Shown: positions 1-64,000 of the stretch, in pieces
Layout of the letters: every line of letters begins with the position of its first letter
Position numbering within the stretch: the first letter of the stretch is position 1
Assembly (NCBI GenBank): GCA_016870095.1
Contig: VGCI01000004.1
Coordinates: 1 to 64,000 of the forward strand
DNA: 64,000 bases
Direction: 5' to 3'
Source of the DNA: Alphaproteobacteria bacterium
GTDB lineage: Bacteria; Pseudomonadota; Alphaproteobacteria; Paracaedibacterales; VGCI01
The notes under the pieces: model-generated
Database searches by the model: none
Seen by the model: only the letters and a program-made list of their open reading frames with translations
What the model was told of the DNA's origin: nothing
Made by a program: the position numbers and the translations under genes

Positions 1-2
1 AG

Positions 3-59
3 ATGCACACCGGGCAGTTGTTCCTGCAACAAAATGCTCCATTAACCGTAATTGCTTAG
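3..59 (+). CDS. Possible 3' end of an upstream gene
   Basis: An open frame enters from the left edge and ends at TAG 57-59. It overlaps the TTG used by the response regulator. If real, it is the last 18 codons of the preceding gene of an operon. It is too short to assign to a family. Confidence 0.25.
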   Translation: MHTGQLFLQQNAPLTVIA

Positions 60-561
60 ACCAACTTATTCGACTCTTTCTCATGCAACCCTTTATAACA
101 CTTCTTGGCGTTATCTAGGACAGCCCCATATTTTATTAATTGAAGAAAATAAGGATGACGAAGTCCTTTTTCGTCAAGCTGTTATGGAGTTTCCTGAGAA
201 ATTAAATGTTTTTGCCTGCCATAACGGAGAAGAAGCCATTAATTTTTTTCGAAGTCTAGAGGATACGTCAACTTTCTTTTTTCCAAAGCCAGATCTTATC
301 TTTCTAGACTTAACTCTCACCAATATTAGCGGTTTTGATGTTTTAAAAGAGATTAAACGTCGCCCTAATCTTCAAAATACACCCGTAGTCATTTTTTCGC
401 GAAACTCTTCTTATGAAGACATGTTGAAGTCATATTGTTTGCATGCCAGTGGATTTATAAATAAATCTTTCTCTTATAATGAAGTTAAAGAACAAATTCA
501 CAAAACCCTAACCTATTGGATGCAAACTGTCGTTCTGCCGACGCAAAACATGGCGAGCTAA
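52..561 (+). CDS. Rcp1-like single-domain response regulator
   Basis: Stand-alone CheY-like receiver. The domain starts near residue 25 (PHILLIEEN) and shows the acidic pair in EENKDDE, the phospho-acceptor Asp86 in IFLDLTL, a Ser in the FSRN turn and the conserved Lys138 in INKSF. There is no output domain, so it should act by protein contact, as Rcp1-type regulators beside phytochrome kinases do; no kinase is visible in the window. The start is doubtful: an in-frame TAA lies just before the TTG at 52, no ATG precedes the receiver fold, and no good ribosome site is seen. It may be coupled to a gene ending at about 59. The receiver call is solid; the N-terminus is not. Confidence 0.75.
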   Translation: MLRPTYSTLSHATLYNTSWRYLGQPHILLIEENKDDEVLFRQAVMEFPEKLNVFACHNGEEAINFFRSLEDTSTFFFPKPDLIFLDLTLTNISGFDVLKEIKRRPNLQNTPVVIFSRNSSYEDMLKSYCLHASGFINKSFSYNEVKEQIHKTLTYWMQTVVLPTQNMAS

Positions 562-674
562 AATTAAGACCAAACAAACACCTATCAATAAATGACCCTA
601 TATTCACTTATTTTGTTACAAAATGATTGTCTGTTTTTTTGATGTAATATATTTAAATGTTTCAAATATAAACA

Positions 675-695
675 GGGGTAGGTTCACCCTACCCC
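675..695. terminator. GC-rich hairpin between convergent genes
   Basis: Perfect 8-bp stem GGGGTAGG/CCTACCCC with a 5-nt loop in an AT-rich gap. It lies between the response regulator (+) and the YqjE-like gene (-). The flank is moderately T-rich on both strands, so it could terminate transcription from either side. Confidence 0.55.
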
Positions 696-742
696 GTTTA
701 CTTTAATTCACAATGATCTGCTAGATTTCCAATTATAACTAT

Positions 743-1180
743 CTAAATTATTTTTTTAGATTTCGTCAAATAGGAAGTTACCACAACAATTGCAAAAAGC
801 CCCGCCAATGTCTTTGGATTGACATGATCTGTAATCTTCTTGACAATTTCGTTGTGTGGCAAGTCACTCAAAGCTTTTTCTACGTTAGCAATAAACTCGC
901 GTATAGGAGGCTCCTTAGGCTTGAGGAACCAACCAATAATAAAAAGTAAAAGGCTTGTGGCAACTAGAAAGCCGCCTAACCCCAGCAGAGTGTACACCTC
1001 TCCGAACTGAGGGAGAAGATAGTGATAAAGAGCTCTACATCCCAAAACATAGCCAAAAACTAGAAAAAAGAATGACCCTAGGTTGGCTATGAATCTCACA
1101 GACAATATGCTCTGAGGTTTCGACAGGGGATTCAAATTTCCCACTAAATAACTTGCAACAAGATGAATGATTTGGCTCAT
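743..1180 (-). CDS. YqjE-like membrane protein
   Basis: Small integral membrane protein of 145 residues. Two hydrophobic helices lie around residues 35-50 and 63-86 with a short loop between, a charged stretch follows (GWFLKPKEPP), and a possible third segment is near residues 126-137. Size, helix layout and its place directly after a YqjD/ElaB-type gene suggest the YqjE/phage-holin-superfamily membrane proteins. Its ATG overlaps the stop of the preceding gene by four bases, so the two are probably translationally coupled. The family call is by architecture, not by strong motifs. Confidence 0.6.
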   Translation of the reverse strand: MSQIIHLVASYLVGNLNPLSKPQSILSVRFIANLGSFFFLVFGYVLGCRALYHYLLPQFGEVYTLLGLGGFLVATSLLLFIIGWFLKPKEPPIREFIANVEKALSDLPHNEIVKKITDHVNPKTLAGLFAIVVVTSYLTKSKKII

Positions 1181-1599
1181 TTTAATATCCTTCCGACAAT
1201 AAATCCAACTGCACCCGCTAACAGAATACTTTTGAGAGGATTTTCTTTAACATATTCAGCTGCATGATCGAGTTGCTCTTCAGAAAAGGCTTCAATTTGG
1301 TTAGAATAGTCCTTTACCTGAGCTGAGGCGATATTTTTGTATTCTTCAAATGATTTTTTTAAATCTTTAAATGAATTATTAGCTATCTTTTTTAAAGGTT
1401 CCCACTCTGCTGCAGAAGCCGCCTCTAATTTTTCATAAGCTTCACTAGCATCCCCGAGCATATTTTTTACAGAGCCATAAATTTTTTCTGCATCTTTACT
1501 CGCTTTACCTTTAAAAGAGGCTTTTATCGTTGCGAGATTTTTTTTGTAGTGACTTAGTTCTTCCTGTAATTCGTTTAGGTGTTTTTTATTTTCTGTCAT
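1177..1599 (-). CDS. DUF883 (YqjD/ElaB)-like protein
   Basis: 140 residues: a long charged amphipathic helical region (about 1-115, coiled-coil-like, rich in Lys/Glu/Ala) followed by one C-terminal helix (NPLKSILLAGAVGFIVGRIL). This is the layout of the YqjD/ElaB/YgaM family, which are C-tail-anchored inner-membrane proteins that bind stationary-phase ribosomes in E. coli. A strong ribosome site (GAGGAG) precedes the ATG. It heads a two-gene unit with the YqjE-like gene, matching the yqjD-yqjE order of enterobacteria. The ribosome role here is inferred from the family only. Confidence 0.7.
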   Translation of the reverse strand: MTENKKHLNELQEELSHYKKNLATIKASFKGKASKDAEKIYGSVKNMLGDASEAYEKLEAASAAEWEPLKKIANNSFKDLKKSFEEYKNIASAQVKDYSNQIEAFSEEQLDHAAEYVKENPLKSILLAGAVGFIVGRILK

Positions 1600-1842
1600 T
1601 TTATATTCTCCTCTGTTTTTTATTTCCTAAAATCACTATATGAGTCAGTCACTTGGTGACATCTCAATACTTAACCATAAACTCACAAACATTGCATAAT
1701 CTAGGTTAAAAAATACTCTATTTTCACTTAAGTTCTTTTGACCGGTGCGTGAAAAACTACTAACAGGCAAAAATTTAGAAGTTTTAGGGTATACATGATA
1801 AACTTTTCAAACAAATTTCTTTCATAATGATAAGGAGACTGT

Positions 1843-2604
1843 ATTGATTTGCCTAAGCCTCGATTTTCTAACCAAATTCACATGAGTGAAAATCCTTTAA
1901 ATCTTTGGCAAAACTTAATGAATAATCAGGGTTGGGGAATTTTTAACGACCATAATTTTCTGGGATTAAAGTCGCTTACGAATGCTCCCTATCTCAATAT
2001 TTGTTAGGGTATAAATTCAACAGAAACTTTAGAAATAGCACACTAATTTTTTGACATGAAATCTTTTGGACTTATTGAAGAAGATATAACAATTCCCTCA
2101 TCGTTCGTTTTTCCTTACCGTGTGTAAGTTGATATTACCGAAATGGGCTAATTCAATCCTCAGCTGTACAACGAGCCAATACACCCGACTTGCAGAATTG
2201 AATTTGTCGTAAAACTACAACAATTTGAAGAGTTGGCCACCCTTTGGCAAACAATATTTGAACTTGATAAGAAAGATGGGCTTGCGTATCTTCATCCCGT
2301 CTGATGTTTGTCAAAAGCCTTTTTATTAATAGCTTAGGCGGACAATATTCCTGGGAGAATAGGTCATATTTATATAGACGAAAAAGGAGTGGCTTGCCCT
2401 TCATCTTTTGGTGTTCTTCAAGGCTATCCACGAAAAGAAATAGGAACAGCCCTCAGGAAAATGTGCATGAACACTACCGTCATAAAAGGTGCTCATTAAA
2501 TTGCTCCCCTTGCTTCTGAGACAGGTATAAAACTTTACGACGCGCTGGGCTTTAAAACCATTCGGTCCTCAAAATTTTGCACAGCACTCCCTCTAAAATC
2601 CTAA
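1843..2604 (+). pseudogene. GNAT acetyltransferase pseudogene, seven in-frame stops
   Basis: A single reading frame of about 254 codons. Its 3' part reads as a GNAT C-terminal half: GTALRKM near 2449-2469 and SETGIKLYDALGFKTI near 2509-2556, the usual acetyl-CoA loop and the G(I/V)xLYxxxGF strand. Internal stops are TAG 2005, TAA 2044, TAA 2125, TAA 2149, TGA 2302, TAG 2335 and TAA 2497; the natural end is TAA 2602. No frameshift is needed anywhere. AAGGAG at 1832-1837 sits where a ribosome site should be, followed by ATT at 1843 (perhaps a lost ATG) and a TTG at 1849. All stops can arise by C-to-T changes from CAA, CAG or CGA. It cannot make a full protein under the standard code. Confidence 0.85.
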
Positions 2605-2627
2605 AAGCAAATTCTTTGAGAGGCTTT

Positions 2628-2828
2628 TTATTCGTGATAATCGACTAAATTTTTAATTTGATTTTTTAAGGATTCGCTATCTTGCTCTCTGTCAATTTGA
2701 CAGGCATGATTTACCGCGAGATCAATAATTTTATCAATTAGCTCTATAGGGGCTGACAGTATGGCTTTAGAATTATCATTTGAAGGGAATTTGCTCGAAT
2801 CGATAGTGGCCCAACCTTTAACTGTCAT
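2628..2828 (-). CDS. Small hypothetical protein
   Basis: 66 residues, no family recognised. It is soluble and acidic, with a predicted helix in residues 25-60 (PIELIDKIIDLAVNHA and a charged tail). A good ribosome site (AAGGAG, 7 nt before the ATG) supports a real gene. It is alone, facing the end of the GNAT pseudogene and following xerC on the same strand after a gap. Confidence 0.55.
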   Translation of the reverse strand: MTVKGWATIDSSKFPSNDNSKAILSAPIELIDKIIDLAVNHACQIDREQDSESLKNQIKNLVDYHE

Positions 2829-2925
2829 GCTTTTTCTCCTTTTTTAATGAGCTAATTCCTTAAGTATACTTATAAGTATTTAATAAGGAGTGAAAATTAG
2901 ATTTAAAAAAGGTTTATGATGCGTT

Positions 2926-3852
2926 TTATGCTTTTCTATTCCCTTTTGCCCTAGGGTGAGCTTTATTATAAACCTTAATGAGTCGCGCTGTATCAACATC
3001 TGTATAAACTTGTGTTGTTGATAAGGACGCATGTCCCAACAATTCTTGGATGCCCCTTAAATCACCGGAAGCACTCATCAAGTGTGTGGCACAACTATGG
3101 CGTAAAGCATGGGGCGTTGCTGTTTCCGGCAATCCTATAGCGCGCCTATACATCCGCATCGCCTTTTGAGCAATTCCGGGGTGTAATTTTCCGCCTTTAG
3201 CTCCCACAAATAAAGGGCCCTCCATCGACAATTCAAAAGGGCATAGCTGGATATACTGTTGAAGGGTTTGACTAATAACAGGTAAGACAGGAACCATCCG
3301 CTCACGCTTGCCTTTTCCTTGAATCAATAAAATGTCAGTTGTAAGGGGCGCTTGTTTTCGAGTCAAATTTAAGGCTTCTCCCAACCTTAACCCACAAGAA
3401 TAAAGAAGCGTAAACAAAGCTCTATTGCGGAACCCAATCCAGGGATCTTCAACCGTAAGATCAATATCATCGACTAATGTCTTAGCCTGATCCACACTCA
3501 AGGGACGGGGAAGGCCTACCTTAATACGTGGCGACCGGACACTCACCAAAGCTGTATTCGCCGGATAACCATTCTTGGTGAGAAATCTAAAAAAACTACG
3601 CACAACTGATAGCGCGCGGGCTGTGGATCGATGTTCATAATTTTCTTGAGCTCGATAAGAAAGCCAAGCTCTAAAATCTCGAATCGTAAATTTTGTCAAA
3701 TCGACAACCGTTAAATTTTTTCCTTGGTGGTCGGCTTGAAACGTTAAAAATTGTCCTATATCAGCTTCATACGCTGCAACAGTATGGGAAGACATCTTAC
3801 GAACATCCTTCAGCCAGTCTATCCAATGAATTAAAAGTTTAGAAAGGGTCAT
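2926..3852 (-). CDS. xerC: Tyrosine recombinase XerC
   Basis: 308-residue tyrosine recombinase of the XerC/XerD group, which resolves chromosome dimers at dif together with FtsK (ftsK is at 55.6-58.1 kb). An N-terminal SAM-like core-binding domain (about 5-95) is followed by the catalytic domain (about 115-300). The full catalytic set is visible: Arg156 (GLRLGEA), Lys180, His248-x-x-Arg251 (HALRHS), His274 (LLGHASL) and Tyr283. Length and the absence of any nearby mobile element argue for the housekeeping enzyme and not a phage integrase. XerC over XerD is a judgement from overall sequence. Confidence 0.85.
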   Translation of the reverse strand: MTLSKLLIHWIDWLKDVRKMSSHTVAAYEADIGQFLTFQADHQGKNLTVVDLTKFTIRDFRAWLSYRAQENYEHRSTARALSVVRSFFRFLTKNGYPANTALVSVRSPRIKVGLPRPLSVDQAKTLVDDIDLTVEDPWIGFRNRALFTLLYSCGLRLGEALNLTRKQAPLTTDILLIQGKGKRERMVPVLPVISQTLQQYIQLCPFELSMEGPLFVGAKGGKLHPGIAQKAMRMYRRAIGLPETATPHALRHSCATHLMSASGDLRGIQELLGHASLSTTQVYTDVDTARLIKVYNKAHPRAKGNRKA

Positions 3853-3939
3853 CTCAGACCTCGGGTTGATTGTTGCAGCTCTCAGGGATAAAACCCATAC
3901 TCTATTAAAGATTCATCCCCTTTTGTGTCCTCTAATACA

Positions 3940-4695
3940 TTACGCCGCCAGAGGGATTTCTTGATTTGGTTTTCCTAAAAATTGACAATATTGAGGATGG
4001 TTAAACATATGGTGAACAAAGCACTTTGAGTACCACTTTTTTCGAACCATTTTTCCTAATAGATGATAAACCGGCGTTATTTTTTTCGTTTCCAAGAGGG
4101 CATTATATTCATGAATCGCAAGGCGTTCCCCTGTATATTCATTGGTTAAAGAAATATCATTCCCCAAAATATCGTCAAAATAACAACGCACCCGTGGCAA
4201 CAAAAATTTAGAATCTGCTTGAAAAATTTGAAAGGCAGCTTTTGTAGAAGAATACAAATCGACATCAAACAATATGGCTCCAATTGGGTCCGGGTTGTAC
4301 TCTTGATAAAATGTTCTCAAGGTCGTTTCTATGTTTCCCAAAACAACCTGGGAAAGAGATAATTTTGCCATTAATTTTTCATAATCCATTTTGAAAAAGC
4401 CTGGCTGCCAAGTATGGGGTATATCACGGTAATCCACTAATTGTGGCAACCCTTCTCCCGTATCAAAACCATAAATATTAATATGAATACCAAGTTTTTC
4501 AGATATTCTTTTTACGTGCTTTTCCAAACAAACAAGCCCATTGCCACCCGCCACCCCAAATTCAATGATGCTCATTCTTTTATGACCCAATTGAACAGCT
4601 TGAAGAGCAGCTTGATAGACAGTATATGCATAGTAAGGACGGTCCATAAATTCTATTAGAAAAAGAGATTTATAATTTCGAATTTTTGGAATCAT
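3940..4695 (-). CDS. TylF/macrocin-type SAM methyltransferase
   Basis: 251 residues with a class I methyltransferase core: glycine-rich SAM loop IEFGVAGGNG (about residues 44-53), GFDTGEGLP (about 96-104) and the acidic strands ILFDVDLYSS and YFDDILG. These are typical of TylF/MycF-like O-methyltransferases, often found in sugar or glycan modification. The substrate cannot be read from the sequence. The gene stands alone. The gap to dusB holds only a possible gene remnant. Confidence 0.65.
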   Translation of the reverse strand: MIPKIRNYKSLFLIEFMDRPYYAYTVYQAALQAVQLGHKRMSIIEFGVAGGNGLVCLEKHVKRISEKLGIHINIYGFDTGEGLPQLVDYRDIPHTWQPGFFKMDYEKLMAKLSLSQVVLGNIETTLRTFYQEYNPDPIGAILFDVDLYSSTKAAFQIFQADSKFLLPRVRCYFDDILGNDISLTNEYTGERLAIHEYNALLETKKITPVYHLLGKMVRKKWYSKCFVHHMFNHPQYCQFLGKPNQEIPLAA

Positions 4696-4743
4696 GTAAA
4701 ATAACCATAATAATATTATAAAGTATTAAAAAATTTATCTTAG

Positions 4744-4965
4744 GCACCTTATGGTGTCAACGTAAATTCACCTTACACGATAATGAGAACAAAGATCCCA
4801 AAATAGAATCGCCTGTTAATCGAAAAGGGTTTCTCCTATATAGAAATAGCTGCACATACCTTAAATGAAAGGGATATTGGCGCACGAGTCAGTAATCAAA
4901 AAATTGACAGCCTAGATTTCTATATTGGAAGAGGCTCTTCTATATTATTTCTTCTAAACAATTGA
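4744..4965 (+). pseudogene. Possible short gene remnant before dusB
   Basis: A frame of about 73 codons ending at TGA 4963, interrupted by one TAG at 4804. From about 4807 it reads as plausible protein (IEKGFSYIEIAAHTLNERD). No family is recognised and no start or ribosome site is evident. It may be a decayed gene or chance. Confidence 0.25.
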
Positions 4966-5007
4966 ATTTAACTTGAAAATATTAATCAAGACGTGTACGT
5001 CTCAAGT

Positions 5008-5982
5008 ATGACAATACAAATTGGCTCTATATCCCTTGAAATGCCTGTCATCTTGGCTCCCATGTCAGGAGTGACCGATATGCCGTTTCGCCGTCTGGTG
5101 AAGCGAATGGGAGCTGGTCTGGTCATTTCTGAAATGATTGCAAGCCAGGCCATGATTCGTGAAACGCGTCAATCTTTGAGAATGATCCAAAAATCTGCAG
5201 ATGAATTCCCAATGGCCGTTCAATTGGCCGGTTGCGAACCCAGTGTCATGGCAGAGGCTGCCAAACTCAACGAAGACCGTGGGGCACAAATGATTGACAT
5301 TAACATGGGATGTCCTGTGAAAAAAGTCGTTAACGGCTATGCAGGATCTGCGTTAATGCGTGATGAATTGCTCGCCGCGCGTATATTAGAAGCCACGGTC
5401 AAAGCTGTGAAAATCCCTGTAACTTTAAAAATGCGAACGGGATGGGACGACTCAAATCGGAATGCTCCCCATTTAGCTAAAATTGCTGAAAGTTCTGGTA
5501 TTCAGCTTTTAACCATTCATGGACGTACACGCTGTCAGCTTTATAATGGTTCCGCAGATTGGGAGTTTATTGCTAATGTTAAAGAAGCCGTCACCATACC
5601 TGTTGTGGGAAATGGAGACGTTGTTACTTTTGAAGATGCCAGCATTTTACTGCAAAAAAGCCGGGCAGATGGTGTAATGATTGGTCGAGGAGCCTATGGG
5701 CGCCCCTGGTTTATCAATCAAGTTGGTCATTATTTGAAAACGGGAGAGCGGCTTGCGGACCCACCAATAACGGTCCAACATCAGATTATCCTGGAGCATT
5801 TTGATGAAATATTGTCTCATTACGGAGTAAGTACGGGCGTAAAGATTGCCCGAAAACACATCGGGTGGTACAGTAAGGGAATAAGTGGGTCGGCAGATTT
5901 CCGCGTTTCTGTGAACCAGATGGATTCCGCGACTTCGATGAAGAACTTAATTAATGAATTTTATAGCCCTTTGCATGCTTAA
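5008..5982 (+). CDS. dusB: tRNA-dihydrouridine synthase DusB (NifR3)
   Basis: FMN-dependent enzyme that reduces uridine to dihydrouridine in the D-loop of tRNAs. The TIM-barrel family signature is clear: [14 protein letters not shown] near the start, [10 protein letters not shown] with the catalytic Cys, KMRTGWD, the HGRTR motif and [11 protein letters not shown]. The ATG at 5008 fits the usual N-terminus (MTIQIGSI); a GTG at 4993 would add five residues. In alphaproteobacteria this gene normally heads the nifR3-ntrB-ntrC-ntrY-ntrX cluster. Here ntrB and most of ntrC are missing downstream. Confidence 0.93.
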
Positions 5983-6021
5983 TGTTCTTTATGTATAAAC
6001 TTGGTAAGGTATTTATGTTAA

Positions 6022-6306
6022 ATGTCACAACAATCATTATCTAAAATTATTCCTCTCCCCCCTAAAGCAGGTCTTTCAGGAGCCGTAGAATCTTTTTTAA
6101 AAAATTATTTTGCTGCCCACGACGGAGACCTCCCTACCACGGGACTTTATGAGCGCGTGATGCAGGAAGTTGAACGTCCCTTGTTAAAAACTACCTTGAA
6201 AGCTGTAATGGGAAATCAGAAGAAGGCCGCTGAAATTCTGGGTATTAATCGCAATACTTTACGCAAAAAACTAACTGAATTGAATATTGATGTGCGAGAT
6301 TTTTAG
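6022..6306 (+). CDS. Stand-alone Fis-type HTH protein, NtrC C-terminal remnant
   Basis: 94 residues. Residues about 17-90 match the C-terminal DNA-binding part of alphaproteobacterial NtrC: a linker ending in FAAHDGDLPTTGLYERV, then ERPLLKTTLKAVMGNQ and the Fis helix-turn-helix KAAEILGINRNTLRKKL. The receiver and AAA+ domains of NtrC are absent. It lies exactly where ntrB-ntrC stand in relatives, between dusB and ntrY. It has its own ATG and is open without stops, so it is probably a functional small DNA-binding protein and not debris. The resemblance is to NtrC rather than to E. coli Fis. Function is inferred. Confidence 0.8.
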   Translation: MSQQSLSKIIPLPPKAGLSGAVESFLKNYFAAHDGDLPTTGLYERVMQEVERPLLKTTLKAVMGNQKKAAEILGINRNTLRKKLTELNIDVRDF

Positions 6307-6448
6307 GGACAAACCCGCGTATGGACATATGCATTTTTAAATCTCATTTACAGCCTTCAAAGAGATTCTATGCTTCTTTACCTATCTCGCAAGGCTTTCA
6401 AGATAGGCCCCGCTTCCCAATTTACCAGGGGAGAATTATTTAATTCCG

Positions 6449-8686
6449 ATGAGCATGCCGACCTCCTATTTACATAAATTTTCTCTTTCTTTCATTCGCT
6501 TTGCCCAAGACTATACACTCTATCGTCGCTTAGCTGCGGGTTTGAGCTTTGCTGCTTTTCTTTCTGTGGTGGTGACTTTTGTTGTACTGGTCGGAGGAAA
6601 ACCTTTCACGGATAAATCTGCACGCGTATTGCCCTTCATTTATTTAGATTTGACCTTAATGTTATTATTGGCCGTCATAATAGCCAAACGTCTTGTCGAA
6701 CTTTGGGTTGAGCGTCGGCGCGGACTCGCTGGTTCAAAATTGCATATCCAGATTGTTGGACTGTTTTCGTTCATTACAATTATTCCGGCTATTCTTGTCG
6801 CAGGATTTGCCGCAATTTTTATCAATGTTGGTGTTCAATCCTGGTTTGGAGAACCCGTAAAAGCTGCTCTTTCTGAAGCCAAGGAAGTTGCAGACTCTTA
6901 CTTGAAAGAACATATGCAAGCGATTAAGCACGATGCCTCCGACATCGTGCGAGAACTAGCGCCGCAAGTGCTAGCCTTAGAAAAAAATCCTGCGGCTTTC
7001 TCGAAGCTTCTCACGCAACTTGCTTACTCCCGACGCTTAAGCGAGGTGGTTGTTTTAAATGGTCAAAGACAAGTGGTGGCTCGCTCTATGTTGGCTTTTT
7101 CCTTTGAATTTGAGAACTTAGCATTGGGTCGAGCAATTGACGATGTCCAATCAGGAGAAAAAATCGCATTTCTGGCCGACTTAGGAAAAGAATCTATTGA
7201 TCGAGTCCGCGTCTTAGTTCGTTTGGACCCTCTTACAGATACTTATCTTTATCTGGGAAAACTAACTGACAAAGCCGTTTTAAAGCATGTAGCCCGAACA
7301 GAAGGTGCGGTGAAAGAATATGATCGTTTAGGGGAACAAAGTGCCTCTTTGCAGTTAACATTTATCTTATTTTTTGCAGCAGTTGCCTTACTCCTCCTCT
7401 TAGCAGCGATTTGGGGGGGATTAACCATAGCAAATCTTCTCATGCGCCCCATTACGCGACTCATTGTTGCAGCCGAACAAGTCAGCCAAGGGGATTTAAC
7501 CGTTCAAGTGATGGCTGAAGGAATGAATAATGAATTAGGGAACCTAGCTCAAGCTTTCAATAGAATGACCTCTCAACTTAATACCCAAAGAAAAGAATTA
7601 ATTAGTGCGAATAAACAAATTGACCGAAGACGAGAATTTATTGAAACGGTTTTGGCTCAAATTTCTGCCGGGGTTATTCGTTTGGACGAAAAAAGACGTA
7701 TTGATCTGGTCAACCATCGAGCCGCGGCTTTGCTTTCTGAATCTTTAGAGAAAATAAAGAAAAAGAAGCTTGATGTTATTACCCCGGAATTAAGTCCACT
7801 TCTCGATAAAGCGCTTAACCAGCTTCCTCAACAACTCAATGAACAAATAACCCTTGTTCGCCGGGGATTGGCGTGCATATTACAAATTTCTGTAATTATT
7901 CAACAAGAAAAAGATATTGTTAAGGGATACGTTATTACCTTTGATGACGTCACAGCTTTAGTGGGTGCCCAACGAAAAGCAGCCTGGTCAGACGTTGCAC
8001 GACGGATCGCTCATGAAATTAAAAATCCCCTTACCCCCATCCAATTATCGGCAGAACGGCTTAAACGGCGCTATTTAAAGGAAATTAATTCAGATCCCCA
8101 AACTTTTCAGGCCTGCATTGAGACAATAGTGCGGCAAGTTGGCCAAATTGGAAACCTCATAACAGAATTCTCATCATTTGCAAGAATGCCAAATCCCATT
8201 ATGAAAGAAGAAGACATAAGCGAGATCTGTCGCCAGGCTGTCTTTTTACAAAAACAAGCTCGTCCCTCTCTTCTGTTTCAGTTGCAAGTTCCCGAAAATT
8301 CGGTTATTATTCGCTGTGATGCGCAACAAATCAGTCAGCTTTTAACGAACTTATTGCAAAATGCTATTAACGCGTTAGAAATGTTTTATACACTAGAAAC
8401 ATTATCAGCAGAACAACCATCATCTGCAACAATAGCCCTAACTCTTGAAGCTAAGGATGAGAAAATTTTGCTAGTTGTAGAAGATAATGGCCCTGGTTTC
8501 CCGAAAGAAGGGCGTGCGCACCTAACAGAACCTTATTTCACTACACATACAAAAGGGACTGGTCTGGGACTCGCAATTGTTGCTAAAATTGTTGAAGATC
8601 ATCGGGGTAAACTTGAATTAGGCGATAGTTCTTTAGGTGGCGCAAAAGTTACCATTGAGCTTCCCATTTCGCCTGAAAATGACTAG
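6449..8686 (+). CDS. ntrY: Nitrogen-regulation sensor kinase NtrY
   Basis: 745-residue membrane histidine kinase. Helices lie near residues 30-50, 64-80 and 103-126, a sensor region follows (about 130-295), then another helix (302-325), HAMP (about 326-380), a PAS-like domain (390-505), and the kinase core. The core has phospho-acceptor His522 in AHEIKNPLTPIQ, an N box (LLQNAINAL), DNGPGFP and GTGLGLAI. Length and layout are standard for NtrY, which in alphaproteobacteria senses nitrogen or redox state and phosphorylates NtrX. ntrX follows after 17 nt, so they form one operon. Confidence 0.93.
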   Translation: MSMPTSYLHKFSLSFIRFAQDYTLYRRLAAGLSFAAFLSVVVTFVVLVGGKPFTDKSARVLPFIYLDLTLMLLLAVIIAKRLVELWVERRRGLAGSKLHIQIVGLFSFITIIPAILVAGFAAIFINVGVQSWFGEPVKAALSEAKEVADSYLKEHMQAIKHDASDIVRELAPQVLALEKNPAAFSKLLTQLAYSRRLSEVVVLNGQRQVVARSMLAFSFEFENLALGRAIDDVQSGEKIAFLADLGKESIDRVRVLVRLDPLTDTYLYLGKLTDKAVLKHVARTEGAVKEYDRLGEQSASLQLTFILFFAAVALLLLLAAIWGGLTIANLLMRPITRLIVAAEQVSQGDLTVQVMAEGMNNELGNLAQAFNRMTSQLNTQRKELISANKQIDRRREFIETVLAQISAGVIRLDEKRRIDLVNHRAAALLSESLEKIKKKKLDVITPELSPLLDKALNQLPQQLNEQITLVRRGLACILQISVIIQQEKDIVKGYVITFDDVTALVGAQRKAAWSDVARRIAHEIKNPLTPIQLSAERLKRRYLKEINSDPQTFQACIETIVRQVGQIGNLITEFSSFARMPNPIMKEEDISEICRQAVFLQKQARPSLLFQLQVPENSVIIRCDAQQISQLLTNLLQNAINALEMFYTLETLSAEQPSSATIALTLEAKDEKILLVVEDNGPGFPKEGRAHLTEPYFTTHTKGTGLGLAIVAKIVEDHRGKLELGDSSLGGAKVTIELPISPEND

Positions 8687-8703
8687 AGAAGTAGAGCAAT
8701 ATT

Positions 8704-10140
8704 ATGGCTCATGACATATTAATTATTGATGATGAAGCCGACATCCGAAATCTCGTCTCAGGCGTTTTGGAGGATGAAGGATATGTTACGCGTGTTGCAG
8801 CTGATGGAGCGAGTGGGTTAGATGCCATTAAAGCCAGACAACCCAGTTTGGTCATCCTAGATGTTTGGCTAGGAGATAGCGATCGCGACGGAATAAAAAT
8901 ACTCGAAATTATTAAACGAGATCATCCATACGTTCCTGTTGTAATGATTAGTGGTCACGGAACCATAGAAACTGCCGTCACCGCCATAAAGAATGGCGCC
9001 TATGATTTTATCGAAAAACCTTTTCAAACAGCTCGTCTTCTACTCGTCATACAACGAGCTATTGAATCTGCGCGACTCAAACGAGAAAATGCGGATCTGA
9101 AAATCAAAGTTGGTGACCACGTCGATTTGGTGGGTACTTCCCCAGCAATGCTTGTCATTCGTCAAACCATAGAGCGTGTCGCTCCAACCAATAGCCGCAT
9201 TTTAATTGTTGGGCCTTCAGGGGCTGGCAAGGAAATCATCGCGAGAAAAATACACGCCTTATCTCGACGTACAGATAGGCCATTTGTTGTACTGAATTGT
9301 GCAACACTACACCCAGATCGATTAGAAGCTGAGTTATTTGGAACAGAAATAGTAGGCTTAGATCCAACTGTTCCCCGAAAAATTGGATTGCTAGAGCAAG
9401 CTCACAATGGAACTTTGTATTTGGATGAAGTGACGGATTTACCGCTACCGACTCAAAGCAAACTGATTCGTGTCCTTCAGGATCAATTCTTCACTCGCCT
9501 GGGCGATAATCAAAAAGTTGAGGTCGATGTTCGGATTACAGCATCTTCCAGTGCCAATATTCCACAAATGATACAAGATGGGCACTTCAGGGAAGATCTA
9601 TTTTATCGATTGAATGTTGTCCCCATTGATGTTCCAGCTTTACAAGACCGTTTAACGGACATCCCTGAATTATTTCAACACTTTATGAATCAGGCGGCTT
9701 TGGCGCATGGGCGCCCCCAAAAACGCTTAAGTCCAGATGCTATGGTTGTGCTTCAATCTTATTCTTGGCCTGGGAATGTTCGGCAGTTAAAGAATGTGGT
9801 TGAATGGATCCTGATTATGGCCGGGAATGATTCTCGCGAAGAGGTTCGAGCGGATATGTTGCCCCCTGAGGTAAGATCAGACGCATCGTTAAGTGCTTCC
9901 ACTCAAACACCCAACATTGTTGTGCTGCCCTTAAGAGAAGCTCGCGAAATGTTTGAGCGTGAATATTTGTTGGCTCAAGTTAATCGATTTGGGGGTAACA
10001 TTTCAAAAACAGCTCGATTTGTGGGTATGGAACGCTCTGCTCTCCATCGGAAATTGCGCGCATTAGGCGTTCATGAAGGACGTTATCAAGAAGAAGAAAC
10101 TTCGGCAGAAACTTCTAATCAAGAATTGAAGATTGCATGA
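8704..10140 (+). CDS. ntrX: Response regulator NtrX
   Basis: 478 residues: receiver (Asp53, Lys105), AAA+ domain (Walker A GPSGAGKE 170-177, Walker B LYLDE 238-242) and a C-terminal Fis-type helix-turn-helix (ISKTARFVGMERSALHRKL). The GAFTGA loop used to contact sigma-54 is not present; the region reads FGTEIVGLDPTVPRK. This is usual for NtrX proteins, some of which act without sigma-54. Partner kinase NtrY is directly upstream. The stop overlaps the trkA start by four bases. Confidence 0.93.
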   Translation: MAHDILIIDDEADIRNLVSGVLEDEGYVTRVAADGASGLDAIKARQPSLVILDVWLGDSDRDGIKILEIIKRDHPYVPVVMISGHGTIETAVTAIKNGAYDFIEKPFQTARLLLVIQRAIESARLKRENADLKIKVGDHVDLVGTSPAMLVIRQTIERVAPTNSRILIVGPSGAGKEIIARKIHALSRRTDRPFVVLNCATLHPDRLEAELFGTEIVGLDPTVPRKIGLLEQAHNGTLYLDEVTDLPLPTQSKLIRVLQDQFFTRLGDNQKVEVDVRITASSSANIPQMIQDGHFREDLFYRLNVVPIDVPALQDRLTDIPELFQHFMNQAALAHGRPQKRLSPDAMVVLQSYSWPGNVRQLKNVVEWILIMAGNDSREEVRADMLPPEVRSDASLSASTQTPNIVVLPLREAREMFEREYLLAQVNRFGGNISKTARFVGMERSALHRKLRALGVHEGRYQEEETSAETSNQELKIA

Positions 10141-11513
10141 AAGTCATTATCTTAGGAGCAGGTCAAGTTGGCTATAACATAGCCAAATACTTGGCTGTCG
10201 AAGAAAACGATGTCACAATTGTTGATGAATCCGCAGAGTTACTCCGAAAAATTGGCGATACATTAGACGTCCAACCAGTCGTCGGTTTTGCTTCGCACCC
10301 CGATGTATTGCAACAAGCTGGAGCAGCAGACGCAGATTTAATTATAGCTGTAACGGGATCAGATGAGGTCAATATTGTTGCCTGCGAGGTTGCAAATTCT
10401 CTATTTCATGTTGAAACAAAAATTGCCCGTATTCGAAATCAAAATTACTTAGACCCTTACTGGTCTAACCTATTTAGTAGCCGCAATTTAGCTATTGATC
10501 ATATCATTTCTCCCGAAGTTGAAGTTGCACGAGCCATTAGCCGTAGCATTAAAGTTTCGGGCGCATTTGACGTTATCCCTTTATGTGGAAATCAAGTGAA
10601 AGTCATTGGCGTAAGATGTATGAGCAGTGCGCCCATTTTAAATACGCCATTACGTTTACTTCCGGGTTTGTTTCCAAAACTTGACCTTGTTGTTGTCTGT
10701 ATTGTCCGAGGAATGGACGTCTTTATCCCAACCGGTGATCATCAAATGTTGCCCGGTGACGAGGTGTATTACATTGTATCCCAAGGTCAAACATCCGCTG
10801 CCATGAGTGCATTTGGATTTGCAGATTCTGCAACCCGTCGGGTCATTGTTATGGGGGGTGGAAATATTGGTATGACGCTCGTGGCCGATATTGAAGAAAA
10901 TCAGCCAGATGTTATTACCCGTATTGTTGAGAAAAATCAAACTCGTGCTGAATATGTAGCACGCCACCTCAGACAAACTGAGGTATTATGTGGGGATGTC
11001 TTGGATGCAGAAGTATTGTCTGAAGCCAACGTGCAATCCACTGAAACCATCGTGGCGGTAACAGATGATGATAAAGTCAATATCTTAGCCTCTCTCCTTG
11101 CAAAACGAAATGGCGCAGGTCAAGCCTTAATTCTTTTGAACAATATGGCTTATTCTTCTCTTGTAACGTCTTTGGGTATCGATGCCGTTATCAGCCCACA
11201 AGCTATATCTGTCTCAACAATTTTACAACATGTTCGCCAGGGGCGCGTTCGATCAGCTCACTCTTTACGAGATGGGAGCGTTGAGATTATTGAGGCCGAA
11301 GCTCGTGAAACATCTCACATCATTGGATTGACCGTAGATGATATTAATATCAAAGGAGCCATGATGGTTGCCGCCCTTGTGAGGGATAATGAAATTACGG
11401 TTGCCCCCTCCCGAATTAGTATTCGGGTTAATGACCGCTTGATTTTGGCAGTTTCTAAAGAAGCTGTAAAAAAAGTTGAAAGACTTTTTGCCATACGTCC
11501 CAGTTACTTATAG
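10137..11513 (+). CDS. trkA: Trk potassium uptake regulator TrkA
   Basis: 458 residues in the usual duplicated form: two NAD-binding RCK_N domains (GAGQVGYNIAKYL at the start; MGGGNIGMTLVADIEE near residue 240), each followed by an RCK_C domain. It is the cytosolic gating subunit of the Trk K+ transporter; no trkH/trkG is in the window. Coupling to ntrX by an ATGA overlap is the standard alphaproteobacterial order. In relatives hfq and hflX usually follow; here they do not. Confidence 0.92.
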   Translation: MKVIILGAGQVGYNIAKYLAVEENDVTIVDESAELLRKIGDTLDVQPVVGFASHPDVLQQAGAADADLIIAVTGSDEVNIVACEVANSLFHVETKIARIRNQNYLDPYWSNLFSSRNLAIDHIISPEVEVARAISRSIKVSGAFDVIPLCGNQVKVIGVRCMSSAPILNTPLRLLPGLFPKLDLVVVCIVRGMDVFIPTGDHQMLPGDEVYYIVSQGQTSAAMSAFGFADSATRRVIVMGGGNIGMTLVADIEENQPDVITRIVEKNQTRAEYVARHLRQTEVLCGDVLDAEVLSEANVQSTETIVAVTDDDKVNILASLLAKRNGAGQALILLNNMAYSSLVTSLGIDAVISPQAISVSTILQHVRQGRVRSAHSLRDGSVEIIEAEARETSHIIGLTVDDINIKGAMMVAALVRDNEITVAPSRISIRVNDRLILAVSKEAVKKVERLFAIRPSYL

Positions 11514-11687
11514 GGATTATTGATGAACATTACAAAAGATTTATCCTAATCTTGTAAATGACTTCAGTATACTTTAAAAATTCATATTCTTAAAGTTTTT
11601 CCTGGAAAAATTTAAGCATTCCGCTTATGTATAAGAAATACATTTTACAATACTGTCAAAATTACTAAAAAATAAATGGAAGTGATC

Positions 11688-12101
11688 ATGACATTTGAAA
11701 ATAAATTGGTTGCTGTTTTAAATAAAGATATTGAACCTGGTATTGTTTTGAATGCCTTGGCACACATGTCTGTTGGATTGGGGGGTGATGTTGGCAAATC
11801 TTCCTTACAGGTGGATGATTATATAGATGCGGAAGGCAACGTCTACCCAAATATTTCCCGAATTCCATTTATTATATTGCGAGCAAAGTCAAATGAAATT
11901 CGCAAAACTGTGAGTGCCGCCAAAGAACATGGTGTGTTGCACGGCACTTTTTTAAATACAATGACTGGGGGAACATACCAAGAACAATTGCTGCGCACGG
12001 CCGCATCCCCAGAAGAAACTTTAATTTATTATGGATGCGTTTTATTTGGTAATTGGGAAATTGTTTCGCAAGTGACACGCAAATTTTCTTTGTGGAGATG
12101 A
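11688..12101 (+). CDS. DUF2000 family protein
   Basis: 137 residues from the ATG at 11688, which is preceded by GGAAGTG; an earlier in-frame ATG at 11676 has no ribosome site. The sequence matches the DUF2000 family, small alpha/beta proteins related to the peptidyl-tRNA hydrolase 2 fold: KLVAVLNKDIEPGIVLNALAH, then PFIILRAKS and GTFLNTMTGGTY. The function of the family is not established. It follows trkA after 174 nt and precedes mnmA. Confidence 0.75.
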   Translation: MTFENKLVAVLNKDIEPGIVLNALAHMSVGLGGDVGKSSLQVDDYIDAEGNVYPNISRIPFIILRAKSNEIRKTVSAAKEHGVLHGTFLNTMTGGTYQEQLLRTAASPEETLIYYGCVLFGNWEIVSQVTRKFSLWR

Positions 12102-12201
12102 AAGATGAAAATTTGGATGTGGAATATGTGTTCTTTAAAGGATATGAAAAATACATCTTATTTACCACAAAGCATATTACGGTTAGAAAAAGGAAATTGG
12201 T

Positions 12202-13320
12202 TTGTCTGACAGTACAAAATTAAAATTAGATGGCATTGAAGATGGCGCTCTGGTAGCAGTTGCTATGTCAGGAGGCGTTGATTCATCTGTAACGGCAGCT
12301 CTCATGGTGGAAGGTGGTTATCAAGTTGTTGGTATCACTCTTCAATTATATGACCATGGCAAAATGGTCAATAAAAAGGGAGCTTGCTGTGCCGGGCAGG
12401 ATATTTATGATGCAAGAACGGTAGCAGATCGTTTCGGGTTTCCTCATTATGTTTTAGATTATGAAAATGTCTTTCGACAAGGTGTTATTGATGACTTTGT
12501 TGACAGCTATTTGCAAGGAGAAACTCCTGTTCCCTGTATCCGATGTAATCAACGCGTAAAATTTAAAGATTTATTGACCACTGCACGGGATTTAAGTGCG
12601 AAAGCCCTCATCACAGGTCATTACGTACGACGCTTACAGGGTGAAAAGAATGCAGAGCTCCACCAAGCTCTCGATCCCTCACGCGATCAAAGTTATTTTC
12701 TTTTTACCACCACACAAGATCAATTAGATTATTTACGTTTTCCACTGGGGGTAATGCCCAAATCCGAAACACGACAGCATGCTCGTCGACTGGGATTAAG
12801 TGTTTCTGAAAAGCCTGATAGTCAAGACATTTGCTTTGTACCATCCGGCGGTTACGCAAGTGTCGTTGAAAAATATCGCCCCGGATCATTGGATCCCGGG
12901 GAAATTGTCCATGTGGATGGACGTGTTTTAGGAAATCATACCGGAATAATTAATTTTACCATTGGTCAGCGCCGAGGCATTGGCGTTTCGAGCACGGATC
13001 CTTTATTCGTTGTATCTCTTGATCCGGATACGCGTCGTGTCATGGTTGGTCCTCGCGAAGCTCTGGCTAAACCCCGCATCTGGGTGCGGGATGTAAATTG
13101 GCTTTGTAACAGTGAGGCATTTGAGAAAGGTCAAAAAGCGTCTGTAAAAATCCGCTCGACTCAAGATCCTATTCCCGCAACAATTTATTGTCGCGGACAG
13201 AACCTGGCGGAAGTGGAATTTGAAACGCCCGAATATGGCGTTGCGAATGGCCAAGCTTGTGTATTTTTCATCGGCTCTCAAGTTTTGGGAGGTGGGTGGA
13301 TTACCAAGGCCCCCTTTTAA
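12202..13320 (+). CDS. mnmA: tRNA 2-thiouridylase MnmA
   Basis: Makes 2-thiouridine at wobble position 34 of Lys, Glu and Gln tRNAs. A PP-loop ATP site (AMSGGVDSS, 21-29), the first active cysteine in PCIRCNQ (Cys115) and the second in CFVPSGGY (Cys211) are all present, along with the QRRGIGV tRNA-binding part. Length 372 is normal. It starts with TTG at 12202 behind an AAGGAAA ribosome site; no ATG lies before the PP-loop. Confidence 0.93.
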
Positions 13321-13528
13321 TTTCATTCCTTACCTAGTCAAATGAGCCGCTTATGGTTCTCTCAAAATGCAAAATCAAAATAATTATGCATCTTATAAAA
13401 TTCTTCATATAAACATTTGCGCTTTCTTAAAAATTTAACACATAATTAACAAATGGATAGATAGTCTATGTAATGAGGCCTAAATAAGTCGGGTCAAATA
13501 TTGGCACTATAGAGGGAGAAAGACTAAC

Positions 13529-15448
13529 GTGGCGGACCCATCTTTGAATGAGCACCGGCCTAAAAAGTCGAATTCTAAATCGCATTCAAAATCGGGGTCT
13601 GTTTTCCCCTGGAAGCGATGGGATATAATCTTGAGCACGGTTGTGCTTAATCTCTTATCCCTTTCCATTCCTCTTTTTGTCTTGCAACTTTATGACCGCG
13701 TTATCCCAAATCAATCATTCGGGACCCTTACCCTACTTGGAATTGCAGTCGGTATAGCTGCCCTTCTGGAAGCAAGCTTACGCTTTAGTCGTGGCTATGT
13801 ATTGAGTTGGCTCGGCATGCACTTTGAACATGGTGCGGCAGTGGGCGCCTTTCAGCATCTGGTTAATGCAACCTTGAATGACCTCAATAAAAGAGGTGTG
13901 GGCGAACATGTTGAAAATATTGAAAGTGCAACGATATTAAAAGAATTTTTAGCCGGACAAGGATTTTTAATCCTGCTAGATCTTCCTTTTGTTTTCTTAT
14001 TCTTAGGAATTATTGCATATTTTTCCCCGCCCATTGCTTTGGCAGCAACTGCAATTTTGGTTGTATTCGTTCTGCTTGCCTGGTTTCTGGGAATCGTTTT
14101 GCGCCGGTATTTGGAAAAGCAACTGGATCTAAACGATCGACGTTATAATTTTATCGTTGAAATTCTCACAAATCATCACACGTTGAAAGCCCTGGGGATG
14201 GAAGATCTTCTTTTGCGTCGTTATGAACGTCTCCAAACCCAATGTTCCGATGTCAATTATAAGGTTTATTTATATTCTGCCGAAGCCCGAGATTTGGGCA
14301 ATATGTTTTCCTATATTTTATTTGTGGGTATCGTTGCTGTGGCCACACTGCAAGTCATCACGTCATCAACATCAGTCGGTATTATGGCAGCTTGCATAAT
14401 TCTTACAAATCGAGCTATGCAACCCATCCAAGCCGCCATGGGCGTTTGGACACGTTTTCAATATTTTACCATTGCCAAGAAACGGATTGAGGATCATTTT
14501 AATTTAAAACTTGAACCCCCTTTGGCACAAGGAATCACTAAACCCATTCAAGGGAAAATTACTTTAAAAAATGTTTGCTTTCAGTATAACGATGATTCAC
14601 CAGAAATTTTGAAGGGAATTGATCTCAGTGTCTCCCCCGGCTCTGCGGTAACGATTCATGGTAAAAATGGGGCCGGAAAAACAACGCTCATGTTAGTCTT
14701 AATGGGTAATCTCCATCCCTCTATGGGAAGCCTTTTGATTGATGATGAGCCCCTATCATCCTACCATTACAGAGATTTACGGCGTCAAATAGCCTACGTG
14801 CCTCCTAAAGGAATTTTATTTCAAGGGACAATCATTGAAAATATGACAATGTATAGGGGTGCAGCTTATGTTGATGATGCCTTAGGACTTTCTCGCCAAC
14901 TCGGATTGGATGAATGGATCCATCACTTACCTCAAGGGTATGATACAAAAGTTGGCGACCAACTTTTTCTTCTTCTTCCCGATGGTATTCATCAACGAAT
15001 TTGCTTAGTAAGAGCATTGGTAAATCGCCCGAAAATCTTAATTTTAGATGAAGCCAATACATCCCTGGATGAAAATGGCGATCAACTGCTCAAACAAGTC
15101 GTCCGAAGCCTTCATGGTGTGGTAACTGTTATATTTGTTACTCATCGCCCCTCTATTCAAGAGATAGCCGATGCCTCATACGAATTAACAGATGGCTTTC
15201 TATTATCTAAGGATAAATTATCTCTTCCTAGAAAGAGGGATGACTTAGATGGAACGTCTTCAGATTCAGAACAAAATCAAGAAACATCTTTGTCATCAGA
15301 CGAAGAAATAAAATCCCCAAAATCAAAAAAGAATGGGGGACAGAAAAAAGAAAACATGAAAAATTTAGCTCCAGGAAATGGAAAAACCGATACTCACTTA
15401 AATATCTCGGCCGATCACTTAGGAATAAATCATGGCAAAATCATTTAA
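13529..15448 (+). CDS. Type I secretion ABC half-transporter 1, degenerate NBD
   Basis: 639 residues. An N-terminal membrane domain (about 30-310) with the PrtD/HlyB-like RVIPNQS loop is followed by a nucleotide-binding domain. Walker A GKNGAGKTT (378-386), Walker B with catalytic Glu508 and H-loop His539 are intact. The signature motif LSGGQ is replaced by LPDGI (483-487), and the Q-loop Gln is Pro426 (VPPK). The last 75 residues are a hydrophilic Ser/Lys/Glu tail. There is no C39 domain. The GTG start sits behind GGGAGA. The gene overlaps its partner by 17 nt and is followed by an HlyD adaptor, so it is probably one half of a heterodimeric exporter; the cargo is unknown. Confidence 0.82.
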   Translation: MADPSLNEHRPKKSNSKSHSKSGSVFPWKRWDIILSTVVLNLLSLSIPLFVLQLYDRVIPNQSFGTLTLLGIAVGIAALLEASLRFSRGYVLSWLGMHFEHGAAVGAFQHLVNATLNDLNKRGVGEHVENIESATILKEFLAGQGFLILLDLPFVFLFLGIIAYFSPPIALAATAILVVFVLLAWFLGIVLRRYLEKQLDLNDRRYNFIVEILTNHHTLKALGMEDLLLRRYERLQTQCSDVNYKVYLYSAEARDLGNMFSYILFVGIVAVATLQVITSSTSVGIMAACIILTNRAMQPIQAAMGVWTRFQYFTIAKKRIEDHFNLKLEPPLAQGITKPIQGKITLKNVCFQYNDDSPEILKGIDLSVSPGSAVTIHGKNGAGKTTLMLVLMGNLHPSMGSLLIDDEPLSSYHYRDLRRQIAYVPPKGILFQGTIIENMTMYRGAAYVDDALGLSRQLGLDEWIHHLPQGYDTKVGDQLFLLLPDGIHQRICLVRALVNRPKILILDEANTSLDENGDQLLKQVVRSLHGVVTVIFVTHRPSIQEIADASYELTDGFLLSKDKLSLPRKRDDLDGTSSDSEQNQETSLSSDEEIKSPKSKKNGGQKKENMKNLAPGNGKTDTHLNISADHLGINHGKII

Positions 15449-17498
15449 TTATTACGATTGTGTCATGCCGTTGTTAGAAGCATTAGGTTGGCAAGGACAT
15501 GCCCGTCGAATTTTTGAGGCCGTTCCGTTTCTGGAAAAACAAATCTCATTAACGGATTTGCGAAATCTCATGGCTAACCTAGGGTATTCCAGTAAAGGTC
15601 ATACCCTAAAGTTACAACAATTACATAGAGATTTATTGCCCGCTTTGTTTGTCACTAAGAGCGGGGAAGTTTATATTTTATCTGAAGAAGAAGATGGAAT
15701 TATCCATGCTGTAGATTGCGAGAAAAGTCAAAAAGTAACGCTTTCAACAACTTCTCGAATAAAAGGGACTGCATACTCATTTTACCAAAAACCTGAAAAG
15801 GAACCCGCCCGCGGCGGTTGGCTTTCTGGTATATTAGAACGTTTCCATTCTTTTATTTATTGGTTAATGGGTCTGGGGTTTTTAACAAGCATACTCAGCT
15901 TAAGCTCCATCGTTTTTATCATGGCTGTTTACGATGAGGTCGTCCCCTCTCGCTCGCAAATTACTCTTGGGTACTTTGTTTTGGGATTGGTTCTAGCTTT
16001 GTGTTGTGTCCAATTCGTGCACATCCTCCAAAATCGCGCTCTATCCTATTTTGGAGCACGCCTAGATTTGATTATTGGGAGTGAAGTCATGCGGCACGTT
16101 ATGAACCTACCCATGGGTTTAGTAGAAGGCGCATCCGTTGCCAGTCAGGTAGCTCGCTTGCGCCAATTTGATGGCATTCGGGAAACATTTACAGGTCCCA
16201 TCGCTAATATTATCCTTGAAGGGCCCTATATGATTTTTTTCCTGATTGTTCTCTTTCTGGTCGCAGGGCCTATCGTTATTGTTCCTTTGCTTATGATATT
16301 TGTTTTTATCATTATGCTTTTCCTAATGGCCCCCGTTTTACGACGATCTACACATAAAGTTTCAACAGCCTCCCTTGAACGGCGAAAATTCCTACTCGAG
16401 GGAACCTCTAACTTAACAACCATAAAACATTTAGCCGCAGAAAAAACATGGGTAGATCGTTTCCAAGAAGTGAGTGCTTCTTTATCCGTAGCTCAAAAGC
16501 AATCCGAACTCCTCTCATCCTTATCTATAAACTTAAGTCAGATGATCATGAAAATTGCTGGAATTTCTGCAATCATTTGCGGGGCCGTTCGTGTCACAGA
16601 AAATTTAATGTCCATTGGGGCGTTGATGGCCGTTGTCCTTCTTGTGTGGCGAGTTCTTTCTCCCCTACAAAGTGGCTTAATGGTGTTGGGACGGTTTGAT
16701 CTCATTATGGAAAGCTTAGAACAAATTAATCGGCTAATGAGTTTACCCTCCGAACGACGTCATGTAACAGAAAGTCCACATCGTTTTGACGGATTGGTTC
16801 GTATTCAAAATGTTGGATTTCGATATCCAAATGACCCCCAACCAGCCATACAAGGTATTATGATGGAAGCCAAACCCGGGGAAATTATTGCAATCGTTGG
16901 CCAAAATGGGTCCGGTAAAACAACGCTTATAAAATTGTTGTTGGGTTTTTATTATCCCCAAGCAGGTTCTATTACAATTGACGGTATTGATATTCGTCAA
17001 TTTGACCCCATGGTTTTACGACAATCCCTTGCCTACGTTCCACAGCAAAATCAATTTTTTCATGGAACGCTTGCTCAAAACTTACTATTTTCTGCTCCCG
17101 AAGCCACCGAAGAACGGATGATTCAAGCTGCAGAAAAAGCAGGATTATTATCTCAAATTATGACATTACCTGAAGGCTTTGAAACAAGAATTGATGAACA
17201 GGTGATGAACATTTTCTCTTCAGGTTTCTTGCAAAAGCTTAACTTAGCACGCGCCTATATCCGAAAATCAAATATTATTATTATGGATGAACCTGGCAAT
17301 ACTCTTGATCAAGAGGGTGATGAAACTTTACGTCAAACCATAACAGAATTTCGCGGAAAAAAAACAGTCATTATGGTCACCCATAGACCGAGTTTAATCA
17401 ATTTAGCCGATCGTGTTTTATCCCTTCACAAGGGTTCTATGCGGGTTTTCGGCCCCAGAGAGAAAGTTCTGGAAGTCATTAAAGGGGAAGTAATATGA
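15432..17498 (+). CDS. Type I secretion ABC half-transporter 2 with C39-like N-domain
   Basis: 688 residues: an N-terminal domain of about 120 residues resembling the inactive C39-like domain of HlyB-type exporters (LLPALFVTKSGEVYIL, no protease cysteine in place), membrane domain (about 145-420) and a nucleotide-binding domain. Walker A GQNGSGKTT (490-498), Q-loop Gln538, Walker B Asp619-Glu620 and the His of VTHRPS are intact, but the signature motif reads FSSGF (595-599). It pairs with the upstream gene by overlap and with the HlyD gene downstream by an ATGA overlap. A TolC-like outer membrane partner is not in the window. Confidence 0.82.
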   Translation: MAKSFNYYDCVMPLLEALGWQGHARRIFEAVPFLEKQISLTDLRNLMANLGYSSKGHTLKLQQLHRDLLPALFVTKSGEVYILSEEEDGIIHAVDCEKSQKVTLSTTSRIKGTAYSFYQKPEKEPARGGWLSGILERFHSFIYWLMGLGFLTSILSLSSIVFIMAVYDEVVPSRSQITLGYFVLGLVLALCCVQFVHILQNRALSYFGARLDLIIGSEVMRHVMNLPMGLVEGASVASQVARLRQFDGIRETFTGPIANIILEGPYMIFFLIVLFLVAGPIVIVPLLMIFVFIIMLFLMAPVLRRSTHKVSTASLERRKFLLEGTSNLTTIKHLAAEKTWVDRFQEVSASLSVAQKQSELLSSLSINLSQMIMKIAGISAIICGAVRVTENLMSIGALMAVVLLVWRVLSPLQSGLMVLGRFDLIMESLEQINRLMSLPSERRHVTESPHRFDGLVRIQNVGFRYPNDPQPAIQGIMMEAKPGEIIAIVGQNGSGKTTLIKLLLGFYYPQAGSITIDGIDIRQFDPMVLRQSLAYVPQQNQFFHGTLAQNLLFSAPEATEERMIQAAEKAGLLSQIMTLPEGFETRIDEQVMNIFSSGFLQKLNLARAYIRKSNIIIMDEPGNTLDQEGDETLRQTITEFRGKKTVIMVTHRPSLINLADRVLSLHKGSMRVFGPREKVLEVIKGEVI

Positions 17499-18853
17499 CA
17501 AACGAAACACCCACAAACATCGTATCAGATAGCACAGACGATCGAAAAGTGAACCGCCAGCTTCCTTCACTTAACCGCTCGCTTCATATTGAAGAGGGCC
17601 GTCCCCCCCATAGCAGTCGGATGAATATTTTAATTGCTTGCGGCATTGTTTTTGCATTTATTGCATGGGCCGCTATTACTCCTATTGATGAAATTAGCGT
17701 AGCAAACGGTCAAATTATCCCCACAGGATTTATAAAATCTGTTCAACATTTAGAGGGGGGCCAAATCACACAAATTAATATTCATGAAGGTGACTTGGTA
17801 AAAGAAGGAGACGTTCTCCTTGTTCTTGATGGAAAAGGTGGACAGTCTGAGCTTGAACAAGCCCTTGCAAAAGAAGCCTCTCTTAAAATAAAAGCCGAAC
17901 GATTACGGTCTTTTGGCTTGGAACAAAAGCCAAATTTTAGTGAATTTGGGGCCGCCTATAAAAGTCTCGTCGAAGATCAGCAGGCCATCTATGACATGCA
18001 AGTCCGGAATCGAGAAGACCAAAGAGCAGTCATCGATAAACAACATGAGCAACAAAAAGCACTCCTCAACCTCCAACGTGGTCAAGAAAAGGACTTACGA
18101 GATCAGCTGGCTATTGTTGAAAAACAACGAGATGTCACTAAAGAACTTTATGAAAAGCGTCTGAAGACGGGTACAGAATATCGAGCCAATGAAGAGAATG
18201 TCTCACGTGTTCGCAAAGAGCTGGATCAAGTAAAGAATCAAATGCAACAAACACGTCAAGCCATTGCAGAAGCTGATAATAAACTTACGGAATTGGGAAC
18301 AAATTTACGCAATGTGGCCTTAACCGAAATGGGCAATACAACAGGAGAAATTGCCCAAGTTAAAGAATCCATTACGAAATTGCAAGATCGCGTCAATCGT
18401 TTAGAAATCAAATCCCCCGTTTCTGGAATTGTAAAAGGGTTGAAAACCAACACTCTAAAAGGAGTTATTCAGCCAGGAGAAGAAATTATGCAAATTGTCC
18501 CGGCCAACGCGATGGAAGTTGAAGCACAAATAAACCCCAAAGACATAGGTAATACCCAAGTTGGTCAAGATGTTACCATTAAGGTTTCCGCATATGATTA
18601 TTCTCGATTTGGAAGTATTGAAGGAAAGCTTCATGCCATTTCAGCTTCCACCTTTTTGGATGATAATAAAAAACCTTTTTATAAGGCTTTCATTAAAATG
18701 AACCAATTATATGTGGGCAAAGACCCAAAGCAAAACCGTATTTCCGTCGGTATGACTGTTGTGGCTGAAATCCACACTGGAGAAAAGACTTTGCTCCAAT
18801 ATCTCACCAAGCCCGTTTATAACGCCGTAAAAACATCCTTTAGGGAGCGATAG
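17495..18853 (+). CDS. HlyD-family periplasmic adaptor
   Basis: 452 residues: a cytoplasmic N-terminus, one membrane helix (about 44-62), a lipoyl-like half (ITQINIHEGDLVKEGDVLLVLDG), a long coiled-coil hairpin (about 150-300), the second lipoyl half (IKSPVSGIVKGLKTNTLKG) and a beta-barrel. This is the standard membrane fusion protein of type I secretion (HlyD/PrtE/LssD). It completes the inner-membrane part of the exporter with the two ABC genes; all three are translationally coupled. Confidence 0.9.
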   Translation: MTNETPTNIVSDSTDDRKVNRQLPSLNRSLHIEEGRPPHSSRMNILIACGIVFAFIAWAAITPIDEISVANGQIIPTGFIKSVQHLEGGQITQINIHEGDLVKEGDVLLVLDGKGGQSELEQALAKEASLKIKAERLRSFGLEQKPNFSEFGAAYKSLVEDQQAIYDMQVRNREDQRAVIDKQHEQQKALLNLQRGQEKDLRDQLAIVEKQRDVTKELYEKRLKTGTEYRANEENVSRVRKELDQVKNQMQQTRQAIAEADNKLTELGTNLRNVALTEMGNTTGEIAQVKESITKLQDRVNRLEIKSPVSGIVKGLKTNTLKGVIQPGEEIMQIVPANAMEVEAQINPKDIGNTQVGQDVTIKVSAYDYSRFGSIEGKLHAISASTFLDDNKKPFYKAFIKMNQLYVGKDPKQNRISVGMTVVAEIHTGEKTLLQYLTKPVYNAVKTSFRER

Positions 18854-18914
18854 AAAGACATATTAAATTTTACATCAATAAGCTAATTGGTGATTTTTAA
18901 TAGGAGTTAAAATC

Positions 18915-19304
18915 ATGGATGATAAGATGTCTTGGCTTCTCTCTAGTAGAGGTTGGACGAAAGATCTTGCTCTAGGCTTACTTACAAGTCTTTTTAAGGT
19001 GCATAGTCTGGGAATAGGTGGTTTTACGGCGTATCTAGCAGCAACCAAAAATCATCATTTGCAATCAGATTGCAAAACTATGATCTTTCTTACTTATTAT
19101 TATTTAGCCCTGGGATTAGGATCTATACTATGGTCTTGGAAAAATGCTTATGAAGGACAAGATTATTTTTCTCTAGATCCGGATTCTGAAAATGGGAAAA
19201 TTTCACTAATAAATGCCAAAATTTGGGCATTCTGCTCCTTTTTTTCTTATATCTTCGCAACCATTATTTTTGGCATATTTATTACTTTACCTTCAAAATT
19301 TTAA
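18915..19304 (+). CDS. Small membrane protein downstream of the exporter
   Basis: 129 residues with about three membrane helices (near 37-45, 56-73 and 103-125) and a charged loop between the second and third. Good ribosome site (AGGAG, 9 nt before ATG). No family recognised. It follows the HlyD gene by 61 nt on the same strand and could belong to the secretion operon. Its 3' end overlaps that of the convergent L,D-transpeptidase gene by 23 nt. Confidence 0.6.
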   Translation: MDDKMSWLLSSRGWTKDLALGLLTSLFKVHSLGIGGFTAYLAATKNHHLQSDCKTMIFLTYYYLALGLGSILWSWKNAYEGQDYFSLDPDSENGKISLINAKIWAFCSFFSYIFATIIFGIFITLPSKF

Positions 19305-20898
19305 TCATTTTGGCATCAAGTTTATAGGGATCGTTACTATAAAAAATACGTTTACCCTTTTTGCTTTTTTTCATCCAAATGGTTTGATAAGTAAAATAGA
19401 CAGGTACATATTCATCGGGCGTGAGGGTTTGGGTCTCCCCTGAATTAATAGCCGATTGAATGCTATCGCAAGACCATTGGCTGTCATGATTTAAGACCCA
19501 AGCTGCCAGTTTTAAAGGATATTTTAAGCGAATACACCCGGAGGAAAATGCTCTGGCTCTCTTGGTAAATAAATGTTGATCGGGCGTTCCATGAAGATAA
19601 ATTATATAGGGATTTTCGATATTAAATTTAATTTGTCCCAAAGCATTATGAATCCCAGGACTTTGGCGTAAATAATAATTTTTAACCTCATTTAGCCAAT
19701 CGGCAGCATCAGGATCAATAGTCTTTCCCTGTCGATCTGTAATGATAAAATTAGCGCGACGGACATAGGCTGGATCATTACGAATCTTTGGTAATTTGTC
19801 ATTTATGAAAATACTATGGGGTACGCCCCAAGAAGGATTGAGAACGATATTCCTGAGCGTGGCATAAAACAGGGGCGTCTTCCTATCCGGACGACCCACG
19901 ATAATGGGCATCATTAACGTCACTTGTGAATCCTCATACCCATGAAGAACGTAACCAGCCACATTCACAATAATATGTTTGTGCCCCAAATCATCGGGTA
20001 ACCATCGCAATCGTTCCATGTTCACAATAATTTTTCGAATCCACTCTTTTACAGGAAAATTAAGCATGTCCCGCGTCCGGGTTCCTACGGTCCCGTCCAT
20101 ATCCAAACTGTACCGTTTCTGAAACTCATTTAAGGCTGCCCTAACATTCTCATCAAATTTTTCACCACTATCCAATACCGGATCCAAACAACCGTGAGAA
20201 ATCAAAATTTGGCGAAGAATCACAACTTCTTTGTCACTATCTCCAAACTTTAAGGGAGTTGACAGGGTCAATTTTGGTTCTTGTATGTGCCCCTGTTCTT
20301 GATGCCGATAATCTGCCAATATCCCTTTCAAATCTTGATATTGAGGGATATTCGGAGCCATAAGACGCAATTTATTGCCTTCTGTTTTTTTATCCTGCAA
20401 AGCATCAATAAGCAACTCAATTGCGTGGGTTTTGGGGCTATGAAATTTTATGTCATGACTTATCTTCATAGGATCAATTCGCCCTATGCGCACATGGTCA
20501 ATAAACTCTAAAAATCTCCTAGTTAGCAAAATTTCGGCATTTACCCAATTTTCTTCCACTAAAGGTTTTGGTACCTCAATAAGGTGAACAACATCCTCAT
20601 AGTCTTCAGGATTCAATCCTTCTTGATCGACTGTCTTTAATACATCGATGGCAATTTTTCCGAATCTCGTTAACTGACCCTTTTCAAACCAAACCGGTTG
20701 ATTATTCATTTTTTCGTAAAATACAACCATCGCGGGGGTTGTTAGATTTGAGGTATTCAAAGCATCTTGAAAGGAACTCTCGCCTTTAAAAAGAGAAAAT
20801 AGAGAGAATACCTCCCTAACTTCTCTTTCACCCTTAGCGGGTAAAATAAGAAGGGTCGGAGCTAAAATGATCATCAAAAATATTTTTAATCTTTTCAT
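19282..20898 (-). CDS. L,D-transpeptidase, YcbB/LdtD type
   Basis: 538 residues. Signal peptide (1-22), a scaffold region, a peptidoglycan-binding domain (about 215-282) and a YkuD catalytic domain with His436 (YLHGTP) and nucleophile Cys455 (SSGCIRL). This is the large YcbB-type enzyme that forms 3-3 crosslinks in peptidoglycan, bypassing penicillin-binding proteins. It acts in the periplasm. It stands alone on the minus strand with rsmE upstream. Confidence 0.9.
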   Translation of the reverse strand: MKRLKIFLMIILAPTLLILPAKGEREVREVFSLFSLFKGESSFQDALNTSNLTTPAMVVFYEKMNNQPVWFEKGQLTRFGKIAIDVLKTVDQEGLNPEDYEDVVHLIEVPKPLVEENWVNAEILLTRRFLEFIDHVRIGRIDPMKISHDIKFHSPKTHAIELLIDALQDKKTEGNKLRLMAPNIPQYQDLKGILADYRHQEQGHIQEPKLTLSTPLKFGDSDKEVVILRQILISHGCLDPVLDSGEKFDENVRAALNEFQKRYSLDMDGTVGTRTRDMLNFPVKEWIRKIIVNMERLRWLPDDLGHKHIIVNVAGYVLHGYEDSQVTLMMPIIVGRPDRKTPLFYATLRNIVLNPSWGVPHSIFINDKLPKIRNDPAYVRRANFIITDRQGKTIDPDAADWLNEVKNYYLRQSPGIHNALGQIKFNIENPYIIYLHGTPDQHLFTKRARAFSSGCIRLKYPLKLAAWVLNHDSQWSCDSIQSAINSGETQTLTPDEYVPVYFTYQTIWMKKSKKGKRIFYSNDPYKLDAKMIKILKVK

Positions 20899-21030
20899 CG
20901 GTTCCCCTTTAGGTCGTTGTCAGTATTGAAGATGGCTGAAAAATATATAGGCCATAAATACACCATTACGAAGAAGATAATAAAGAGGGGGGATATCGAT
21001 AGGTGAATAAAAATTCTCTAATGAAAATTT

Positions 21031-21753
21031 TTATACCCAATCTCCTACCACGGTTTGGTAACTCACTAAGACAGCAAGTGCTGCGGTTTCTGCCCGCAAT
21101 ATGCGCGGCCCTAAACTAATAAATTTCGTAAATGAAAATGAATTAAGATAACATATTTCTTGAGAAGAAAACCCGCCTTCTGGGCCAACAAAAAATCCAA
21201 CTGGAGCTTTGACAGGCAAAGAACTTAAAGCTTCTCTAATGGAAGGAACCTCGCCACGTTCTTGACAAACAAACAAGGGAATGTGACTATCCCAAGAACT
21301 TAATGCCTTGTTTAATGGCAGTAACGGATAGAGTTTGGGAATGTCGAATCTCTCGCATTGTTGTGCGGCATCAATTGTCGCCGCCGTTAAGCGTTCGGGA
21401 TTGACTCTAGATACATTACACCGCTCCGTCATCACTGGGTGGAAGTGACGCACTCCTAATTCTGTAGCCTTTTCCATCAGAAAAATCAGAGGGTCATGCT
21501 TCAGGGGAGCAAAGAACAAAGAAACCTCTGGCACACCAACTGCAGGTCGAACTTGGCTTTCAATTGTCATTGCGGAATTTGTCTTTGATAGCGTGGTTAA
21601 TACGGCTGACCATTCGCCATCTCGCTCATTAAATACTCCCAATCTATCTCCCAGTTTTGCTCGCAAAACATGGCGCAAATAATGATTTTGCCCTTCTGTT
21701 AAAATCAAAACCTGATCCGCAAACAGATCGTCTGAATGATACAATCGCGTCAT
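21031..21753 (-). CDS. rsmE: 16S rRNA m3U1498 methyltransferase RsmE
   Basis: 240 residues. N-terminal PUA-like domain (LTEGQNHYLRHVLRAKLGD) and C-terminal SPOUT methyltransferase with the trefoil-knot motifs GFFVGPEGGFS and LGPRILRAETAAL. It methylates the decoding region of 16S rRNA. The length is normal. Confidence 0.93.
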   Translation of the reverse strand: MTRLYHSDDLFADQVLILTEGQNHYLRHVLRAKLGDRLGVFNERDGEWSAVLTTLSKTNSAMTIESQVRPAVGVPEVSLFFAPLKHDPLIFLMEKATELGVRHFHPVMTERCNVSRVNPERLTAATIDAAQQCERFDIPKLYPLLPLNKALSSWDSHIPLFVCQERGEVPSIREALSSLPVKAPVGFFVGPEGGFSSQEICYLNSFSFTKFISLGPRILRAETAALAVLVSYQTVVGDWV

Positions 21754-21842
21754 GATTTCTCCTTAATTATGACTACTTATAGTAGTTGAGAGATTACCAA
21801 AAAAAAGGTAACTTTTGAATAAAATTTAATGGGAGTGAAATC

Positions 21843-22460
21843 ATGAACTACAAAACTATACCAAAACACTTATCGGGATTTAGTCTCATTGAGCTCGCTT
21901 TAGTTTTAATTGTGATTGGTATTCTCACAGGGGCTATTTTTAAAGGTCAGGATATTTTAGAAGCCGCAAAATATCGAGCTGTTTTAAATGAAATTGAACG
22001 TATACGCACTGCCGTTTCTCTTTATCATGACACCTTTGGACAATGGCCAGGCAACGATTCGGAAGCTAAAATGCGTTTTGGCAATAGTGTGGAGAATGGT
22101 CAAGGAAATGGGATTCTTAGCGCGGGAGAAAAAACTCAATTTTGGATTCACTTGGCCAAAGCTGCACACCTTCCCGAATTAACGGCTCCCTCCTCAAAAT
22201 TGGGTGGGCAATTTAGTGTTGAGGGTGATTTGGCTTTAAGAAAGAATTTCCTTGTCCTCTCTCAACCAGAAAAGGCCGGACTTTTGACCCCAAAACAGGC
22301 CGCCACGCTTAAAGCAAAAGCGGGTGAAAAAGACCCCTTAGGCGGACAAATTCTCATTACTGAAGGTTCAGGTGCGGCTAATGGAAGCTGTATACGAGAA
22401 GGTGTCTTTAACTTTACAGTGAATACACCAAATTGCATTCTAAGGGTGGAATTGAATTAA
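21843..22460 (+). CDS. Type IV pilin-like pseudopilin
   Basis: 205 residues with a prepilin leader: cleavage after Gly in HLSG|FSLIEL, the conserved Glu5, then a hydrophobic helix (LALVLIVIGILTG). The remaining part reads as a GspG/major pseudopilin-like soluble domain (FGQWPGND). AGTGAAATC precedes the ATG. There is no pilin operon around it: no prepilin peptidase, ATPase or platform gene nearby. The only other candidate component is the secretin at 33.1 kb. Confidence 0.8.
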   Translation: MNYKTIPKHLSGFSLIELALVLIVIGILTGAIFKGQDILEAAKYRAVLNEIERIRTAVSLYHDTFGQWPGNDSEAKMRFGNSVENGQGNGILSAGEKTQFWIHLAKAAHLPELTAPSSKLGGQFSVEGDLALRKNFLVLSQPEKAGLLTPKQAATLKAKAGEKDPLGGQILITEGSGAANGSCIREGVFNFTVNTPNCILRVELN

Positions 22461-22555
22461 AGGGCGTGATATTTATATGTATAGTCTTGTACCAATCATT
22501 AAATAAGCCCTTATAGGAAGAAAAACTTTCTAAAAGGTTAAGAAAGGAAATAAAT

Positions 22556-22879
22556 ATGTCCTCCCTAAACCATACAACAGATGGAAATTTTACAAAAGAT
22601 GTTCTGCAATCTGATATTCCAGTTATCGTTGATTTCTGGGCAGAATGGTGTGGCCCTTGCCGCATGATTGCTCCTATTTTGGAAGAAGTCGCCAAAGAGC
22701 TAGAGGGAAAGGTAAAAATTTTAAAATTGAATATTGATGAAAATCCCTCAATGCCCGCTCAACTCGGTGTACGCAGTATCCCAACGTTAGCCTTGTTTAA
22801 AAATGGCCAGGCTATATCGACAAAGGTAGGACTTGTTACGAAGACGAAGATTATCGAGTGGGTAGGAACGGCAGTTTAG
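22556..22879 (+). CDS. trxA: Thioredoxin
   Basis: 107 residues, full thioredoxin fold, active site WCGPC (Cys32, Cys35), the conserved Asp in VDFWAEW and the cis-Pro in SIPTLALF. Cytoplasmic disulfide reductase. It is monocistronic, with a bidirectional terminator behind it. Confidence 0.96.
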
Positions 22880-22894
22880 TTAGTTTATAGATCG

Positions 22895-22936
22895 TCGAGT
22901 TTTTTTGTATACATTAGGGATTACAAAAAAACTCGA
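22895..22936. terminator. Bidirectional terminator between trxA and greA
   Basis: Perfect 15-bp inverted repeat (TCGAGTTTTTTTGTA and its complement) around a 12-nt loop. The arms carry runs of T or A, giving a U-tract on either strand. It sits between two convergent genes. Confidence 0.85.
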
Positions 22937-22946
22937 TTAAAGCTTC

Positions 22947-23423
22947 CTAGTTGAATTCAACTTTCAACACAGTATAGGCTCGACTTCCGCCTGGTGTTGT
23001 AACTTCAACCATATCCCCAATTGTTTTGCCAATTAGGGCTCTCGCCAGGGGAGAAGTAATCGATAGCTTCTGTTGGCGAATATCTGCCTCATCTCCCCCA
23101 ACAATCTGATAAAGATGTTCTTCTTCTGTATCTTCATCAACTAAGGTAATTGTGGCTCCAAACTTAATATTTTCCCCAGAAAGCTTAGAAACATCTATAA
23201 CATCGGCAAGGCTAATTTTCGACTCAAGTTCGGCAATACGGCCTTCAATAAAACCTTGCCGATCCTTAGCTGCATGATATTCAGCATTTTCAGACAGATC
23301 ACCATGTTCACGTGCATCAGCAATGGCGCGAATAACGGCCGGCCGTTCAACTTGCTTTAGGTGACGAAGCTCTTCTTGAAGCTGAAGATAGCTTTTTTCC
23401 GTCATGGGGATCTTTTTTTCCAT
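22947..23423 (-). CDS. greA: Transcription elongation factor GreA
   Basis: 158 residues. N-terminal coiled coil with [19 protein letters not shown], the GreA/GreB signature that reaches into the polymerase channel, and a C-terminal FKBP-like domain ending in [10 protein letters not shown]. Rescues backtracked RNA polymerase by stimulating transcript cleavage. Confidence 0.95.
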
Positions 23424-23571
23424 ATCATTGAATCCACTTAAAAAATTGCATTATAAATTATAAGCCCACAAAATATATCACTCTTATGATATTGGCAAGC
23501 CCAAACATTCAAACTTTGTTAATCTTTCTTCATTTAGTCTAAAGGGGAAAGGTTGAACAACTGTTAATACC

Positions 23572-24786
23572 ATGATGATAAATGCATTATCCAGTACTTT
23601 TTCAGCATCAATTGACGACGTCCTAAAGTACGCCGCTCGATTTCACAAACAACAGGCATTTATAGTTGTTGTACTGGATCATGTCAATGAACAACAAAAT
23701 CATATCGAAGATTTAGCCTCGCAATTATACCCTATTTTAAAAAGAAATGTTCGGGCAACAGATATGATCATTCGCTTTAGCCAAGATTCTTGGGTGATTT
23801 GCCTTGATGATTGCACTGAGCGACTTCTCCAATGGACTCAGTATGTTATTGAAAGTATGCTCTATCGTCGTAAACTCAAAGCCTCCAAATTTAGTGGCGT
23901 TTTGACTTCCGTGAGGGGTACATTCCTCAAAGAAAATAATGCAGCCAAAGCCATTAAAGCAATTGAACATGAAATTGAATGCTCCAAAAACATCCTTCAC
24001 AAACACAAGGTTATGCACAAAACGGCAATTGCTTTTCCTGATTCTTCAAATAAACTAATGGAGACAATGCCCTTAATCAATCAAGGAATTATCGAGAATC
24101 GCTTATTTTTAGCTTTTCAACCTATCGTCGACACTCATTCTCGACAGCTATATTATTATGAATGCCTCGCAAGACTAGTCGATGACCAAGGACAAATTGT
24201 TCCTGCAGCGCATTTTATACCTCAATGCGAGAGGAGTGGTTTAATCCAGCTCATCGATCAAAAAATTCAACAACTTGCTCTTGAAGAATTGATGAACGAT
24301 CGACATGTAAGATTGGCCATCAACGTTTCTGCCATTACAGCCTGTGAGTCCCGATGGTTAGATACATTAAAAGCTCAAATGCGAGCCCGTCCAGACTTGC
24401 AAGGGCGTCTTATTGTTGAATTAACCGAAACCTCTGTTTTTCAAAATATGAATGAATCTATAGAATTTATGACACAATTACATGACCTCGGATGCCCCAT
24501 TTCGATTGATGATTTTGGTGCAGGCTATATGTCCCTATTACACTTAAAATCAGACCTCGTTCAAACTGTTAAAATAGACGCTCAGTTTGTCAAAGACTTG
24601 AAAGCAGATTCTAATAATATTCATTTCATTCGAGCCATTATGGCTCTCACTCAACCTTATGGAATTAAATGTGTAGCAGAAGGGGTAGAAGATGCCCCTA
24701 CGGCGCAGGCGTTAGCTCAAGAGAATGTGGAATACTTGCAAGGATACCATATTGGCAAACCTTCTCACTTCCGATCTTGGATATGA
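23572..24786 (+). CDS. EAL-domain cyclic-di-GMP phosphodiesterase
   Basis: 404 residues. The first 165 look like a worn GGDEF-type domain with no GG(D/E)EF motif. The C-terminal EAL domain (about 168-404) keeps the catalytic set: the signature is ECL in YECLARL in place of EAL, NVSAI, VELTETSV, DDFGAGY, VKIDAQF, AEGVE and QGYHIGKP. It should hydrolyse c-di-GMP. The N-terminal part may be regulatory. Its 3' end overlaps the convergent dsbD-like gene by 22 nt. Confidence 0.85.
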   Translation: MMINALSSTFSASIDDVLKYAARFHKQQAFIVVVLDHVNEQQNHIEDLASQLYPILKRNVRATDMIIRFSQDSWVICLDDCTERLLQWTQYVIESMLYRRKLKASKFSGVLTSVRGTFLKENNAAKAIKAIEHEIECSKNILHKHKVMHKTAIAFPDSSNKLMETMPLINQGIIENRLFLAFQPIVDTHSRQLYYYECLARLVDDQGQIVPAAHFIPQCERSGLIQLIDQKIQQLALEELMNDRHVRLAINVSAITACESRWLDTLKAQMRARPDLQGRLIVELTETSVFQNMNESIEFMTQLHDLGCPISIDDFGAGYMSLLHLKSDLVQTVKIDAQFVKDLKADSNNIHFIRAIMALTQPYGIKCVAEGVEDAPTAQALAQENVEYLQGYHIGKPSHFRSWI

Positions 24787-26945
24787 GAACGGGGGCATGT
24801 TTCTTTCTGAAGATTTTGCAAAATTTTACTTGGAGTGAGCAATTGCCCTAGGAAGACACCAGTCGGATTTTTGCACCCATATATTGTATAAAAGGGTATT
24901 CCATATTGGTTAAAGCTTTTAAGGTAAGATGTAATTTTAGGATCACGATTCGTCCAATCTGCTTCCATCACAACAACATTTGGGGCTTGAAAAGCCTCTA
25001 GAACTTCCTTTTGCTTGAGAACAAAGTACTTATTTGCTTGGCAGGTCAAACACCAATCTGCTGTGACCGTGACAAAGACTGTTTTACCTTCTTTCACATA
25101 TTTTGTGATGAGCTCAGGTTTAAAAGGCTGCCATATTTTTTTTTCTTCAAAGGCGATTATTGCTTTCTTTTGTGTCATCAATGGGGGAAGAGCAAAGCTA
25201 GCCATAATCAAAAGACTGGCTCCCAACCACGCCATTTTTTTACTCACTTCCGAACCATTCTTGGACTTCTTTAATACCACGGAAATGATAAGCATAATTA
25301 CGGCAACCAGAGCTGCACCTATTTGTCCAATTTCGGCAATTAAAACATAAGCCAACCAAACAGTTGTCAAAGCAATTAAGAAACCCATACCATATTTAAC
25401 TGTCACCATCCATGAGCCAGGCTTGGGAAGTCTTGTTGCTGTTTGTGGAAAAAAGGCGATAAGAAGAAAAGGCAAAGCAAGACCAATACCCATGGCTAGG
25501 AAAATGGATAGAATTTCCAAACTCCCCCTACCCAATGCAAACGCCAATGCCGTTCCCAGAAAAGGAGCTGTACAAGGAGTCGCAAGTGCCGTAACTAAAC
25601 TTCCTTCAAGAAAAGACCCTGCCAAACTTTCTCTATGGGGGGAAATTCCGCCAAGAGAAGACAAAAAAGCAGGTAATCGAAATTCGAAATAGCCAAACAA
25701 ATTACAGGCAAATAATGTCAAAATACCAATCAAGGCGATAATGAAATAAGGCTCTTGAAATTGTAAACCCCACCCAACAGCATGACCTGAAAGTTTAAGA
25801 AGAATTGCCCCTCCCGCCAGGAGAAGGAAAGAAAAAAGGATACCCAAAACGGTAGCTAAAAATTCTTGACGAACAGCATGCTGATGCCCTCCCCCATGAC
25901 GTATAACCGACAAAACCTTCAAGGACAAAACGGGAAGAACACACGGCATAAGATTTAAAATAAATCCCCCAATAAAGGCCATAAGCAACATAGTCACCCA
26001 AAAGATCATCCCGAGAGTTTCGGCTTTCACAATGGCCTGAACTTCAAAAGCCTCTGATTCGCTGCCCATGGTCAAAGTAACGGGCTTCCCCACAAGGTTA
26101 GGTATGTAGGTGGGTTTGTGTTGATCATCTGAAAAAATAGAGGCAACATAAGTGATTGTCTTTTGGTCTTTAGATAACGAAATTTGAGGAACGTCAACGA
26201 ATAGATCCTGCAGCTCAATAAAGAGATCTGGCAACTCATTTCTCAAAAAAGTTCCTTGGGATTTGTGGGCAGTGACTTTAAGACGAGGGGATGTATCTTG
26301 CTCTCCCAAAACCTCTACACTCTTAATTTGGAAATCACGCTGACTTCTTGCGGAAGTCTGTTGTTCCAAAGCTTGTGCCTCTCCCTGTTGATTGAACCAT
26401 TTTTCTCGTTTGGGAACTCTGGTCATGGCTTTTTGAAGCAGGGACTCTTCAGAACTTAAGGTTTTTTTGCCGGGTGGTAAATCTAATTTTACATCCCCCA
26501 TCACGGGCAAACAATTTGATTCATCACACGCGAGCATGTCTACTTGTAAAACAGCCTGCATAGGCTGTGAAGGATCTATTAATTCAACCTGAAGCGGAAA
26601 AATGACTTCTCCTTTATACGCATTCACAGATCCCAATTCTGTTTGATAGCGGTGGGGAAACGGCCACATTATGGTTACAGATTTTATATTTTTTGACCCC
26701 TCCCACGTGAGGTTAAATCCGTAACCTGCCACCCCAGGTGAACGCCAATAGGTTTTCCAACCCGCAGCAATTTGGGCCCGTAAACCCAACATAAGCGTTG
26801 TGTCACTCCCCACAGTTGTTGATCCAGAAATAAGGGAAAGTTTAACCTGATCGCCTTCGCCCCCGTAAACCCCTCGACAAAATATTATTATAATGACCAA
26901 ACAGATTTTTAAGAAATTTGTAAGAGATGACGTATAATTTCGCAT
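24765..26945 (-). CDS. ScsB/DsbD-type thiol:disulfide interchange protein
   Basis: 726 residues: signal peptide (about 1-28), a periplasmic ScsB-type N-terminal domain (WKTYWRSPG, and DMLACDESNCLPV with a Cys pair), a CcdA/DsbD membrane domain with eight or so helices (MPCVLPVLSLK and TPCTAPFLGTA carry the membrane cysteines), and a C-terminal thioredoxin domain with CLTC (632-635). It passes electrons from cytoplasmic thioredoxin to the periplasm. Its ATG overlaps the rpoH stop by one base, so it is probably co-transcribed with the heat-shock sigma factor. Confidence 0.88.
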   Translation of the reverse strand: MRNYTSSLTNFLKICLVIIIIFCRGVYGGEGDQVKLSLISGSTTVGSDTTLMLGLRAQIAAGWKTYWRSPGVAGYGFNLTWEGSKNIKSVTIMWPFPHRYQTELGSVNAYKGEVIFPLQVELIDPSQPMQAVLQVDMLACDESNCLPVMGDVKLDLPPGKKTLSSEESLLQKAMTRVPKREKWFNQQGEAQALEQQTSARSQRDFQIKSVEVLGEQDTSPRLKVTAHKSQGTFLRNELPDLFIELQDLFVDVPQISLSKDQKTITYVASIFSDDQHKPTYIPNLVGKPVTLTMGSESEAFEVQAIVKAETLGMIFWVTMLLMAFIGGFILNLMPCVLPVLSLKVLSVIRHGGGHQHAVRQEFLATVLGILFSFLLLAGGAILLKLSGHAVGWGLQFQEPYFIIALIGILTLFACNLFGYFEFRLPAFLSSLGGISPHRESLAGSFLEGSLVTALATPCTAPFLGTALAFALGRGSLEILSIFLAMGIGLALPFLLIAFFPQTATRLPKPGSWMVTVKYGMGFLIALTTVWLAYVLIAEIGQIGAALVAVIMLIISVVLKKSKNGSEVSKKMAWLGASLLIMASFALPPLMTQKKAIIAFEEKKIWQPFKPELITKYVKEGKTVFVTVTADWCLTCQANKYFVLKQKEVLEAFQAPNVVVMEADWTNRDPKITSYLKSFNQYGIPFYTIYGCKNPTGVFLGQLLTPSKILQNLQKETCPRSHIQDRK

Positions 26946-27841
26946 TAATTTGCCCGATAATTTTCAACCGCTAACCGCTTAATTTCCTTTTGAATTTTCT
27001 CAAAAGATCGAAACTCAATTTGACGAACACGCTCACGCGAGATGCCAACGTTTGCACTAATTTCTTCTAAGGTTAAGGGGGGATCTTTAAGTCGTCGCTC
27101 CCTAAATATTTGATGTTCACGTTCATTAAGACAAGTCATAGCATTTTCAAGCAAAGTTCTTCGTTTAGATAACTCATCAGAATGAATTGTCTGCATTTCT
27201 TGATTTTCGCGATCATCAACTAACCATTCAATCCACTCCGGCGCTTCTTCCTCACTCGTCCTTACCGTGACATTCAAGGAACGATCACCCGCAAGCCGCT
27301 GATTCATATCATGAATCTCGCTTTCATCTACGGATAGTTTTTTAGCTAAAGCTGCAACAATTTCCGGATTCAGTTCCCCTTCTTCAAAAGCATGTATTTG
27401 ACGTTGAGCTTTGCGTAAACTAAAGAAGAGCCGTTTTTGAGCCGAAGTTGTACCGATTTTAACAAGGGACCAGGTACGTAAAATGTAATCTTGAATACTT
27501 GCCTTTATCCACCACATGGCATAGGTGGATAACCGAAATCCTCGATCCGGGTCATAATGTTTCATGGCTTGCATCATGCCAATGTTTCCTTCAGCGACCA
27601 AATCACTTAAAGGCAAACCATATCCTCGATAGCCGCTGGCAACTTTTGCAACAAGTCGAAGATGGCTTGCAACAAGCTGCTCTACAGCTTGTGAGTCACC
27701 ATCATCCCGCCACTTCTTAGCTAATTCATACTCCTCTTCCAATGTGAGCATGGGTAAGTTTCGAATTTGACGAACGTAATGCTTGTTAAGTTCATCACGA
27801 TCTTGATTTTGATAGACGTTTGACATGAGTATTTTGTCCAA
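26945..27841 (-). CDS. rpoH: Heat-shock sigma factor RpoH (sigma-32)
   Basis: 298-residue group 3 sigma-70 factor. Region 2 (SDLVAEGNIGMMQAMKHYDP, STYAMWWIKASIQ), the RpoH box (QKRLFFSLRKAQRQ) that separates RpoH from RpoD, and region 4 with the helix-turn-helix (TLEEISANVGISRERVRQIE). Directs heat-shock and protein-stress genes. A TTGACA promoter is visible upstream, and the scsB-like gene follows without a gap. Confidence 0.95.
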   Translation of the reverse strand: MDKILMSNVYQNQDRDELNKHYVRQIRNLPMLTLEEEYELAKKWRDDGDSQAVEQLVASHLRLVAKVASGYRGYGLPLSDLVAEGNIGMMQAMKHYDPDRGFRLSTYAMWWIKASIQDYILRTWSLVKIGTTSAQKRLFFSLRKAQRQIHAFEEGELNPEIVAALAKKLSVDESEIHDMNQRLAGDRSLNVTVRTSEEEAPEWIEWLVDDRENQEMQTIHSDELSKRRTLLENAMTCLNEREHQIFRERRLKDPPLTLEEISANVGISRERVRQIEFRSFEKIQKEIKRLAVENYRAN

Positions 27842-27934
27842 TAAAATCTAATGATAAGACGCGACTAATTCTAATGTTCCACATTAAAATAGTAACTGAG
27901 GAAATTCTTTGAATGCAATGCCAAAGGCTTAATA

Positions 27935-27963
27935 TTTCTAAATTAATTTATTTAATTTGTCAA
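27935..27963 (-). promoter_or_regulatory. Sigma-70-type promoter for rpoH
   Basis: On the minus strand: perfect -35 TTGACA (27958-27963), 17-nt spacer and -10 TAGAAA (27935-27940), about 94 nt before the rpoH start. The -10 matches 4 of 6. Confidence 0.5.
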
Positions 27964-28086
27964 GATTGTTGGGTACAGTCGTCAACGATGTTCCCTAGAA
28001 ACGTCCCTTAGGTTAAAGGAAAGTCTCTTGTGAAAATAAGAGAGTCTACCCGGAGCTTATGTTCTTTAAGATGGGGATTTTTAATT

Positions 28087-29097
28087 TTACAAACCCTGGG
28101 GTGCTAGAAGACCCATAGCTTCGCGGATTTCTTTCATATGACTTTCCGCAAGAGTTCTTGCGTGCACAGCCCCACGGTTCAAAATTTGATCCAGCTCACC
28201 TTTATCTTTCAACAACCGATGCATTTCCTGGCCAATCGGTAAAATTTTTGCCATGAGAAGCTCTGTGAGTTCCTTTTTAAAGCTCGAGAAATCTTTTCCC
28301 GCAAAAGTTTCACAAACTTGTGCTGCCGATTGATCCGAAAGACACGCATAGATATTAATAAGATTGGCAGCTTCAGGCCGAACCTCTAGATCTTTGACTT
28401 CTGCCGGGAGCGCTTGTGTATCCGTCTTCGCTTTTCGAACTTTTAAGGCCAACGTATCGGCATCATCCATCATATGAATACGTGAATATTCAGAAAGATC
28501 AGACTTACTCATCTTAGACGTTCCATCCCGCAAGCTCATAACCCGCATGCCTGCTCCTCTTATAATAGGTTCAGGGTAAGGAAAAACCTCTCGATCAAAT
28601 TGACGATTAAATAAACCCGCAATATCGCGCGTTATTTCCACATGTTGCTTTTGATCTTCGCCAACGGGCACATGAGTTGCTTTATAAATGAGCATATCAG
28701 CCGCCATCAAAACCGGATAAGCATAAAGACCCAAACAAGCATTTTCTCGATGCTTACCTGCTTTTTCTTTAAACTGGGTCATTCTATTGAGCCAGCCCAT
28801 AGGTGTAATACAACTAAAAATCCAAGCCAATTCAGTATGAGTAGGTACATGACTCTGAACAAAAATTGTTGATTTGTTTAAATCTATTCCACTCGCAAGA
28901 TACGCTGCCGCCACGATACGTGTATTTTCAGCAAGTCCTTTCACATCTTCTAAAGTTGTTAAGGCATGCAAATCCACAATACAAAAGAGGTTCTCGTCCA
29001 TCTCATATTGCATAGAAACCCAATTCCGGATTGCACCCAAATAGTTCCCTAAATGAATATCACCCGTTGGGCGAATACCTGAAAAAATCCGTGTCAT
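28087..29097 (-). CDS. trpS: Tryptophanyl-tRNA synthetase
   Basis: 336 residues, class I synthetase: the HIGH motif appears as DIHLGNYLG near residue 14, KMSKS as KMSKSD near 196, and the bacterial TrpRS motif LMAADMLIYKA. Length matches bacterial TrpS. It lies 19 nt after murJ on the same strand; murJ-trpS is a common alphaproteobacterial pairing. Confidence 0.95.
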   Translation of the reverse strand: MTRIFSGIRPTGDIHLGNYLGAIRNWVSMQYEMDENLFCIVDLHALTTLEDVKGLAENTRIVAAAYLASGIDLNKSTIFVQSHVPTHTELAWIFSCITPMGWLNRMTQFKEKAGKHRENACLGLYAYPVLMAADMLIYKATHVPVGEDQKQHVEITRDIAGLFNRQFDREVFPYPEPIIRGAGMRVMSLRDGTSKMSKSDLSEYSRIHMMDDADTLALKVRKAKTDTQALPAEVKDLEVRPEAANLINIYACLSDQSAAQVCETFAGKDFSSFKKELTELLMAKILPIGQEMHRLLKDKGELDQILNRGAVHARTLAESHMKEIREAMGLLAPQGL

Positions 29098-29116
29098 ATT
29101 TGACTCTCCTAAACAA

Positions 29117-30652
29117 TTAATTTCGCCTTAGCGCCTGGCGAATATGGGTCAGATTAAAGGCACCTGTTAATTGTCCCATGCCTGCGAAAATAATCATACC
29201 GCAGAAGATGATTCCAAAAACAGAAACAATTTGAAGAAGCAAAGTTTCTGGCATCCTCTCAAGCCAGAGATTGCGGGCAAAAACAATTCCCCCTCCCATG
29301 ACAGCTGCAGATGCAAAAACTTTTAAGGCGGTGACTTGAACTTGGCGTGTCAGAAAAAACCATCCTCGTTTGTGAAGAATGAGAAGCTGTAACCCGGCGT
29401 TAATCCAAGCTGCAATAGAGGTTGCCATAGCAAGGCCCACATGGGCAAAAGGACCCATTAAGATGATGTTGAGAATTAAATTACACAAAATACTAATGAC
29501 AGCAATCTTCACAGGAGTCTTTGTATCCTGACGGGCAAAAAAACCAGTGACAAAAACTTTGCTCAAAACATAAGCTGGAATTCCCGTCGCAAATGCTGCC
29601 AACGCAGCAGCTGTTGCCGCCACTTCGTCACCTTTTAACCCATACAACAAATCAATAATCGGATAAGAGAGTAAGATAAAACCTAAAGCCGCGGGAATTG
29701 TTAATTGAAGAGATAATTCAACAGCCAATCCTTGGGTGGCACGGGCCTTATCTTCTTCTCCCAAACGAATTTGACGTGACAATGAGGGCAAAAGAGCCGT
29801 CCCCATTGCAATTCCAAAAAGGGAGAGAGGAAGTTGGTTTAAGCGATCTGCATAATGAAGGTAAGAAATTGATCCAGATGCAAGCAAGGAGGCAAATACC
29901 ATATCCAGAAGCAAATTAATATTCATAACGCCGGCTCCAATGGCGCCCGGAATCATAAGGCGAATCACCTTTCTCACTTCCGGCGTAAGACGAGGCCTTC
30001 GAATCTTTAAGCGAAATCCTGTTCTCCAACACTCCCAATATAACCAAGCTAATTGTAAAATTCCCGCCAAAAAAACACCCCAAGAAAGAGCCTTACCGGT
30101 CGCAAGATCTGCGTAAGAAAAGATGAGCATAGCCCCTATCATAATGATGTTGAGAATAATCGGAGCTGCGGCAGCGGCTGCAAAGCGATCTAATGAATTT
30201 AATACACCACTTAATAAGGCAGCTATTGAAATAAAAAAAATGTAAGGAAAGGTAATGCGTGTAAAGGTTATGGCCATTTCCAGTCGTTCGGGTGTTGCTG
30301 AAAACCCAGGCGCTATCACTCCCATCACCCAAGGAGTTGCAATCACAATAACTATGACAAAGAAGAATAATGTTATTCCTAAAACAGCCATAACCCGTTC
30401 TGCTAATAATTTTGCAGACTCAAGACCCTCACTGGCCAGTTGTCCGGAAAATTGGGGAACGAATGAGGCGTTGAAAGCACCCTCTGCAAAAAAACGACGA
30501 AAGAAATTGGGGAATTTAAAGGCCACCAGAAAAGCATCTGTAAGTGGGGACGCACCAATGATATGCGACATAAGACTTTCCCGTACCAGTCCAAAAATGC
30601 GACTGACACCGGTATACCCGCCAACGGTTGCTATAGCACGAACAAGTCTCAT
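29117..30652 (-). CDS. murJ: Lipid II flippase MurJ
   Basis: 511 residues with about 14 membrane helices. The MviN/MurJ signature is clear: the N-terminal SRIFGLVRESLMSHIIG with the conserved Arg, FKFPNFFRRFFAEGAFNASFVP and FARQDTKTP. Flips lipid II across the inner membrane for peptidoglycan synthesis. It lies between cpoB and trpS. Confidence 0.95.
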   Translation of the reverse strand: MRLVRAIATVGGYTGVSRIFGLVRESLMSHIIGASPLTDAFLVAFKFPNFFRRFFAEGAFNASFVPQFSGQLASEGLESAKLLAERVMAVLGITLFFFVIVIVIATPWVMGVIAPGFSATPERLEMAITFTRITFPYIFFISIAALLSGVLNSLDRFAAAAAAPIILNIIMIGAMLIFSYADLATGKALSWGVFLAGILQLAWLYWECWRTGFRLKIRRPRLTPEVRKVIRLMIPGAIGAGVMNINLLLDMVFASLLASGSISYLHYADRLNQLPLSLFGIAMGTALLPSLSRQIRLGEEDKARATQGLAVELSLQLTIPAALGFILLSYPIIDLLYGLKGDEVAATAAALAAFATGIPAYVLSKVFVTGFFARQDTKTPVKIAVISILCNLILNIILMGPFAHVGLAMATSIAAWINAGLQLLILHKRGWFFLTRQVQVTALKVFASAAVMGGGIVFARNLWLERMPETLLLQIVSVFGIIFCGMIIFAGMGQLTGAFNLTHIRQALRRN

Positions 30653-30670
30653 ATCTTTACTGATCCAAGT

Positions 30671-31750
30671 TTAGCCACGAGAGGCTGACTTAGGTGCATC
30701 CGATTTTTGGTCCACGCCATAAGTTTTTTGTAAACTCGCTAATTCTGCTTTTAATTCAGAAGTCATGTGAGGAAAATCTAACTTCAATTTCTTCCATGCT
30801 GTGCGCGCGTCCTCTTTCTTACCTTGTATGGCTAAAATTTCACCCAACTTCAACAAGCAATCCGGTGCCTTAGGACCTTTGGGATTCTTTTTATAAGCGT
30901 TTACTAAGAGAATTTTGGCATCCTTGTAGTTTTTTTGTCGTAGACACGAATCAGCTTTCCAAAACATAGCTTTCGATACTAATGGATCATTAGGATGGGA
31001 CTTAATAAATTCTCCAAAAACTTTTTCTGCTTTTTTGTAAGCGCCCTTGTCATGAAGTGCTAAAGCTTCATTATATTGATCATCTCCGTTTCCAGCAGTT
31101 AGAGATGGGGCTGTATCATCCGCATTTTTGGTCGCAGCTTCCCGGACCCTATCAATATCTTTTTTACCCTTTTTCCCGATTGAATCTGAAGATTCATTTT
31201 CATCTGATACAGATTTCTCAAGAAGCATCAACACCGCTTCGGCATCATCCTCCCCTATGGATTCACCAGAAGATTCGTTGGAAGAATGTGTCATTTGAAG
31301 TGCCGGTTTTTTTGGCTTGTGCCCATCTTCCTTCTCCTTTAATTCGGACTTTTCATCAGCTGCGTCTGACGATGGACTTTTCTTTGATGACTTTCCTGAT
31401 TTTAAACTTCTGTTTTCTTCCTGCAGCTCTCTCATGTCGGCTCTTAAAGCATTTAAATCTTCCCGGAGACGATTTCTGTCATCTGCATCACTTTTTAATG
31501 CCCTTATTTCCTCTTTCAGACGTCTCAAATCATCACCGGTTACTTGATCGCCGGGATTGGCATCATCCGATTTTTTATGTCCCTCGGTAAGTTGTCGTTC
31601 AAGATCATCAATGCGAGCACTTAAATCACCAACTGTGGTGCTCGAGTCCCCTGCAAAAATGGGAGAAAATATTACCAAAATCAAACTAAATGCAAAAAAT
31701 AGTGCATAGGTGAAAGTAAGAGGCTTAGCCTGCTGCTTTGGCAAACTCAT
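30671..31750 (-). CDS. cpoB: CpoB (YbgF)-like Tol-Pal associated protein
   Basis: 359 residues. N-terminal membrane anchor or signal (about 14-33), a coiled coil (about 40-120, DLSARIDDLERQL), a low-complexity Ser/Asp/Glu/Lys linker (about 120-220), and C-terminal tetratricopeptide repeats (YNEALALHDKGAYKKAEKVF, then KAMFWKADSCLRQKNYKDA). This is the CpoB/YbgF layout, which coordinates outer-membrane constriction with cell-wall synthesis. The long charged linker is larger than in E. coli. The tol-pal genes themselves are not in the window. Confidence 0.82.
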   Translation of the reverse strand: MSLPKQQAKPLTFTYALFFAFSLILVIFSPIFAGDSSTTVGDLSARIDDLERQLTEGHKKSDDANPGDQVTGDDLRRLKEEIRALKSDADDRNRLREDLNALRADMRELQEENRSLKSGKSSKKSPSSDAADEKSELKEKEDGHKPKKPALQMTHSSNESSGESIGEDDAEAVLMLLEKSVSDENESSDSIGKKGKKDIDRVREAATKNADDTAPSLTAGNGDDQYNEALALHDKGAYKKAEKVFGEFIKSHPNDPLVSKAMFWKADSCLRQKNYKDAKILLVNAYKKNPKGPKAPDCLLKLGEILAIQGKKEDARTAWKKLKLDFPHMTSELKAELASLQKTYGVDQKSDAPKSASRG

Positions 31751-31852
31751 TAGTATATCCTTTATCGAACTTGAAATCTTTAATCATAACCGTTTTTAGC
31801 AGAATTTCAAAAATAGTGCGACTAAATTTCTGAACATTACTTTTACAGATAT

Positions 31853-32482
31853 TTAAAAAGAATTTTCGGGAAGTGTTAAGGCATTCACCTGACTAAGAGC
31901 CCTTTGACGTTGATCAGGGTTGAGGAAGGGAACAAGTTCGTCTCTATACCTAGCGGCATCTTCTGTGAGACTATCTAAGTCCCTAAAGTTTAGGGACGCT
32001 AAACATAAATAAAAATAGGCTTTTGTATAGTCTTTTTCTGTTCCCCGACCTTCTTTGTACATTATTCCACAATTAAATTGACTGGGCCCATAACCCTTGT
32101 ACGATGCTTGTATGTAATACTGTAGGGCTTTCGCTTCATTTTTTTCTACGCCTTCCCCTGTAAGATATAAACCTGCAAGCTCATCCATCGCCGGAGGATA
32201 GTTAAGCGCTACGGCTCGCTCTAAAAGTTTCCTCCCCATTTGATAGTTTAGGTGTGGAGAATTTTTAGATAAATATATACCTGCCAAAAGATAGAGAGCC
32301 TTGGGATTTTCTTGTGCAGCAAAAGGAGACAAGGTGGAAATCGCTTCATCAAATTTACCATTGTTCATTAAAGTTTCACCAACCTCTAAAGAAGAATAGG
32401 CAGGCGTAATTGCGTAAAGTAAGATTAGAATAGTGTGAAGCTTTTGTAAAATATTGATGAAGATTTTTTTAGAACTACGCAT
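31853..32482 (-). CDS. Sel1-repeat secreted protein
   Basis: About 209 residues from the ATG at 32482; a TTG six codons earlier is possible. A signal peptide (about 1-30, ILILLYAITPAYS) is followed by Sel1-like repeats: ALYLLAGIYLS, AMDELAGLYLTGEGVEKNEAKALQYY and SQFNCGIMYKEGRGTEKDYTKAYFY. Sel1 repeats mediate protein contacts. It is upstream of cpoB on the same strand (102-nt gap). Confidence 0.78.
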   Translation of the reverse strand: MRSSKKIFINILQKLHTILILLYAITPAYSSLEVGETLMNNGKFDEAISTLSPFAAQENPKALYLLAGIYLSKNSPHLNYQMGRKLLERAVALNYPPAMDELAGLYLTGEGVEKNEAKALQYYIQASYKGYGPSQFNCGIMYKEGRGTEKDYTKAYFYLCLASLNFRDLDSLTEDAARYRDELVPFLNPDQRQRALSQVNALTLPENSF

Positions 32483-32633
32483 TTTGGAATAATCTTTCAA
32501 AAAACGATCAATACAAGTAATGTGTGCGACAATTTAGATCAATTTTGATGGACAATTGTCTTTATAAGCGTAATTATACCACTGTTTTTGTGGGATTTCT
32601 CCCTCTTTTTTAAAATAATAAAATTTTATCTTC

Positions 32634-32661
32634 TTGACAAATTTCGGTCCATGAATATTAT
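32634..32661 (+). promoter_or_regulatory. Strong sigma-70-type promoter
   Basis: TTGACA (32634-32639), 16-nt spacer, TATTAT (32656-32661): a perfect -35 and a 5/6 -10. It faces the small TraD-like gene that starts about 80 nt downstream. Confidence 0.6.
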
Positions 32662-32741
32662 AAACTCCAGCTGCTCGTATTTCTTTATTTAAAATATTTT
32701 AAATACAGTAGAGGAATTTTTTATTAGGAAAGGAAAAAATA

Positions 32742-33008
32742 ATGGCAACGAGTGAACGCCTCAAAACGATTGATAGTCAAATTAATAAGTTGCAATCTCG
32801 CAAGAAAAAACTTGAAGAAAAAAGAAAAAATCAAATTACGACAATTTTAAATCGCTGCGGAGCGACTAAAATGTCGGATGAAGTATTGGCGGGTGCTGTC
32901 CTAGAAGCTGTAAGAGCTTTTAATCAAAACGATCGGCGTATTTCTACATGGCAAGCGGAAGGATCTAAAATTTTAAAGCCCGGCCGTGGAAAAAAACGTT
33001 TCATATAA
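32742..33008 (+). CDS. TraD-like small coiled-coil protein
   Basis: 88 residues. The N-terminal basic coiled coil (IDSQINKLQSRKKKLEEKRKN) and the rest match in style the short TraD/TraC-type conjugal accessory proteins of alphaproteobacteria. There is no relaxase, coupling protein or mating-pair gene nearby. Good ribosome site (AGGAAAGGA), its own promoter and its own terminator, so it is an expressed single-gene unit. The family call is moderate. Confidence 0.6.
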   Translation: MATSERLKTIDSQINKLQSRKKKLEEKRKNQITTILNRCGATKMSDEVLAGAVLEAVRAFNQNDRRISTWQAEGSKILKPGRGKKRFI

Positions 33009-33031
33009 TCTTTTCCTAAAAATCTCCTGTG

Positions 33032-33063
33032 AATCCGCCATCACTTAGAAGGCGGATTTTTTT
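33032..33063 (+). terminator. Rho-independent terminator after the TraD-like gene
   Basis: AATCCGCC, an 11-nt loop, then GGCGGATT followed by a T run. Canonical intrinsic terminator. Confidence 0.88.
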
Positions 33064-33139
33064 ATGATCTTGCATTTTCTTTACTCGCAATGGTAGTAAT
33101 TGTATCTAGCTGAATGATGGAAAACGTAAGGCAATACAA

Positions 33140-34825
33140 ATGAATCAAAAGCGAAGCTTAGCCGGAATAGATTTACGTCCCCTACCGTTTTTCTGTCTTA
33201 TAAGTTTTGGTTTAACCTCCTGTTTCTCACCTCCAAATTCTCCTTCTGATATCTTAAATCAGACTCATATTCACAAGCTGAAGAATGCACCAGAGAAAAC
33301 TCAAAAACCCCTAAAATCCAATTTTAAAAAGTCTAACAAGCTGTCCAGCCCCCTACCCCCCATCTTTAAAAAAATTGTTTCCGTTATCATTTCGGAAGAA
33401 GTTCCTTTAAAAGATGCATTTATAGAACTGGCTCAACAAACAAAGATTGATCTTCAATTAGATTCAAAAGTAAGTGAGAGGATAATCTTTTCAGCAAACA
33501 AGCGCCCCTTCATTGACATTATAAATGACATTTGTACACTCACAGGGTTACGTTACCAAATTTCAGGGCAATCAATTCGAGTCGAGGTCGATACACCCTA
33601 CGCTGTTAACTATCCTCTCTCATTTTTAAATTTAGCGCGCACAGCTGAAAATCGCATTTCCATCGCAACAGATGTATTTTCGAGTATTAAGGATAACAAA
33701 TCCTCTGCAGACAACGGATCGAATACAGCAATAAATGGAAAAGTAAATAATGACTTTTGGGCAGAACTTGATGCAAATTTAAAAATTATTTTGACCACGC
33801 CATCCCAAACAAAATCCGATGACAATGATAGTATAAGACCTCGGTATAGCCTTCATCGCCAAGGTGGGCTCGTTGCCGTTTATGGGACAAGTCGTCATCA
33901 TAAACTTGTTACAGAATATATTGATACATTGCGACAAGTGGTTTCATCCCAAGTTCTAATTGAAACAAAAGTTATTGAAGTGAACCTTAAAAATGAATTT
34001 AAAAGTGGCATTAATTGGCAGAAATTAATAGGGGGAGCTTTTCATGCAGACATTGGACTTGGAGATTTAGCCCAACGCAGTCGTTTTTTGGATCCTTCAA
34101 GCGCTCAAACCACGATGTTTTCTATTGGATTACATGGAAAAACTTTTTCCAGTCTTTTGAAAGCCATTGAAGAGTTCGGTGCTTCACGAACGTTATCAAG
34201 CCCACGCCTTACTGTTATGAATAATCAGACGGCCATTTTAAAAGTTGCTCAAAATCAAGTTTATTTCCGCTTAAATTATGACAAACAACTTAATCTATCC
34301 GCGAATCGTGAAAGTATAAACGTGTCCAGTGATATTCAGACCGTACCTATCGGCCTTGTGATGTCTGTACAACCGTCGATTGATCAAAATACAGGACACA
34401 TTATTCTTTCTCTTCGCCCAACAATCTCCCGTTTAACCCATTCTGTAAGCGATCCGGCTGTAGAAATCGCCCTTGCCAATGCAAAATCCCATACCCCGGG
34501 GCAACTCAAACCTTCCCTCATTCCTGTTGTGGAGGTGAGAGAAATTGATTCTGTGTTACGCCTTCAATCCGGTGAAATAGCTGTTTTGGGGGGATTGATG
34601 GAGACGCGAATGACTAATGGAACAGCCAAAGTCCCAATCGTAGGTGATTTACCTTTCATAGGACCGCTGTTTACCGCCACTGCCGATGGGAACGAAGTTA
34701 TTGAGCTCGTGATTCTTTTACGTGCCAGCATTATGGAATCACCTTCCGAACCTGACAACGCTGATCAGCGTTTGTATAACGAGTATATCGATGATCCTCA
34801 CCCCTTCGAATTGGGGGACAGTTAA
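33140..34825 (+). CDS. Lipoprotein secretin, MshL/PilQ type
   Basis: 561 residues. A lipoprotein signal with the lipobox LTSC near residue 28, a Ser/Pro/Lys linker, an STN-like domain (PLKDAFIELAQQTKIDLQLDSKV), N-domains and a C-terminal secretin domain (SSPRLTVMNNQTAILKVAQ, LRPTISRLTHSV, GEIAVLGGLMETRM, KVPIVGDLPFIGPLF). It resembles MshL/PilN-type pilus secretins. It stands alone, with no ATPase, platform or peptidase gene nearby; a pseudopilin gene lies 10.7 kb upstream. Confidence 0.87.
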   Translation: MNQKRSLAGIDLRPLPFFCLISFGLTSCFSPPNSPSDILNQTHIHKLKNAPEKTQKPLKSNFKKSNKLSSPLPPIFKKIVSVIISEEVPLKDAFIELAQQTKIDLQLDSKVSERIIFSANKRPFIDIINDICTLTGLRYQISGQSIRVEVDTPYAVNYPLSFLNLARTAENRISIATDVFSSIKDNKSSADNGSNTAINGKVNNDFWAELDANLKIILTTPSQTKSDDNDSIRPRYSLHRQGGLVAVYGTSRHHKLVTEYIDTLRQVVSSQVLIETKVIEVNLKNEFKSGINWQKLIGGAFHADIGLGDLAQRSRFLDPSSAQTTMFSIGLHGKTFSSLLKAIEEFGASRTLSSPRLTVMNNQTAILKVAQNQVYFRLNYDKQLNLSANRESINVSSDIQTVPIGLVMSVQPSIDQNTGHIILSLRPTISRLTHSVSDPAVEIALANAKSHTPGQLKPSLIPVVEVREIDSVLRLQSGEIAVLGGLMETRMTNGTAKVPIVGDLPFIGPLFTATADGNEVIELVILLRASIMESPSEPDNADQRLYNEYIDDPHPFELGDS

Positions 34826-34850
34826 AAAAATATAATACTATAAATGGTTT

Positions 34851-35432
34851 TCAAATTAAGGGGTAATCTCGAGCTTTAAAAACTTGATAGTGCCACCATT
34901 CATTCTGGAAAAAATCCCATCCTGCACTCATCATAATGCCCAATAACATATACCGGTTGGCGGCTACTTGCGGTGCATGGGTAGAAGCGCCATGATGAGC
35001 CCGTGGAGACAAGTCATCAAAATCTGTTCCCATATCTAATTCTTTGCCTGATGCATCTATTAAAGTTAAATCAATAGCAACCCCTCGCGTATGGTGCGAT
35101 CCCTTTTCGGGGGGCATAACGTAATTAGGATCAGGGCAATGGGCCCAAAGAGCCTCTTGGACAGAACGCGGGCGATAAGCATCAAAAATTTTAATTTTTA
35201 AATTCTGTTCCTGAGCAAGAATAATAGATTTTCTTAATAAGACATCGGCATCTTTATGTATAAAACAACGATCATCATGATAAATTCTTGCGCCCGTAAT
35301 GTTGTTTTTTGTTGCATAACGTAATTCAAGGAGAATATTATGGGAAGCTTCCGTAATTTCAACAAGAGAGGAATGGGATAGACTGGCAGAATCACTCAGA
35401 TCCTTATAGGTATCAGCTTGAGTATGCGTCAT
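34851..35432 (-). CDS. D-alanyl-D-alanine dipeptidase, VanX/DdpX type
   Basis: About 193 residues from the ATG at 35432, which follows AAAGGGG. Peptidase M15D zinc motifs: SHHTRGVAIDLTL (SxHxxGxAxD, binding His and Asp) and EWWHYQ (catalytic Glu and third zinc His). Cleaves D-Ala-D-Ala. There is no VanH/VanA ligase pair, so peptidoglycan recycling like DdpX is more likely than glycopeptide resistance. No export signal is obvious. Confidence 0.87.
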   Translation of the reverse strand: MTHTQADTYKDLSDSASLSHSSLVEITEASHNILLELRYATKNNITGARIYHDDRCFIHKDADVLLRKSIILAQEQNLKIKIFDAYRPRSVQEALWAHCPDPNYVMPPEKGSHHTRGVAIDLTLIDASGKELDMGTDFDDLSPRAHHGASTHAPQVAANRYMLLGIMMSAGWDFFQNEWWHYQVFKARDYPLI

Positions 35433-35471
35433 AATGTCATGCCCCTTTAACAAATATATAATGCTGTTTTT

Positions 35472-36152
35472 ATGAATACACTAAGTAATTCCCCCCCGCA
35501 ATCGATAAATATTCTTGCCTTTGATACCTCGTATGACGAAGCCTCTCTAGCTTTGTGGACAGGAGGACATCTTCATAAATTGGCCATTCCTTTAGGTACG
35601 GGCCCTCACAGTCAAGCGGCCTGTTTAATTCCCATGATGCAAAATATTTTGACCGACCAAGGGATCACTTTTCAAGATTTAGATATCATAACTACGCCTA
35701 CGGGTCCTGGCTCATTTACAGGCATACGTCTTGGATTAGCAACCGCACAAGGTCTTCTGCTCTCCACAAAAGCAAAAGGCTTTGCACCTACAACTTTTCA
35801 GTTGCTAGCCTTTGGGGCCTGGAAAGAAAGAAAAGGGTCTTATTTAGTTACCTTATCAACAAAAAGAGATAGCTTTTATAGCCAAGGGTTTGATGAAAAT
35901 CTTAATACCCTCTTCCCCGGTATCATTCAAACTGAGGAGGAGATAGAGACTTTCTTAGAGCATCATCCCAATTCAAATCGCGTAAAAACCTCCACAAATT
36001 TGGGGGCAGAAAATCTCATTCATCTCTGTTTGCACGAGCTAATTAAGACCGATAATTCGCTGCAAAATAGGCAAGAAAAAAATGCGCAAACATTACATCC
36101 CTATTACTTACACGACCCAGTATTCGTAAAGCAAAAATTATGCTCACTCTAG
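35472..36152 (+). CDS. tsaB: tRNA t6A synthesis protein TsaB
   Basis: 226 residues, ASKHA-fold partner of TsaD in making t6A37 in ANN-decoding tRNAs. The N-terminal ILAFDTSYDEASLAL and the TTPTGPGSFTGIRLGLATAQGL motif identify the family. The stop overlaps rimI by 13 nt, the usual tsaB-rimI pairing. Confidence 0.93.
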   Translation: MNTLSNSPPQSINILAFDTSYDEASLALWTGGHLHKLAIPLGTGPHSQAACLIPMMQNILTDQGITFQDLDIITTPTGPGSFTGIRLGLATAQGLLLSTKAKGFAPTTFQLLAFGAWKERKGSYLVTLSTKRDSFYSQGFDENLNTLFPGIIQTEEEIETFLEHHPNSNRVKTSTNLGAENLIHLCLHELIKTDNSLQNRQEKNAQTLHPYYLHDPVFVKQKLCSL

Positions 36153-36589
36153 TTCCTTTAACAATTGAGGATGGAGAGAATCTTGAAAAGATTCATGCAG
36201 CTTGTTTTCCAGACGGATGGTCACAAAAAACTTTTGATCATTTGTTAAAAGAAAACATAACTTGTGGTTGGCTGGCCAATAACTTATCCGGAGCCCCGGT
36301 TGGCTTTATTTTGGCTCGCATTTTAGAAGATGAAGCCGAAATATTAACCTTTGCTGTCCATCCCACCTCGCAAAGACAAGGGATAGGGCGTTATTTGTTA
36401 ATAGAACTGATGAATTTCTTAAAATCCGTTCATTGTACTAAGACATTTTTAGAAGTTGCTATAGATAATGTGACAGCCATAAATCTCTATAATTCCATCG
36501 GTTTCAAAATTGTGGGCAGTCGTCCTCATTATTATCAACGTAATAATGGTACTTTTATTTCTGCATCTATAATGGCAATTGAAAATTGA
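36140..36589 (+). CDS. rimI: Ribosomal protein S18 N-acetyltransferase RimI
   Basis: 149-residue GNAT protein: FAVHPTSQRQGIGRYLL (acetyl-CoA loop) and VAIDNVTAINLYNSIGFKIVGSRPHYY, typical of RimI. Acetylates the N-terminus of S18. Overlaps tsaB. Confidence 0.9.
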   Translation: MLTLVPLTIEDGENLEKIHAACFPDGWSQKTFDHLLKENITCGWLANNLSGAPVGFILARILEDEAEILTFAVHPTSQRQGIGRYLLIELMNFLKSVHCTKTFLEVAIDNVTAINLYNSIGFKIVGSRPHYYQRNNGTFISASIMAIEN

Positions 36590-36737
36590 ACGTCATAACC
36601 CTTGCGCCTTCTTTAATCCATCAAATCACTATACATTTTAAAAAAATTTAAGATTATGAAAAAAAGACTTGTTCTTTTTCTCTATTGCATTTATAAAATC
36701 AAGGACTGAACTATAATAAATAGAGGATTTGCAAACT

Positions 36738-37205
36738 ATGTCAGAACAACAACCCTTACGCCTTGAACTTCTTAGTTTAACAGCTGAAATTGTCGCAGCA
36801 CACACTTCCAATAATTCTGTTGGCGTTACTGAGTTGCCAAGTGTTATTCAACAGATTTTTATCACTCTTTCTAATTTGAGTACTGATGGCATTCAAGGGG
36901 GTTTAACGACACGTCCAAAACCAGCTGTTGCAATTAATAAGTCTATTACGGATGACTACATAGTTTGCTTAGAAGATGGCAAAAAACTACAAATGCTTAA
37001 ACGTCACCTCAAGACAGTTTATAACCTAACCGTTGAACAGTATCGTGAGCGCTGGGGTCTACCATCTGATTACCCTGTTGTTGCTCCTAATTATGCAAAA
37101 CGTCGGAGCGAGATTGCAAAATCAAGCGGTTTGGGAATGTCGCGTCATCGCCGTAAAAAGCTAAAAGTTATCGATAGCGTAGATAATATCTCACAAGTTG
37201 CATAA
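36738..37205 (+). CDS. mucR: MucR/Ros-family transcriptional regulator
   Basis: 155 residues from the ATG at 36738 behind AGAGGA; an upstream TTG at 36729 is less likely. Ros/MucR fold: YIVCLEDGKKLQMLKRHL, then LTVEQYRERWGLPSDYP. MucR proteins are H-NS-like silencers that bind AT-rich DNA and control surface and virulence genes in alphaproteobacteria. The second histidine of the usual zinc site (HLxTHY) is replaced by Val here (HLKTVY). A TATAAT at 36712-36717 is a possible -10. The gene sits between rimI and miaB, as in many relatives. Confidence 0.9.
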   Translation: MSEQQPLRLELLSLTAEIVAAHTSNNSVGVTELPSVIQQIFITLSNLSTDGIQGGLTTRPKPAVAINKSITDDYIVCLEDGKKLQMLKRHLKTVYNLTVEQYRERWGLPSDYPVVAPNYAKRRSEIAKSSGLGMSRHRRKKLKVIDSVDNISQVA

Positions 37206-37227
37206 CAAAGTTTAGATATCAGGGTTT

Positions 37228-37276
37228 AGAGGGGTTAGGAAATAATGAGGAATATTTTTCCTAATTCCTAACCTCT
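37228..37276. terminator. Nested hairpin between mucR and miaB
   Basis: Outer arms GGTTAGGAA (37233-37241) and TTCCTAACC (37265-37273) enclose inner arms AGGAA/TTCCT (37248-37252, 37258-37262). No long T run follows, so it may be a weak terminator or a structured leader of miaB. Confidence 0.45.
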
Positions 37277-37319
37277 GGCCTATGATCTTTTTAACCCTGA
37301 ACGTTGGCACTTGAACTTC

Positions 37320-38723
37320 ATGTCTCTACAAACTCTTCCCCCTAAAAAACTCTACATTAAAACCTATGGCTGCCAGATGAATGTGTATGATTCTGAGCGG
37401 ATGGCAGATATATTAGTCCCCCTTGGATATAAGCTAACAGAAAACCCTGATGATGCAGACATGGTCATCCTGAATACGTGTCATATTCGCGAAAAAGCTG
37501 AGCAAAAAGTTTTCTCTGATTTGGGAAGATTGCGTGACAAGCGCGAAGATCGTCGTGCCCAAGGAAATGATACAGTTATAGCTGTTGGCGGATGTGTTGC
37601 TCAAGCTGAAGGGGCTGAGATTATGCGTCAAGCGCCTTATGTTGACATGGTCTTTGGTCCCCAAACTTACCACCGCCTTCCTGAAATGGTAGCCAAAGCG
37701 ACTCGAGCTGCTGAAAAAGCACGTAAACCCAATCAAAAAAGAGGCTTGGGGATCGTAGATGTTGATTTTCCTGTTGAATCAAAATTTGACCACTTACCTC
37801 AAACTACAGAGTCCAGAGCTTCTGCTTTTCTTTCTATTCAAGAAGGGTGTGATAAGTTTTGTACCTTCTGTGTTGTCCCTTATACACGGGGCGCTGAATA
37901 TTCCCGTCCCGCAACTGAAATATTAGCGGAAGCTAAACATCTTCTCTCCCTAGGGACAAAAGAAATCACCCTGTTAGGACAAAATGTAAATGCTTATCAT
38001 GGTACAGCCCCTCTATCCGACCATATTGAATCTAAAGATTGGGGATTAGGACGCTTGATTCGGGAATTAGCGGATTTGGGTGTAGAGCGTATACGCTATA
38101 CCACTTCACATCCTCGGGATATGGATCAGAATTTAATTGATGCCCATCGAGATGTTCCCGCTCTCATGCCTTTCCTTCATTTGCCTGTGCAATCAGGGAG
38201 TGATCGTATTTTGGAAGCCATGAATCGCAAACATACCGCACAGACTTATTTTGATATTATTGATAAACTACGCTTAGCTAACCCCGAGATAGGCCTGTCT
38301 TCGGACTTTATTGTTGGTTTTCCCTCAGAAACAGAAGAAGATTTTGAAAAAACTCTCGATTTAGTTCGCCGTGTTGGCTACGCCCAAAGCTATTCCTTTA
38401 AGTATAGTATTCGTCCAGGCACTCCTGCCGGAGCCATGGAGGTTCAAGTGGCAGAGGAAGTAAAGACACATCGATTGCAACGACTACAAGAGCTTCTTAA
38501 TCAACAGCAGATAGATTTTAATCTAAAAACTGTAGGGACTATCCAGCCGGTTTTACTCGATCGAAGAGGACGTCAAAAGGGTCAGTTTATTGGCAGGTCA
38601 CCTTTCATGCAATCTGTGGTCGTTGAGGGCCCAGAACGTTTATTTGGCCAAATTGTCGACGTACGTATTGATCAAGCTCATCCGAATAGTGTGTCAGGAG
38701 AAATTGTTATTCACGAATTGTAA
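37320..38723 (+). CDS. miaB: tRNA methylthiotransferase MiaB
   Basis: About 467 residues from the ATG at 37320. N-terminal MTTase domain with the cluster cysteines (TYGCQMN, NTCHIRE, GGCVAQ), radical SAM motif CDKFCTFC, and a C-terminal TRAM domain. Adds the 2-methylthio group to i6A37 in tRNAs reading UNN codons. It starts the miaB-phoH-ybeY-corC run, a conserved alphaproteobacterial order. Confidence 0.95.
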   Translation: MSLQTLPPKKLYIKTYGCQMNVYDSERMADILVPLGYKLTENPDDADMVILNTCHIREKAEQKVFSDLGRLRDKREDRRAQGNDTVIAVGGCVAQAEGAEIMRQAPYVDMVFGPQTYHRLPEMVAKATRAAEKARKPNQKRGLGIVDVDFPVESKFDHLPQTTESRASAFLSIQEGCDKFCTFCVVPYTRGAEYSRPATEILAEAKHLLSLGTKEITLLGQNVNAYHGTAPLSDHIESKDWGLGRLIRELADLGVERIRYTTSHPRDMDQNLIDAHRDVPALMPFLHLPVQSGSDRILEAMNRKHTAQTYFDIIDKLRLANPEIGLSSDFIVGFPSETEEDFEKTLDLVRRVGYAQSYSFKYSIRPGTPAGAMEVQVAEEVKTHRLQRLQELLNQQQIDFNLKTVGTIQPVLLDRRGRQKGQFIGRSPFMQSVVVEGPERLFGQIVDVRIDQAHPNSVSGEIVIHEL

Positions 38724-38762
38724 ACGTTTCTTGCGCAATACTATAAAAAAGGATTTTATTAT

Positions 38763-39758
38763 TTGACTAAAGAAACCAACCCAGTCGTTTTTGTTGAATT
38801 TGAGGACAATCAAGCATTATCCACCCTTGTTGGCCCCCAAGACAGCAATATATTGCGCCTTGAACAGCGCCTCGGGGTTTCCATAGCTTTACGGGGTAAT
38901 AAAATTGCCATTTCTGGTCCAGAGCCAGAGATTAGTTATGCAAAGACAGCTCTTCAATATTTATATTCTCAATTTTTAAAAGGCCGCCCAGTCGAAATTG
39001 AAGATGTCGATGCGGCCATTCGAATGGTCAGCTCCGCCGTTACTTTTGATCGCGATGGACTCACAACCGAAGGTGAAGAAATCTCTATTCCCACCAAGCG
39101 TCGGATTGTTTTTCCTCGATCAGCTCATCAGGCCGAATATATTAAAATGATGCAAACCTATGATCTTGTCTTTGGCCTTGGGCCGGCAGGAACAGGAAAA
39201 ACATATTTAGCTGTTGCTTATGGTGTATCCTTACTCTTATCGGGACAAATTGATAGAATTATCTTATCAAGACCTGCAGTCGAAGCCGGTGAGAAACTTG
39301 GTTTTCTTCCGGGAGATATGCGAGAAAAAATAGATCCTTATCTGCGCCCTCTTTATGATGCTCTCCATGACATGTTACCTGTAGAACAAGTAGTGAAAAG
39401 GATGAGTAATGGAGAAATTGAAGTCGCTCCTCTGGCTTTTATGCGGGGCCGTACGCTTAGTAATGCTTTTGTAATTCTGGATGAGGCCCAAAACACGACA
39501 CCTATTCAAATGAAGATGTTTTTAACACGCATGGGAATGAATTCTCGGATGGTTATTACAGGTGATCTAACGCAAGTTGATCTGCCCGCAGGAGTATTAT
39601 CCGGCTTAAAAGACGCAATACGAGCTCTTGAAGGGGTTCAAGAAATTGGTTATCTTAACTTTAATGATGAGGATGTGGTGCGTCATTCACTGGTTTCAAA
39701 AATTGTGCGTGCGTATGACCAATATACGAAAAGCCGCCTTAACTTGGTTGATTATTAA
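38763..39758 (+). CDS. PhoH-like ATPase
   Basis: 331 residues: an N-terminal KH-like part (about 20-75) and a PhoH P-loop domain with GPAGTGKTYLA, Walker B VILDEAQNTT and the GDLTQVDLP motif. A predicted RNA-processing ATPase often linked to YbeY. TTG start at 38763 behind AAGGA. ybeY follows by 2 nt. Confidence 0.93.
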   Translation: MTKETNPVVFVEFEDNQALSTLVGPQDSNILRLEQRLGVSIALRGNKIAISGPEPEISYAKTALQYLYSQFLKGRPVEIEDVDAAIRMVSSAVTFDRDGLTTEGEEISIPTKRRIVFPRSAHQAEYIKMMQTYDLVFGLGPAGTGKTYLAVAYGVSLLLSGQIDRIILSRPAVEAGEKLGFLPGDMREKIDPYLRPLYDALHDMLPVEQVVKRMSNGEIEVAPLAFMRGRTLSNAFVILDEAQNTTPIQMKMFLTRMGMNSRMVITGDLTQVDLPAGVLSGLKDAIRALEGVQEIGYLNFNDEDVVRHSLVSKIVRAYDQYTKSRLNLVDY

Positions 39759-39760
39759 AA

Positions 39761-40273
39761 ATGCCTGACCCTGAACCTTCTATAGAAATTACAGTTATTA
39801 TCGACAGGCCCTGTTGGGAAAATTCTACTGCACATTGGGAGTCATTATTACAGCCTGCCGTCCTAAAAACACTCCATCAATTAAATTGGGAACATTCATC
39901 TGAAATCAACATTTTACTAACTGATAATGCTGTAATTCAGTCGTTAAATAAAAGTTATAGGAGCCAAAACAAACCCACAAATGTGCTTGCTTTTCCTAGT
40001 TTAAATCCAGATGAAATAGCTCCACTTTATAAAAATAAACCTGAACAATCTCCCATTATTTTGGGAGATGTTGTTCTTGCTTTTGAAACCATTCAACAAG
40101 AGTCAAACGAACAAAAGAAAGATTTTGAAAAACATTTAGTCCATTTGACAGTACATGGGACACTCCATTTACTTGGTTTTGATCATGAAAAGGACGACGA
40201 TGCTGCCACCATGGAGTCTTTAGAAATAAAGATTCTATCTTCTTTAATGATTCCCAACCCTTACGAAGAATGA
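39761..40273 (+). CDS. ybeY: Endoribonuclease YbeY
   Basis: 170 residues. Zinc motif HGTLHLLGFDHEKD (HxxxHxxxxxH) near residue 127, and the upstream SYRSQNKPTNVLAFP. Needed for 16S rRNA 3'-end maturation and 70S quality control. Stop and corC start overlap (ATGA). Confidence 0.93.
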   Translation: MPDPEPSIEITVIIDRPCWENSTAHWESLLQPAVLKTLHQLNWEHSSEINILLTDNAVIQSLNKSYRSQNKPTNVLAFPSLNPDEIAPLYKNKPEQSPIILGDVVLAFETIQQESNEQKKDFEKHLVHLTVHGTLHLLGFDHEKDDDAATMESLEIKILSSLMIPNPYEE

Positions 40274-41196
40274 CAAATAATATAATGACAAGTATGCCTG
40301 ACCAAGATTCTGAACTATCTTTCCCCACAAAATTCCTTCACTGGTTGAAACAAAAGTGGCGGATGTTGATGCGCTCCGATGCAGATAACAGCCTACGAGA
40401 AACCCTTGAAGAACTTATCGAAGATACAGAGGATGAAGTTAACCCCTCCCTAGAGTCTGACGAACGCTTATTGTTGGGCAACGTTTTAAATCTGCGAGAT
40501 TTGACAGCCGAAGATGTCATGATCCCCCGCGTTGACATCATTGCCGTTCCTCTTACAGTTACAGGACCAGAATTGTTGTCTGTTCTGAACCGCTGCCGTT
40601 ATTCACGTATTCCAATTTATAGGAATAATTTAGACGATGTGATTGGAATGATTGAGACAAAAGATGTTTTAAGCTGGTCATCAACCAAGAAGCCTTTGAA
40701 TATCAAATCCTTAATTCGAGATGTTTTATTTATCTCTCCCACAATGCGCACTCTCGATTTAATTTTTCAAATGCGGGAAACAGGGACAAAAATGGCTATG
40801 GTGGTTGATGAGTTTGGCGGAATAGATGGGTTGGTGACATTTCCAGACTTAATAGAAGAAATTATTGGTGACATTCAGGATGCTCAAGATCGTACCCCAA
40901 GTTATCAACTGGTGGAACGAGCAGACGGCACAATTGTAGCGGATGCCCGTGTAACCCTCGAAGAAATCGCAGAAAAATATAGTATCAATCTTATTGTGGA
41001 GGGACTTGAAGACGAAATTGACACCCTTGGGGGGCTTGTGGTAGCCCTTGCTGGACGTGTCCCAGCCCGTGGGGAGCTGATTACCCATCCTGCTGGCTTA
41101 GAAATTGAAGTCGTTGACGCAGATCCTCGCCGCGTAAAAAGACTTTACATCCGTGGTATTGAGAAACTTGTGACAAAAAGAGAGAAGCCCGAATAG
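40270..41196 (+). CDS. corC: CorC/HlyC-type CBS-domain protein
   Basis: 308 residues. Two CBS domains (about 77-200; VMIPRVDIIAVPL, RYSRIPIYRNNLDDVIGMI) and a C-terminal CorC_HlyC transporter-associated domain (DARVTLEEIAEKYSI). No membrane domain, so this is the cytosolic CorC form linked to Mg/Co efflux. In relatives lnt usually follows; here a methyltransferase gene does. Confidence 0.92.
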   Translation: MTNNIMTSMPDQDSELSFPTKFLHWLKQKWRMLMRSDADNSLRETLEELIEDTEDEVNPSLESDERLLLGNVLNLRDLTAEDVMIPRVDIIAVPLTVTGPELLSVLNRCRYSRIPIYRNNLDDVIGMIETKDVLSWSSTKKPLNIKSLIRDVLFISPTMRTLDLIFQMRETGTKMAMVVDEFGGIDGLVTFPDLIEEIIGDIQDAQDRTPSYQLVERADGTIVADARVTLEEIAEKYSINLIVEGLEDEIDTLGGLVVALAGRVPARGELITHPAGLEIEVVDADPRRVKRLYIRGIEKLVTKREKPE

Positions 41197-41211
41197 AGTG
41201 AATTGCTAACT

Positions 41212-41940
41212 ATGTCTGATCATTTTACTGAAATAGAATTAACCCAGAATATTTTAAAAGATATGGGAATAGAGCTTAATAATAGAGGCAAAATTCTGGA
41301 TTTTGGTTGTGGAGCTGGCACAGCTGTATCAGCGTTAGGTGAACAGGGATATCAAAATGTCTACGGATATGACATACAAAATTATTTAAATTTAGACATT
41401 CCAAACGACCCATCCCACTTTTTCTTTTCTTCAAAGGAAATAGAAACTCATTATAACAGCTTTGACTTTATTTTTTCAAATCAAGTATTAGAACATGTTA
41501 CAAATTATTCTCAAACACTTCAGCAAATTTATGACCTCCTAAAACCTGGAGGGATTTGTCTCCATTTTTTCCCCTCAAAATGGCGCATAGTTGAACCCCA
41601 TATTTTTGTTCCCTTTGCGGGAGTTTTTTCTTCTAAAACATATCTCGGATTTTGGTCAAAATTAGGAATTCGAAATCAGTTTCAAAAAGGAAAACCCTGG
41701 AGGGATGTCCAAGAGGAAAATTATAATTTTTGTCTAAATAATCTCAATTATCTGTCTACTGGGGAACTCTATCGAGAGTTTAAAGTCTTATTTAAACGTG
41801 TAGAATTTCGAGAAGATTTATTCATAAAACACTCCAAAGGACGCCTTCAGAAAATTCCAAAAATTATAAAAGCATTACCTGGCTTAGCTTTTCTCATGAG
41901 AGAACTGCATGCGCGCACTGTATTCTTACAAAAACTTTAA
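41212..41940 (+). CDS. Class I SAM methyltransferase
   Basis: About 242 residues from the ATG at 41212. SAM motif I ILDFGCGAGTAVSAL, then FDFIFSNQVLEHV (motif II/III) and LLKPGGICLHFFPSK. Methyltransf_11/23-type. It converges with the sugar operon and overlaps its last gene by 4 nt. The substrate is unknown; the context suggests glycan or lipid modification. Confidence 0.75.
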   Translation: MSDHFTEIELTQNILKDMGIELNNRGKILDFGCGAGTAVSALGEQGYQNVYGYDIQNYLNLDIPNDPSHFFFSSKEIETHYNSFDFIFSNQVLEHVTNYSQTLQQIYDLLKPGGICLHFFPSKWRIVEPHIFVPFAGVFSSKTYLGFWSKLGIRNQFQKGKPWRDVQEENYNFCLNNLNYLSTGELYREFKVLFKRVEFREDLFIKHSKGRLQKIPKIIKALPGLAFLMRELHARTVFLQKL

Positions 41941-42671
41941 GAGACATCCCTTTTTTCCAGCACAATAAATAGGCGGAACCCAAAGAAACGGCCAAGGTAA
42001 GGTTCTATTTTTCTCTCAAACTTTAAAAGCGATTTGACCATAAATGAAGGGATTAAAGACCAGGGTTTAAAGCCCCCAGAAAGTGGGTAACACCATAAGC
42101 TTATAAAGGAATTCTCAATAATTTGAAGGTCTGGAAATAATTCAGAAAATGAATGCTTATACTTTCCAAATAATAGAGAGGGTATAGCCTGATTCGCATC
42201 AAAGGGTTTGCGAGTGGCAGAAAGCGGACCATCCTCTAAGGGATTTGATTTAAGAAGAACGGGTTCTTCATGAATAAAGTGATAAAAGAACCAACTTAAA
42301 GGGGTAATTGCCGGATCCAAAAGAATAATCCGACCGCCAGGACGTAACAAGTATGCGGCTTCATTAAAAAAGCGAACGGGACGTTCAATGTGGTGAAGGA
42401 CATCGATTGCAACGATATTGGAAAGACTCCCCTCTCTTAAGGGGAGGGATTGGGCGTCACAAACACAATCCACCCAAGGAGATGAAATAATATCAGTCGA
42501 AATCACTTGCGGAAGATACTCCTTTAAATTCCCAGTACCTCCCCCAATTTCAAGGGTAGAACCAGAAACGCTGGACTTGACAACCCGTTGATAGAAATCA
42601 TGGTAAATTGCCTTTAAAACAGGTTTTTTTTGCCATATTTCCCGATGATCTTGTAAAGTTTCGATCGACAT
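41937..42671 (-). CDS. Class I SAM methyltransferase of the sugar operon
   Basis: 244 residues: STLEIGGGTGNLKEYLP (motif I), VAIDVLHHIERPVRFFNEA and LRPGGRIILLDPAITPLSWF. Last gene of the minus-strand operon headed by the fused methyltransferase-glycosyltransferase. Its start abuts the manC stop, so it is coupled. It probably modifies the glycan made by the locus; the substrate cannot be read. Confidence 0.75.
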   Translation of the reverse strand: MSIETLQDHREIWQKKPVLKAIYHDFYQRVVKSSVSGSTLEIGGGTGNLKEYLPQVISTDIISSPWVDCVCDAQSLPLREGSLSNIVAIDVLHHIERPVRFFNEAAYLLRPGGRIILLDPAITPLSWFFYHFIHEEPVLLKSNPLEDGPLSATRKPFDANQAIPSLLFGKYKHSFSELFPDLQIIENSFISLWCYPLSGGFKPWSLIPSFMVKSLLKFERKIEPYLGRFFGFRLFIVLEKRDVS

Positions 42672-44077
42672 TAAGTACGTCCATAAATATCTTTGATACG
42701 AACAATATCGTCTTCCCCAAGGTAACTGCCCGATTGAACTTCAATAAGATGAAGCTCAATTTTTCCCGGATTTTCAACACTATGAGCAGTTCCTGCGGGA
42801 ATATATATAGATTCATTTTCATGGACAAGTTGAGTCGTCTCGCCAATCAGGACTTTTGCTGTTCCCGTTACAACAACCCAATGCTCTGCTCGATGATAAT
42901 GAATTTGAACAGAAGTTTTCGATTGGCTTTTGAGCATTAAGCGTTTCACTTTAAAGCGCTCACCCAGTTCAATTTCTTGGTAATAACCCCAAGGACGATA
43001 AACCCGTTTGTGAAAATCAAGTTCAGACCGTAAATTATGACGTAAATGTGTCGTAATTTCTTTTACTTTTTCTGCTTTGGCTTTGTTAGCAACCAAAACT
43101 GCATCGTTAGAGGCGATGACAATAATATCCTCTAAGCCAATGACGGAAACAAGCAATCCATCACCTCTAATATAACTATTCTTTACATTTTGGGTAATGA
43201 CATCCCCAATTATGGCGTTACCGTTTTCGTCTTTAGAATTTAATTCCCAAACGGTTTGCCAATTACCCACATCTGACCATCCCATATCCTCACAACCGAC
43301 TACGGCAATGTTGGTCGCTTTTTCCATAACACCAAAATCTATAGATATATTGTCACACTGGTCAAACTCTTCTTCAGGAATTCGAATAAAATCTAGATCT
43401 GGTTTCGCCTTCTGAATGGCAGAAAGAGACCATTTATAGGTTGTAGGCAAATGGTCTTGCAGCGCTTGGAGAAAAACTTCTGCTTTTGCAAAAAACAATC
43501 CGCTATTCCAAAAACAAGAGGATTGAAGCAGTTCCTCTGCCCTTTCAACATCAGGCTTTTCTACAAATTTATTAACCCCGAAAACTTTAGGCGCAAGTTC
43601 TTTTGATTGAGGAATAATATATCCATATCCTGTTTTTGGACCCGTGGGAGGAATACCAAAAACAACAATTTGACCCTGGTCTGCTGCAAGCTTTGCGTGC
43701 TGAATAGCCTGATCTAAGACTTCAGAATTGATGATTTGGTGGTCCGAGGGAGAGAACAAAATATAGGTTTCTGGATCTTTAATAAAGTGGGCCGCTAAAG
43801 CCATGGCCGGCGCTGTATTACGTGCAGATGGCTCTAAAATAATGGGGACTTTGGTAATGCCAATTTCAAGCATTTGTTCCGCCGCCAAAAAACGGTATTG
43901 CTCATTACTAATGATGAGAGGAATTTCATACTCTGGTTTCGAAAATCGCTTCACTGTTTGCTGAAGTAAGCTAAGACCCCCCAACGGAGCAAGAAGTTGT
44001 TTAGGGTAGGAAGTGCGGGATAAAGGCCAAAGGCGCGTTCCTCCGCCACCACAAAGTATCACGGGCTGAATTTTCAT
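42671..44077 (-). CDS. manC: Mannose-1-P guanylyltransferase/mannose-6-P isomerase
   Basis: 468 residues. Nucleotidyltransferase half (GGGGTRLWPLSRTSYPKQLL at the start, with the conserved Lys; FSPSDHQI; NSGLFFAK) and a C-terminal cupin isomerase half (RPWGYYQEIELGERFKVKRL, IHYHRAEHWVVVTGTAKV). Bifunctional ManC/AlgA type that feeds mannose into GDP-mannose. It overlaps the fucose synthase gene by 4 nt. Phosphomannomutase is not in the window. Confidence 0.93.
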   Translation of the reverse strand: MKIQPVILCGGGGTRLWPLSRTSYPKQLLAPLGGLSLLQQTVKRFSKPEYEIPLIISNEQYRFLAAEQMLEIGITKVPIILEPSARNTAPAMALAAHFIKDPETYILFSPSDHQIINSEVLDQAIQHAKLAADQGQIVVFGIPPTGPKTGYGYIIPQSKELAPKVFGVNKFVEKPDVERAEELLQSSCFWNSGLFFAKAEVFLQALQDHLPTTYKWSLSAIQKAKPDLDFIRIPEEEFDQCDNISIDFGVMEKATNIAVVGCEDMGWSDVGNWQTVWELNSKDENGNAIIGDVITQNVKNSYIRGDGLLVSVIGLEDIIVIASNDAVLVANKAKAEKVKEITTHLRHNLRSELDFHKRVYRPWGYYQEIELGERFKVKRLMLKSQSKTSVQIHYHRAEHWVVVTGTAKVLIGETTQLVHENESIYIPAGTAHSVENPGKIELHLIEVQSGSYLGEDDIVRIKDIYGRT

Positions 44078-45018
44078 AATGTATATCTCTTTAAAAAACT
44101 TTCATAAGTACTCTTTAATCCATCTTCTAATTCTATTTTAGCTTTCCACCCTAAAGCGGATAATTTTGATATATCCAAAAGTTTTTTGGGTGTGCCATCT
44201 AATTGAGTAGGATCGAAATGAATGTCCCCCGTAAAGCCAATCACATGAGCAATTTTTATCGCCAACTCTTTTATACTGAGATCTTTACCTGTTCCAATGT
44301 TAATGGGTGCCTTGTCTGAGTAATGGCTTGCAACAAACAAGCACGCATCTGCTAAATCATCCACATGCAAAAACTCTCGCATGGGCGTTCCTGTCCCCCA
44401 TAAAGTGACTTGGGAGTCGCCTCTAGCTTTGGCTTCATGAAATTTTAGAATCATCGCCGGAATGACATGACTGTTTTGAAGATCATACGTATCTCCCGGT
44501 CCATACAGATTTGTTGGCATCAAACTTATAAAATCATCTCCATATTGTTTACGAAATGCCTCCACAAGTTTTACCCCCGCGATCTTTGCTAAGGCATACC
44601 ATTGATTTGTTTCTTCCAACGGCCCGGATAGAAGAGAAGTTTCCGTCATAGGTTGAGGTGCTAGGCGTGGGTATATACAAGATGATCCTAAGAAAATAAG
44701 GCGCTCAACTTTAAAATCGTGAGCCGCACCGATAACATTTTGCTGAATCAATAAGTTATCATATAGAAAATCCGCAGGATATGAGTTGTTGGCAAAAATT
44801 CCCCCTACTTTTGCCGCTGCTAAGAAGATTATCTCTGGTTTATTTTTTTCGAACCAATTGCGAACAGCAGCTTGATCTTTTAGATCTAATTCTGATTTTG
44901 AAATTGTGAGAATTTGACAATTGCTCTTTTCAAGCGCTCGAACAAGAGCTTGGCCAACCATTCCCCTATGACCAGCAACAAAAATTTTTTTGCCAAAAAA
45001 AGCATCATATTTGTTCAT
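44074..45018 (-). CDS. fcl: GDP-L-fucose synthase
   Basis: 314 residues from the ATG at 45018, preceded by GTGGAAA; an in-frame ATG at 45036 overlaps the gmd stop as ATGA. Rossmann site GHRGMVGQALVRAL, SSCIYP with the active Ser/Cys, and WYALAKIAG (YxxxK). Converts GDP-4-keto-6-deoxymannose to GDP-L-fucose. The open frame runs 31 codons further upstream inside gmd, but that part has no family match. Confidence 0.92.
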   Translation of the reverse strand: MNKYDAFFGKKIFVAGHRGMVGQALVRALEKSNCQILTISKSELDLKDQAAVRNWFEKNKPEIIFLAAAKVGGIFANNSYPADFLYDNLLIQQNVIGAAHDFKVERLIFLGSSCIYPRLAPQPMTETSLLSGPLEETNQWYALAKIAGVKLVEAFRKQYGDDFISLMPTNLYGPGDTYDLQNSHVIPAMILKFHEAKARGDSQVTLWGTGTPMREFLHVDDLADACLFVASHYSDKAPINIGTGKDLSIKELAIKIAHVIGFTGDIHFDPTQLDGTPKKLLDISKLSALGWKAKIELEDGLKSTYESFLKRYTL

Positions 45019-45032
45019 AAGTATTTCCACGC

Positions 45033-46076
45033 TCATCCCAACAATATCGTATTTCTTGTTAAGAAATTGTGTATATCTTCTTCCACCATTTCTTTTACTA
45101 GATTTCGAAAAGAAATTGTTGGTTCCCAACCCAGCTTCATTTTTGCTTTTGAAGAGTCACCAATAAGCATGTCAACTTCTGCAGGACGAAAGAAGGCTGG
45201 ATCAATAGCAATAACAATTTCATTTGTGTCTTTACGAATGGCTTTTTCCTCAAGACCGTCACCAGACCACACAATCGGAATATTTGCCACCTCAAAGGCT
45301 AGGGATACAAACTCACGAACCGTATACGTTTCCCCCGTTGCAATAACATAGTCATCGGGTAGGGGTTGCTGCATCATTAACCACATGGCTCTTGCATAAT
45401 CTTTCGCATGCCCCCAATCACGTTTCGCGTTTAAATTTCCCAAGAAAATGGGATCTTTTGAACCATGTATAATATTAGCAATGCCAAGGGTAATTTTTCG
45501 CGTTACAAACGTTTCACCTCTCGTTGAGCTTTCATGATTAAAGAGAATGCCATTAGAGGCATGCATGCCATAGGCTTCCCGATAATTTACTGTTAGCCAA
45601 TATGCATATAATTTTGCTGCAGCGTAAGGGCTGCGCGGATAAAACGGCGTGGTTTCTTTTTGAGGAATTTCTTGAACTTTTCCATAGAGTTCGGAAGTGG
45701 AAGCTTGATAATATCGCACTTGATCCGTCAAATTATGAATACGAATCGCCTCTAAAAGTCGCAAAGGACCAATAGCATCAGCATTTGCTGTATACTCAGG
45801 TGTTTCAAAGCTAACAGCCACATGACTTTGAGCTGCCAAGTTATAAATTTCTTGAGGACGGATATTGCCAATCAAACGAATCAAATTGGAGCCATCTGTC
45901 ATATCCCCATAATGGAGGGTAAAATTTGGATGATCTTCTAAACCTTTAAGTCGCTCTGTATTATTTGTTGAAGCCCGTCGAATAAGCCCATGAACGGCGT
46001 ATCCTGCTTCCAAAAGCAATTGACTTAAATAAGCACCATCTTGACCATTTACACCTGTAATAAAGGCTTGTTTCAT
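45033..46076 (-). CDS. gmd: GDP-mannose 4,6-dehydratase
   Basis: 347 residues. [21 protein letters not shown] and the Gmd signature [11 protein letters not shown], the catalytic TSELYG and [12 protein letters not shown] (YxxxK). First step from GDP-mannose to GDP-fucose. It begins 2 nt after the upstream membrane protein's stop. Confidence 0.94.
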
Positions 46077-46078
46077 AT

Positions 46079-47791
46079 TTATGTAGGCTCCTTAAAGCTA
46101 TTGGCGACATAAATTATTTTATTATCTTGGCTGGGTAAACTTGCATGAATTTCAATCCAATCCGAATGTAAATTCAAAATATGATTTTCAGCAATCAGCC
46201 ATTTACTTGAGTGCGAAATATAATCGTATAATTGCAATAAAATAAGATTATCATTCCTATATTCATTAACCGTATTCAGTAAATTCTTAGCAAGAATTTC
46301 ATCGCCAACTGAATATAATGTCCATAATTTCCGAATTGTGTTGGGTGAAATCGTTCGAAAATTCATCCCAGGCGAGGATGAAATTAGAACATGTGGTTGT
46401 CGATTAACGTTATACGTTAAAAAAGTTTCTTGTCCTGGAATTTTGTTAATCGTGAAATTTGAAATTTCGCGTGTTGCCCTGAAAGTCGGAAGATAAATAG
46501 CTGTTACAGAAGCAATAACTATAAATAGTATGCCACAACTAGCCCCTATATTTTGCACACCTCGATAATTTTTGAAAGAGGGAACGGCAACAAAGGCCAA
46601 TGATAATAAAGCCCCCATAAAAGGAATAGCAACAGCGAAGGTGCGCATACCTCCATCTTGGAAAATAATCATGGAAGAACTTGCGATACTGAAAAAAGTG
46701 ATAATTAAAAATAAAAAGCTCCGATTAACTTTTTCTCGGTTTCGCCAAATTTGAAAACTTATTATGCCCCAAAAACTAATAGATAAAGCCCCAGTAATAT
46801 ACTTAAGTGGGCCATCGCCAATCGTAAGTTGTTTTACAAACCAAGCCATAAATTTCACCAAATATTTGCCCATTCCGAAGAAGAGAAGTAGGGGATTGCC
46901 TTTAAAAACACTCCAAGACTCCCGATATAAAATGAGGGCTTCATTCGCTTCGTTTTGTCCGGTTAAAAGATTGCGGATCTGAGGATCGTTGTAAGCATAA
47001 GTCCATCCTTTTCCCCCACTTACAAGACCATAGAGAGTTAATCCGAAATTAGAAAATGCCATACCTCCAGGCGTCCCAAAAATGGACGAAAGCTTAGATA
47101 ATAAGAAAAATGGCACTGCAAAGCATAATAGGCTATAAGAGAAATCTTTAAATCGAGATTTTGTAAATGGATCAAGATAAACAAGAAATAAAAAACCTAA
47201 TGCCATAAAATTGGGCCCGGCTCTTGCACTTAAACCAAGGGCAAGAGCGACCATCCCTAGATTAAAAATAAAGCGCTTTCTTTCTTGCCATCCATTCCAG
47301 AGTAATACAAAACTAAAGAGACCAACAGTTAAGCCCAGAATTTCACAAAGCGTCGTTTGAATATACATTTGAGCGTAATAATAAACGAAAAAAAGAGCTG
47401 CAAAGGTAGATAAAATTCCCAAATCTTGTCGAAGTGTCCTTAAATAGAGAGAAAAAGCAATTCCACAAAGGCCCATCTGAAGAATCATGACATACCAAAA
47501 ATTAAAGTTCGTTATTTTTAAGTAAAATGCCAAGAGTAAGGTATTCAAGGGACGACGCATATTCCAAGAATCCAAAACGCCATTCTCGATAAACCGATGT
47601 GCCCCTGTAAAATATCCTGCGCTATCCGAATACGGTATAACACCCCCGATGCTACTAAAGACTCCTTCAGAAAGTGCCGGCAGAGGGAATCCAAACCAGG
47701 AGTTCAAAAGCCCGCCGCCTAACACCAGGAGAGAAATGAATACCCAGACTTTCAGATGATTAAAGGAAAAGTTTAAGTTTTTTGTAGGCAT
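46079..47791 (-). CDS. GT-C-like integral membrane protein
   Basis: 570 residues: about 11-12 membrane helices and a C-terminal soluble tail of about 130 residues. An acidic loop after the first helix ([16 protein letters not shown]) has the look of GT-C glycosyltransferases (ArnT/PMT-like), which use lipid-linked sugars at the periplasmic face. No firm family match. It overlaps the upstream fused methyltransferase-GT2 gene by 32 nt; that enzyme is a good candidate to make its lipid-linked donor. Confidence 0.6.
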
Positions 47792-49226
47792 AAATCACCA
47801 TTTTTAAAAGAATTACTCCATGTCGCCATCTCGAAATTTGGGTCGATCCGTATGAACGTGCCACGTAGCGTATGGGAACTTCTACAACTTTCATGTTAAG
47901 CTTAGAAGCGCCAAAAATTAATTCAAAATCTCCAAAAGGATCAAAGTCCCCGAAGAACTTTCTTTGCTCGATAATGCGCTTATAATCTTTTGCTAAAAAA
48001 ACTTTCGTGCCACACAAGGTGTCGGTAAATCTTTGAGAAAGAAGATAAGAAAACAACCAAGAGAATGCTTTATTTGCAATAAAGTTTAAGAATCGCATGG
48101 CTTGGTCTTCCATCGGGTAAATTAAGCGCGTTCCATTCACAAATTCACCCTGCCCCGAAGAGATAACTTTATAAAACTTGGGAAGCTGCTCTGGGGGCAC
48201 AGTTAAATCTGCATCCAAAATCATAAGAAGTTCCCCACGGGCTTTTTCAAAGCCTAAATGAACCGCATCCGCCTTCCCTTTTCCTGATTGTTTAAAGGCT
48301 TTAATGTCAAGATCTTTGTATTTATTCTTGACCCGCAAGACCTCTTCCCAGGTGCCATCCTTACTGTGGCCCTCAACATAGATAATCTCCATATCTTCAC
48401 AAAATTTAGGAAGACGTTGAATAGCAGCTTCAATATTTCCCTTTTCGTTTCGACAAGGAATAATCACACTTGTAGAATAGCTATTGGGAATAAAAGTTGG
48501 GCGAGGCCTCGCAACAACATAGGTTCGCAAGCAAAATTTGCGTAAACCCGGCAATGTGGCAATAAACTTGTTCACTACCGTATCAATACCAAATAAAGGA
48601 ATAGGAATTAGTTGTTGATATTCTTTGCGAATCATCTCAAAGCCTGATAGTTCCGCAATTCGCTCAATATCTGTCGTGGAAAGAAAATTCTGAGCGGGTT
48701 GTGAAATTTTTAGCTTTAGCAATTCTGCTATCTTAACTAAAAATTCCCAGTGTTTTGTATAGTAGGAAATAATAAGACGAGTTCTCGACTCGCATAAAGG
48801 GGCTAAATTTTCAAGAGTTTGTTGAATATCTTCAAAAAAACCAATTACATCTGAAATAATAATGACATCAAATGTTTCTCCTTGAGGCAATGGGAGAGGT
48901 AATTCCGCATCATGAGCATAGAAGCTAAGATCTGGGTGACGTTTCTTTGCGTAATCAATCATTTTAGGACTAAGATCAATACCGACGCCATGGCTTGGAT
49001 GAACACTGGAAAGCAAATCACCATTGCCACATCCAATTTCCAATACCCTTAAATCCGGTTCGATTAAAAACTGATGATATTTTTGATCTTGAAAATGAAA
49101 TTTCTGATTAAAAAAAGTAAAATTTTTGACAATATCAAAATTTTTTTCAATAGAATCAATGATTTTTTTCTTTCGAGACGTCAGTGCGCCCTCTTTTTTT
49201 GCATCCGGTTCCTGGACAAATCCCAT
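47760..49226 (-). CDS. Fused SAM methyltransferase and GT2 glycosyltransferase
   Basis: 488 residues. N-terminal class I methyltransferase (about 45-220: VLEIGCGNGDLLSSV, FDVIIISDVIGFF) joined to a C-terminal GT2 domain (about 250-488: TSVIIPCRNEKGNIEAAI, MILDADLTVPPEQL with the DxD, and DTLCGTKVF). The GT2 part resembles dolichyl-phosphate mannose synthase/ArnC types that load sugars on a polyprenyl phosphate. First gene of the operon, with GGTAGG before the ATG. The two activities in one chain suggest a methylated, lipid-linked sugar. Confidence 0.82.
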   Translation of the reverse strand: MGFVQEPDAKKEGALTSRKKKIIDSIEKNFDIVKNFTFFNQKFHFQDQKYHQFLIEPDLRVLEIGCGNGDLLSSVHPSHGVGIDLSPKMIDYAKKRHPDLSFYAHDAELPLPLPQGETFDVIIISDVIGFFEDIQQTLENLAPLCESRTRLIISYYTKHWEFLVKIAELLKLKISQPAQNFLSTTDIERIAELSGFEMIRKEYQQLIPIPLFGIDTVVNKFIATLPGLRKFCLRTYVVARPRPTFIPNSYSTSVIIPCRNEKGNIEAAIQRLPKFCEDMEIIYVEGHSKDGTWEEVLRVKNKYKDLDIKAFKQSGKGKADAVHLGFEKARGELLMILDADLTVPPEQLPKFYKVISSGQGEFVNGTRLIYPMEDQAMRFLNFIANKAFSWLFSYLLSQRFTDTLCGTKVFLAKDYKRIIEQRKFFGDFDPFGDFELIFGASKLNMKVVEVPIRYVARSYGSTQISRWRHGVILLKMVIYAYKKLKLFL

Positions 49227-49386
49227 TGGCCTACCATTTCAAAAATGTAATATTCATCCGCAGTAAAGCTTAATTATATTTTAAATTCAATAACAAACAT
49301 GTTTCTTATGATCATAAACCTAGCAATTTGTGCGAAAATTCGGTAGAAACAAGATTATAATTACTTATTCATAAAGGCTTACTTCT

Positions 49387-50439
49387 ATGTCGTTAAAAGT
49401 TTTGATTCTGGGTGTAAATGGATTTATCGGTAGTGCCCTCACGGAAGCCATTTTAAAACAAAAGAATTGGCACATTTATGGGATGGACATGGGAACTGAT
49501 AAAATAGAAGATTGCATGGAAGATCCTCGATTTCATTTTGTTGAAGGCGACATAACCATTAACAAAGAATGGATTGAATACCATATTAAAAAGTGTGATG
49601 TTATTTTGCCCCTGGTTGCTATTGCTTCCCCTGCAATTTATGTATCTGACCCTTTACGTGTTTTTGAGCTCGACTTTGAAGCAAATTTAGAGATTATTCG
49701 TAAATGTGCCCAATACAAAAAACGAGTCATATTTCCCTCAACCTCAGAAGTTTATGGTATGTCTCAAGATTCTGTATTTGACGAAGAGTCTTCTAATCTT
49801 GTGTTGGGACCAATTCATAAACAACGTTGGATTTATTCTTGTTCAAAACAATTATTAGATCGCGTGATCTATGCTTATGGTTTTCGTGATGGATTAAATT
49901 ACACACTTTTTCGTCCTTTCAATTGGGTTGGACCAAAGCTTGATAATATTTACTCCTCAAAGGAGGGGTCTTCCCGTGTTGTCACTCAATTTATTTGGGA
50001 TATCCTCCATAAAGGTGAAGTAAGACTTGTGGATGGTGGACAACAGCGCCGAGCCTTTACCTTCATTGATGATGGCGTGGATGCGTTACTTAAAATTATT
50101 GAAAATAAAGATGGTTGTGCATCGGGGCGTATATTTAACTTGGGCAATCCGAACAACGACGCCTCCATTCAAGATCTCGTATCCTTATTGGTTGACCTTA
50201 TAAAAGATTATCCCGGATATAAAGAAATTGCCGAAAAAGTTCGTATCTTATCTGTGGATTCAAAAGATCACTACGGGGTTCACTATCAAGATATTCTTCA
50301 TCGCGTTCCCTCCATTAAGAATGCCCAAACATTTTTGGGGTGGTCCCCTACTGTTGATTTGCGTGAAGCCCTGAAAAGGACCTTGGATTATCATCTCACC
50401 AAACCAAATTTGCCGTTGAATGATCAAGAAGCGGCATAA
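49387..50439 (+). CDS. ArnA dehydrogenase-like UDP-glucuronate decarboxylase
   Basis: 350-residue extended SDR protein like the C-terminal half of ArnA: GVNGFIGSALTEAIL, STSEVYGM (Ser/Glu of the ArnA active site), WIYSCSKQLLDRV (YxxxK) and QRRAFTFIDDGVDAL (the ArnA catalytic Arg region). Predicted to oxidise and decarboxylate UDP-GlcA to UDP-Ara4O. The formyltransferase half is absent. arnD-like follows by 8 nt. It is divergent from the fucose operon. Confidence 0.82.
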   Translation: MSLKVLILGVNGFIGSALTEAILKQKNWHIYGMDMGTDKIEDCMEDPRFHFVEGDITINKEWIEYHIKKCDVILPLVAIASPAIYVSDPLRVFELDFEANLEIIRKCAQYKKRVIFPSTSEVYGMSQDSVFDEESSNLVLGPIHKQRWIYSCSKQLLDRVIYAYGFRDGLNYTLFRPFNWVGPKLDNIYSSKEGSSRVVTQFIWDILHKGEVRLVDGGQQRRAFTFIDDGVDALLKIIENKDGCASGRIFNLGNPNNDASIQDLVSLLVDLIKDYPGYKEIAEKVRILSVDSKDHYGVHYQDILHRVPSIKNAQTFLGWSPTVDLREALKRTLDYHLTKPNLPLNDQEAA

Positions 50440-50447
50440 ACAAAGAA

Positions 50448-51344
50448 ATGCAACTTGCATTAAAGATTGACGTCGACACTGAGCGAGGAACAAAGATAGG
50501 TGTTCCAGGATTGCTTGATCTTCTGGGAAAATATAATATTGCCGCAACATTCCTATTTTCCTTGGGTCCAGACAATACGGGTCGAGCAGTTCGGCGTATT
50601 TTTCGTCCAGGATTTTTAAATAAAGTCAGCCGAACATCAGTCCTCGAAATCTATGGGTGGCGCACACTATTAAATGGTCTTTTATGGCCAGGGCCCCATA
50701 TTGGAAACCGCCACGGCGCTATAATGCGTCAAACCCAAGACCTGGGACATGAAGTTGGCATACATTGCTACGATCATATTCGCTGGCAGGATGGCTTATC
50801 TAAGATGACTCTCCGCCAGGTTCGTAATGAACTCTACCGGGCCCAAGATATATTTCGTAAAATTTTTGGTCATAAAGCTATTACGGCCGGGGCTGCAGGA
50901 TGGCAAGCAAATCATCATAGTCTTGAGGTATATGATGAAGCAGGTTTTTTGTACGGCAGCGATTGTCGAGGACGCACGCCCTTTTTTCCCACATCTCATG
51001 GGTCCCAATTTCGCACCCTTCAAATTCCAACGACTCTCCCTACGTTAGATGAATTATTAGGCCGTCCTGAATATCCCTTGGAAAGCCTAATTGATTATTA
51101 TATGAGTCTTCTCCAACCCAATACCCTAAACGTTTTAACCATTCACACAGAACTCGAGGGTATGCTTTATAAGGAATGGTTTGAAGGTATTCTTAAAGCT
51201 TGCAAAAGCCGGGGCATTAAATTTGTCTTACTAAAAGATATTGCTCAAAATCTTATGAAAAATCCTAAAAACATCCCCGTTTGTCCTTTAACGCAAGGTA
51301 AGATTGATGGCCGTTCGGGAACATTGGCCCTTCAAGGTTTTTAA
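50448..51344 (+). CDS. ArnD-like polysaccharide deacetylase
   Basis: 298 residues. NodB-type deacetylase: LKIDVDTERGTKIGV near the start (metal Asp), EVGIHCYDHIRWQD (metal His pair), AAGWQANHHSLEVYDEAGF and LTIHTELEGM. This matches ArnD, which removes the formyl group from undecaprenyl-phosphate-Ara4FN before ArnT transfer to lipid A. It is paired with the ArnA-dehydrogenase-like gene. ArnB and the formyltransferase are not seen nearby. Confidence 0.85.
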   Translation: MQLALKIDVDTERGTKIGVPGLLDLLGKYNIAATFLFSLGPDNTGRAVRRIFRPGFLNKVSRTSVLEIYGWRTLLNGLLWPGPHIGNRHGAIMRQTQDLGHEVGIHCYDHIRWQDGLSKMTLRQVRNELYRAQDIFRKIFGHKAITAGAAGWQANHHSLEVYDEAGFLYGSDCRGRTPFFPTSHGSQFRTLQIPTTLPTLDELLGRPEYPLESLIDYYMSLLQPNTLNVLTIHTELEGMLYKEWFEGILKACKSRGIKFVLLKDIAQNLMKNPKNIPVCPLTQGKIDGRSGTLALQGF

Positions 51345-51425
51345 AAAAATATCCCCCCTTAAATTCTATTGAAATAACCAGATATAAGTTTGTCAAAAAC
51401 TGTTTTCCTGTGATACCCTTTTTTC

Positions 51426-52724
51426 ATGGAGCACAATATTGACTTAACAGAAATAACGCTCGTCATTGTGGCTGCCCTTGCGGGCGGGTTAGGACTTGCA
51501 CGTCTTAAACAGCCTCCCATTTTGGGATATATTTTAGCGGGTATTATATTGGGACCCTCTGGTTTGGGTCTTATTCAATCTCGCGACAAAGTTGACTTGC
51601 TTGCTGAGCTTGGTGTGTTGCTCCTCCTTTTTGTTGTGGGAATGGATTTAAACTTAAGAACCTTCAAAAAGGTATGGGTTGTCAGTACGCTGTGCACAAT
51701 TTTGCAAGTCTCCGCCAGCATTATCATTACTCTCTTTCTATCCAAGATTTTGGGGTGGTCCTTTGGCCATGCTTTACTTTTAGGATTTGTTTTATCTCTT
51801 TCTTCCACGGCAGTTGTTGTCAAAATGCTTGAAAGCATTGGGGAAATGAAAACAGAAACGGGTCAAATGGCAATTGGTGTTTTAATTGCGCAAGATTTGG
51901 CCATTGCTCCGATGATTCTTATTCTGCGTAATCTAGATACGCCTTGGTATGACCCTTCATTAATTGCGAAAGTTCTTCTGTCCATCGGACTGATTGTCGG
52001 TTTGATTCTTTATCTGAGTCGCAAGCAAAGAGTTCGCCTTCCCCTTACGCAGATTATTGCCGGGGATAAGGATTTGACACCGCTGGCAAGCTTAACTTTT
52101 TGCTTTGCCGCGGCCGCTATCTCTGGCTTAATTGGGCTTTCAGCAGCTTACGGAGCTTTCTTAGCTGGTTTGGTTTTAGGCAACACCCACGAGCGACTGA
52201 TTATGTTAGAAACAACTAAACCTATCCAAAGCATTTTAATGATGGCTTTTTTCTTATCGATTGGTTTGTTGTTGGATACAAGCTTTATTTTGGAAAACAT
52301 AGGAACAGTTTTACTTCTGTTATTGGTTTTGACCATTGGCAAGACTGCTATTAATATCTCCATTCTCCACCTTTTGCGCCTTCCGTGGTCACAATCTTTC
52401 CTTATTGGTGTGGTTCTTGCTCAACTTGGAGAATTTGCCTTTTTATTGTCAACCGTTGGCTATGAAACGAAGATTATCGACGACTATGGAGAAAATCTGA
52501 TTATTGCCCTTACGGTCTTGTCATTAACCTTGAGCCCGCTTTGGTTAACAATTGCGCGAAGACTCCATAACTTTGCAGATAATTCTACCATTTCATTACC
52601 GGGTATTCTTCAATTACTGTGTAGCCGTGATGCAGGTATTTTGAGACGCGTTATGGCAAAATCTCCCAAAATAAAAAAGGGAAAGAATATAGAAATTCAT
52701 GACATTACAGACGCCGAGCTTTAA
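51426..52724 (+). CDS. CPA2 cation:proton antiporter
   Basis: 432 residues with about 12-13 helices; typical Kef/RosB-type CPA2 features are LARLKQPPILGYILAGIILGP, LLLFVVGMDLNL and SLSSTAVVVKML. It ends after the membrane domain, with no C-terminal RCK_N domain as in KefB/KefC. It probably exchanges K+ or Na+ for H+. It overlaps rnhB by 26 nt. Confidence 0.88.
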   Translation: MEHNIDLTEITLVIVAALAGGLGLARLKQPPILGYILAGIILGPSGLGLIQSRDKVDLLAELGVLLLLFVVGMDLNLRTFKKVWVVSTLCTILQVSASIIITLFLSKILGWSFGHALLLGFVLSLSSTAVVVKMLESIGEMKTETGQMAIGVLIAQDLAIAPMILILRNLDTPWYDPSLIAKVLLSIGLIVGLILYLSRKQRVRLPLTQIIAGDKDLTPLASLTFCFAAAAISGLIGLSAAYGAFLAGLVLGNTHERLIMLETTKPIQSILMMAFFLSIGLLLDTSFILENIGTVLLLLLVLTIGKTAINISILHLLRLPWSQSFLIGVVLAQLGEFAFLLSTVGYETKIIDDYGENLIIALTVLSLTLSPLWLTIARRLHNFADNSTISLPGILQLLCSRDAGILRRVMAKSPKIKKGKNIEIHDITDAEL

Positions 52725-53346
52725 CATTGAACGATGCCACCCCTTTCCGGTCGTGGGGATTGATGAAGCCGGTTGTGGCCCCTGGGCTGGTCCTGTCGTT
52801 GCGGGTGCTTTTGTTTTTCTTAATTTCGACTCAATCGCCCCTCAGGTTTTATCTCTAATTCGTGACTCTAAGCAACTTACACCCGCACGTCGGGAGAACG
52901 CCTATCTTCAGTTGACCACCCCTTGTGACGTCCAATTTGGAGTTGGGATTTCTTCTGTGGAGGAAATAGATAATTTGAATATTGCTAATGCGACCCGGCT
53001 GGCAATGCAAAGGGCCGTAAATCAATTGACCATTACACCTGCAGCAGCGCTGGTTGATGGTATTCGAAAGCCCGATTTACAATGTCCCATTACCTCAGTG
53101 ATTAAGGGAGACCAATTGAGTTATTCTATTGCGTCTGCTTCTATTATTGCCAAAGTCACGAGAGATCGTATTATGTTAGAGTTGGGTAAGGATTATCCTG
53201 CATTTGGATGGGCTAAAAATGCAGGTTATGGAACCGTTCAGCATCACAATGCTCTCAAACTTGAAGGGATTACCCCCCACCACCGTCGATCCTATGCACC
53301 CATCGCCAAATTTATCGAGTTGGAAAAGAGCTCTAAAGTCCCATAG
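52699..53346 (+). CDS. rnhB: Ribonuclease HII
   Basis: 215 residues. VVGIDEAGCGPWAGPVVAGA (the active-site Asp-Glu), RDSKQLTPARRE, and GDQLSYSIASASIIAKVTRD. Removes RNA primers and single ribonucleotides from DNA. Coupled to the antiporter gene by overlap. Confidence 0.94.
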   Translation: MTLQTPSFNIERCHPFPVVGIDEAGCGPWAGPVVAGAFVFLNFDSIAPQVLSLIRDSKQLTPARRENAYLQLTTPCDVQFGVGISSVEEIDNLNIANATRLAMQRAVNQLTITPAAALVDGIRKPDLQCPITSVIKGDQLSYSIASASIIAKVTRDRIMLELGKDYPAFGWAKNAGYGTVQHHNALKLEGITPHHRRSYAPIAKFIELEKSSKVP

Positions 53347-53416
53347 AAATTTCTGTGAGATATTATTTTGATGGTTGAATTTTTGTTACAGAAGTATTCT
53401 ATCTACACCCCATTAC

Positions 53417-53830
53417 TTATATGTTCTTTGTCATGAAGTATCCGGTTAGTCCGTATTTCCAATTAGGTATGGTTGCAACTTCATCAAATTTACATGCTTT
53501 AAAGAAATCTCTTGCCTCCGGGAAGAAGGTATTGAGTTGCAAATGAGAAGCTATACATTCCTTTCCCGAATTAATAACTTTGTCTACAAGTTGTGTTCCA
53601 ATTTTTTGCCTTCTGAAATTGGCATCAACATAAAGTCCTTCAATCCATATATTTTTAGGAGCCGTCTTTATATAAGTGATACCACCTACCAGCTGTGTTT
53701 CATAAAAGGCGTAAAATCCTTCAGATTGAACGACATGGTGGCCAGTATGTATGTCTAGATAAGTGTTTAATTCCAAATTCAGTTTATCTTCCCAGGCTGG
53801 GTTGCGGAAATTAGTTATCGTAATACTCAT
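53417..53830 (-). CDS. GNAT N-acetyltransferase
   Basis: 137 residues, intact. IEGLYVDANFRRQKIGTQLV holds the acetyl-CoA loop (RRQKIG), and EARDFFKACKFDEV the final strand. It resembles AAC(6')-type small acetyltransferases; the substrate is unknown. It is alone beside the AT-rich gap. Confidence 0.75.
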   Translation of the reverse strand: MSITITNFRNPAWEDKLNLELNTYLDIHTGHHVVQSEGFYAFYETQLVGGITYIKTAPKNIWIEGLYVDANFRRQKIGTQLVDKVINSGKECIASHLQLNTFFPEARDFFKACKFDEVATIPNWKYGLTGYFMTKNI

Positions 53831-54341
53831 TTTGTAGCTTCCATAAGGTCTATTTCTTTATTTAACTGAGGAATTTACATCCTCAAGAATGAACGTTTTC
53901 TTTAGTAGAATTGATTTCTATAAGTTTCGCATTACACAAGGAAAGCATGCTTGCGGATAAGGGTCAATATACTCTTTTTATTATTATACTTTTTATCCCA
54001 CCTTTGCTGATTTTTCTTTCTGATATTTGTTTATTTCTACACCATAGCATTATTATTGTTCTTATAAATTAGTTTAATTTGATGTAAATAATATATATTA
54101 ATATATAAATATTTATATTTAGATCAATTTGTTTACTATTTTATTTTATATTTTATAAATTTTAATTTTATTATTATATTTTACTTTCACTGACCACACT
54201 CTGCAAAAATTCCAAATTCGGTTATTTTTCAAGCTTTTTTGATTTATTTGATTTTTTGGCTTTTTCTACATGAAATAATTGAGCGCGACTATGCTATTTT
54301 CACTGTGATACATAATGACATTTTATTTTGTATGGTCTATA

Positions 54342-54357
54342 TGTTTCACGTGAAACT
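54342..54357. promoter_or_regulatory. parS-like ParB binding site 1
   Basis: TGTTTCACGTGAAACT matches the bacterial parS consensus TGTTTCACGTGAAACA at 15 of 16 bases; the inner 14 bases are a perfect palindrome. Confidence 0.85.
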
Positions 54358-54405
54358 TTTTTTGTGTTTATTTATAAAAATTCTTTTGATTGCTTTATAA
54401 AAATG

Positions 54406-54421
54406 CGTTTCACGTGAAACA
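54406..54421. promoter_or_regulatory. parS-like ParB binding site 2
   Basis: CGTTTCACGTGAAACA matches the parS consensus at 15 of 16, with the same 14-base palindrome. It lies 64 nt from the first site. Confidence 0.85.
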
Positions 54422-54856
54422 ATTCGGCATTTTTAATGCTGAGATACTCTTACATTAAAAACCTAATCAACAATAAAAAGATTATATAAAACCAATTTAA
54501 GGGCCGCATTTATTTTCAAAGATAAAATGCTAGATACGTGAAAAACAAACAAGATTTTCACTCGAGGAATATCATAATAAAACTTCTAAAGTGAAAATAA
54601 CTAAAATTCAAAAATGAAATTTTAATATAAGAAAATATTAAACATTAAATTCAAAAGGGCATTTGAAGATAAAATTGTTTAAAAAATAATCCAAAATAGA
54701 AATATTTCAAAAAAGAATTTATAAATTCATTTATAAAAAAATACAAATGATGAAACATAATTCTGAGAGTTATGCGCACAGGAATACAAAAAAATATCTA
54801 ACATTATTCAATTAATTGACAAACAAATCATTTTAAATAAATTAAATTATTTCCGG

Positions 54857-55579
54857 TTATAATTGTGGATATACGTGGCTTATGGACAATATCATACTAT
54901 CCGGCGAAGTCTTACTTTCGTAAATCCGACATTGAAAATGCCAATACTTAAGAGCGCTAAATAATTCATGTTTCCAAGATCGACCCTTATGAAAAACCGC
55001 AAATCCCTCCCCAGCAAGGGGAAGATTTGAAACAATTTTTAACAAACCATCTAAATCAGTACACGCTCTGGATACAATACAATCAAATTTCTCGGAAACA
55101 GTCTCTACACGAACATTCAAAATACGTACAGTGCATTTGGTTTGCCTAGCAACTTCTTGTAAAAATAAACATTTCTTAACATTACTTTCGCACAAAACAA
55201 TATTATTAAACCCACAAATAGCAAATACCAATCCGGGGAAACCTGCCCCCGATCCTACATCAAGAATCGCCAGATCTTTAATGAGACTTAGCATATGGTT
55301 AAAGGATGATACGGAATAATTCATCTGCGCATAGGGAGATTTATGAACCTGTAAAGAATCCAAATTCACATTTATATTCAGAGAAGAATCAGCGGCAGCT
55401 CTTGAATATTGCTCATAAAGTATTGGAATAACTTGAAGGGAATCTTCAAGATGCCTTTGGGTAAATTCAGGAATTGTCTCAACTTGAACAAGTCCCGTTC
55501 GACGATTCCATTGGGTTAAAAGCTTTTCATAAATTTCAAATTTTTCAATAACAGCTGCGGATAACATATTTTCTAGCAT
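54857..55579 (-). CDS. rsmG: 16S rRNA m7G527 methyltransferase RsmG (GidB)
   Basis: About 240 residues from the ATG at 55579; the frame is open further upstream inside ftsK. LTQWNRRTGLV, then the SAM motif LAILDVGSGAGFPGLVFAI and VRVETVSEKFDCIVSRA. Methylates G527 in the decoding site. Usually found in gidA-gidB-parA-parB near the origin; here gidA and parAB are missing and ftsK is upstream, but parS sites follow. Confidence 0.9.
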   Translation of the reverse strand: MLENMLSAAVIEKFEIYEKLLTQWNRRTGLVQVETIPEFTQRHLEDSLQVIPILYEQYSRAAADSSLNINVNLDSLQVHKSPYAQMNYSVSSFNHMLSLIKDLAILDVGSGAGFPGLVFAICGFNNIVLCESNVKKCLFLQEVARQTKCTVRILNVRVETVSEKFDCIVSRACTDLDGLLKIVSNLPLAGEGFAVFHKGRSWKHELFSALKYWHFQCRIYESKTSPDSMILSISHVYPQL

Positions 55580-55595
55580 ACAACGACCATCAACG

Positions 55596-58118
55596 TCACG
55601 AGTGCAAAACTTCGCGTTTGCCAACATGATTGGCGGAGCTGACAACTCCATTTTTCTCCATAGTTTCGATAATACCCGCAGCTTTATTATAACCTATTTG
55701 TAAATGTCTTTGAATAAAGCTCGTTGAAGCTTTGCCTTCTCTAATAACCAAATCAACAGCTTGATTATATAAAGCATCACCAGGACGACTTTGCTCATCA
55801 TCAAAACTAGGAAATTCATTTTCATCTTCAGTTATACTCTCAATATAAGATGGTTCGGCTTGAGATTTCAAATGAGCAACAACACGTTCAACTTCATCAT
55901 CACGCACAAAGGGACCGTGCACCCGCGTAATACGGCCACCCCCCGCCATAAACAGCATATCTCCTTGACCCAAAAGTTGCTCTGCACCTTGTTCACCTAA
56001 AATGGTGCGACTATCGATCTTAGAGGTAACTTGAAAGCTTATACGAGTTGGAAAATTAGCTTTAATTGTTCCCGTAATAACATCTACTGATGGTCTTTGT
56101 GTCGCCATAATAAGATGAATACCGGCAGCACGAGCCATTTGAGCAAGGCGCTGTACAGCCGCCTCAATTTCTTTCCCGGCAACCATCATAAGATCGGCCA
56201 TCTCGTCCACGACGACAACAATATAGGGCAGGGCTTCAAGATCCAGAGGTTGGTTTTCAAAAATGGGCTTACCTGAGTCCGGGTCAAATCCAGTTTGGAC
56301 ACGACGAACAAGAAGTTCACCAGATTGACGAGCTTCCTTGATACGGACGTTATATCCATCAATATTTCGAACGCCCAACTTAGACATAGCTCGATACCTA
56401 TTTTCCATTTCGCGAACAGCCCACTTTAAGGCAACAATGGCCTTCTTAGGATCTGTAACGACTGGAGACAATAAATGAGGAATACCATCATAAACAGACA
56501 ATTCTAACATTTTGGGATCAATCATTATAAATTTACATTGATCGGGTGACAAACGAAACAAAAGTGAAAGGATCATCGTATTTACAGCAACTGACTTTCC
56601 CGAACCAGTGGTACCAGCAACTAGGAGATGAGGCATTCGGGTTAAATCAGCAATTACAGGCTGGCCACCAATATCTTTTCCTAATATAAGGGCCAAATTG
56701 GTTGTCGTTTTTTCGTAAGAATCGGTTTGGAGAAGTTCCCTTAAATAAACAGTCTCGCGCAAGGAATTAGGCAGTTCAATACCAATAACATTCCGACCAG
56801 GAATAACCGCAATACGAGCAGACAATGCACTCATAGAGCGCGCAATATCATCAGCGAGGCCAATAACCCGGGACGTCTTAATTCCTGCTGCAGGTTTAAA
56901 TTCATACATGGTGACAACAGGACCAGGACGAACCGTAACCACTTCACCCCGTACCCCAAATTCTTCTAGAACTGTCTTTAAATGATGAGCAGATTCTTCA
57001 AGAATTTTAGGATCAATCGCCTGAGTTGTTTTGCGCAAAGAGGGATCGAGTAAATCTTGCGAAGGAAGTTGATAATCATCCCAATCAGGGGATAAAATTT
57101 GAGACGGTATATCATCGTAATCCAATGACACAGAGGGTTGATGATCATTCTCAAAAGCATTGTCTTTAAAAGAAGTTTCATCTGACGAAGACACATCTTC
57201 TTGTTGCAAAGAAGCTTTGTGTGAATCCCCCCAAACAATGGCTGCTTTTCGTATTTCCTCCTGTCCAGAAGGGGCATATATTGCACGATCTTCAGGTGTA
57301 ACTTGTAATGACACCTCTTTTTTTGTTGGGCGAACAATCAAAGGGGCAACCATACTATCATTGTCGCTTTTATTTTTATAAGCCGAGCCCTTGGACTTGT
57401 GCTTCAAGATAATTGCACTTCCTAAATCCGATGGGCGCTTATTATTGATGCCGTTAACTCCCCAAATGAAAGCGCGAGACACCCCATTATATATAAACCG
57501 AACAACATACGTGACATAAAGCCCAAAGGTAAAAAAGCCTTTACCCATTTGCCTTATGGATACACCAATACCTATAAAAAGCAAAACAATAGACAAGCAA
57601 GAAAGTGTTATTCCCAGTACAACAAAGGGGAAGGGTGAGGTTCCCATAATTTGATAAGCGTGATAATAAATTATATCACCAAGGGCCCCCCCCAAACTAT
57701 TAGGAAGAATCCAGGATTTTGGGGCCCCCCAGGGTGCTGCGATACTTGCCGCTAGAAGAGTGGCAATTACAACAGCGAAAACACGCACCCAAACCAACGA
57801 TAGGGGAATAGCGGCCATTGAGCGAATACCCCATCCCAAAAAAGCAAAGACCCAGAATGCACTGGCAATTCCAAAAGTTTGTAAAAAGATATCTGCCACT
57901 ACAGCCCCTGGATAAGCCATAACATTTTGGGCAACCCCGTCATTTGCTAAATTCCAGGAGGGATCTGTCGGATGATAAGTCACCAAAATGGCCGTCAAAA
58001 TCACTGCCAGACAAACCATAAAAAAACCCATAAATTGACCGGCACGGCGTTTCAAAAATGCCGTCATTCCGGGAGGTAAAAAAGCATGTCTGCCAAATGA
58101 ACGTGCACGTATCGCCAT
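55596..58118 (-). CDS. ftsK: DNA translocase FtsK
   Basis: 840 residues. Four membrane helices in the first 200 residues, a charged linker (about 230-365), the motor domain with Walker A GTTGSGKS (502-509) and Walker [13 protein letters not shown], and a C-terminal winged-helix gamma domain (about 775-840) that reads KOPS. Pumps DNA at the septum and activates XerCD. Confidence 0.95.
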
Positions 58119-58244
58119 GAGAATCTTTTTTTGAGGGTTATACAGAAGCCCTGGTTAAAATATTCCGCGCTTCTGAATTTTTATACCATAATTTGAATTT
58201 TTCATGAAAGAGAATTCATAACATAACCAATAAGGTCTTGAAGC

Positions 58245-58319
58245 TGGTGCCGCCGGAGAGAATCGAACTCTCGACCCCACCCTTACCAAGGGTGTGCTCT
58301 ACCACTGAGCCACGGCGGC
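58245..58319 (-). tRNA. tRNA-Thr (GGT anticodon)
   Basis: Full cloverleaf on the minus strand: acceptor GCCGCCG/CGGCGGC, D arm GCTC/GAGC, anticodon arm CACCC-TTGGTAA-GGGTG with anticodon GGT, T arm GAGAG-TTCGATT-CTCTC, and encoded CCA. Confidence 0.96.
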
Positions 58320-58514
58320 TTGAGTTACCGAAGAAACCATGGCATAGGTATAAATCGGATTCAAGATGATTTTATGAAAACGATACTGGATTTATTCCTG
58401 AATTTAATAGGGGAGGGAATCTTTATACTCCACAAGAGAATTGGATTGAGCAAAAATAGGGTATGTGATATGTATACCCTAGAAAAATTGCCTACCACCT
58501 GAAGGAAATGTGTC

Positions 58515-59426
58515 GTGAAGTTCTCTAGAATCCAAATTTTCTCTCTTATGCTAGCCACCCTTTTGATTCAGGGATATACCACCCAGGGACTACCCCCCGA
58601 AATTATTCCCCACCGCGGGGGAAAAGCCGAGCGGCCGGAAAACACTTTACAATCCTTTCAAGCATGCATTCTGTTGGGCGCAAAATCATTAGAATTGGAT
58701 GTACAAGTATCCAAAGATGGCCTTGTGGTTGTATACCATCCTGGAGATCTTTCCGCGAACACGAATGGCAAAGGGAAAGTAAATGAATTTTCATTTGCAG
58801 ACCTTCAAAAGCTAGATGCTGCCTATAATTTTGAGAAAAATGGAAGTTTTCCAGAAAGAGGCAAGGGACATAAAATTCCCCTTCTCGAAGAGATCCTCAT
58901 CAAATTTCCCGATACAAAGATTATTATTGACTTAAAATCTTTGCCTGCACCTGTCCTTATCGAAGCTGTTGCCAAAGTTGCCAACAAACAAAATGCTTGG
59001 GATAGACTTATATTTTACTCAACAGATGATAGTCATCTTATTTATTTAAAAGCCAATTACCCTCAAGCGAAATCTTTTGAGAGTCGACGCAATACGGTCG
59101 AAGAATTGCTTAATGTGACAGGATCAAAACAACTTGCAAAAACAAATCAACCGATTTGGTTGGGCTTTGAGCTTGTTCGACAAATGAAAGTCAGTGAAAA
59201 ACTAGCTTTAGGAGATGCGGAATATCCTGTTAATTTAGTGATTTGGACTAAGCCTGGCATTGAACGTATCCGACAAAAGCTACCGCAAGCAAATATTGTA
59301 ATGTTTGGAATTAATACCATTGAGGATTATCAAAAAGCAGAAACTCTCGGCGCCAATGCTGTCTATTCTGACAATCCAGCTCAACTGATGTCACGTGGAA
59401 AAAAAGATGACCAGAAGTCTCGCTAA
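58515..59426 (+). CDS. Glycerophosphodiester phosphodiesterase
   Basis: 303 residues. Signal peptide (about 1-25), then the GDPD barrel: IPHRGGKAERPENTLQSF (catalytic His-Arg and Glu), SLELDVQVSKDG (metal Glu/Asp) and VVVYHPGDLSANTNGKG. The usual HD motif appears as HPGD, keeping the catalytic His. GTG start behind AAGGAAA. Probably periplasmic, hydrolysing phospholipid head groups. Confidence 0.87.
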   Translation: MKFSRIQIFSLMLATLLIQGYTTQGLPPEIIPHRGGKAERPENTLQSFQACILLGAKSLELDVQVSKDGLVVVYHPGDLSANTNGKGKVNEFSFADLQKLDAAYNFEKNGSFPERGKGHKIPLLEEILIKFPDTKIIIDLKSLPAPVLIEAVAKVANKQNAWDRLIFYSTDDSHLIYLKANYPQAKSFESRRNTVEELLNVTGSKQLAKTNQPIWLGFELVRQMKVSEKLALGDAEYPVNLVIWTKPGIERIRQKLPQANIVMFGINTIEDYQKAETLGANAVYSDNPAQLMSRGKKDDQKSR

Positions 59427-59586
59427 TTCCCCTCCCAAAGGCAAAAAAATCAAAACAGAGCGCGAACAACGTTTAAGTTCAGCTTTGCGAGAGAATCTGC
59501 GTAAGCGCAAATCGCAAAATGTAGAACGCGAAAAATCAAAAGAGACTTTGGAAAAAGAGATCCTCTATACACCCGAGAAAACCTAA
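59407..59586 (+). CDS. Small basic alphaproteobacterial protein
   Basis: 59 residues, very basic and probably disordered or helical (REQRLSSALRENLRKRKSQ). Similar small proteins stand near murA in other alphaproteobacteria. GGAAA precedes the ATG at 59407. It overlaps the 3' end of the phosphodiesterase gene by 20 nt. Function unknown. Confidence 0.65.
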   Translation: MTRSLANSPPKGKKIKTEREQRLSSALRENLRKRKSQNVEREKSKETLEKEILYTPEKT

Positions 59587-59761
59587 TAAAATTTAGTCAA
59601 AATTTATTAGACCCGTCTCTTCGAAGATTTTTCCATGAATACAATCATTATTTCTGAATAATTACTTTTGTTTTTGAAAAAACCCTCCAATTATTTTCTT
59701 AAATCGTGTAGGTTTATGAGTACAGTTTACTTGAAATCTACGATAAGAAGGTCCTCGTCAT

Positions 59762-60397
59762 ATGTCCATATTGCCAGATCATTGGATTCGCCAACAAGCC
59801 CTCGCCCACAAAATGATTGAACCTTTTGTCGACAATCAAGTCCGTGCACTGGATACGGGAGAGGAAGACCAAGCAATTGTGAATAGCCTGGGCTCAAAAA
59901 GAGGTCCCGTCCTTGTTCCCAAAGATGACGGTGTTATCTCGTATGGTGTCTCATCTTACGGATATGACGCTCGAGTCGCCGATGAATTTAAGATTTTCAC
60001 AAATGTTGATAGTGCGATTGTTGACCCCAAAAATTTTTGTGCCAATAGTTTTGTCGATCGTAAGACAGATGTTTGCATCATCCCACCCAATAGTTTCGCC
60101 CTGGCCCGCACAGTTGAGTATTTTCGCATTCCCCGAGATGTTTTGGTTATCTGTTTGGGGAAATCTACCTATGCCAGATGTGGAATTATTGTCAACGTAA
60201 CCCCATTGGAACCTGAATGGGAAGGCCACGTGACCCTAGAGTTTTCAAATACAACGCCTCTGCCCGCAAAAATTTATGCAAACGAAGGGGCCTGTCAGTT
60301 TTTATTTTTGAAGGCTGACCAGGTTTGCGATGTCTCTTATCGTGATCGCTTGGGTAAGTACATGGGGCAAACGGGCGTAACATTACCCCGACTTTAA
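59762..60397 (+). CDS. dcd: dCTP deaminase
   Basis: 211 residues, trimeric dUTPase fold: [40 protein letters not shown], and [15 protein letters not shown] with the catalytic Glu. Makes dUTP for dTMP synthesis. It is longer than the usual 185-190 because of an extra stretch of about 25 residues at 27-51 ([13 protein letters not shown] to VPKDDG). Confidence 0.93.
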
Positions 60398-60447
60398 AAC
60401 CAATTTTTATATGTTAATACAAGATTAGAAAGGGATATTATTCGCAA

Positions 60448-61713
60448 ATGCAGCAAATTAAAATTAAAGGGGGAATTCCCTTAAAAGGAGAAATCTCAAT
60501 CAGTGGCGCTAAAAATGCTGCTTTGCCTTTGATGACAGCTGCTTTGTTAACGGATGAGCCTCTCATCTTAACAAACATGCCCGATCTTGCAGATATTACG
60601 TCCATGCTAGCCCTTTTGGATCAACACGGGGTTTATTTGACCAGCGATCTCCCCAGTAAGACATTAACACTCACGGCTCAAAAAATTCATAACACCACAG
60701 CCCCTTATGACATTGTTCGAAAAATGCGAGCCTCTATTTTGGTTTTAGGACCTCTTTTGGCACGCTGCGGACAAGCAGAGGTTTCTCTACCTGGCGGGTG
60801 TGCTATTGGCGTGCGTCCTATCGACATTCATTTAAATGGGTTACGGGATTTAGGGGCAGAAATTGATCTGCTTGATGGTTACATTCATGCAAAAGCTCCC
60901 AAGGGTCTTTTGGGAACAACCATTACAATGCCCATTATATCTGTTACGGCTACAGAAAATCTTATGATGGCAGCCTGCCTGGCTAAAGGAGAAACCCGAC
61001 TCATTAACGCTGCAAGAGAACCAGAAATTATAGACCTAGCTCACTGCTTAATTGCTATGGGGGCTGATGTTTCCGGTGCGGGCACAGATACCATAACAAT
61101 TCAAGGAACTGCACGTCTTCATGGTGCAACTCATCGCGTTATTCCTGATCGAATTGAAACTGGCACCTATGCCATGGCGGCCGCTATCACAAAAGGTTCC
61201 CTTCATTTAACGAATACCTCTCTTGACTTAATTCCCTCCGCTTCTGCCCTTCTACAAAAATCAGGGATTACTTTGAATCCAACAGAACAAGGTTTTACCG
61301 TCGAAACGCCAACAGGTGCTATTCAGGGTGTTGACGTCATGACTGAGCCCTATCCAGGATTCGCAACAGACTTACAAGCCCAAATGATGGCTTTGATGAC
61401 GACTTGTCAGGGCGCATCTCTGGTTACGGAGACTATTTGGGAAAATCGTTTTATGCATGTCCCCGAACTATGTCGTATGGGTGCGAACATTACCGTTCAC
61501 GGATCTTCTGCACTTGTAAGAGGAGTTCCCTCCTTAAGAGGCGCCCCTGTTATGGCAACTGATTTACGAGCATCCGTGTGTTTGGTATTGGCGGGGTTAG
61601 CTGCAGAAGGAGAAACTTTAATTAGTCGCGTTTATCATCTTGATCGTGGATACGAACGGGTGGAAGATAAACTAGGAAGATGTGGAGCGATAATCGAACG
61701 AATTGCTGAATAG
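60448..61713 (+). CDS. murA: UDP-GlcNAc enolpyruvyl transferase MurA
   Basis: 421 residues, EPT fold. Lys-Asn pair in SGAKNAALP (22-23) and active-site Cys118 in [11 protein letters not shown], the fosfomycin-reactive cysteine. First committed step of peptidoglycan synthesis. DUF2948 follows, as is usual in alphaproteobacteria. Confidence 0.96.
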
Positions 61714-61725
61714 GGAGATCCTTTA

Positions 61726-62199
61726 ATGTCTAAAGATTTTGTACCGCTGCGACTGTTAGCGAAAGATGAAGAAGATCTTACGATACTAGCAACACACCTA
61801 CAAGATTCTTTTCTGCCCCTTTTGTCCATGGTGTATGAGCCAAAAGAATCACTATTCACCATGCTTGCCAATCGATTTTGCTGGGAACATCCCTCCATCG
61901 AACATGAAGGTGAGCCTATGTACCATCGGGTTCATTCGGGTTTATCTTTCTTAAATGTGGAAAACGTCCATTATCGAGGATTTCACCGCAAAAAGGGGCC
62001 AGAGATATTAAATCTCCTCACTCTACAAGCGGAAAAAGGCAATGCTATTCGTATGATTTGTGCGGGCGGTCATGAAATTCGGATAGTTACGAAAAAACTT
62101 CATTGTCATTTAGGTGATATTCACCATCCCTGGCCAACCCGAAAAAAACCGCAACACATTTATCAACATATTGAGCACATGCAAGCGGGGGGAAGATAA
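61726..62199 (+). CDS. DUF2948 family protein
   Basis: 157 residues. Matches the alphaproteobacterial DUF2948 proteins by sequence style (LRLLAKDEEDLTILATHLQD at the start, LNLLTL and IRMICAGGHEIRI) and by position between murA and infA. Function unknown. Starts 12 nt after murA. Confidence 0.82.
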   Translation: MSKDFVPLRLLAKDEEDLTILATHLQDSFLPLLSMVYEPKESLFTMLANRFCWEHPSIEHEGEPMYHRVHSGLSFLNVENVHYRGFHRKKGPEILNLLTLQAEKGNAIRMICAGGHEIRIVTKKLHCHLGDIHHPWPTRKKPQHIYQHIEHMQAGGR

Positions 62200-62291
62200 A
62201 ATAATGAATGTAACATATACGGTTATGTGTTAAACAATTAATGAAATTACGATTACAATAAAATTATTATTTAGAAGCGAGTCAAAACCGA

Positions 62292-62510
62292 ATGGCAAAA
62301 GAAGATTTAATTGAGTTCAATGGAGTCGTTGTAGAACTCCTGCCAAATGCTATGTTTCGTGTTCGCTTGGAAAATGACCATATTATTTTAGCTCATACCT
62401 CTGGAAAGATGCGAAAGAATCGTATTCGTGTCCTCGTTGGCGATAAAGTTACGGTCGAAATGACCCCTTATGATCTCACCAAAGGCCGCATCACCTTCCG
62501 ACAGAAATAA
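62292..62510 (+). CDS. infA: Translation initiation factor IF-1
   Basis: 72 residues, S1/OB fold: [40 protein letters not shown] and [10 protein letters not shown]. Exact normal length. Confidence 0.96.
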
Positions 62511-62533
62511 GATCATCTTTAGGGATGATGATC
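62511..62533 (+). promoter_or_regulatory. Small hairpin between infA and RNase G gene
   Basis: GATCATC/GATGATC, 7 bp, with loop TTTAGGGAT. The loop contains AGGG, the only candidate ribosome site before the ATG at 62538, though 13 nt away. It could tune translation. Confidence 0.35.
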
Positions 62534-62537
62534 AAAA

Positions 62538-63677
62538 ATGCCCATACAACTATTAATTAGCCATGACAAGAATCAACGACGTATTATCTCCTTAAAGGAT
62601 GGTCACGTCATCGACGTCGACTTTGAGGACCTTTCCTCAAATGCGCCTATATTTGCTCAGCTGGATCAGATTTTCTGGGGTCGCATCCTTGATACAACCC
62701 CAACTCATGCCTTTGTAAAAATAGCTGAAAATGAAGTGGGCCTTCTGCCCTTAGAACATCCTTTTCCTAAACCAAATGAGGGGCAAGCGGTTCTTGTGCA
62801 AGTCCGACGAGAGGCTATTCCCGATAAAGGAACTTATCATAAAGGACCCCTGCTTACCCAAAGAATCATTTTGGCAGGTCGTTACTGTTTATTCCATCCC
62901 TTCCAAAAAAAGCGGGTTCTTTCGTCAAAACTAAAGGATATTGAGATACGAAATCGCCTTCAAAAACTTATCTCAGCAAATGAACCCATAACACTTCGCG
63001 AGGCGGCTGGAAGCGCTACACCAGAACAAATTCGTGAAGAAATTTGTACTTTAAGGAAGAAATTTCAAGACACGGAAACCCTCCCTGCAAAAGTGCCATC
63101 TTTGCTTTATAATACTCTATCACCTTACCAACGATGGATGCGAGATATGGAACCTTCAGAAGGGAACTTGATTCTTGTAGATCATGATCAAACTCTAGTA
63201 GATATTCGCCATTTCTTAAAAAATTACCGTCCTGATTTGCTCACCCTTACGAAAAAACACAAAGGTTCTCTCCTCAAAGACTTTGAGTTAGAAGACATAT
63301 GGGATTCCCTCTTTCACGAACGTGTTGATTTGCCAACAGGGGGCAACATTGTTATTGAAATGACAACAGCTTGTATTGCTATTGATGTCAATAGGGGAGG
63401 AAGATCAACCTATACCCAACAGGAAACAAACCTCGCGGCCATTCCCATAATCATCCAACACTTAAAGTGGCGTCATTTGGGCGGCAATATTATCATTGAT
63501 TTTATGGGGCTAGAATCAAACTCTCAAAATTGTAAAATGCTGGAGAAACAACTATTACACCAAGCGGCCCTTTACGATTTGTCATTAGATATTTTTGGGT
63601 GGTCAAAGTTGGGGTGGCTAGAAGCTCGATTACCAAAACAACGACGCTCTCTTCCCAATATGACTCAAACTACCTAA
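62538..63677 (+). CDS. Short ribonuclease E/G-family protein
   Basis: 379 residues. An S1-like N-terminal region (IFWGRILDTTPTHAFVKI) and the RNase E/G catalytic core (RVDLPTGGNIVIEMTTACIAIDVNRGG; GGNIIIDFMGL), with the metal Asp residues. Much shorter than RNase E and lacking its scaffold. Short forms after infA are common in alphaproteobacteria, but maf, which often stands between them, is missing. Confidence 0.87.
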   Translation: MPIQLLISHDKNQRRIISLKDGHVIDVDFEDLSSNAPIFAQLDQIFWGRILDTTPTHAFVKIAENEVGLLPLEHPFPKPNEGQAVLVQVRREAIPDKGTYHKGPLLTQRIILAGRYCLFHPFQKKRVLSSKLKDIEIRNRLQKLISANEPITLREAAGSATPEQIREEICTLRKKFQDTETLPAKVPSLLYNTLSPYQRWMRDMEPSEGNLILVDHDQTLVDIRHFLKNYRPDLLTLTKKHKGSLLKDFELEDIWDSLFHERVDLPTGGNIVIEMTTACIAIDVNRGGRSTYTQQETNLAAIPIIIQHLKWRHLGGNIIIDFMGLESNSQNCKMLEKQLLHQAALYDLSLDIFGWSKLGWLEARLPKQRRSLPNMTQTT

Positions 63678-63693
63678 GATTTTACCCCTTGAG

Positions 63694-64000
63694 TCAGGCG
63701 ACTTTGGGCAAAGAATCCTTTAAAGCATTCATCACGTGATCAAGGATATGGGCTTGTATTTGTAAAAGTTGATGAGCCCGAGCAATTTTCTCAGCACGAA
63801 GATTTCCCTCCAAAAAAAGGCGCTCTAGGTTTATTGCTAACTCTTCTTTCGTTGTAATTGAACAAGCAACTTGACTCAAAACGCTACAAATTTCCGTTTG
63901 TTTATGGGTATAGGGACCCCAAATTAATGCACAGTCTAGTAATACGGCCTCAATGGGGTTATGTCCTCCAATAGGCACAAAAGTTCCCCCTAAAAATGCG
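63694..64000 (-). CDS. waaA: KDO transferase WaaA, C-terminal part
   Basis: The gene runs off the right edge; only the last 101 codons or so are inside. FVPIGGHNPIEA and ALIWGPYTHKQTEICSVL match the C-terminal UDP/CMP-sugar-binding half of 3-deoxy-D-manno-octulosonic acid transferase. The Glu of HNPIEA is conserved. It attaches KDO to lipid A. Convergent with the RNase G-like gene. Confidence 0.85.
   Translation of the reverse strand, partial: AFLGGTFVPIGGHNPIEAVLLDCALIWGPYTHKQTEICSVLSQVACSITTKEELAINLERLFLEGNLRAEKIARAHQLLQIQAHILDHVMNALKDSLPKVA

Follow-up and report, generated by a model that had tools for sequence, protein, structure and literature searches.

The window analysed here is a stretch of 64,000 nucleotides from Alphaproteobacteria bacterium (assembly GCA_016870095.1, contig VGCI01000004.1, positions 1 to 64,000 of the forward strand). 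It carries a type I secretion operon made up of two different ABC half-transporters, ABC1 and ABC2, and an HlyD-type adaptor (Table 1). ABC1 begins with a GTG start codon and overlaps ABC2 by 17 nt, and ABC2 overlaps the adaptor gene by 4 nt. Both halves contain the Pfam domains ABC_membrane and ABC_tran, and the adaptor scores 360.9 bits against TIGR01843 (cut-off 208.65), the only protein of the source genome to pass that cut-off. The reading frames and both sets of profiles agree with the original prediction of two overlapping half-transporters coupled to an HlyD protein. No Pfam Peptidase_C39 match was returned for ABC2 at E 0.1, and the protein is not classed as a PCAT. Against TIGR03375 (LssB/LapB-type ABC) the two halves reach 366.2 and 489.6 bits, below the curated cut-off of 693.1, and against TIGR03796 and TIGR03797 (NHLM ABC1/ABC2) they reach 203–254 bits, the cut-offs being 709–853. 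A promoter and terminator scan returned promoters at chance level.

Table 1. Genes and nucleotide-binding domain (NBD) motifs of the operon, in window coordinates
Feature	Position	Strand	Details
ABC1 half-transporter	13529..15448	+	639 aa; TMD + NBD1, without N-terminal CLD; disordered C-terminal tail
ABC1 Walker A	14660..14686	+	GKNGAGKTT, intact
ABC1 Q-loop	14795..14809	+	YVPPK, Pro in place of Gln
ABC1 signature	14975..14989	+	LPDGI (Pro484, Gly486); family consensus L-P-x-G-phi-x-Q-R
ABC1 Walker B	15035..15052	+	ILILDE, catalytic Glu present
ABC1 H-loop	15140..15154	+	THRPS
ABC2 half-transporter	15432..17498	+	688 aa; N-terminal C39-like (CLD) domain + TMD + NBD2
ABC2 Walker A	16899..16925	+	GQNGSGKTT, intact
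ABC2 Q-loop	17034..17048	+	YVPQQ, intact
ABC2 signature	17214..17228	+	FSSGF; retains Ser and Gly4, lacks the first Gly and the Gln
ABC2 Walker B	17274..17291	+	IIIMDE, catalytic Glu present
ABC2 H-loop	17379..17393	+	THRPS
HlyD-type periplasmic adaptor	17495..18853	+	452 aa; TIGR01843

The hallmark of ABC ATPases is the LSGGQ signature. The other ABC domains of the source genome (signature read in 21 of 22 rows) mostly carry LSGGQ (13) or LSGGE (5), with FSGGQ, LSGGM and FSMGQ once each, and the signatures of the window pair are therefore not a matter of chance. As had been claimed from the sequence at first sight, LSGGQ is replaced by LPDGI in the first half and by FSSGF in the second, the Q-loop Gln is missing from the first, and Walker A, the Walker B Glu and the H-loop are kept in both. 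The description of both halves as degenerate stands in so far as neither has LSGGQ, but it overstates the case for FSSGF, which retains Ser2 and Gly4, while LPDGI retains Gly4 alone; the degeneracy is unequal.

Damage to the operon, by decay or by sequencing error, would account for the consensus residues lost from both halves of the window pair, and errors in the signature regions had been named as a way in which the prediction could fail. In a codon comparison of sister species, three share the ABC1 peptide LPDGIHQR without change and two the ABC2 peptide FSSGFLQK, and a separate G001 fragment likewise reads FSSGFLQK. The same comparison gave pS of 0.75–0.81 and pN of 0.12–0.19, reported without dN/dS ratios because synonymous sites are saturated. 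Since both peptides are unchanged at such divergence, error and decay are rejected as their source, and purifying selection acts on both signature motifs. The open frames, the confidently predicted folds and the recurrence of the same motif class in 60 pairs of relatives also speak against damage, which is left with hardly any credibility.

The motif counts in relatives were taken from a sample of 60 ABC1/ABC2 pairs found with an ABC2 profile. Among the 46 genomes of the class scoring at least 590 bits, 45 supplied 47 pairs, and 13 more were selected manually among 51 rows of at least 590 bits. Genomes and rows were tallied by hand, and the sample includes near-copies (e.g. L149/L150 and L154/L155). 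One locus was dropped because the stretch did not include its ABC2 NBD (G014/L008), and a second, single-half copy was left unused (G048:C601). A separate contig scan, with patterns for the ABC1 Walker B (DEA[ND]) and THRP[SC], includes the Glu and His residues themselves, so that their retention was not counted on its loci (L031–L110) and the ABC2-profile sample was used instead. Four loci met during the pair search (L162, L163, L168 and L201) are ordinary exporters with SGGQ.

SGGQ occurs in none of the 120 NBDs of these pairs, so that the one canonical LSGGQ site of heterodimeric exporters is missing throughout, while 30 of 30 canonical LssB-type control exporters have [LVI]SGGQ. Ser2-x-Gly4 is found in 12 of the 120 family NBDs versus 57 of 59 non-family T1SS-type ABC domains, a control count made by hand with the duplicates L013/L015 excluded; the exceptions are LTSEI (L193) and LPGGL (L200), both without Ser2, and a few of the 59 read LSAGQ, LSSGQ, LSTGQ or FSTGQ. 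The NBD1 signature has a pattern of its own, with Pro2 in 52, Gly4 in 56 and Gln7 in all 60 pairs. This is an alternative motif that has been conserved, not one in decay, and the loss of LSGGQ from both halves, conserved across a large family, reads from these counts as a lasting design and not a fault.

Nor is degradation symmetric, as had also been supposed, since across the family the NBD1 core is often broken and the NBD2 core kept. The catalytic Glu is present in 59/59 readable NBD2 versus 40/60 NBD1, and the H-loop His in 49/59 versus 27/60. The Q-loop Gln is present in 32 NBD1. Walker A Lys, Glu or His is missing from NBD1 in 37 pairs, and a fully intact NBD1 core is found in only 13; a fully intact NBD2 core faces a Pro2-Gly4 signature in 37. 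NBD2 lacks Walker A Lys or H-loop His in 12 of the 60 pairs, so the site built on it departs from the textbook form at times; in one lineage (L227, L228) H-loop residues are gone from both halves. The absence of SGGQ from both halves would fit a motor in which neither site is efficient and which acts as a clutch, mainly by binding ATP and releasing it slowly, while export is powered by some other energy source or by very slow cycling. This is improbable, as the retention of Glu and His in NBD2 is hard to explain if hydrolysis is dispensable.

With the signature and Walker B Glu columns left out, the tree recovers ABC1 and ABC2 each as a monophyletic clade (SH-aLRT 100). Together with the loss of LSGGQ common to all pairs, this agrees with the earlier suggestion of a distinct exporter subfamily. 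Descent of both degenerate signatures from one ancestral loss was considered but not upheld: ABC1 adjoins ABC2 in the tree (SH-aLRT 82 for the singles branch), but a clade of ABC2 with LssB is not rejected by the AU test (p 0.605, log-likelihood 10 higher), and hence loss of LSGGQ once before duplication and loss twice are both compatible with the data. Of 387 genomes sampled from the class, 46 have the pair family; it is widespread in alphaproteobacteria, with culturable members such as Caenispirillum (L081), Pararhodospirillum (L062) and Insolitispirillum (L101), and probably extends to magnetococci. The early caveat that the motifs might be normal in a characterised clade proved half right: a clade in which they are normal does exist, but the open-access PMC text searched yielded neither a paper characterising it nor any description of the family. 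It is apparently an undescribed T1SS subfamily.

The branching of the two halves is congruent, with a distance correlation of r 0.885 that none of 2000 shuffles equalled, and at the 80 contig-scan loci ABC2 was recognised in 76 and HlyD in 69. Both halves lie in one open reading frame at five of these loci and in four of the 60 pairs. Separate congruent clades and fusions in several lineages make it very likely that ABC1 and ABC2 form a heterodimer. Each half has a complete TMD and NBD and might instead form a homodimer, the two serving different substrates through a shared adaptor; the natural fusions, conserved gene order, congruent trees and complementary degeneration make this very improbable.

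AlphaFold2 models have a mean pLDDT of 83 for ABC1 (below 50 in the tail, residues 574–639) and 85 for ABC2. The predicted fold of ABC1 is intact and, among its matches, closest to HlyB, the top one by Z (8dck_B, Z 30.2, rmsd 3.8, 548 aligned). For ABC2, the alignment with HlyB 8dck_A runs the full length and takes in the CLD (680 residues, Z 30.6, rmsd 5.2), with ABCB1 rows slightly above HlyB. Many ABC exporters are nearly equal in score in the VIA-align and Foldseek lists, which are not used to place the two halves any more closely.

A search for a TolC gene, proposed with the original prediction, found one in the source genome above the TIGR01844 cut-off (225.15), a 551-aa protein with 296.1 bits at a locus separate from the operon (L251, G000:C7). 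In relatives, the operons adjoin genes for RTX/cadherin/LamG giants and OEP/TolC proteins, and the source genome has one RTX-like candidate, a 739-aa protein with homologues in the three other genomes of the genus (G000:C3:195594-197813). It had no match in Pfam or NCBIfam searches beyond weak single PF00353 matches (30.8 bits summed). A T1SS substrate is expected to carry a C-terminal signal and to leave the cell uncleaved. The system probably exports an RTX-like surface or secreted protein, and the 739-aa protein is the best candidate, but its link to the exporter is weak, as the gene lies outside the operon and the C-terminal profile of the relatives' cargo matches it at only E 0.06. In another genome of the genus (G002), the ABC1/ABC2 pair is absent and the cargo family occurs alongside an exporter with a normal LSGGQ.

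The explanation we favour, and hold to be fairly probable, is a T1SS with an obligate ABC1/ABC2 heterodimer in which one site is degenerate and the other works without a signature Ser. The inner-membrane motor would have one CLD per dimer, on ABC2, and would be coupled to HlyD and to the TolC encoded elsewhere. Site I (NBD1 Walker A/B/H with the NBD2 signature) would be the classical degenerate site, mainly structural, and site II (NBD2 Walker A/B/Q/H with the NBD1 LPxG) the working ATPase site. The signature Ser normally touches the gamma-phosphate; in site II a Pro at the helix start would replace it, with backbone and Gly4 contacts remaining. An altered ATPase cycle, as first proposed, is plausible. 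Both cores in the window keep Lys, Glu and His, so that the asymmetry between sites is one we infer from the family; the window's site I, with Glu and His facing FSSGF, is less degraded than in most relatives, and residual hydrolysis there is possible.

These same intact cores are consistent with a motor that behaves like any usual exporter, with both sites working, in which the signature changes are functionally neutral and backbone amides and Gly4 are still presented to ATP. The high retention of Gly4 in NBD1 fits such neutrality, as does the LSGGQ exporter found with the same cargo family, which is consistent with interchangeability. Against it, the core residues lost from NBD1 in most pairs imply that two working sites are not general, and SGGQ is invariant in the LssB-type controls; we regard neutrality as unlikely. 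That the sole working site of the favoured heterodimer uses a partner-supplied Pro signature, L-P-x-G-phi-x-Q-R, instead of LSGGQ, as a natural and widespread class, is a bolder claim, to which we would give slightly less than an even chance.

Known HlyB/LssB-type exporter ABC proteins are homodimers. The window operon resembles HlyB-HlyD-TolC and LssB/LapB-type systems (TIGR03375, TIGR01846) in its TMD-NBD half-transporter fold, the CLD on ABC2, the HlyD adaptor and the separate TolC, but those have one ABC gene with LSGGQ, while here there are two genes, one CLD per pair and no LSGGQ. TmrAB, TM287/288, BmrCD and TAP likewise have two different halves, and a review describes one site degraded by loss of the Walker B Glu and of the partner signature, the other being canonical (PMC7756269); in the window family, the site with the intact core has the non-LSGGQ signature LPxG. 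The four-component MARTX T1SS is similar in its two ABC proteins (RtxB and RtxE, both reported to be needed for secretion), single HlyD-type adaptor and TolC, and differs in gene order, which is rtxB-D-E in Vibrio (PMC3034196). NHLM ABC1/ABC2 of the NHLP bacteriocin exporters are paired peptide/protein exporters as well, and the window halves fall far below their cut-offs.

A family with no LSGGQ in either half and an invariant catalytic Glu in NBD2 is a natural experiment on the role of the signature Ser. Being a T1SS motor, it makes one-site hydrolysis during the threading of very large proteins testable, and natural fusions of the two halves exist, such as L167 and L247 from environmental genomes. 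If the proposed mechanism is true, the contact between signature Ser and gamma-phosphate would be dispensable when a specific alternative motif replaces LSGGQ, and a re-engineered motor with strictly one working site could drive the secretion of giant proteins.

In the window, the ABC1, ABC2 and HlyD genes overlap head to tail, on contig C4 of a 1.80 Mb genome in 15 contigs (G000). The original prediction that neither half-transporter carries LSGGQ, with LPDGI in ABC1 and FSSGF in ABC2, was confirmed on re-reading the sequence, as were the absent Q-loop Gln of ABC1 and the retention of Walker A, the Walker B Glu and the H-loop by both halves. Among the other ABC domains of this genome (21 signatures read among 22 rows) there are 13 LSGGQ, five LSGGE and one each of FSGGQ, LSGGM and FSMGQ. 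The LPDGI peptide is identical at two sister-species loci (L031 and L032), as is FSSGF in L032 (the L031 sequence ends before that motif), and a separate fragment from genome G001 (L264) likewise reads FSSGF. At synonymous sites the window and the sister species have diverged to saturation (pS 0.75-0.81), with few replacement differences (pN 0.12-0.19). Because the peptides are unchanged despite this divergence, we read both signatures as kept by purifying selection, and the same identity rules out sequencing error as their source.

Features of the exporter operon and the candidate cargo gene
Feature	Position	Strand	Description
ABC1	13529-15448	+	open reading frame; exporter TMD + NBD
ABC2	15432-17498	+	open reading frame; exporter TMD + NBD + extra N-terminal domain
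HlyD	17495-18853	+	open reading frame
RTX-like ORF, candidate cargo	G000:C3:195594-197813 (= L249:2095-4314)		739 aa

Both predicted models are confident (mean pLDDT 83 for ABC1 and 85 for ABC2). The best structural match of ABC1 is HlyB (8dck_B; Z 30.2, rmsd 3.8, 548 aligned), and Pro484 is predicted to lie just ahead of the post-signature helix, which begins at residue 485. The extra domain of ABC2, which ABC1 lacks, aligns in the predicted model with the C39-like domain of HlyB (680 residues to 8dck_A, Z 30.6, rmsd 5.2); a Pfam search of ABC2 returned no peptidase C39 match. ABC1 ends in a disordered, Ser/Lys-rich tail of ~65 residues (window 15245-15445, pLDDT <50), absent from the more distant orthologues in its alignment (A1).

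Related pairs were sought by scanning the genome_contigs collection (84,980 species per its description) with ABC1 relatives, and the best 80 of 303 encoding stretches were used. Most come from Rhodospirillales and other alphaproteobacteria; Magnetococcales are also represented, as are a few MAGs with gammaproteobacterial or other labels. Within these best 80, ABC2 was recognised in 76 and HlyD in 69, the other 11 meeting a contig end soon past the last recognised gene, while a single ~1300-aa ORF contains both halves in five (L074, L082, L091, L103, L106); L096 is probably a sixth fusion, cut off. With an ABC2 profile built from 28 proteins and membership taken at >=590 bits, 46 of the 387 genomes sampled from the class carry a family member; below these come a partial match in G331 (552 bits) and ordinary exporters from ~531 bits. 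In the phylum sample (299 genomes) 51 rows reached >=590 bits, and in 16 of them the open frame is at least 1300 aa long; the three of these 16 that were read (L167, L247, L248) are true fusions. In L036, L083 and some 15 further Rhodospirillales-type loci, two protein families lie upstream of the operon and are possible accessory factors: a DUF2927 cluster (15 loci) and an unnamed family of 376-aa proteins that Pfam does not match (16 loci).

Signatures were counted in 60 pairs chosen without selection on NBD1 motifs, and SGGQ was found in none of their 120 NBDs. NBD1 has a conserved L-P-x-G-phi-x-Q-R signature (Pro at position 2 in 52/60, Gly at position 4 in 56/60, Gln at position 7 in 60/60), and its core retains the Walker A Lys in 52/60, Q-loop Gln in 32/60, Walker B Glu in 40/60 and H-loop His in 27/60; Lys, Glu or His is lost in 37 pairs. 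In NBD2, signature position 2 is Pro (24), Ser (18) or Ala (12) and Gly4 is present in 37/60, with a core that keeps Lys in 58/60, Gln in 56/60, Glu in all 59 readable and His in 49/59; Lys or His is lost in 12 of the 60 pairs. The LssB-type controls all carry [LVI]SGGQ (30/30), and Ser2-x-Gly4 is present in 57/59 non-family T1SS-type ABC domains (counted by hand) compared with 12/120 family NBDs, the window's FSSGF among them. The two controls without it, L193 (G112:C5, LTSEI) and L200 (G175:C1, LPGGL), are single, unpaired exporters. One sub-lineage (L227, L228; genomes G241, G423) lacks the H-loop motif in both halves (ABC2 reads CTYRED there) and, in ABC1, the Walker B Glu as well, which brings it close to a fully non-canonical ATPase.

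In a tree of 118 TMD+NBD rows, from which the signature and Walker B Glu columns were removed, ABC1 and ABC2 each form one clade (SH-aLRT 100 each). Their within-clade distances correlate (r 0.885 over 30 loci; 0/2000 shuffles as high), to which shared species history also contributes. A grouping of ABC2 with LssB was not rejected (AU test, p 0.605), so either ABC1 or LssB may be the clade nearest to ABC2. Gene order, fusion, tree congruence and complementary decay, taken together, make it very likely that ABC1 and ABC2 form a heterodimer.

In relatives, the operon is adjoined by OEP/TolC genes and by long proteins, rich in Asp and Gly and for the most part poor in cysteine, that carry RTX, cadherin and LamG domains (L084, L109, L061), and seven such proteins from seven loci have a common C-terminal block. 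At L098 (5131-7968), an OEP/TolC protein with SPOR (peptidoglycan-binding) domains lies immediately downstream of HlyD; other members of its cluster occur at L105, L110 and L084. The search for partners proposed originally found in G000 one TolC above the TIGR01844 cut-off (L251), and the one HlyD above the TIGR01843 cut-off is the operon's own. It also yielded one RTX-like candidate cargo, which the C-terminal profile of the relatives' putative cargo matches weakly (E 0.06). The N-terminus of this ORF is of low complexity and rich in His and Pro, its Gly-rich repeat region is non-canonical and its C-terminal end is RTX-like; neither Pfam nor NCBIfam gave a match. Each of the other three genomes of the genus encodes homologues. 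One of them, G002 (~90% complete), has two copies of this cargo family (L258/L259); the ABC1-ABC2 pair was not found there, and a single 728-aa exporter with LSGGQ adjoins a 446-aa adaptor-like ORF recognised by eye (L263, G002:C2). This suggests that one exporter was replaced by another within the genus, unless the pair sits in the missing part of the assembly.

Searches of open-access literature gave no paper on this family; the nearest known arrangement is RtxB/RtxE of MARTX systems, described as a four-component T1SS (PMC3034196). In every ATP site the Walker A, Walker B, Q- and H-loop residues come from one NBD and the signature from its partner, and signature changes are reported in degenerate sites of human ABC proteins (PMC7756269, in part). 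The part consulted describes no transporter with a changed signature at its working site as well, which is what we infer for this family. Since the NBD1 core has decayed, the NBD2 core is kept and the NBD1 signature is conserved, the NBD1 core and NBD2 signature would form a decayed site with a structural role, and the kept NBD2 core would face the Pro-type L-P-x-G-phi-x-Q-R signature at the working site. The original view of both halves as degenerate is sharpened in that the two sites would differ. The window pair may still run a two-site ATP cycle, because its NBD1-core site is better preserved than in most relatives. For the family, the motifs point to a motor in which one site is degenerate and structural and the other, with a conserved, non-canonical signature, is the working one.
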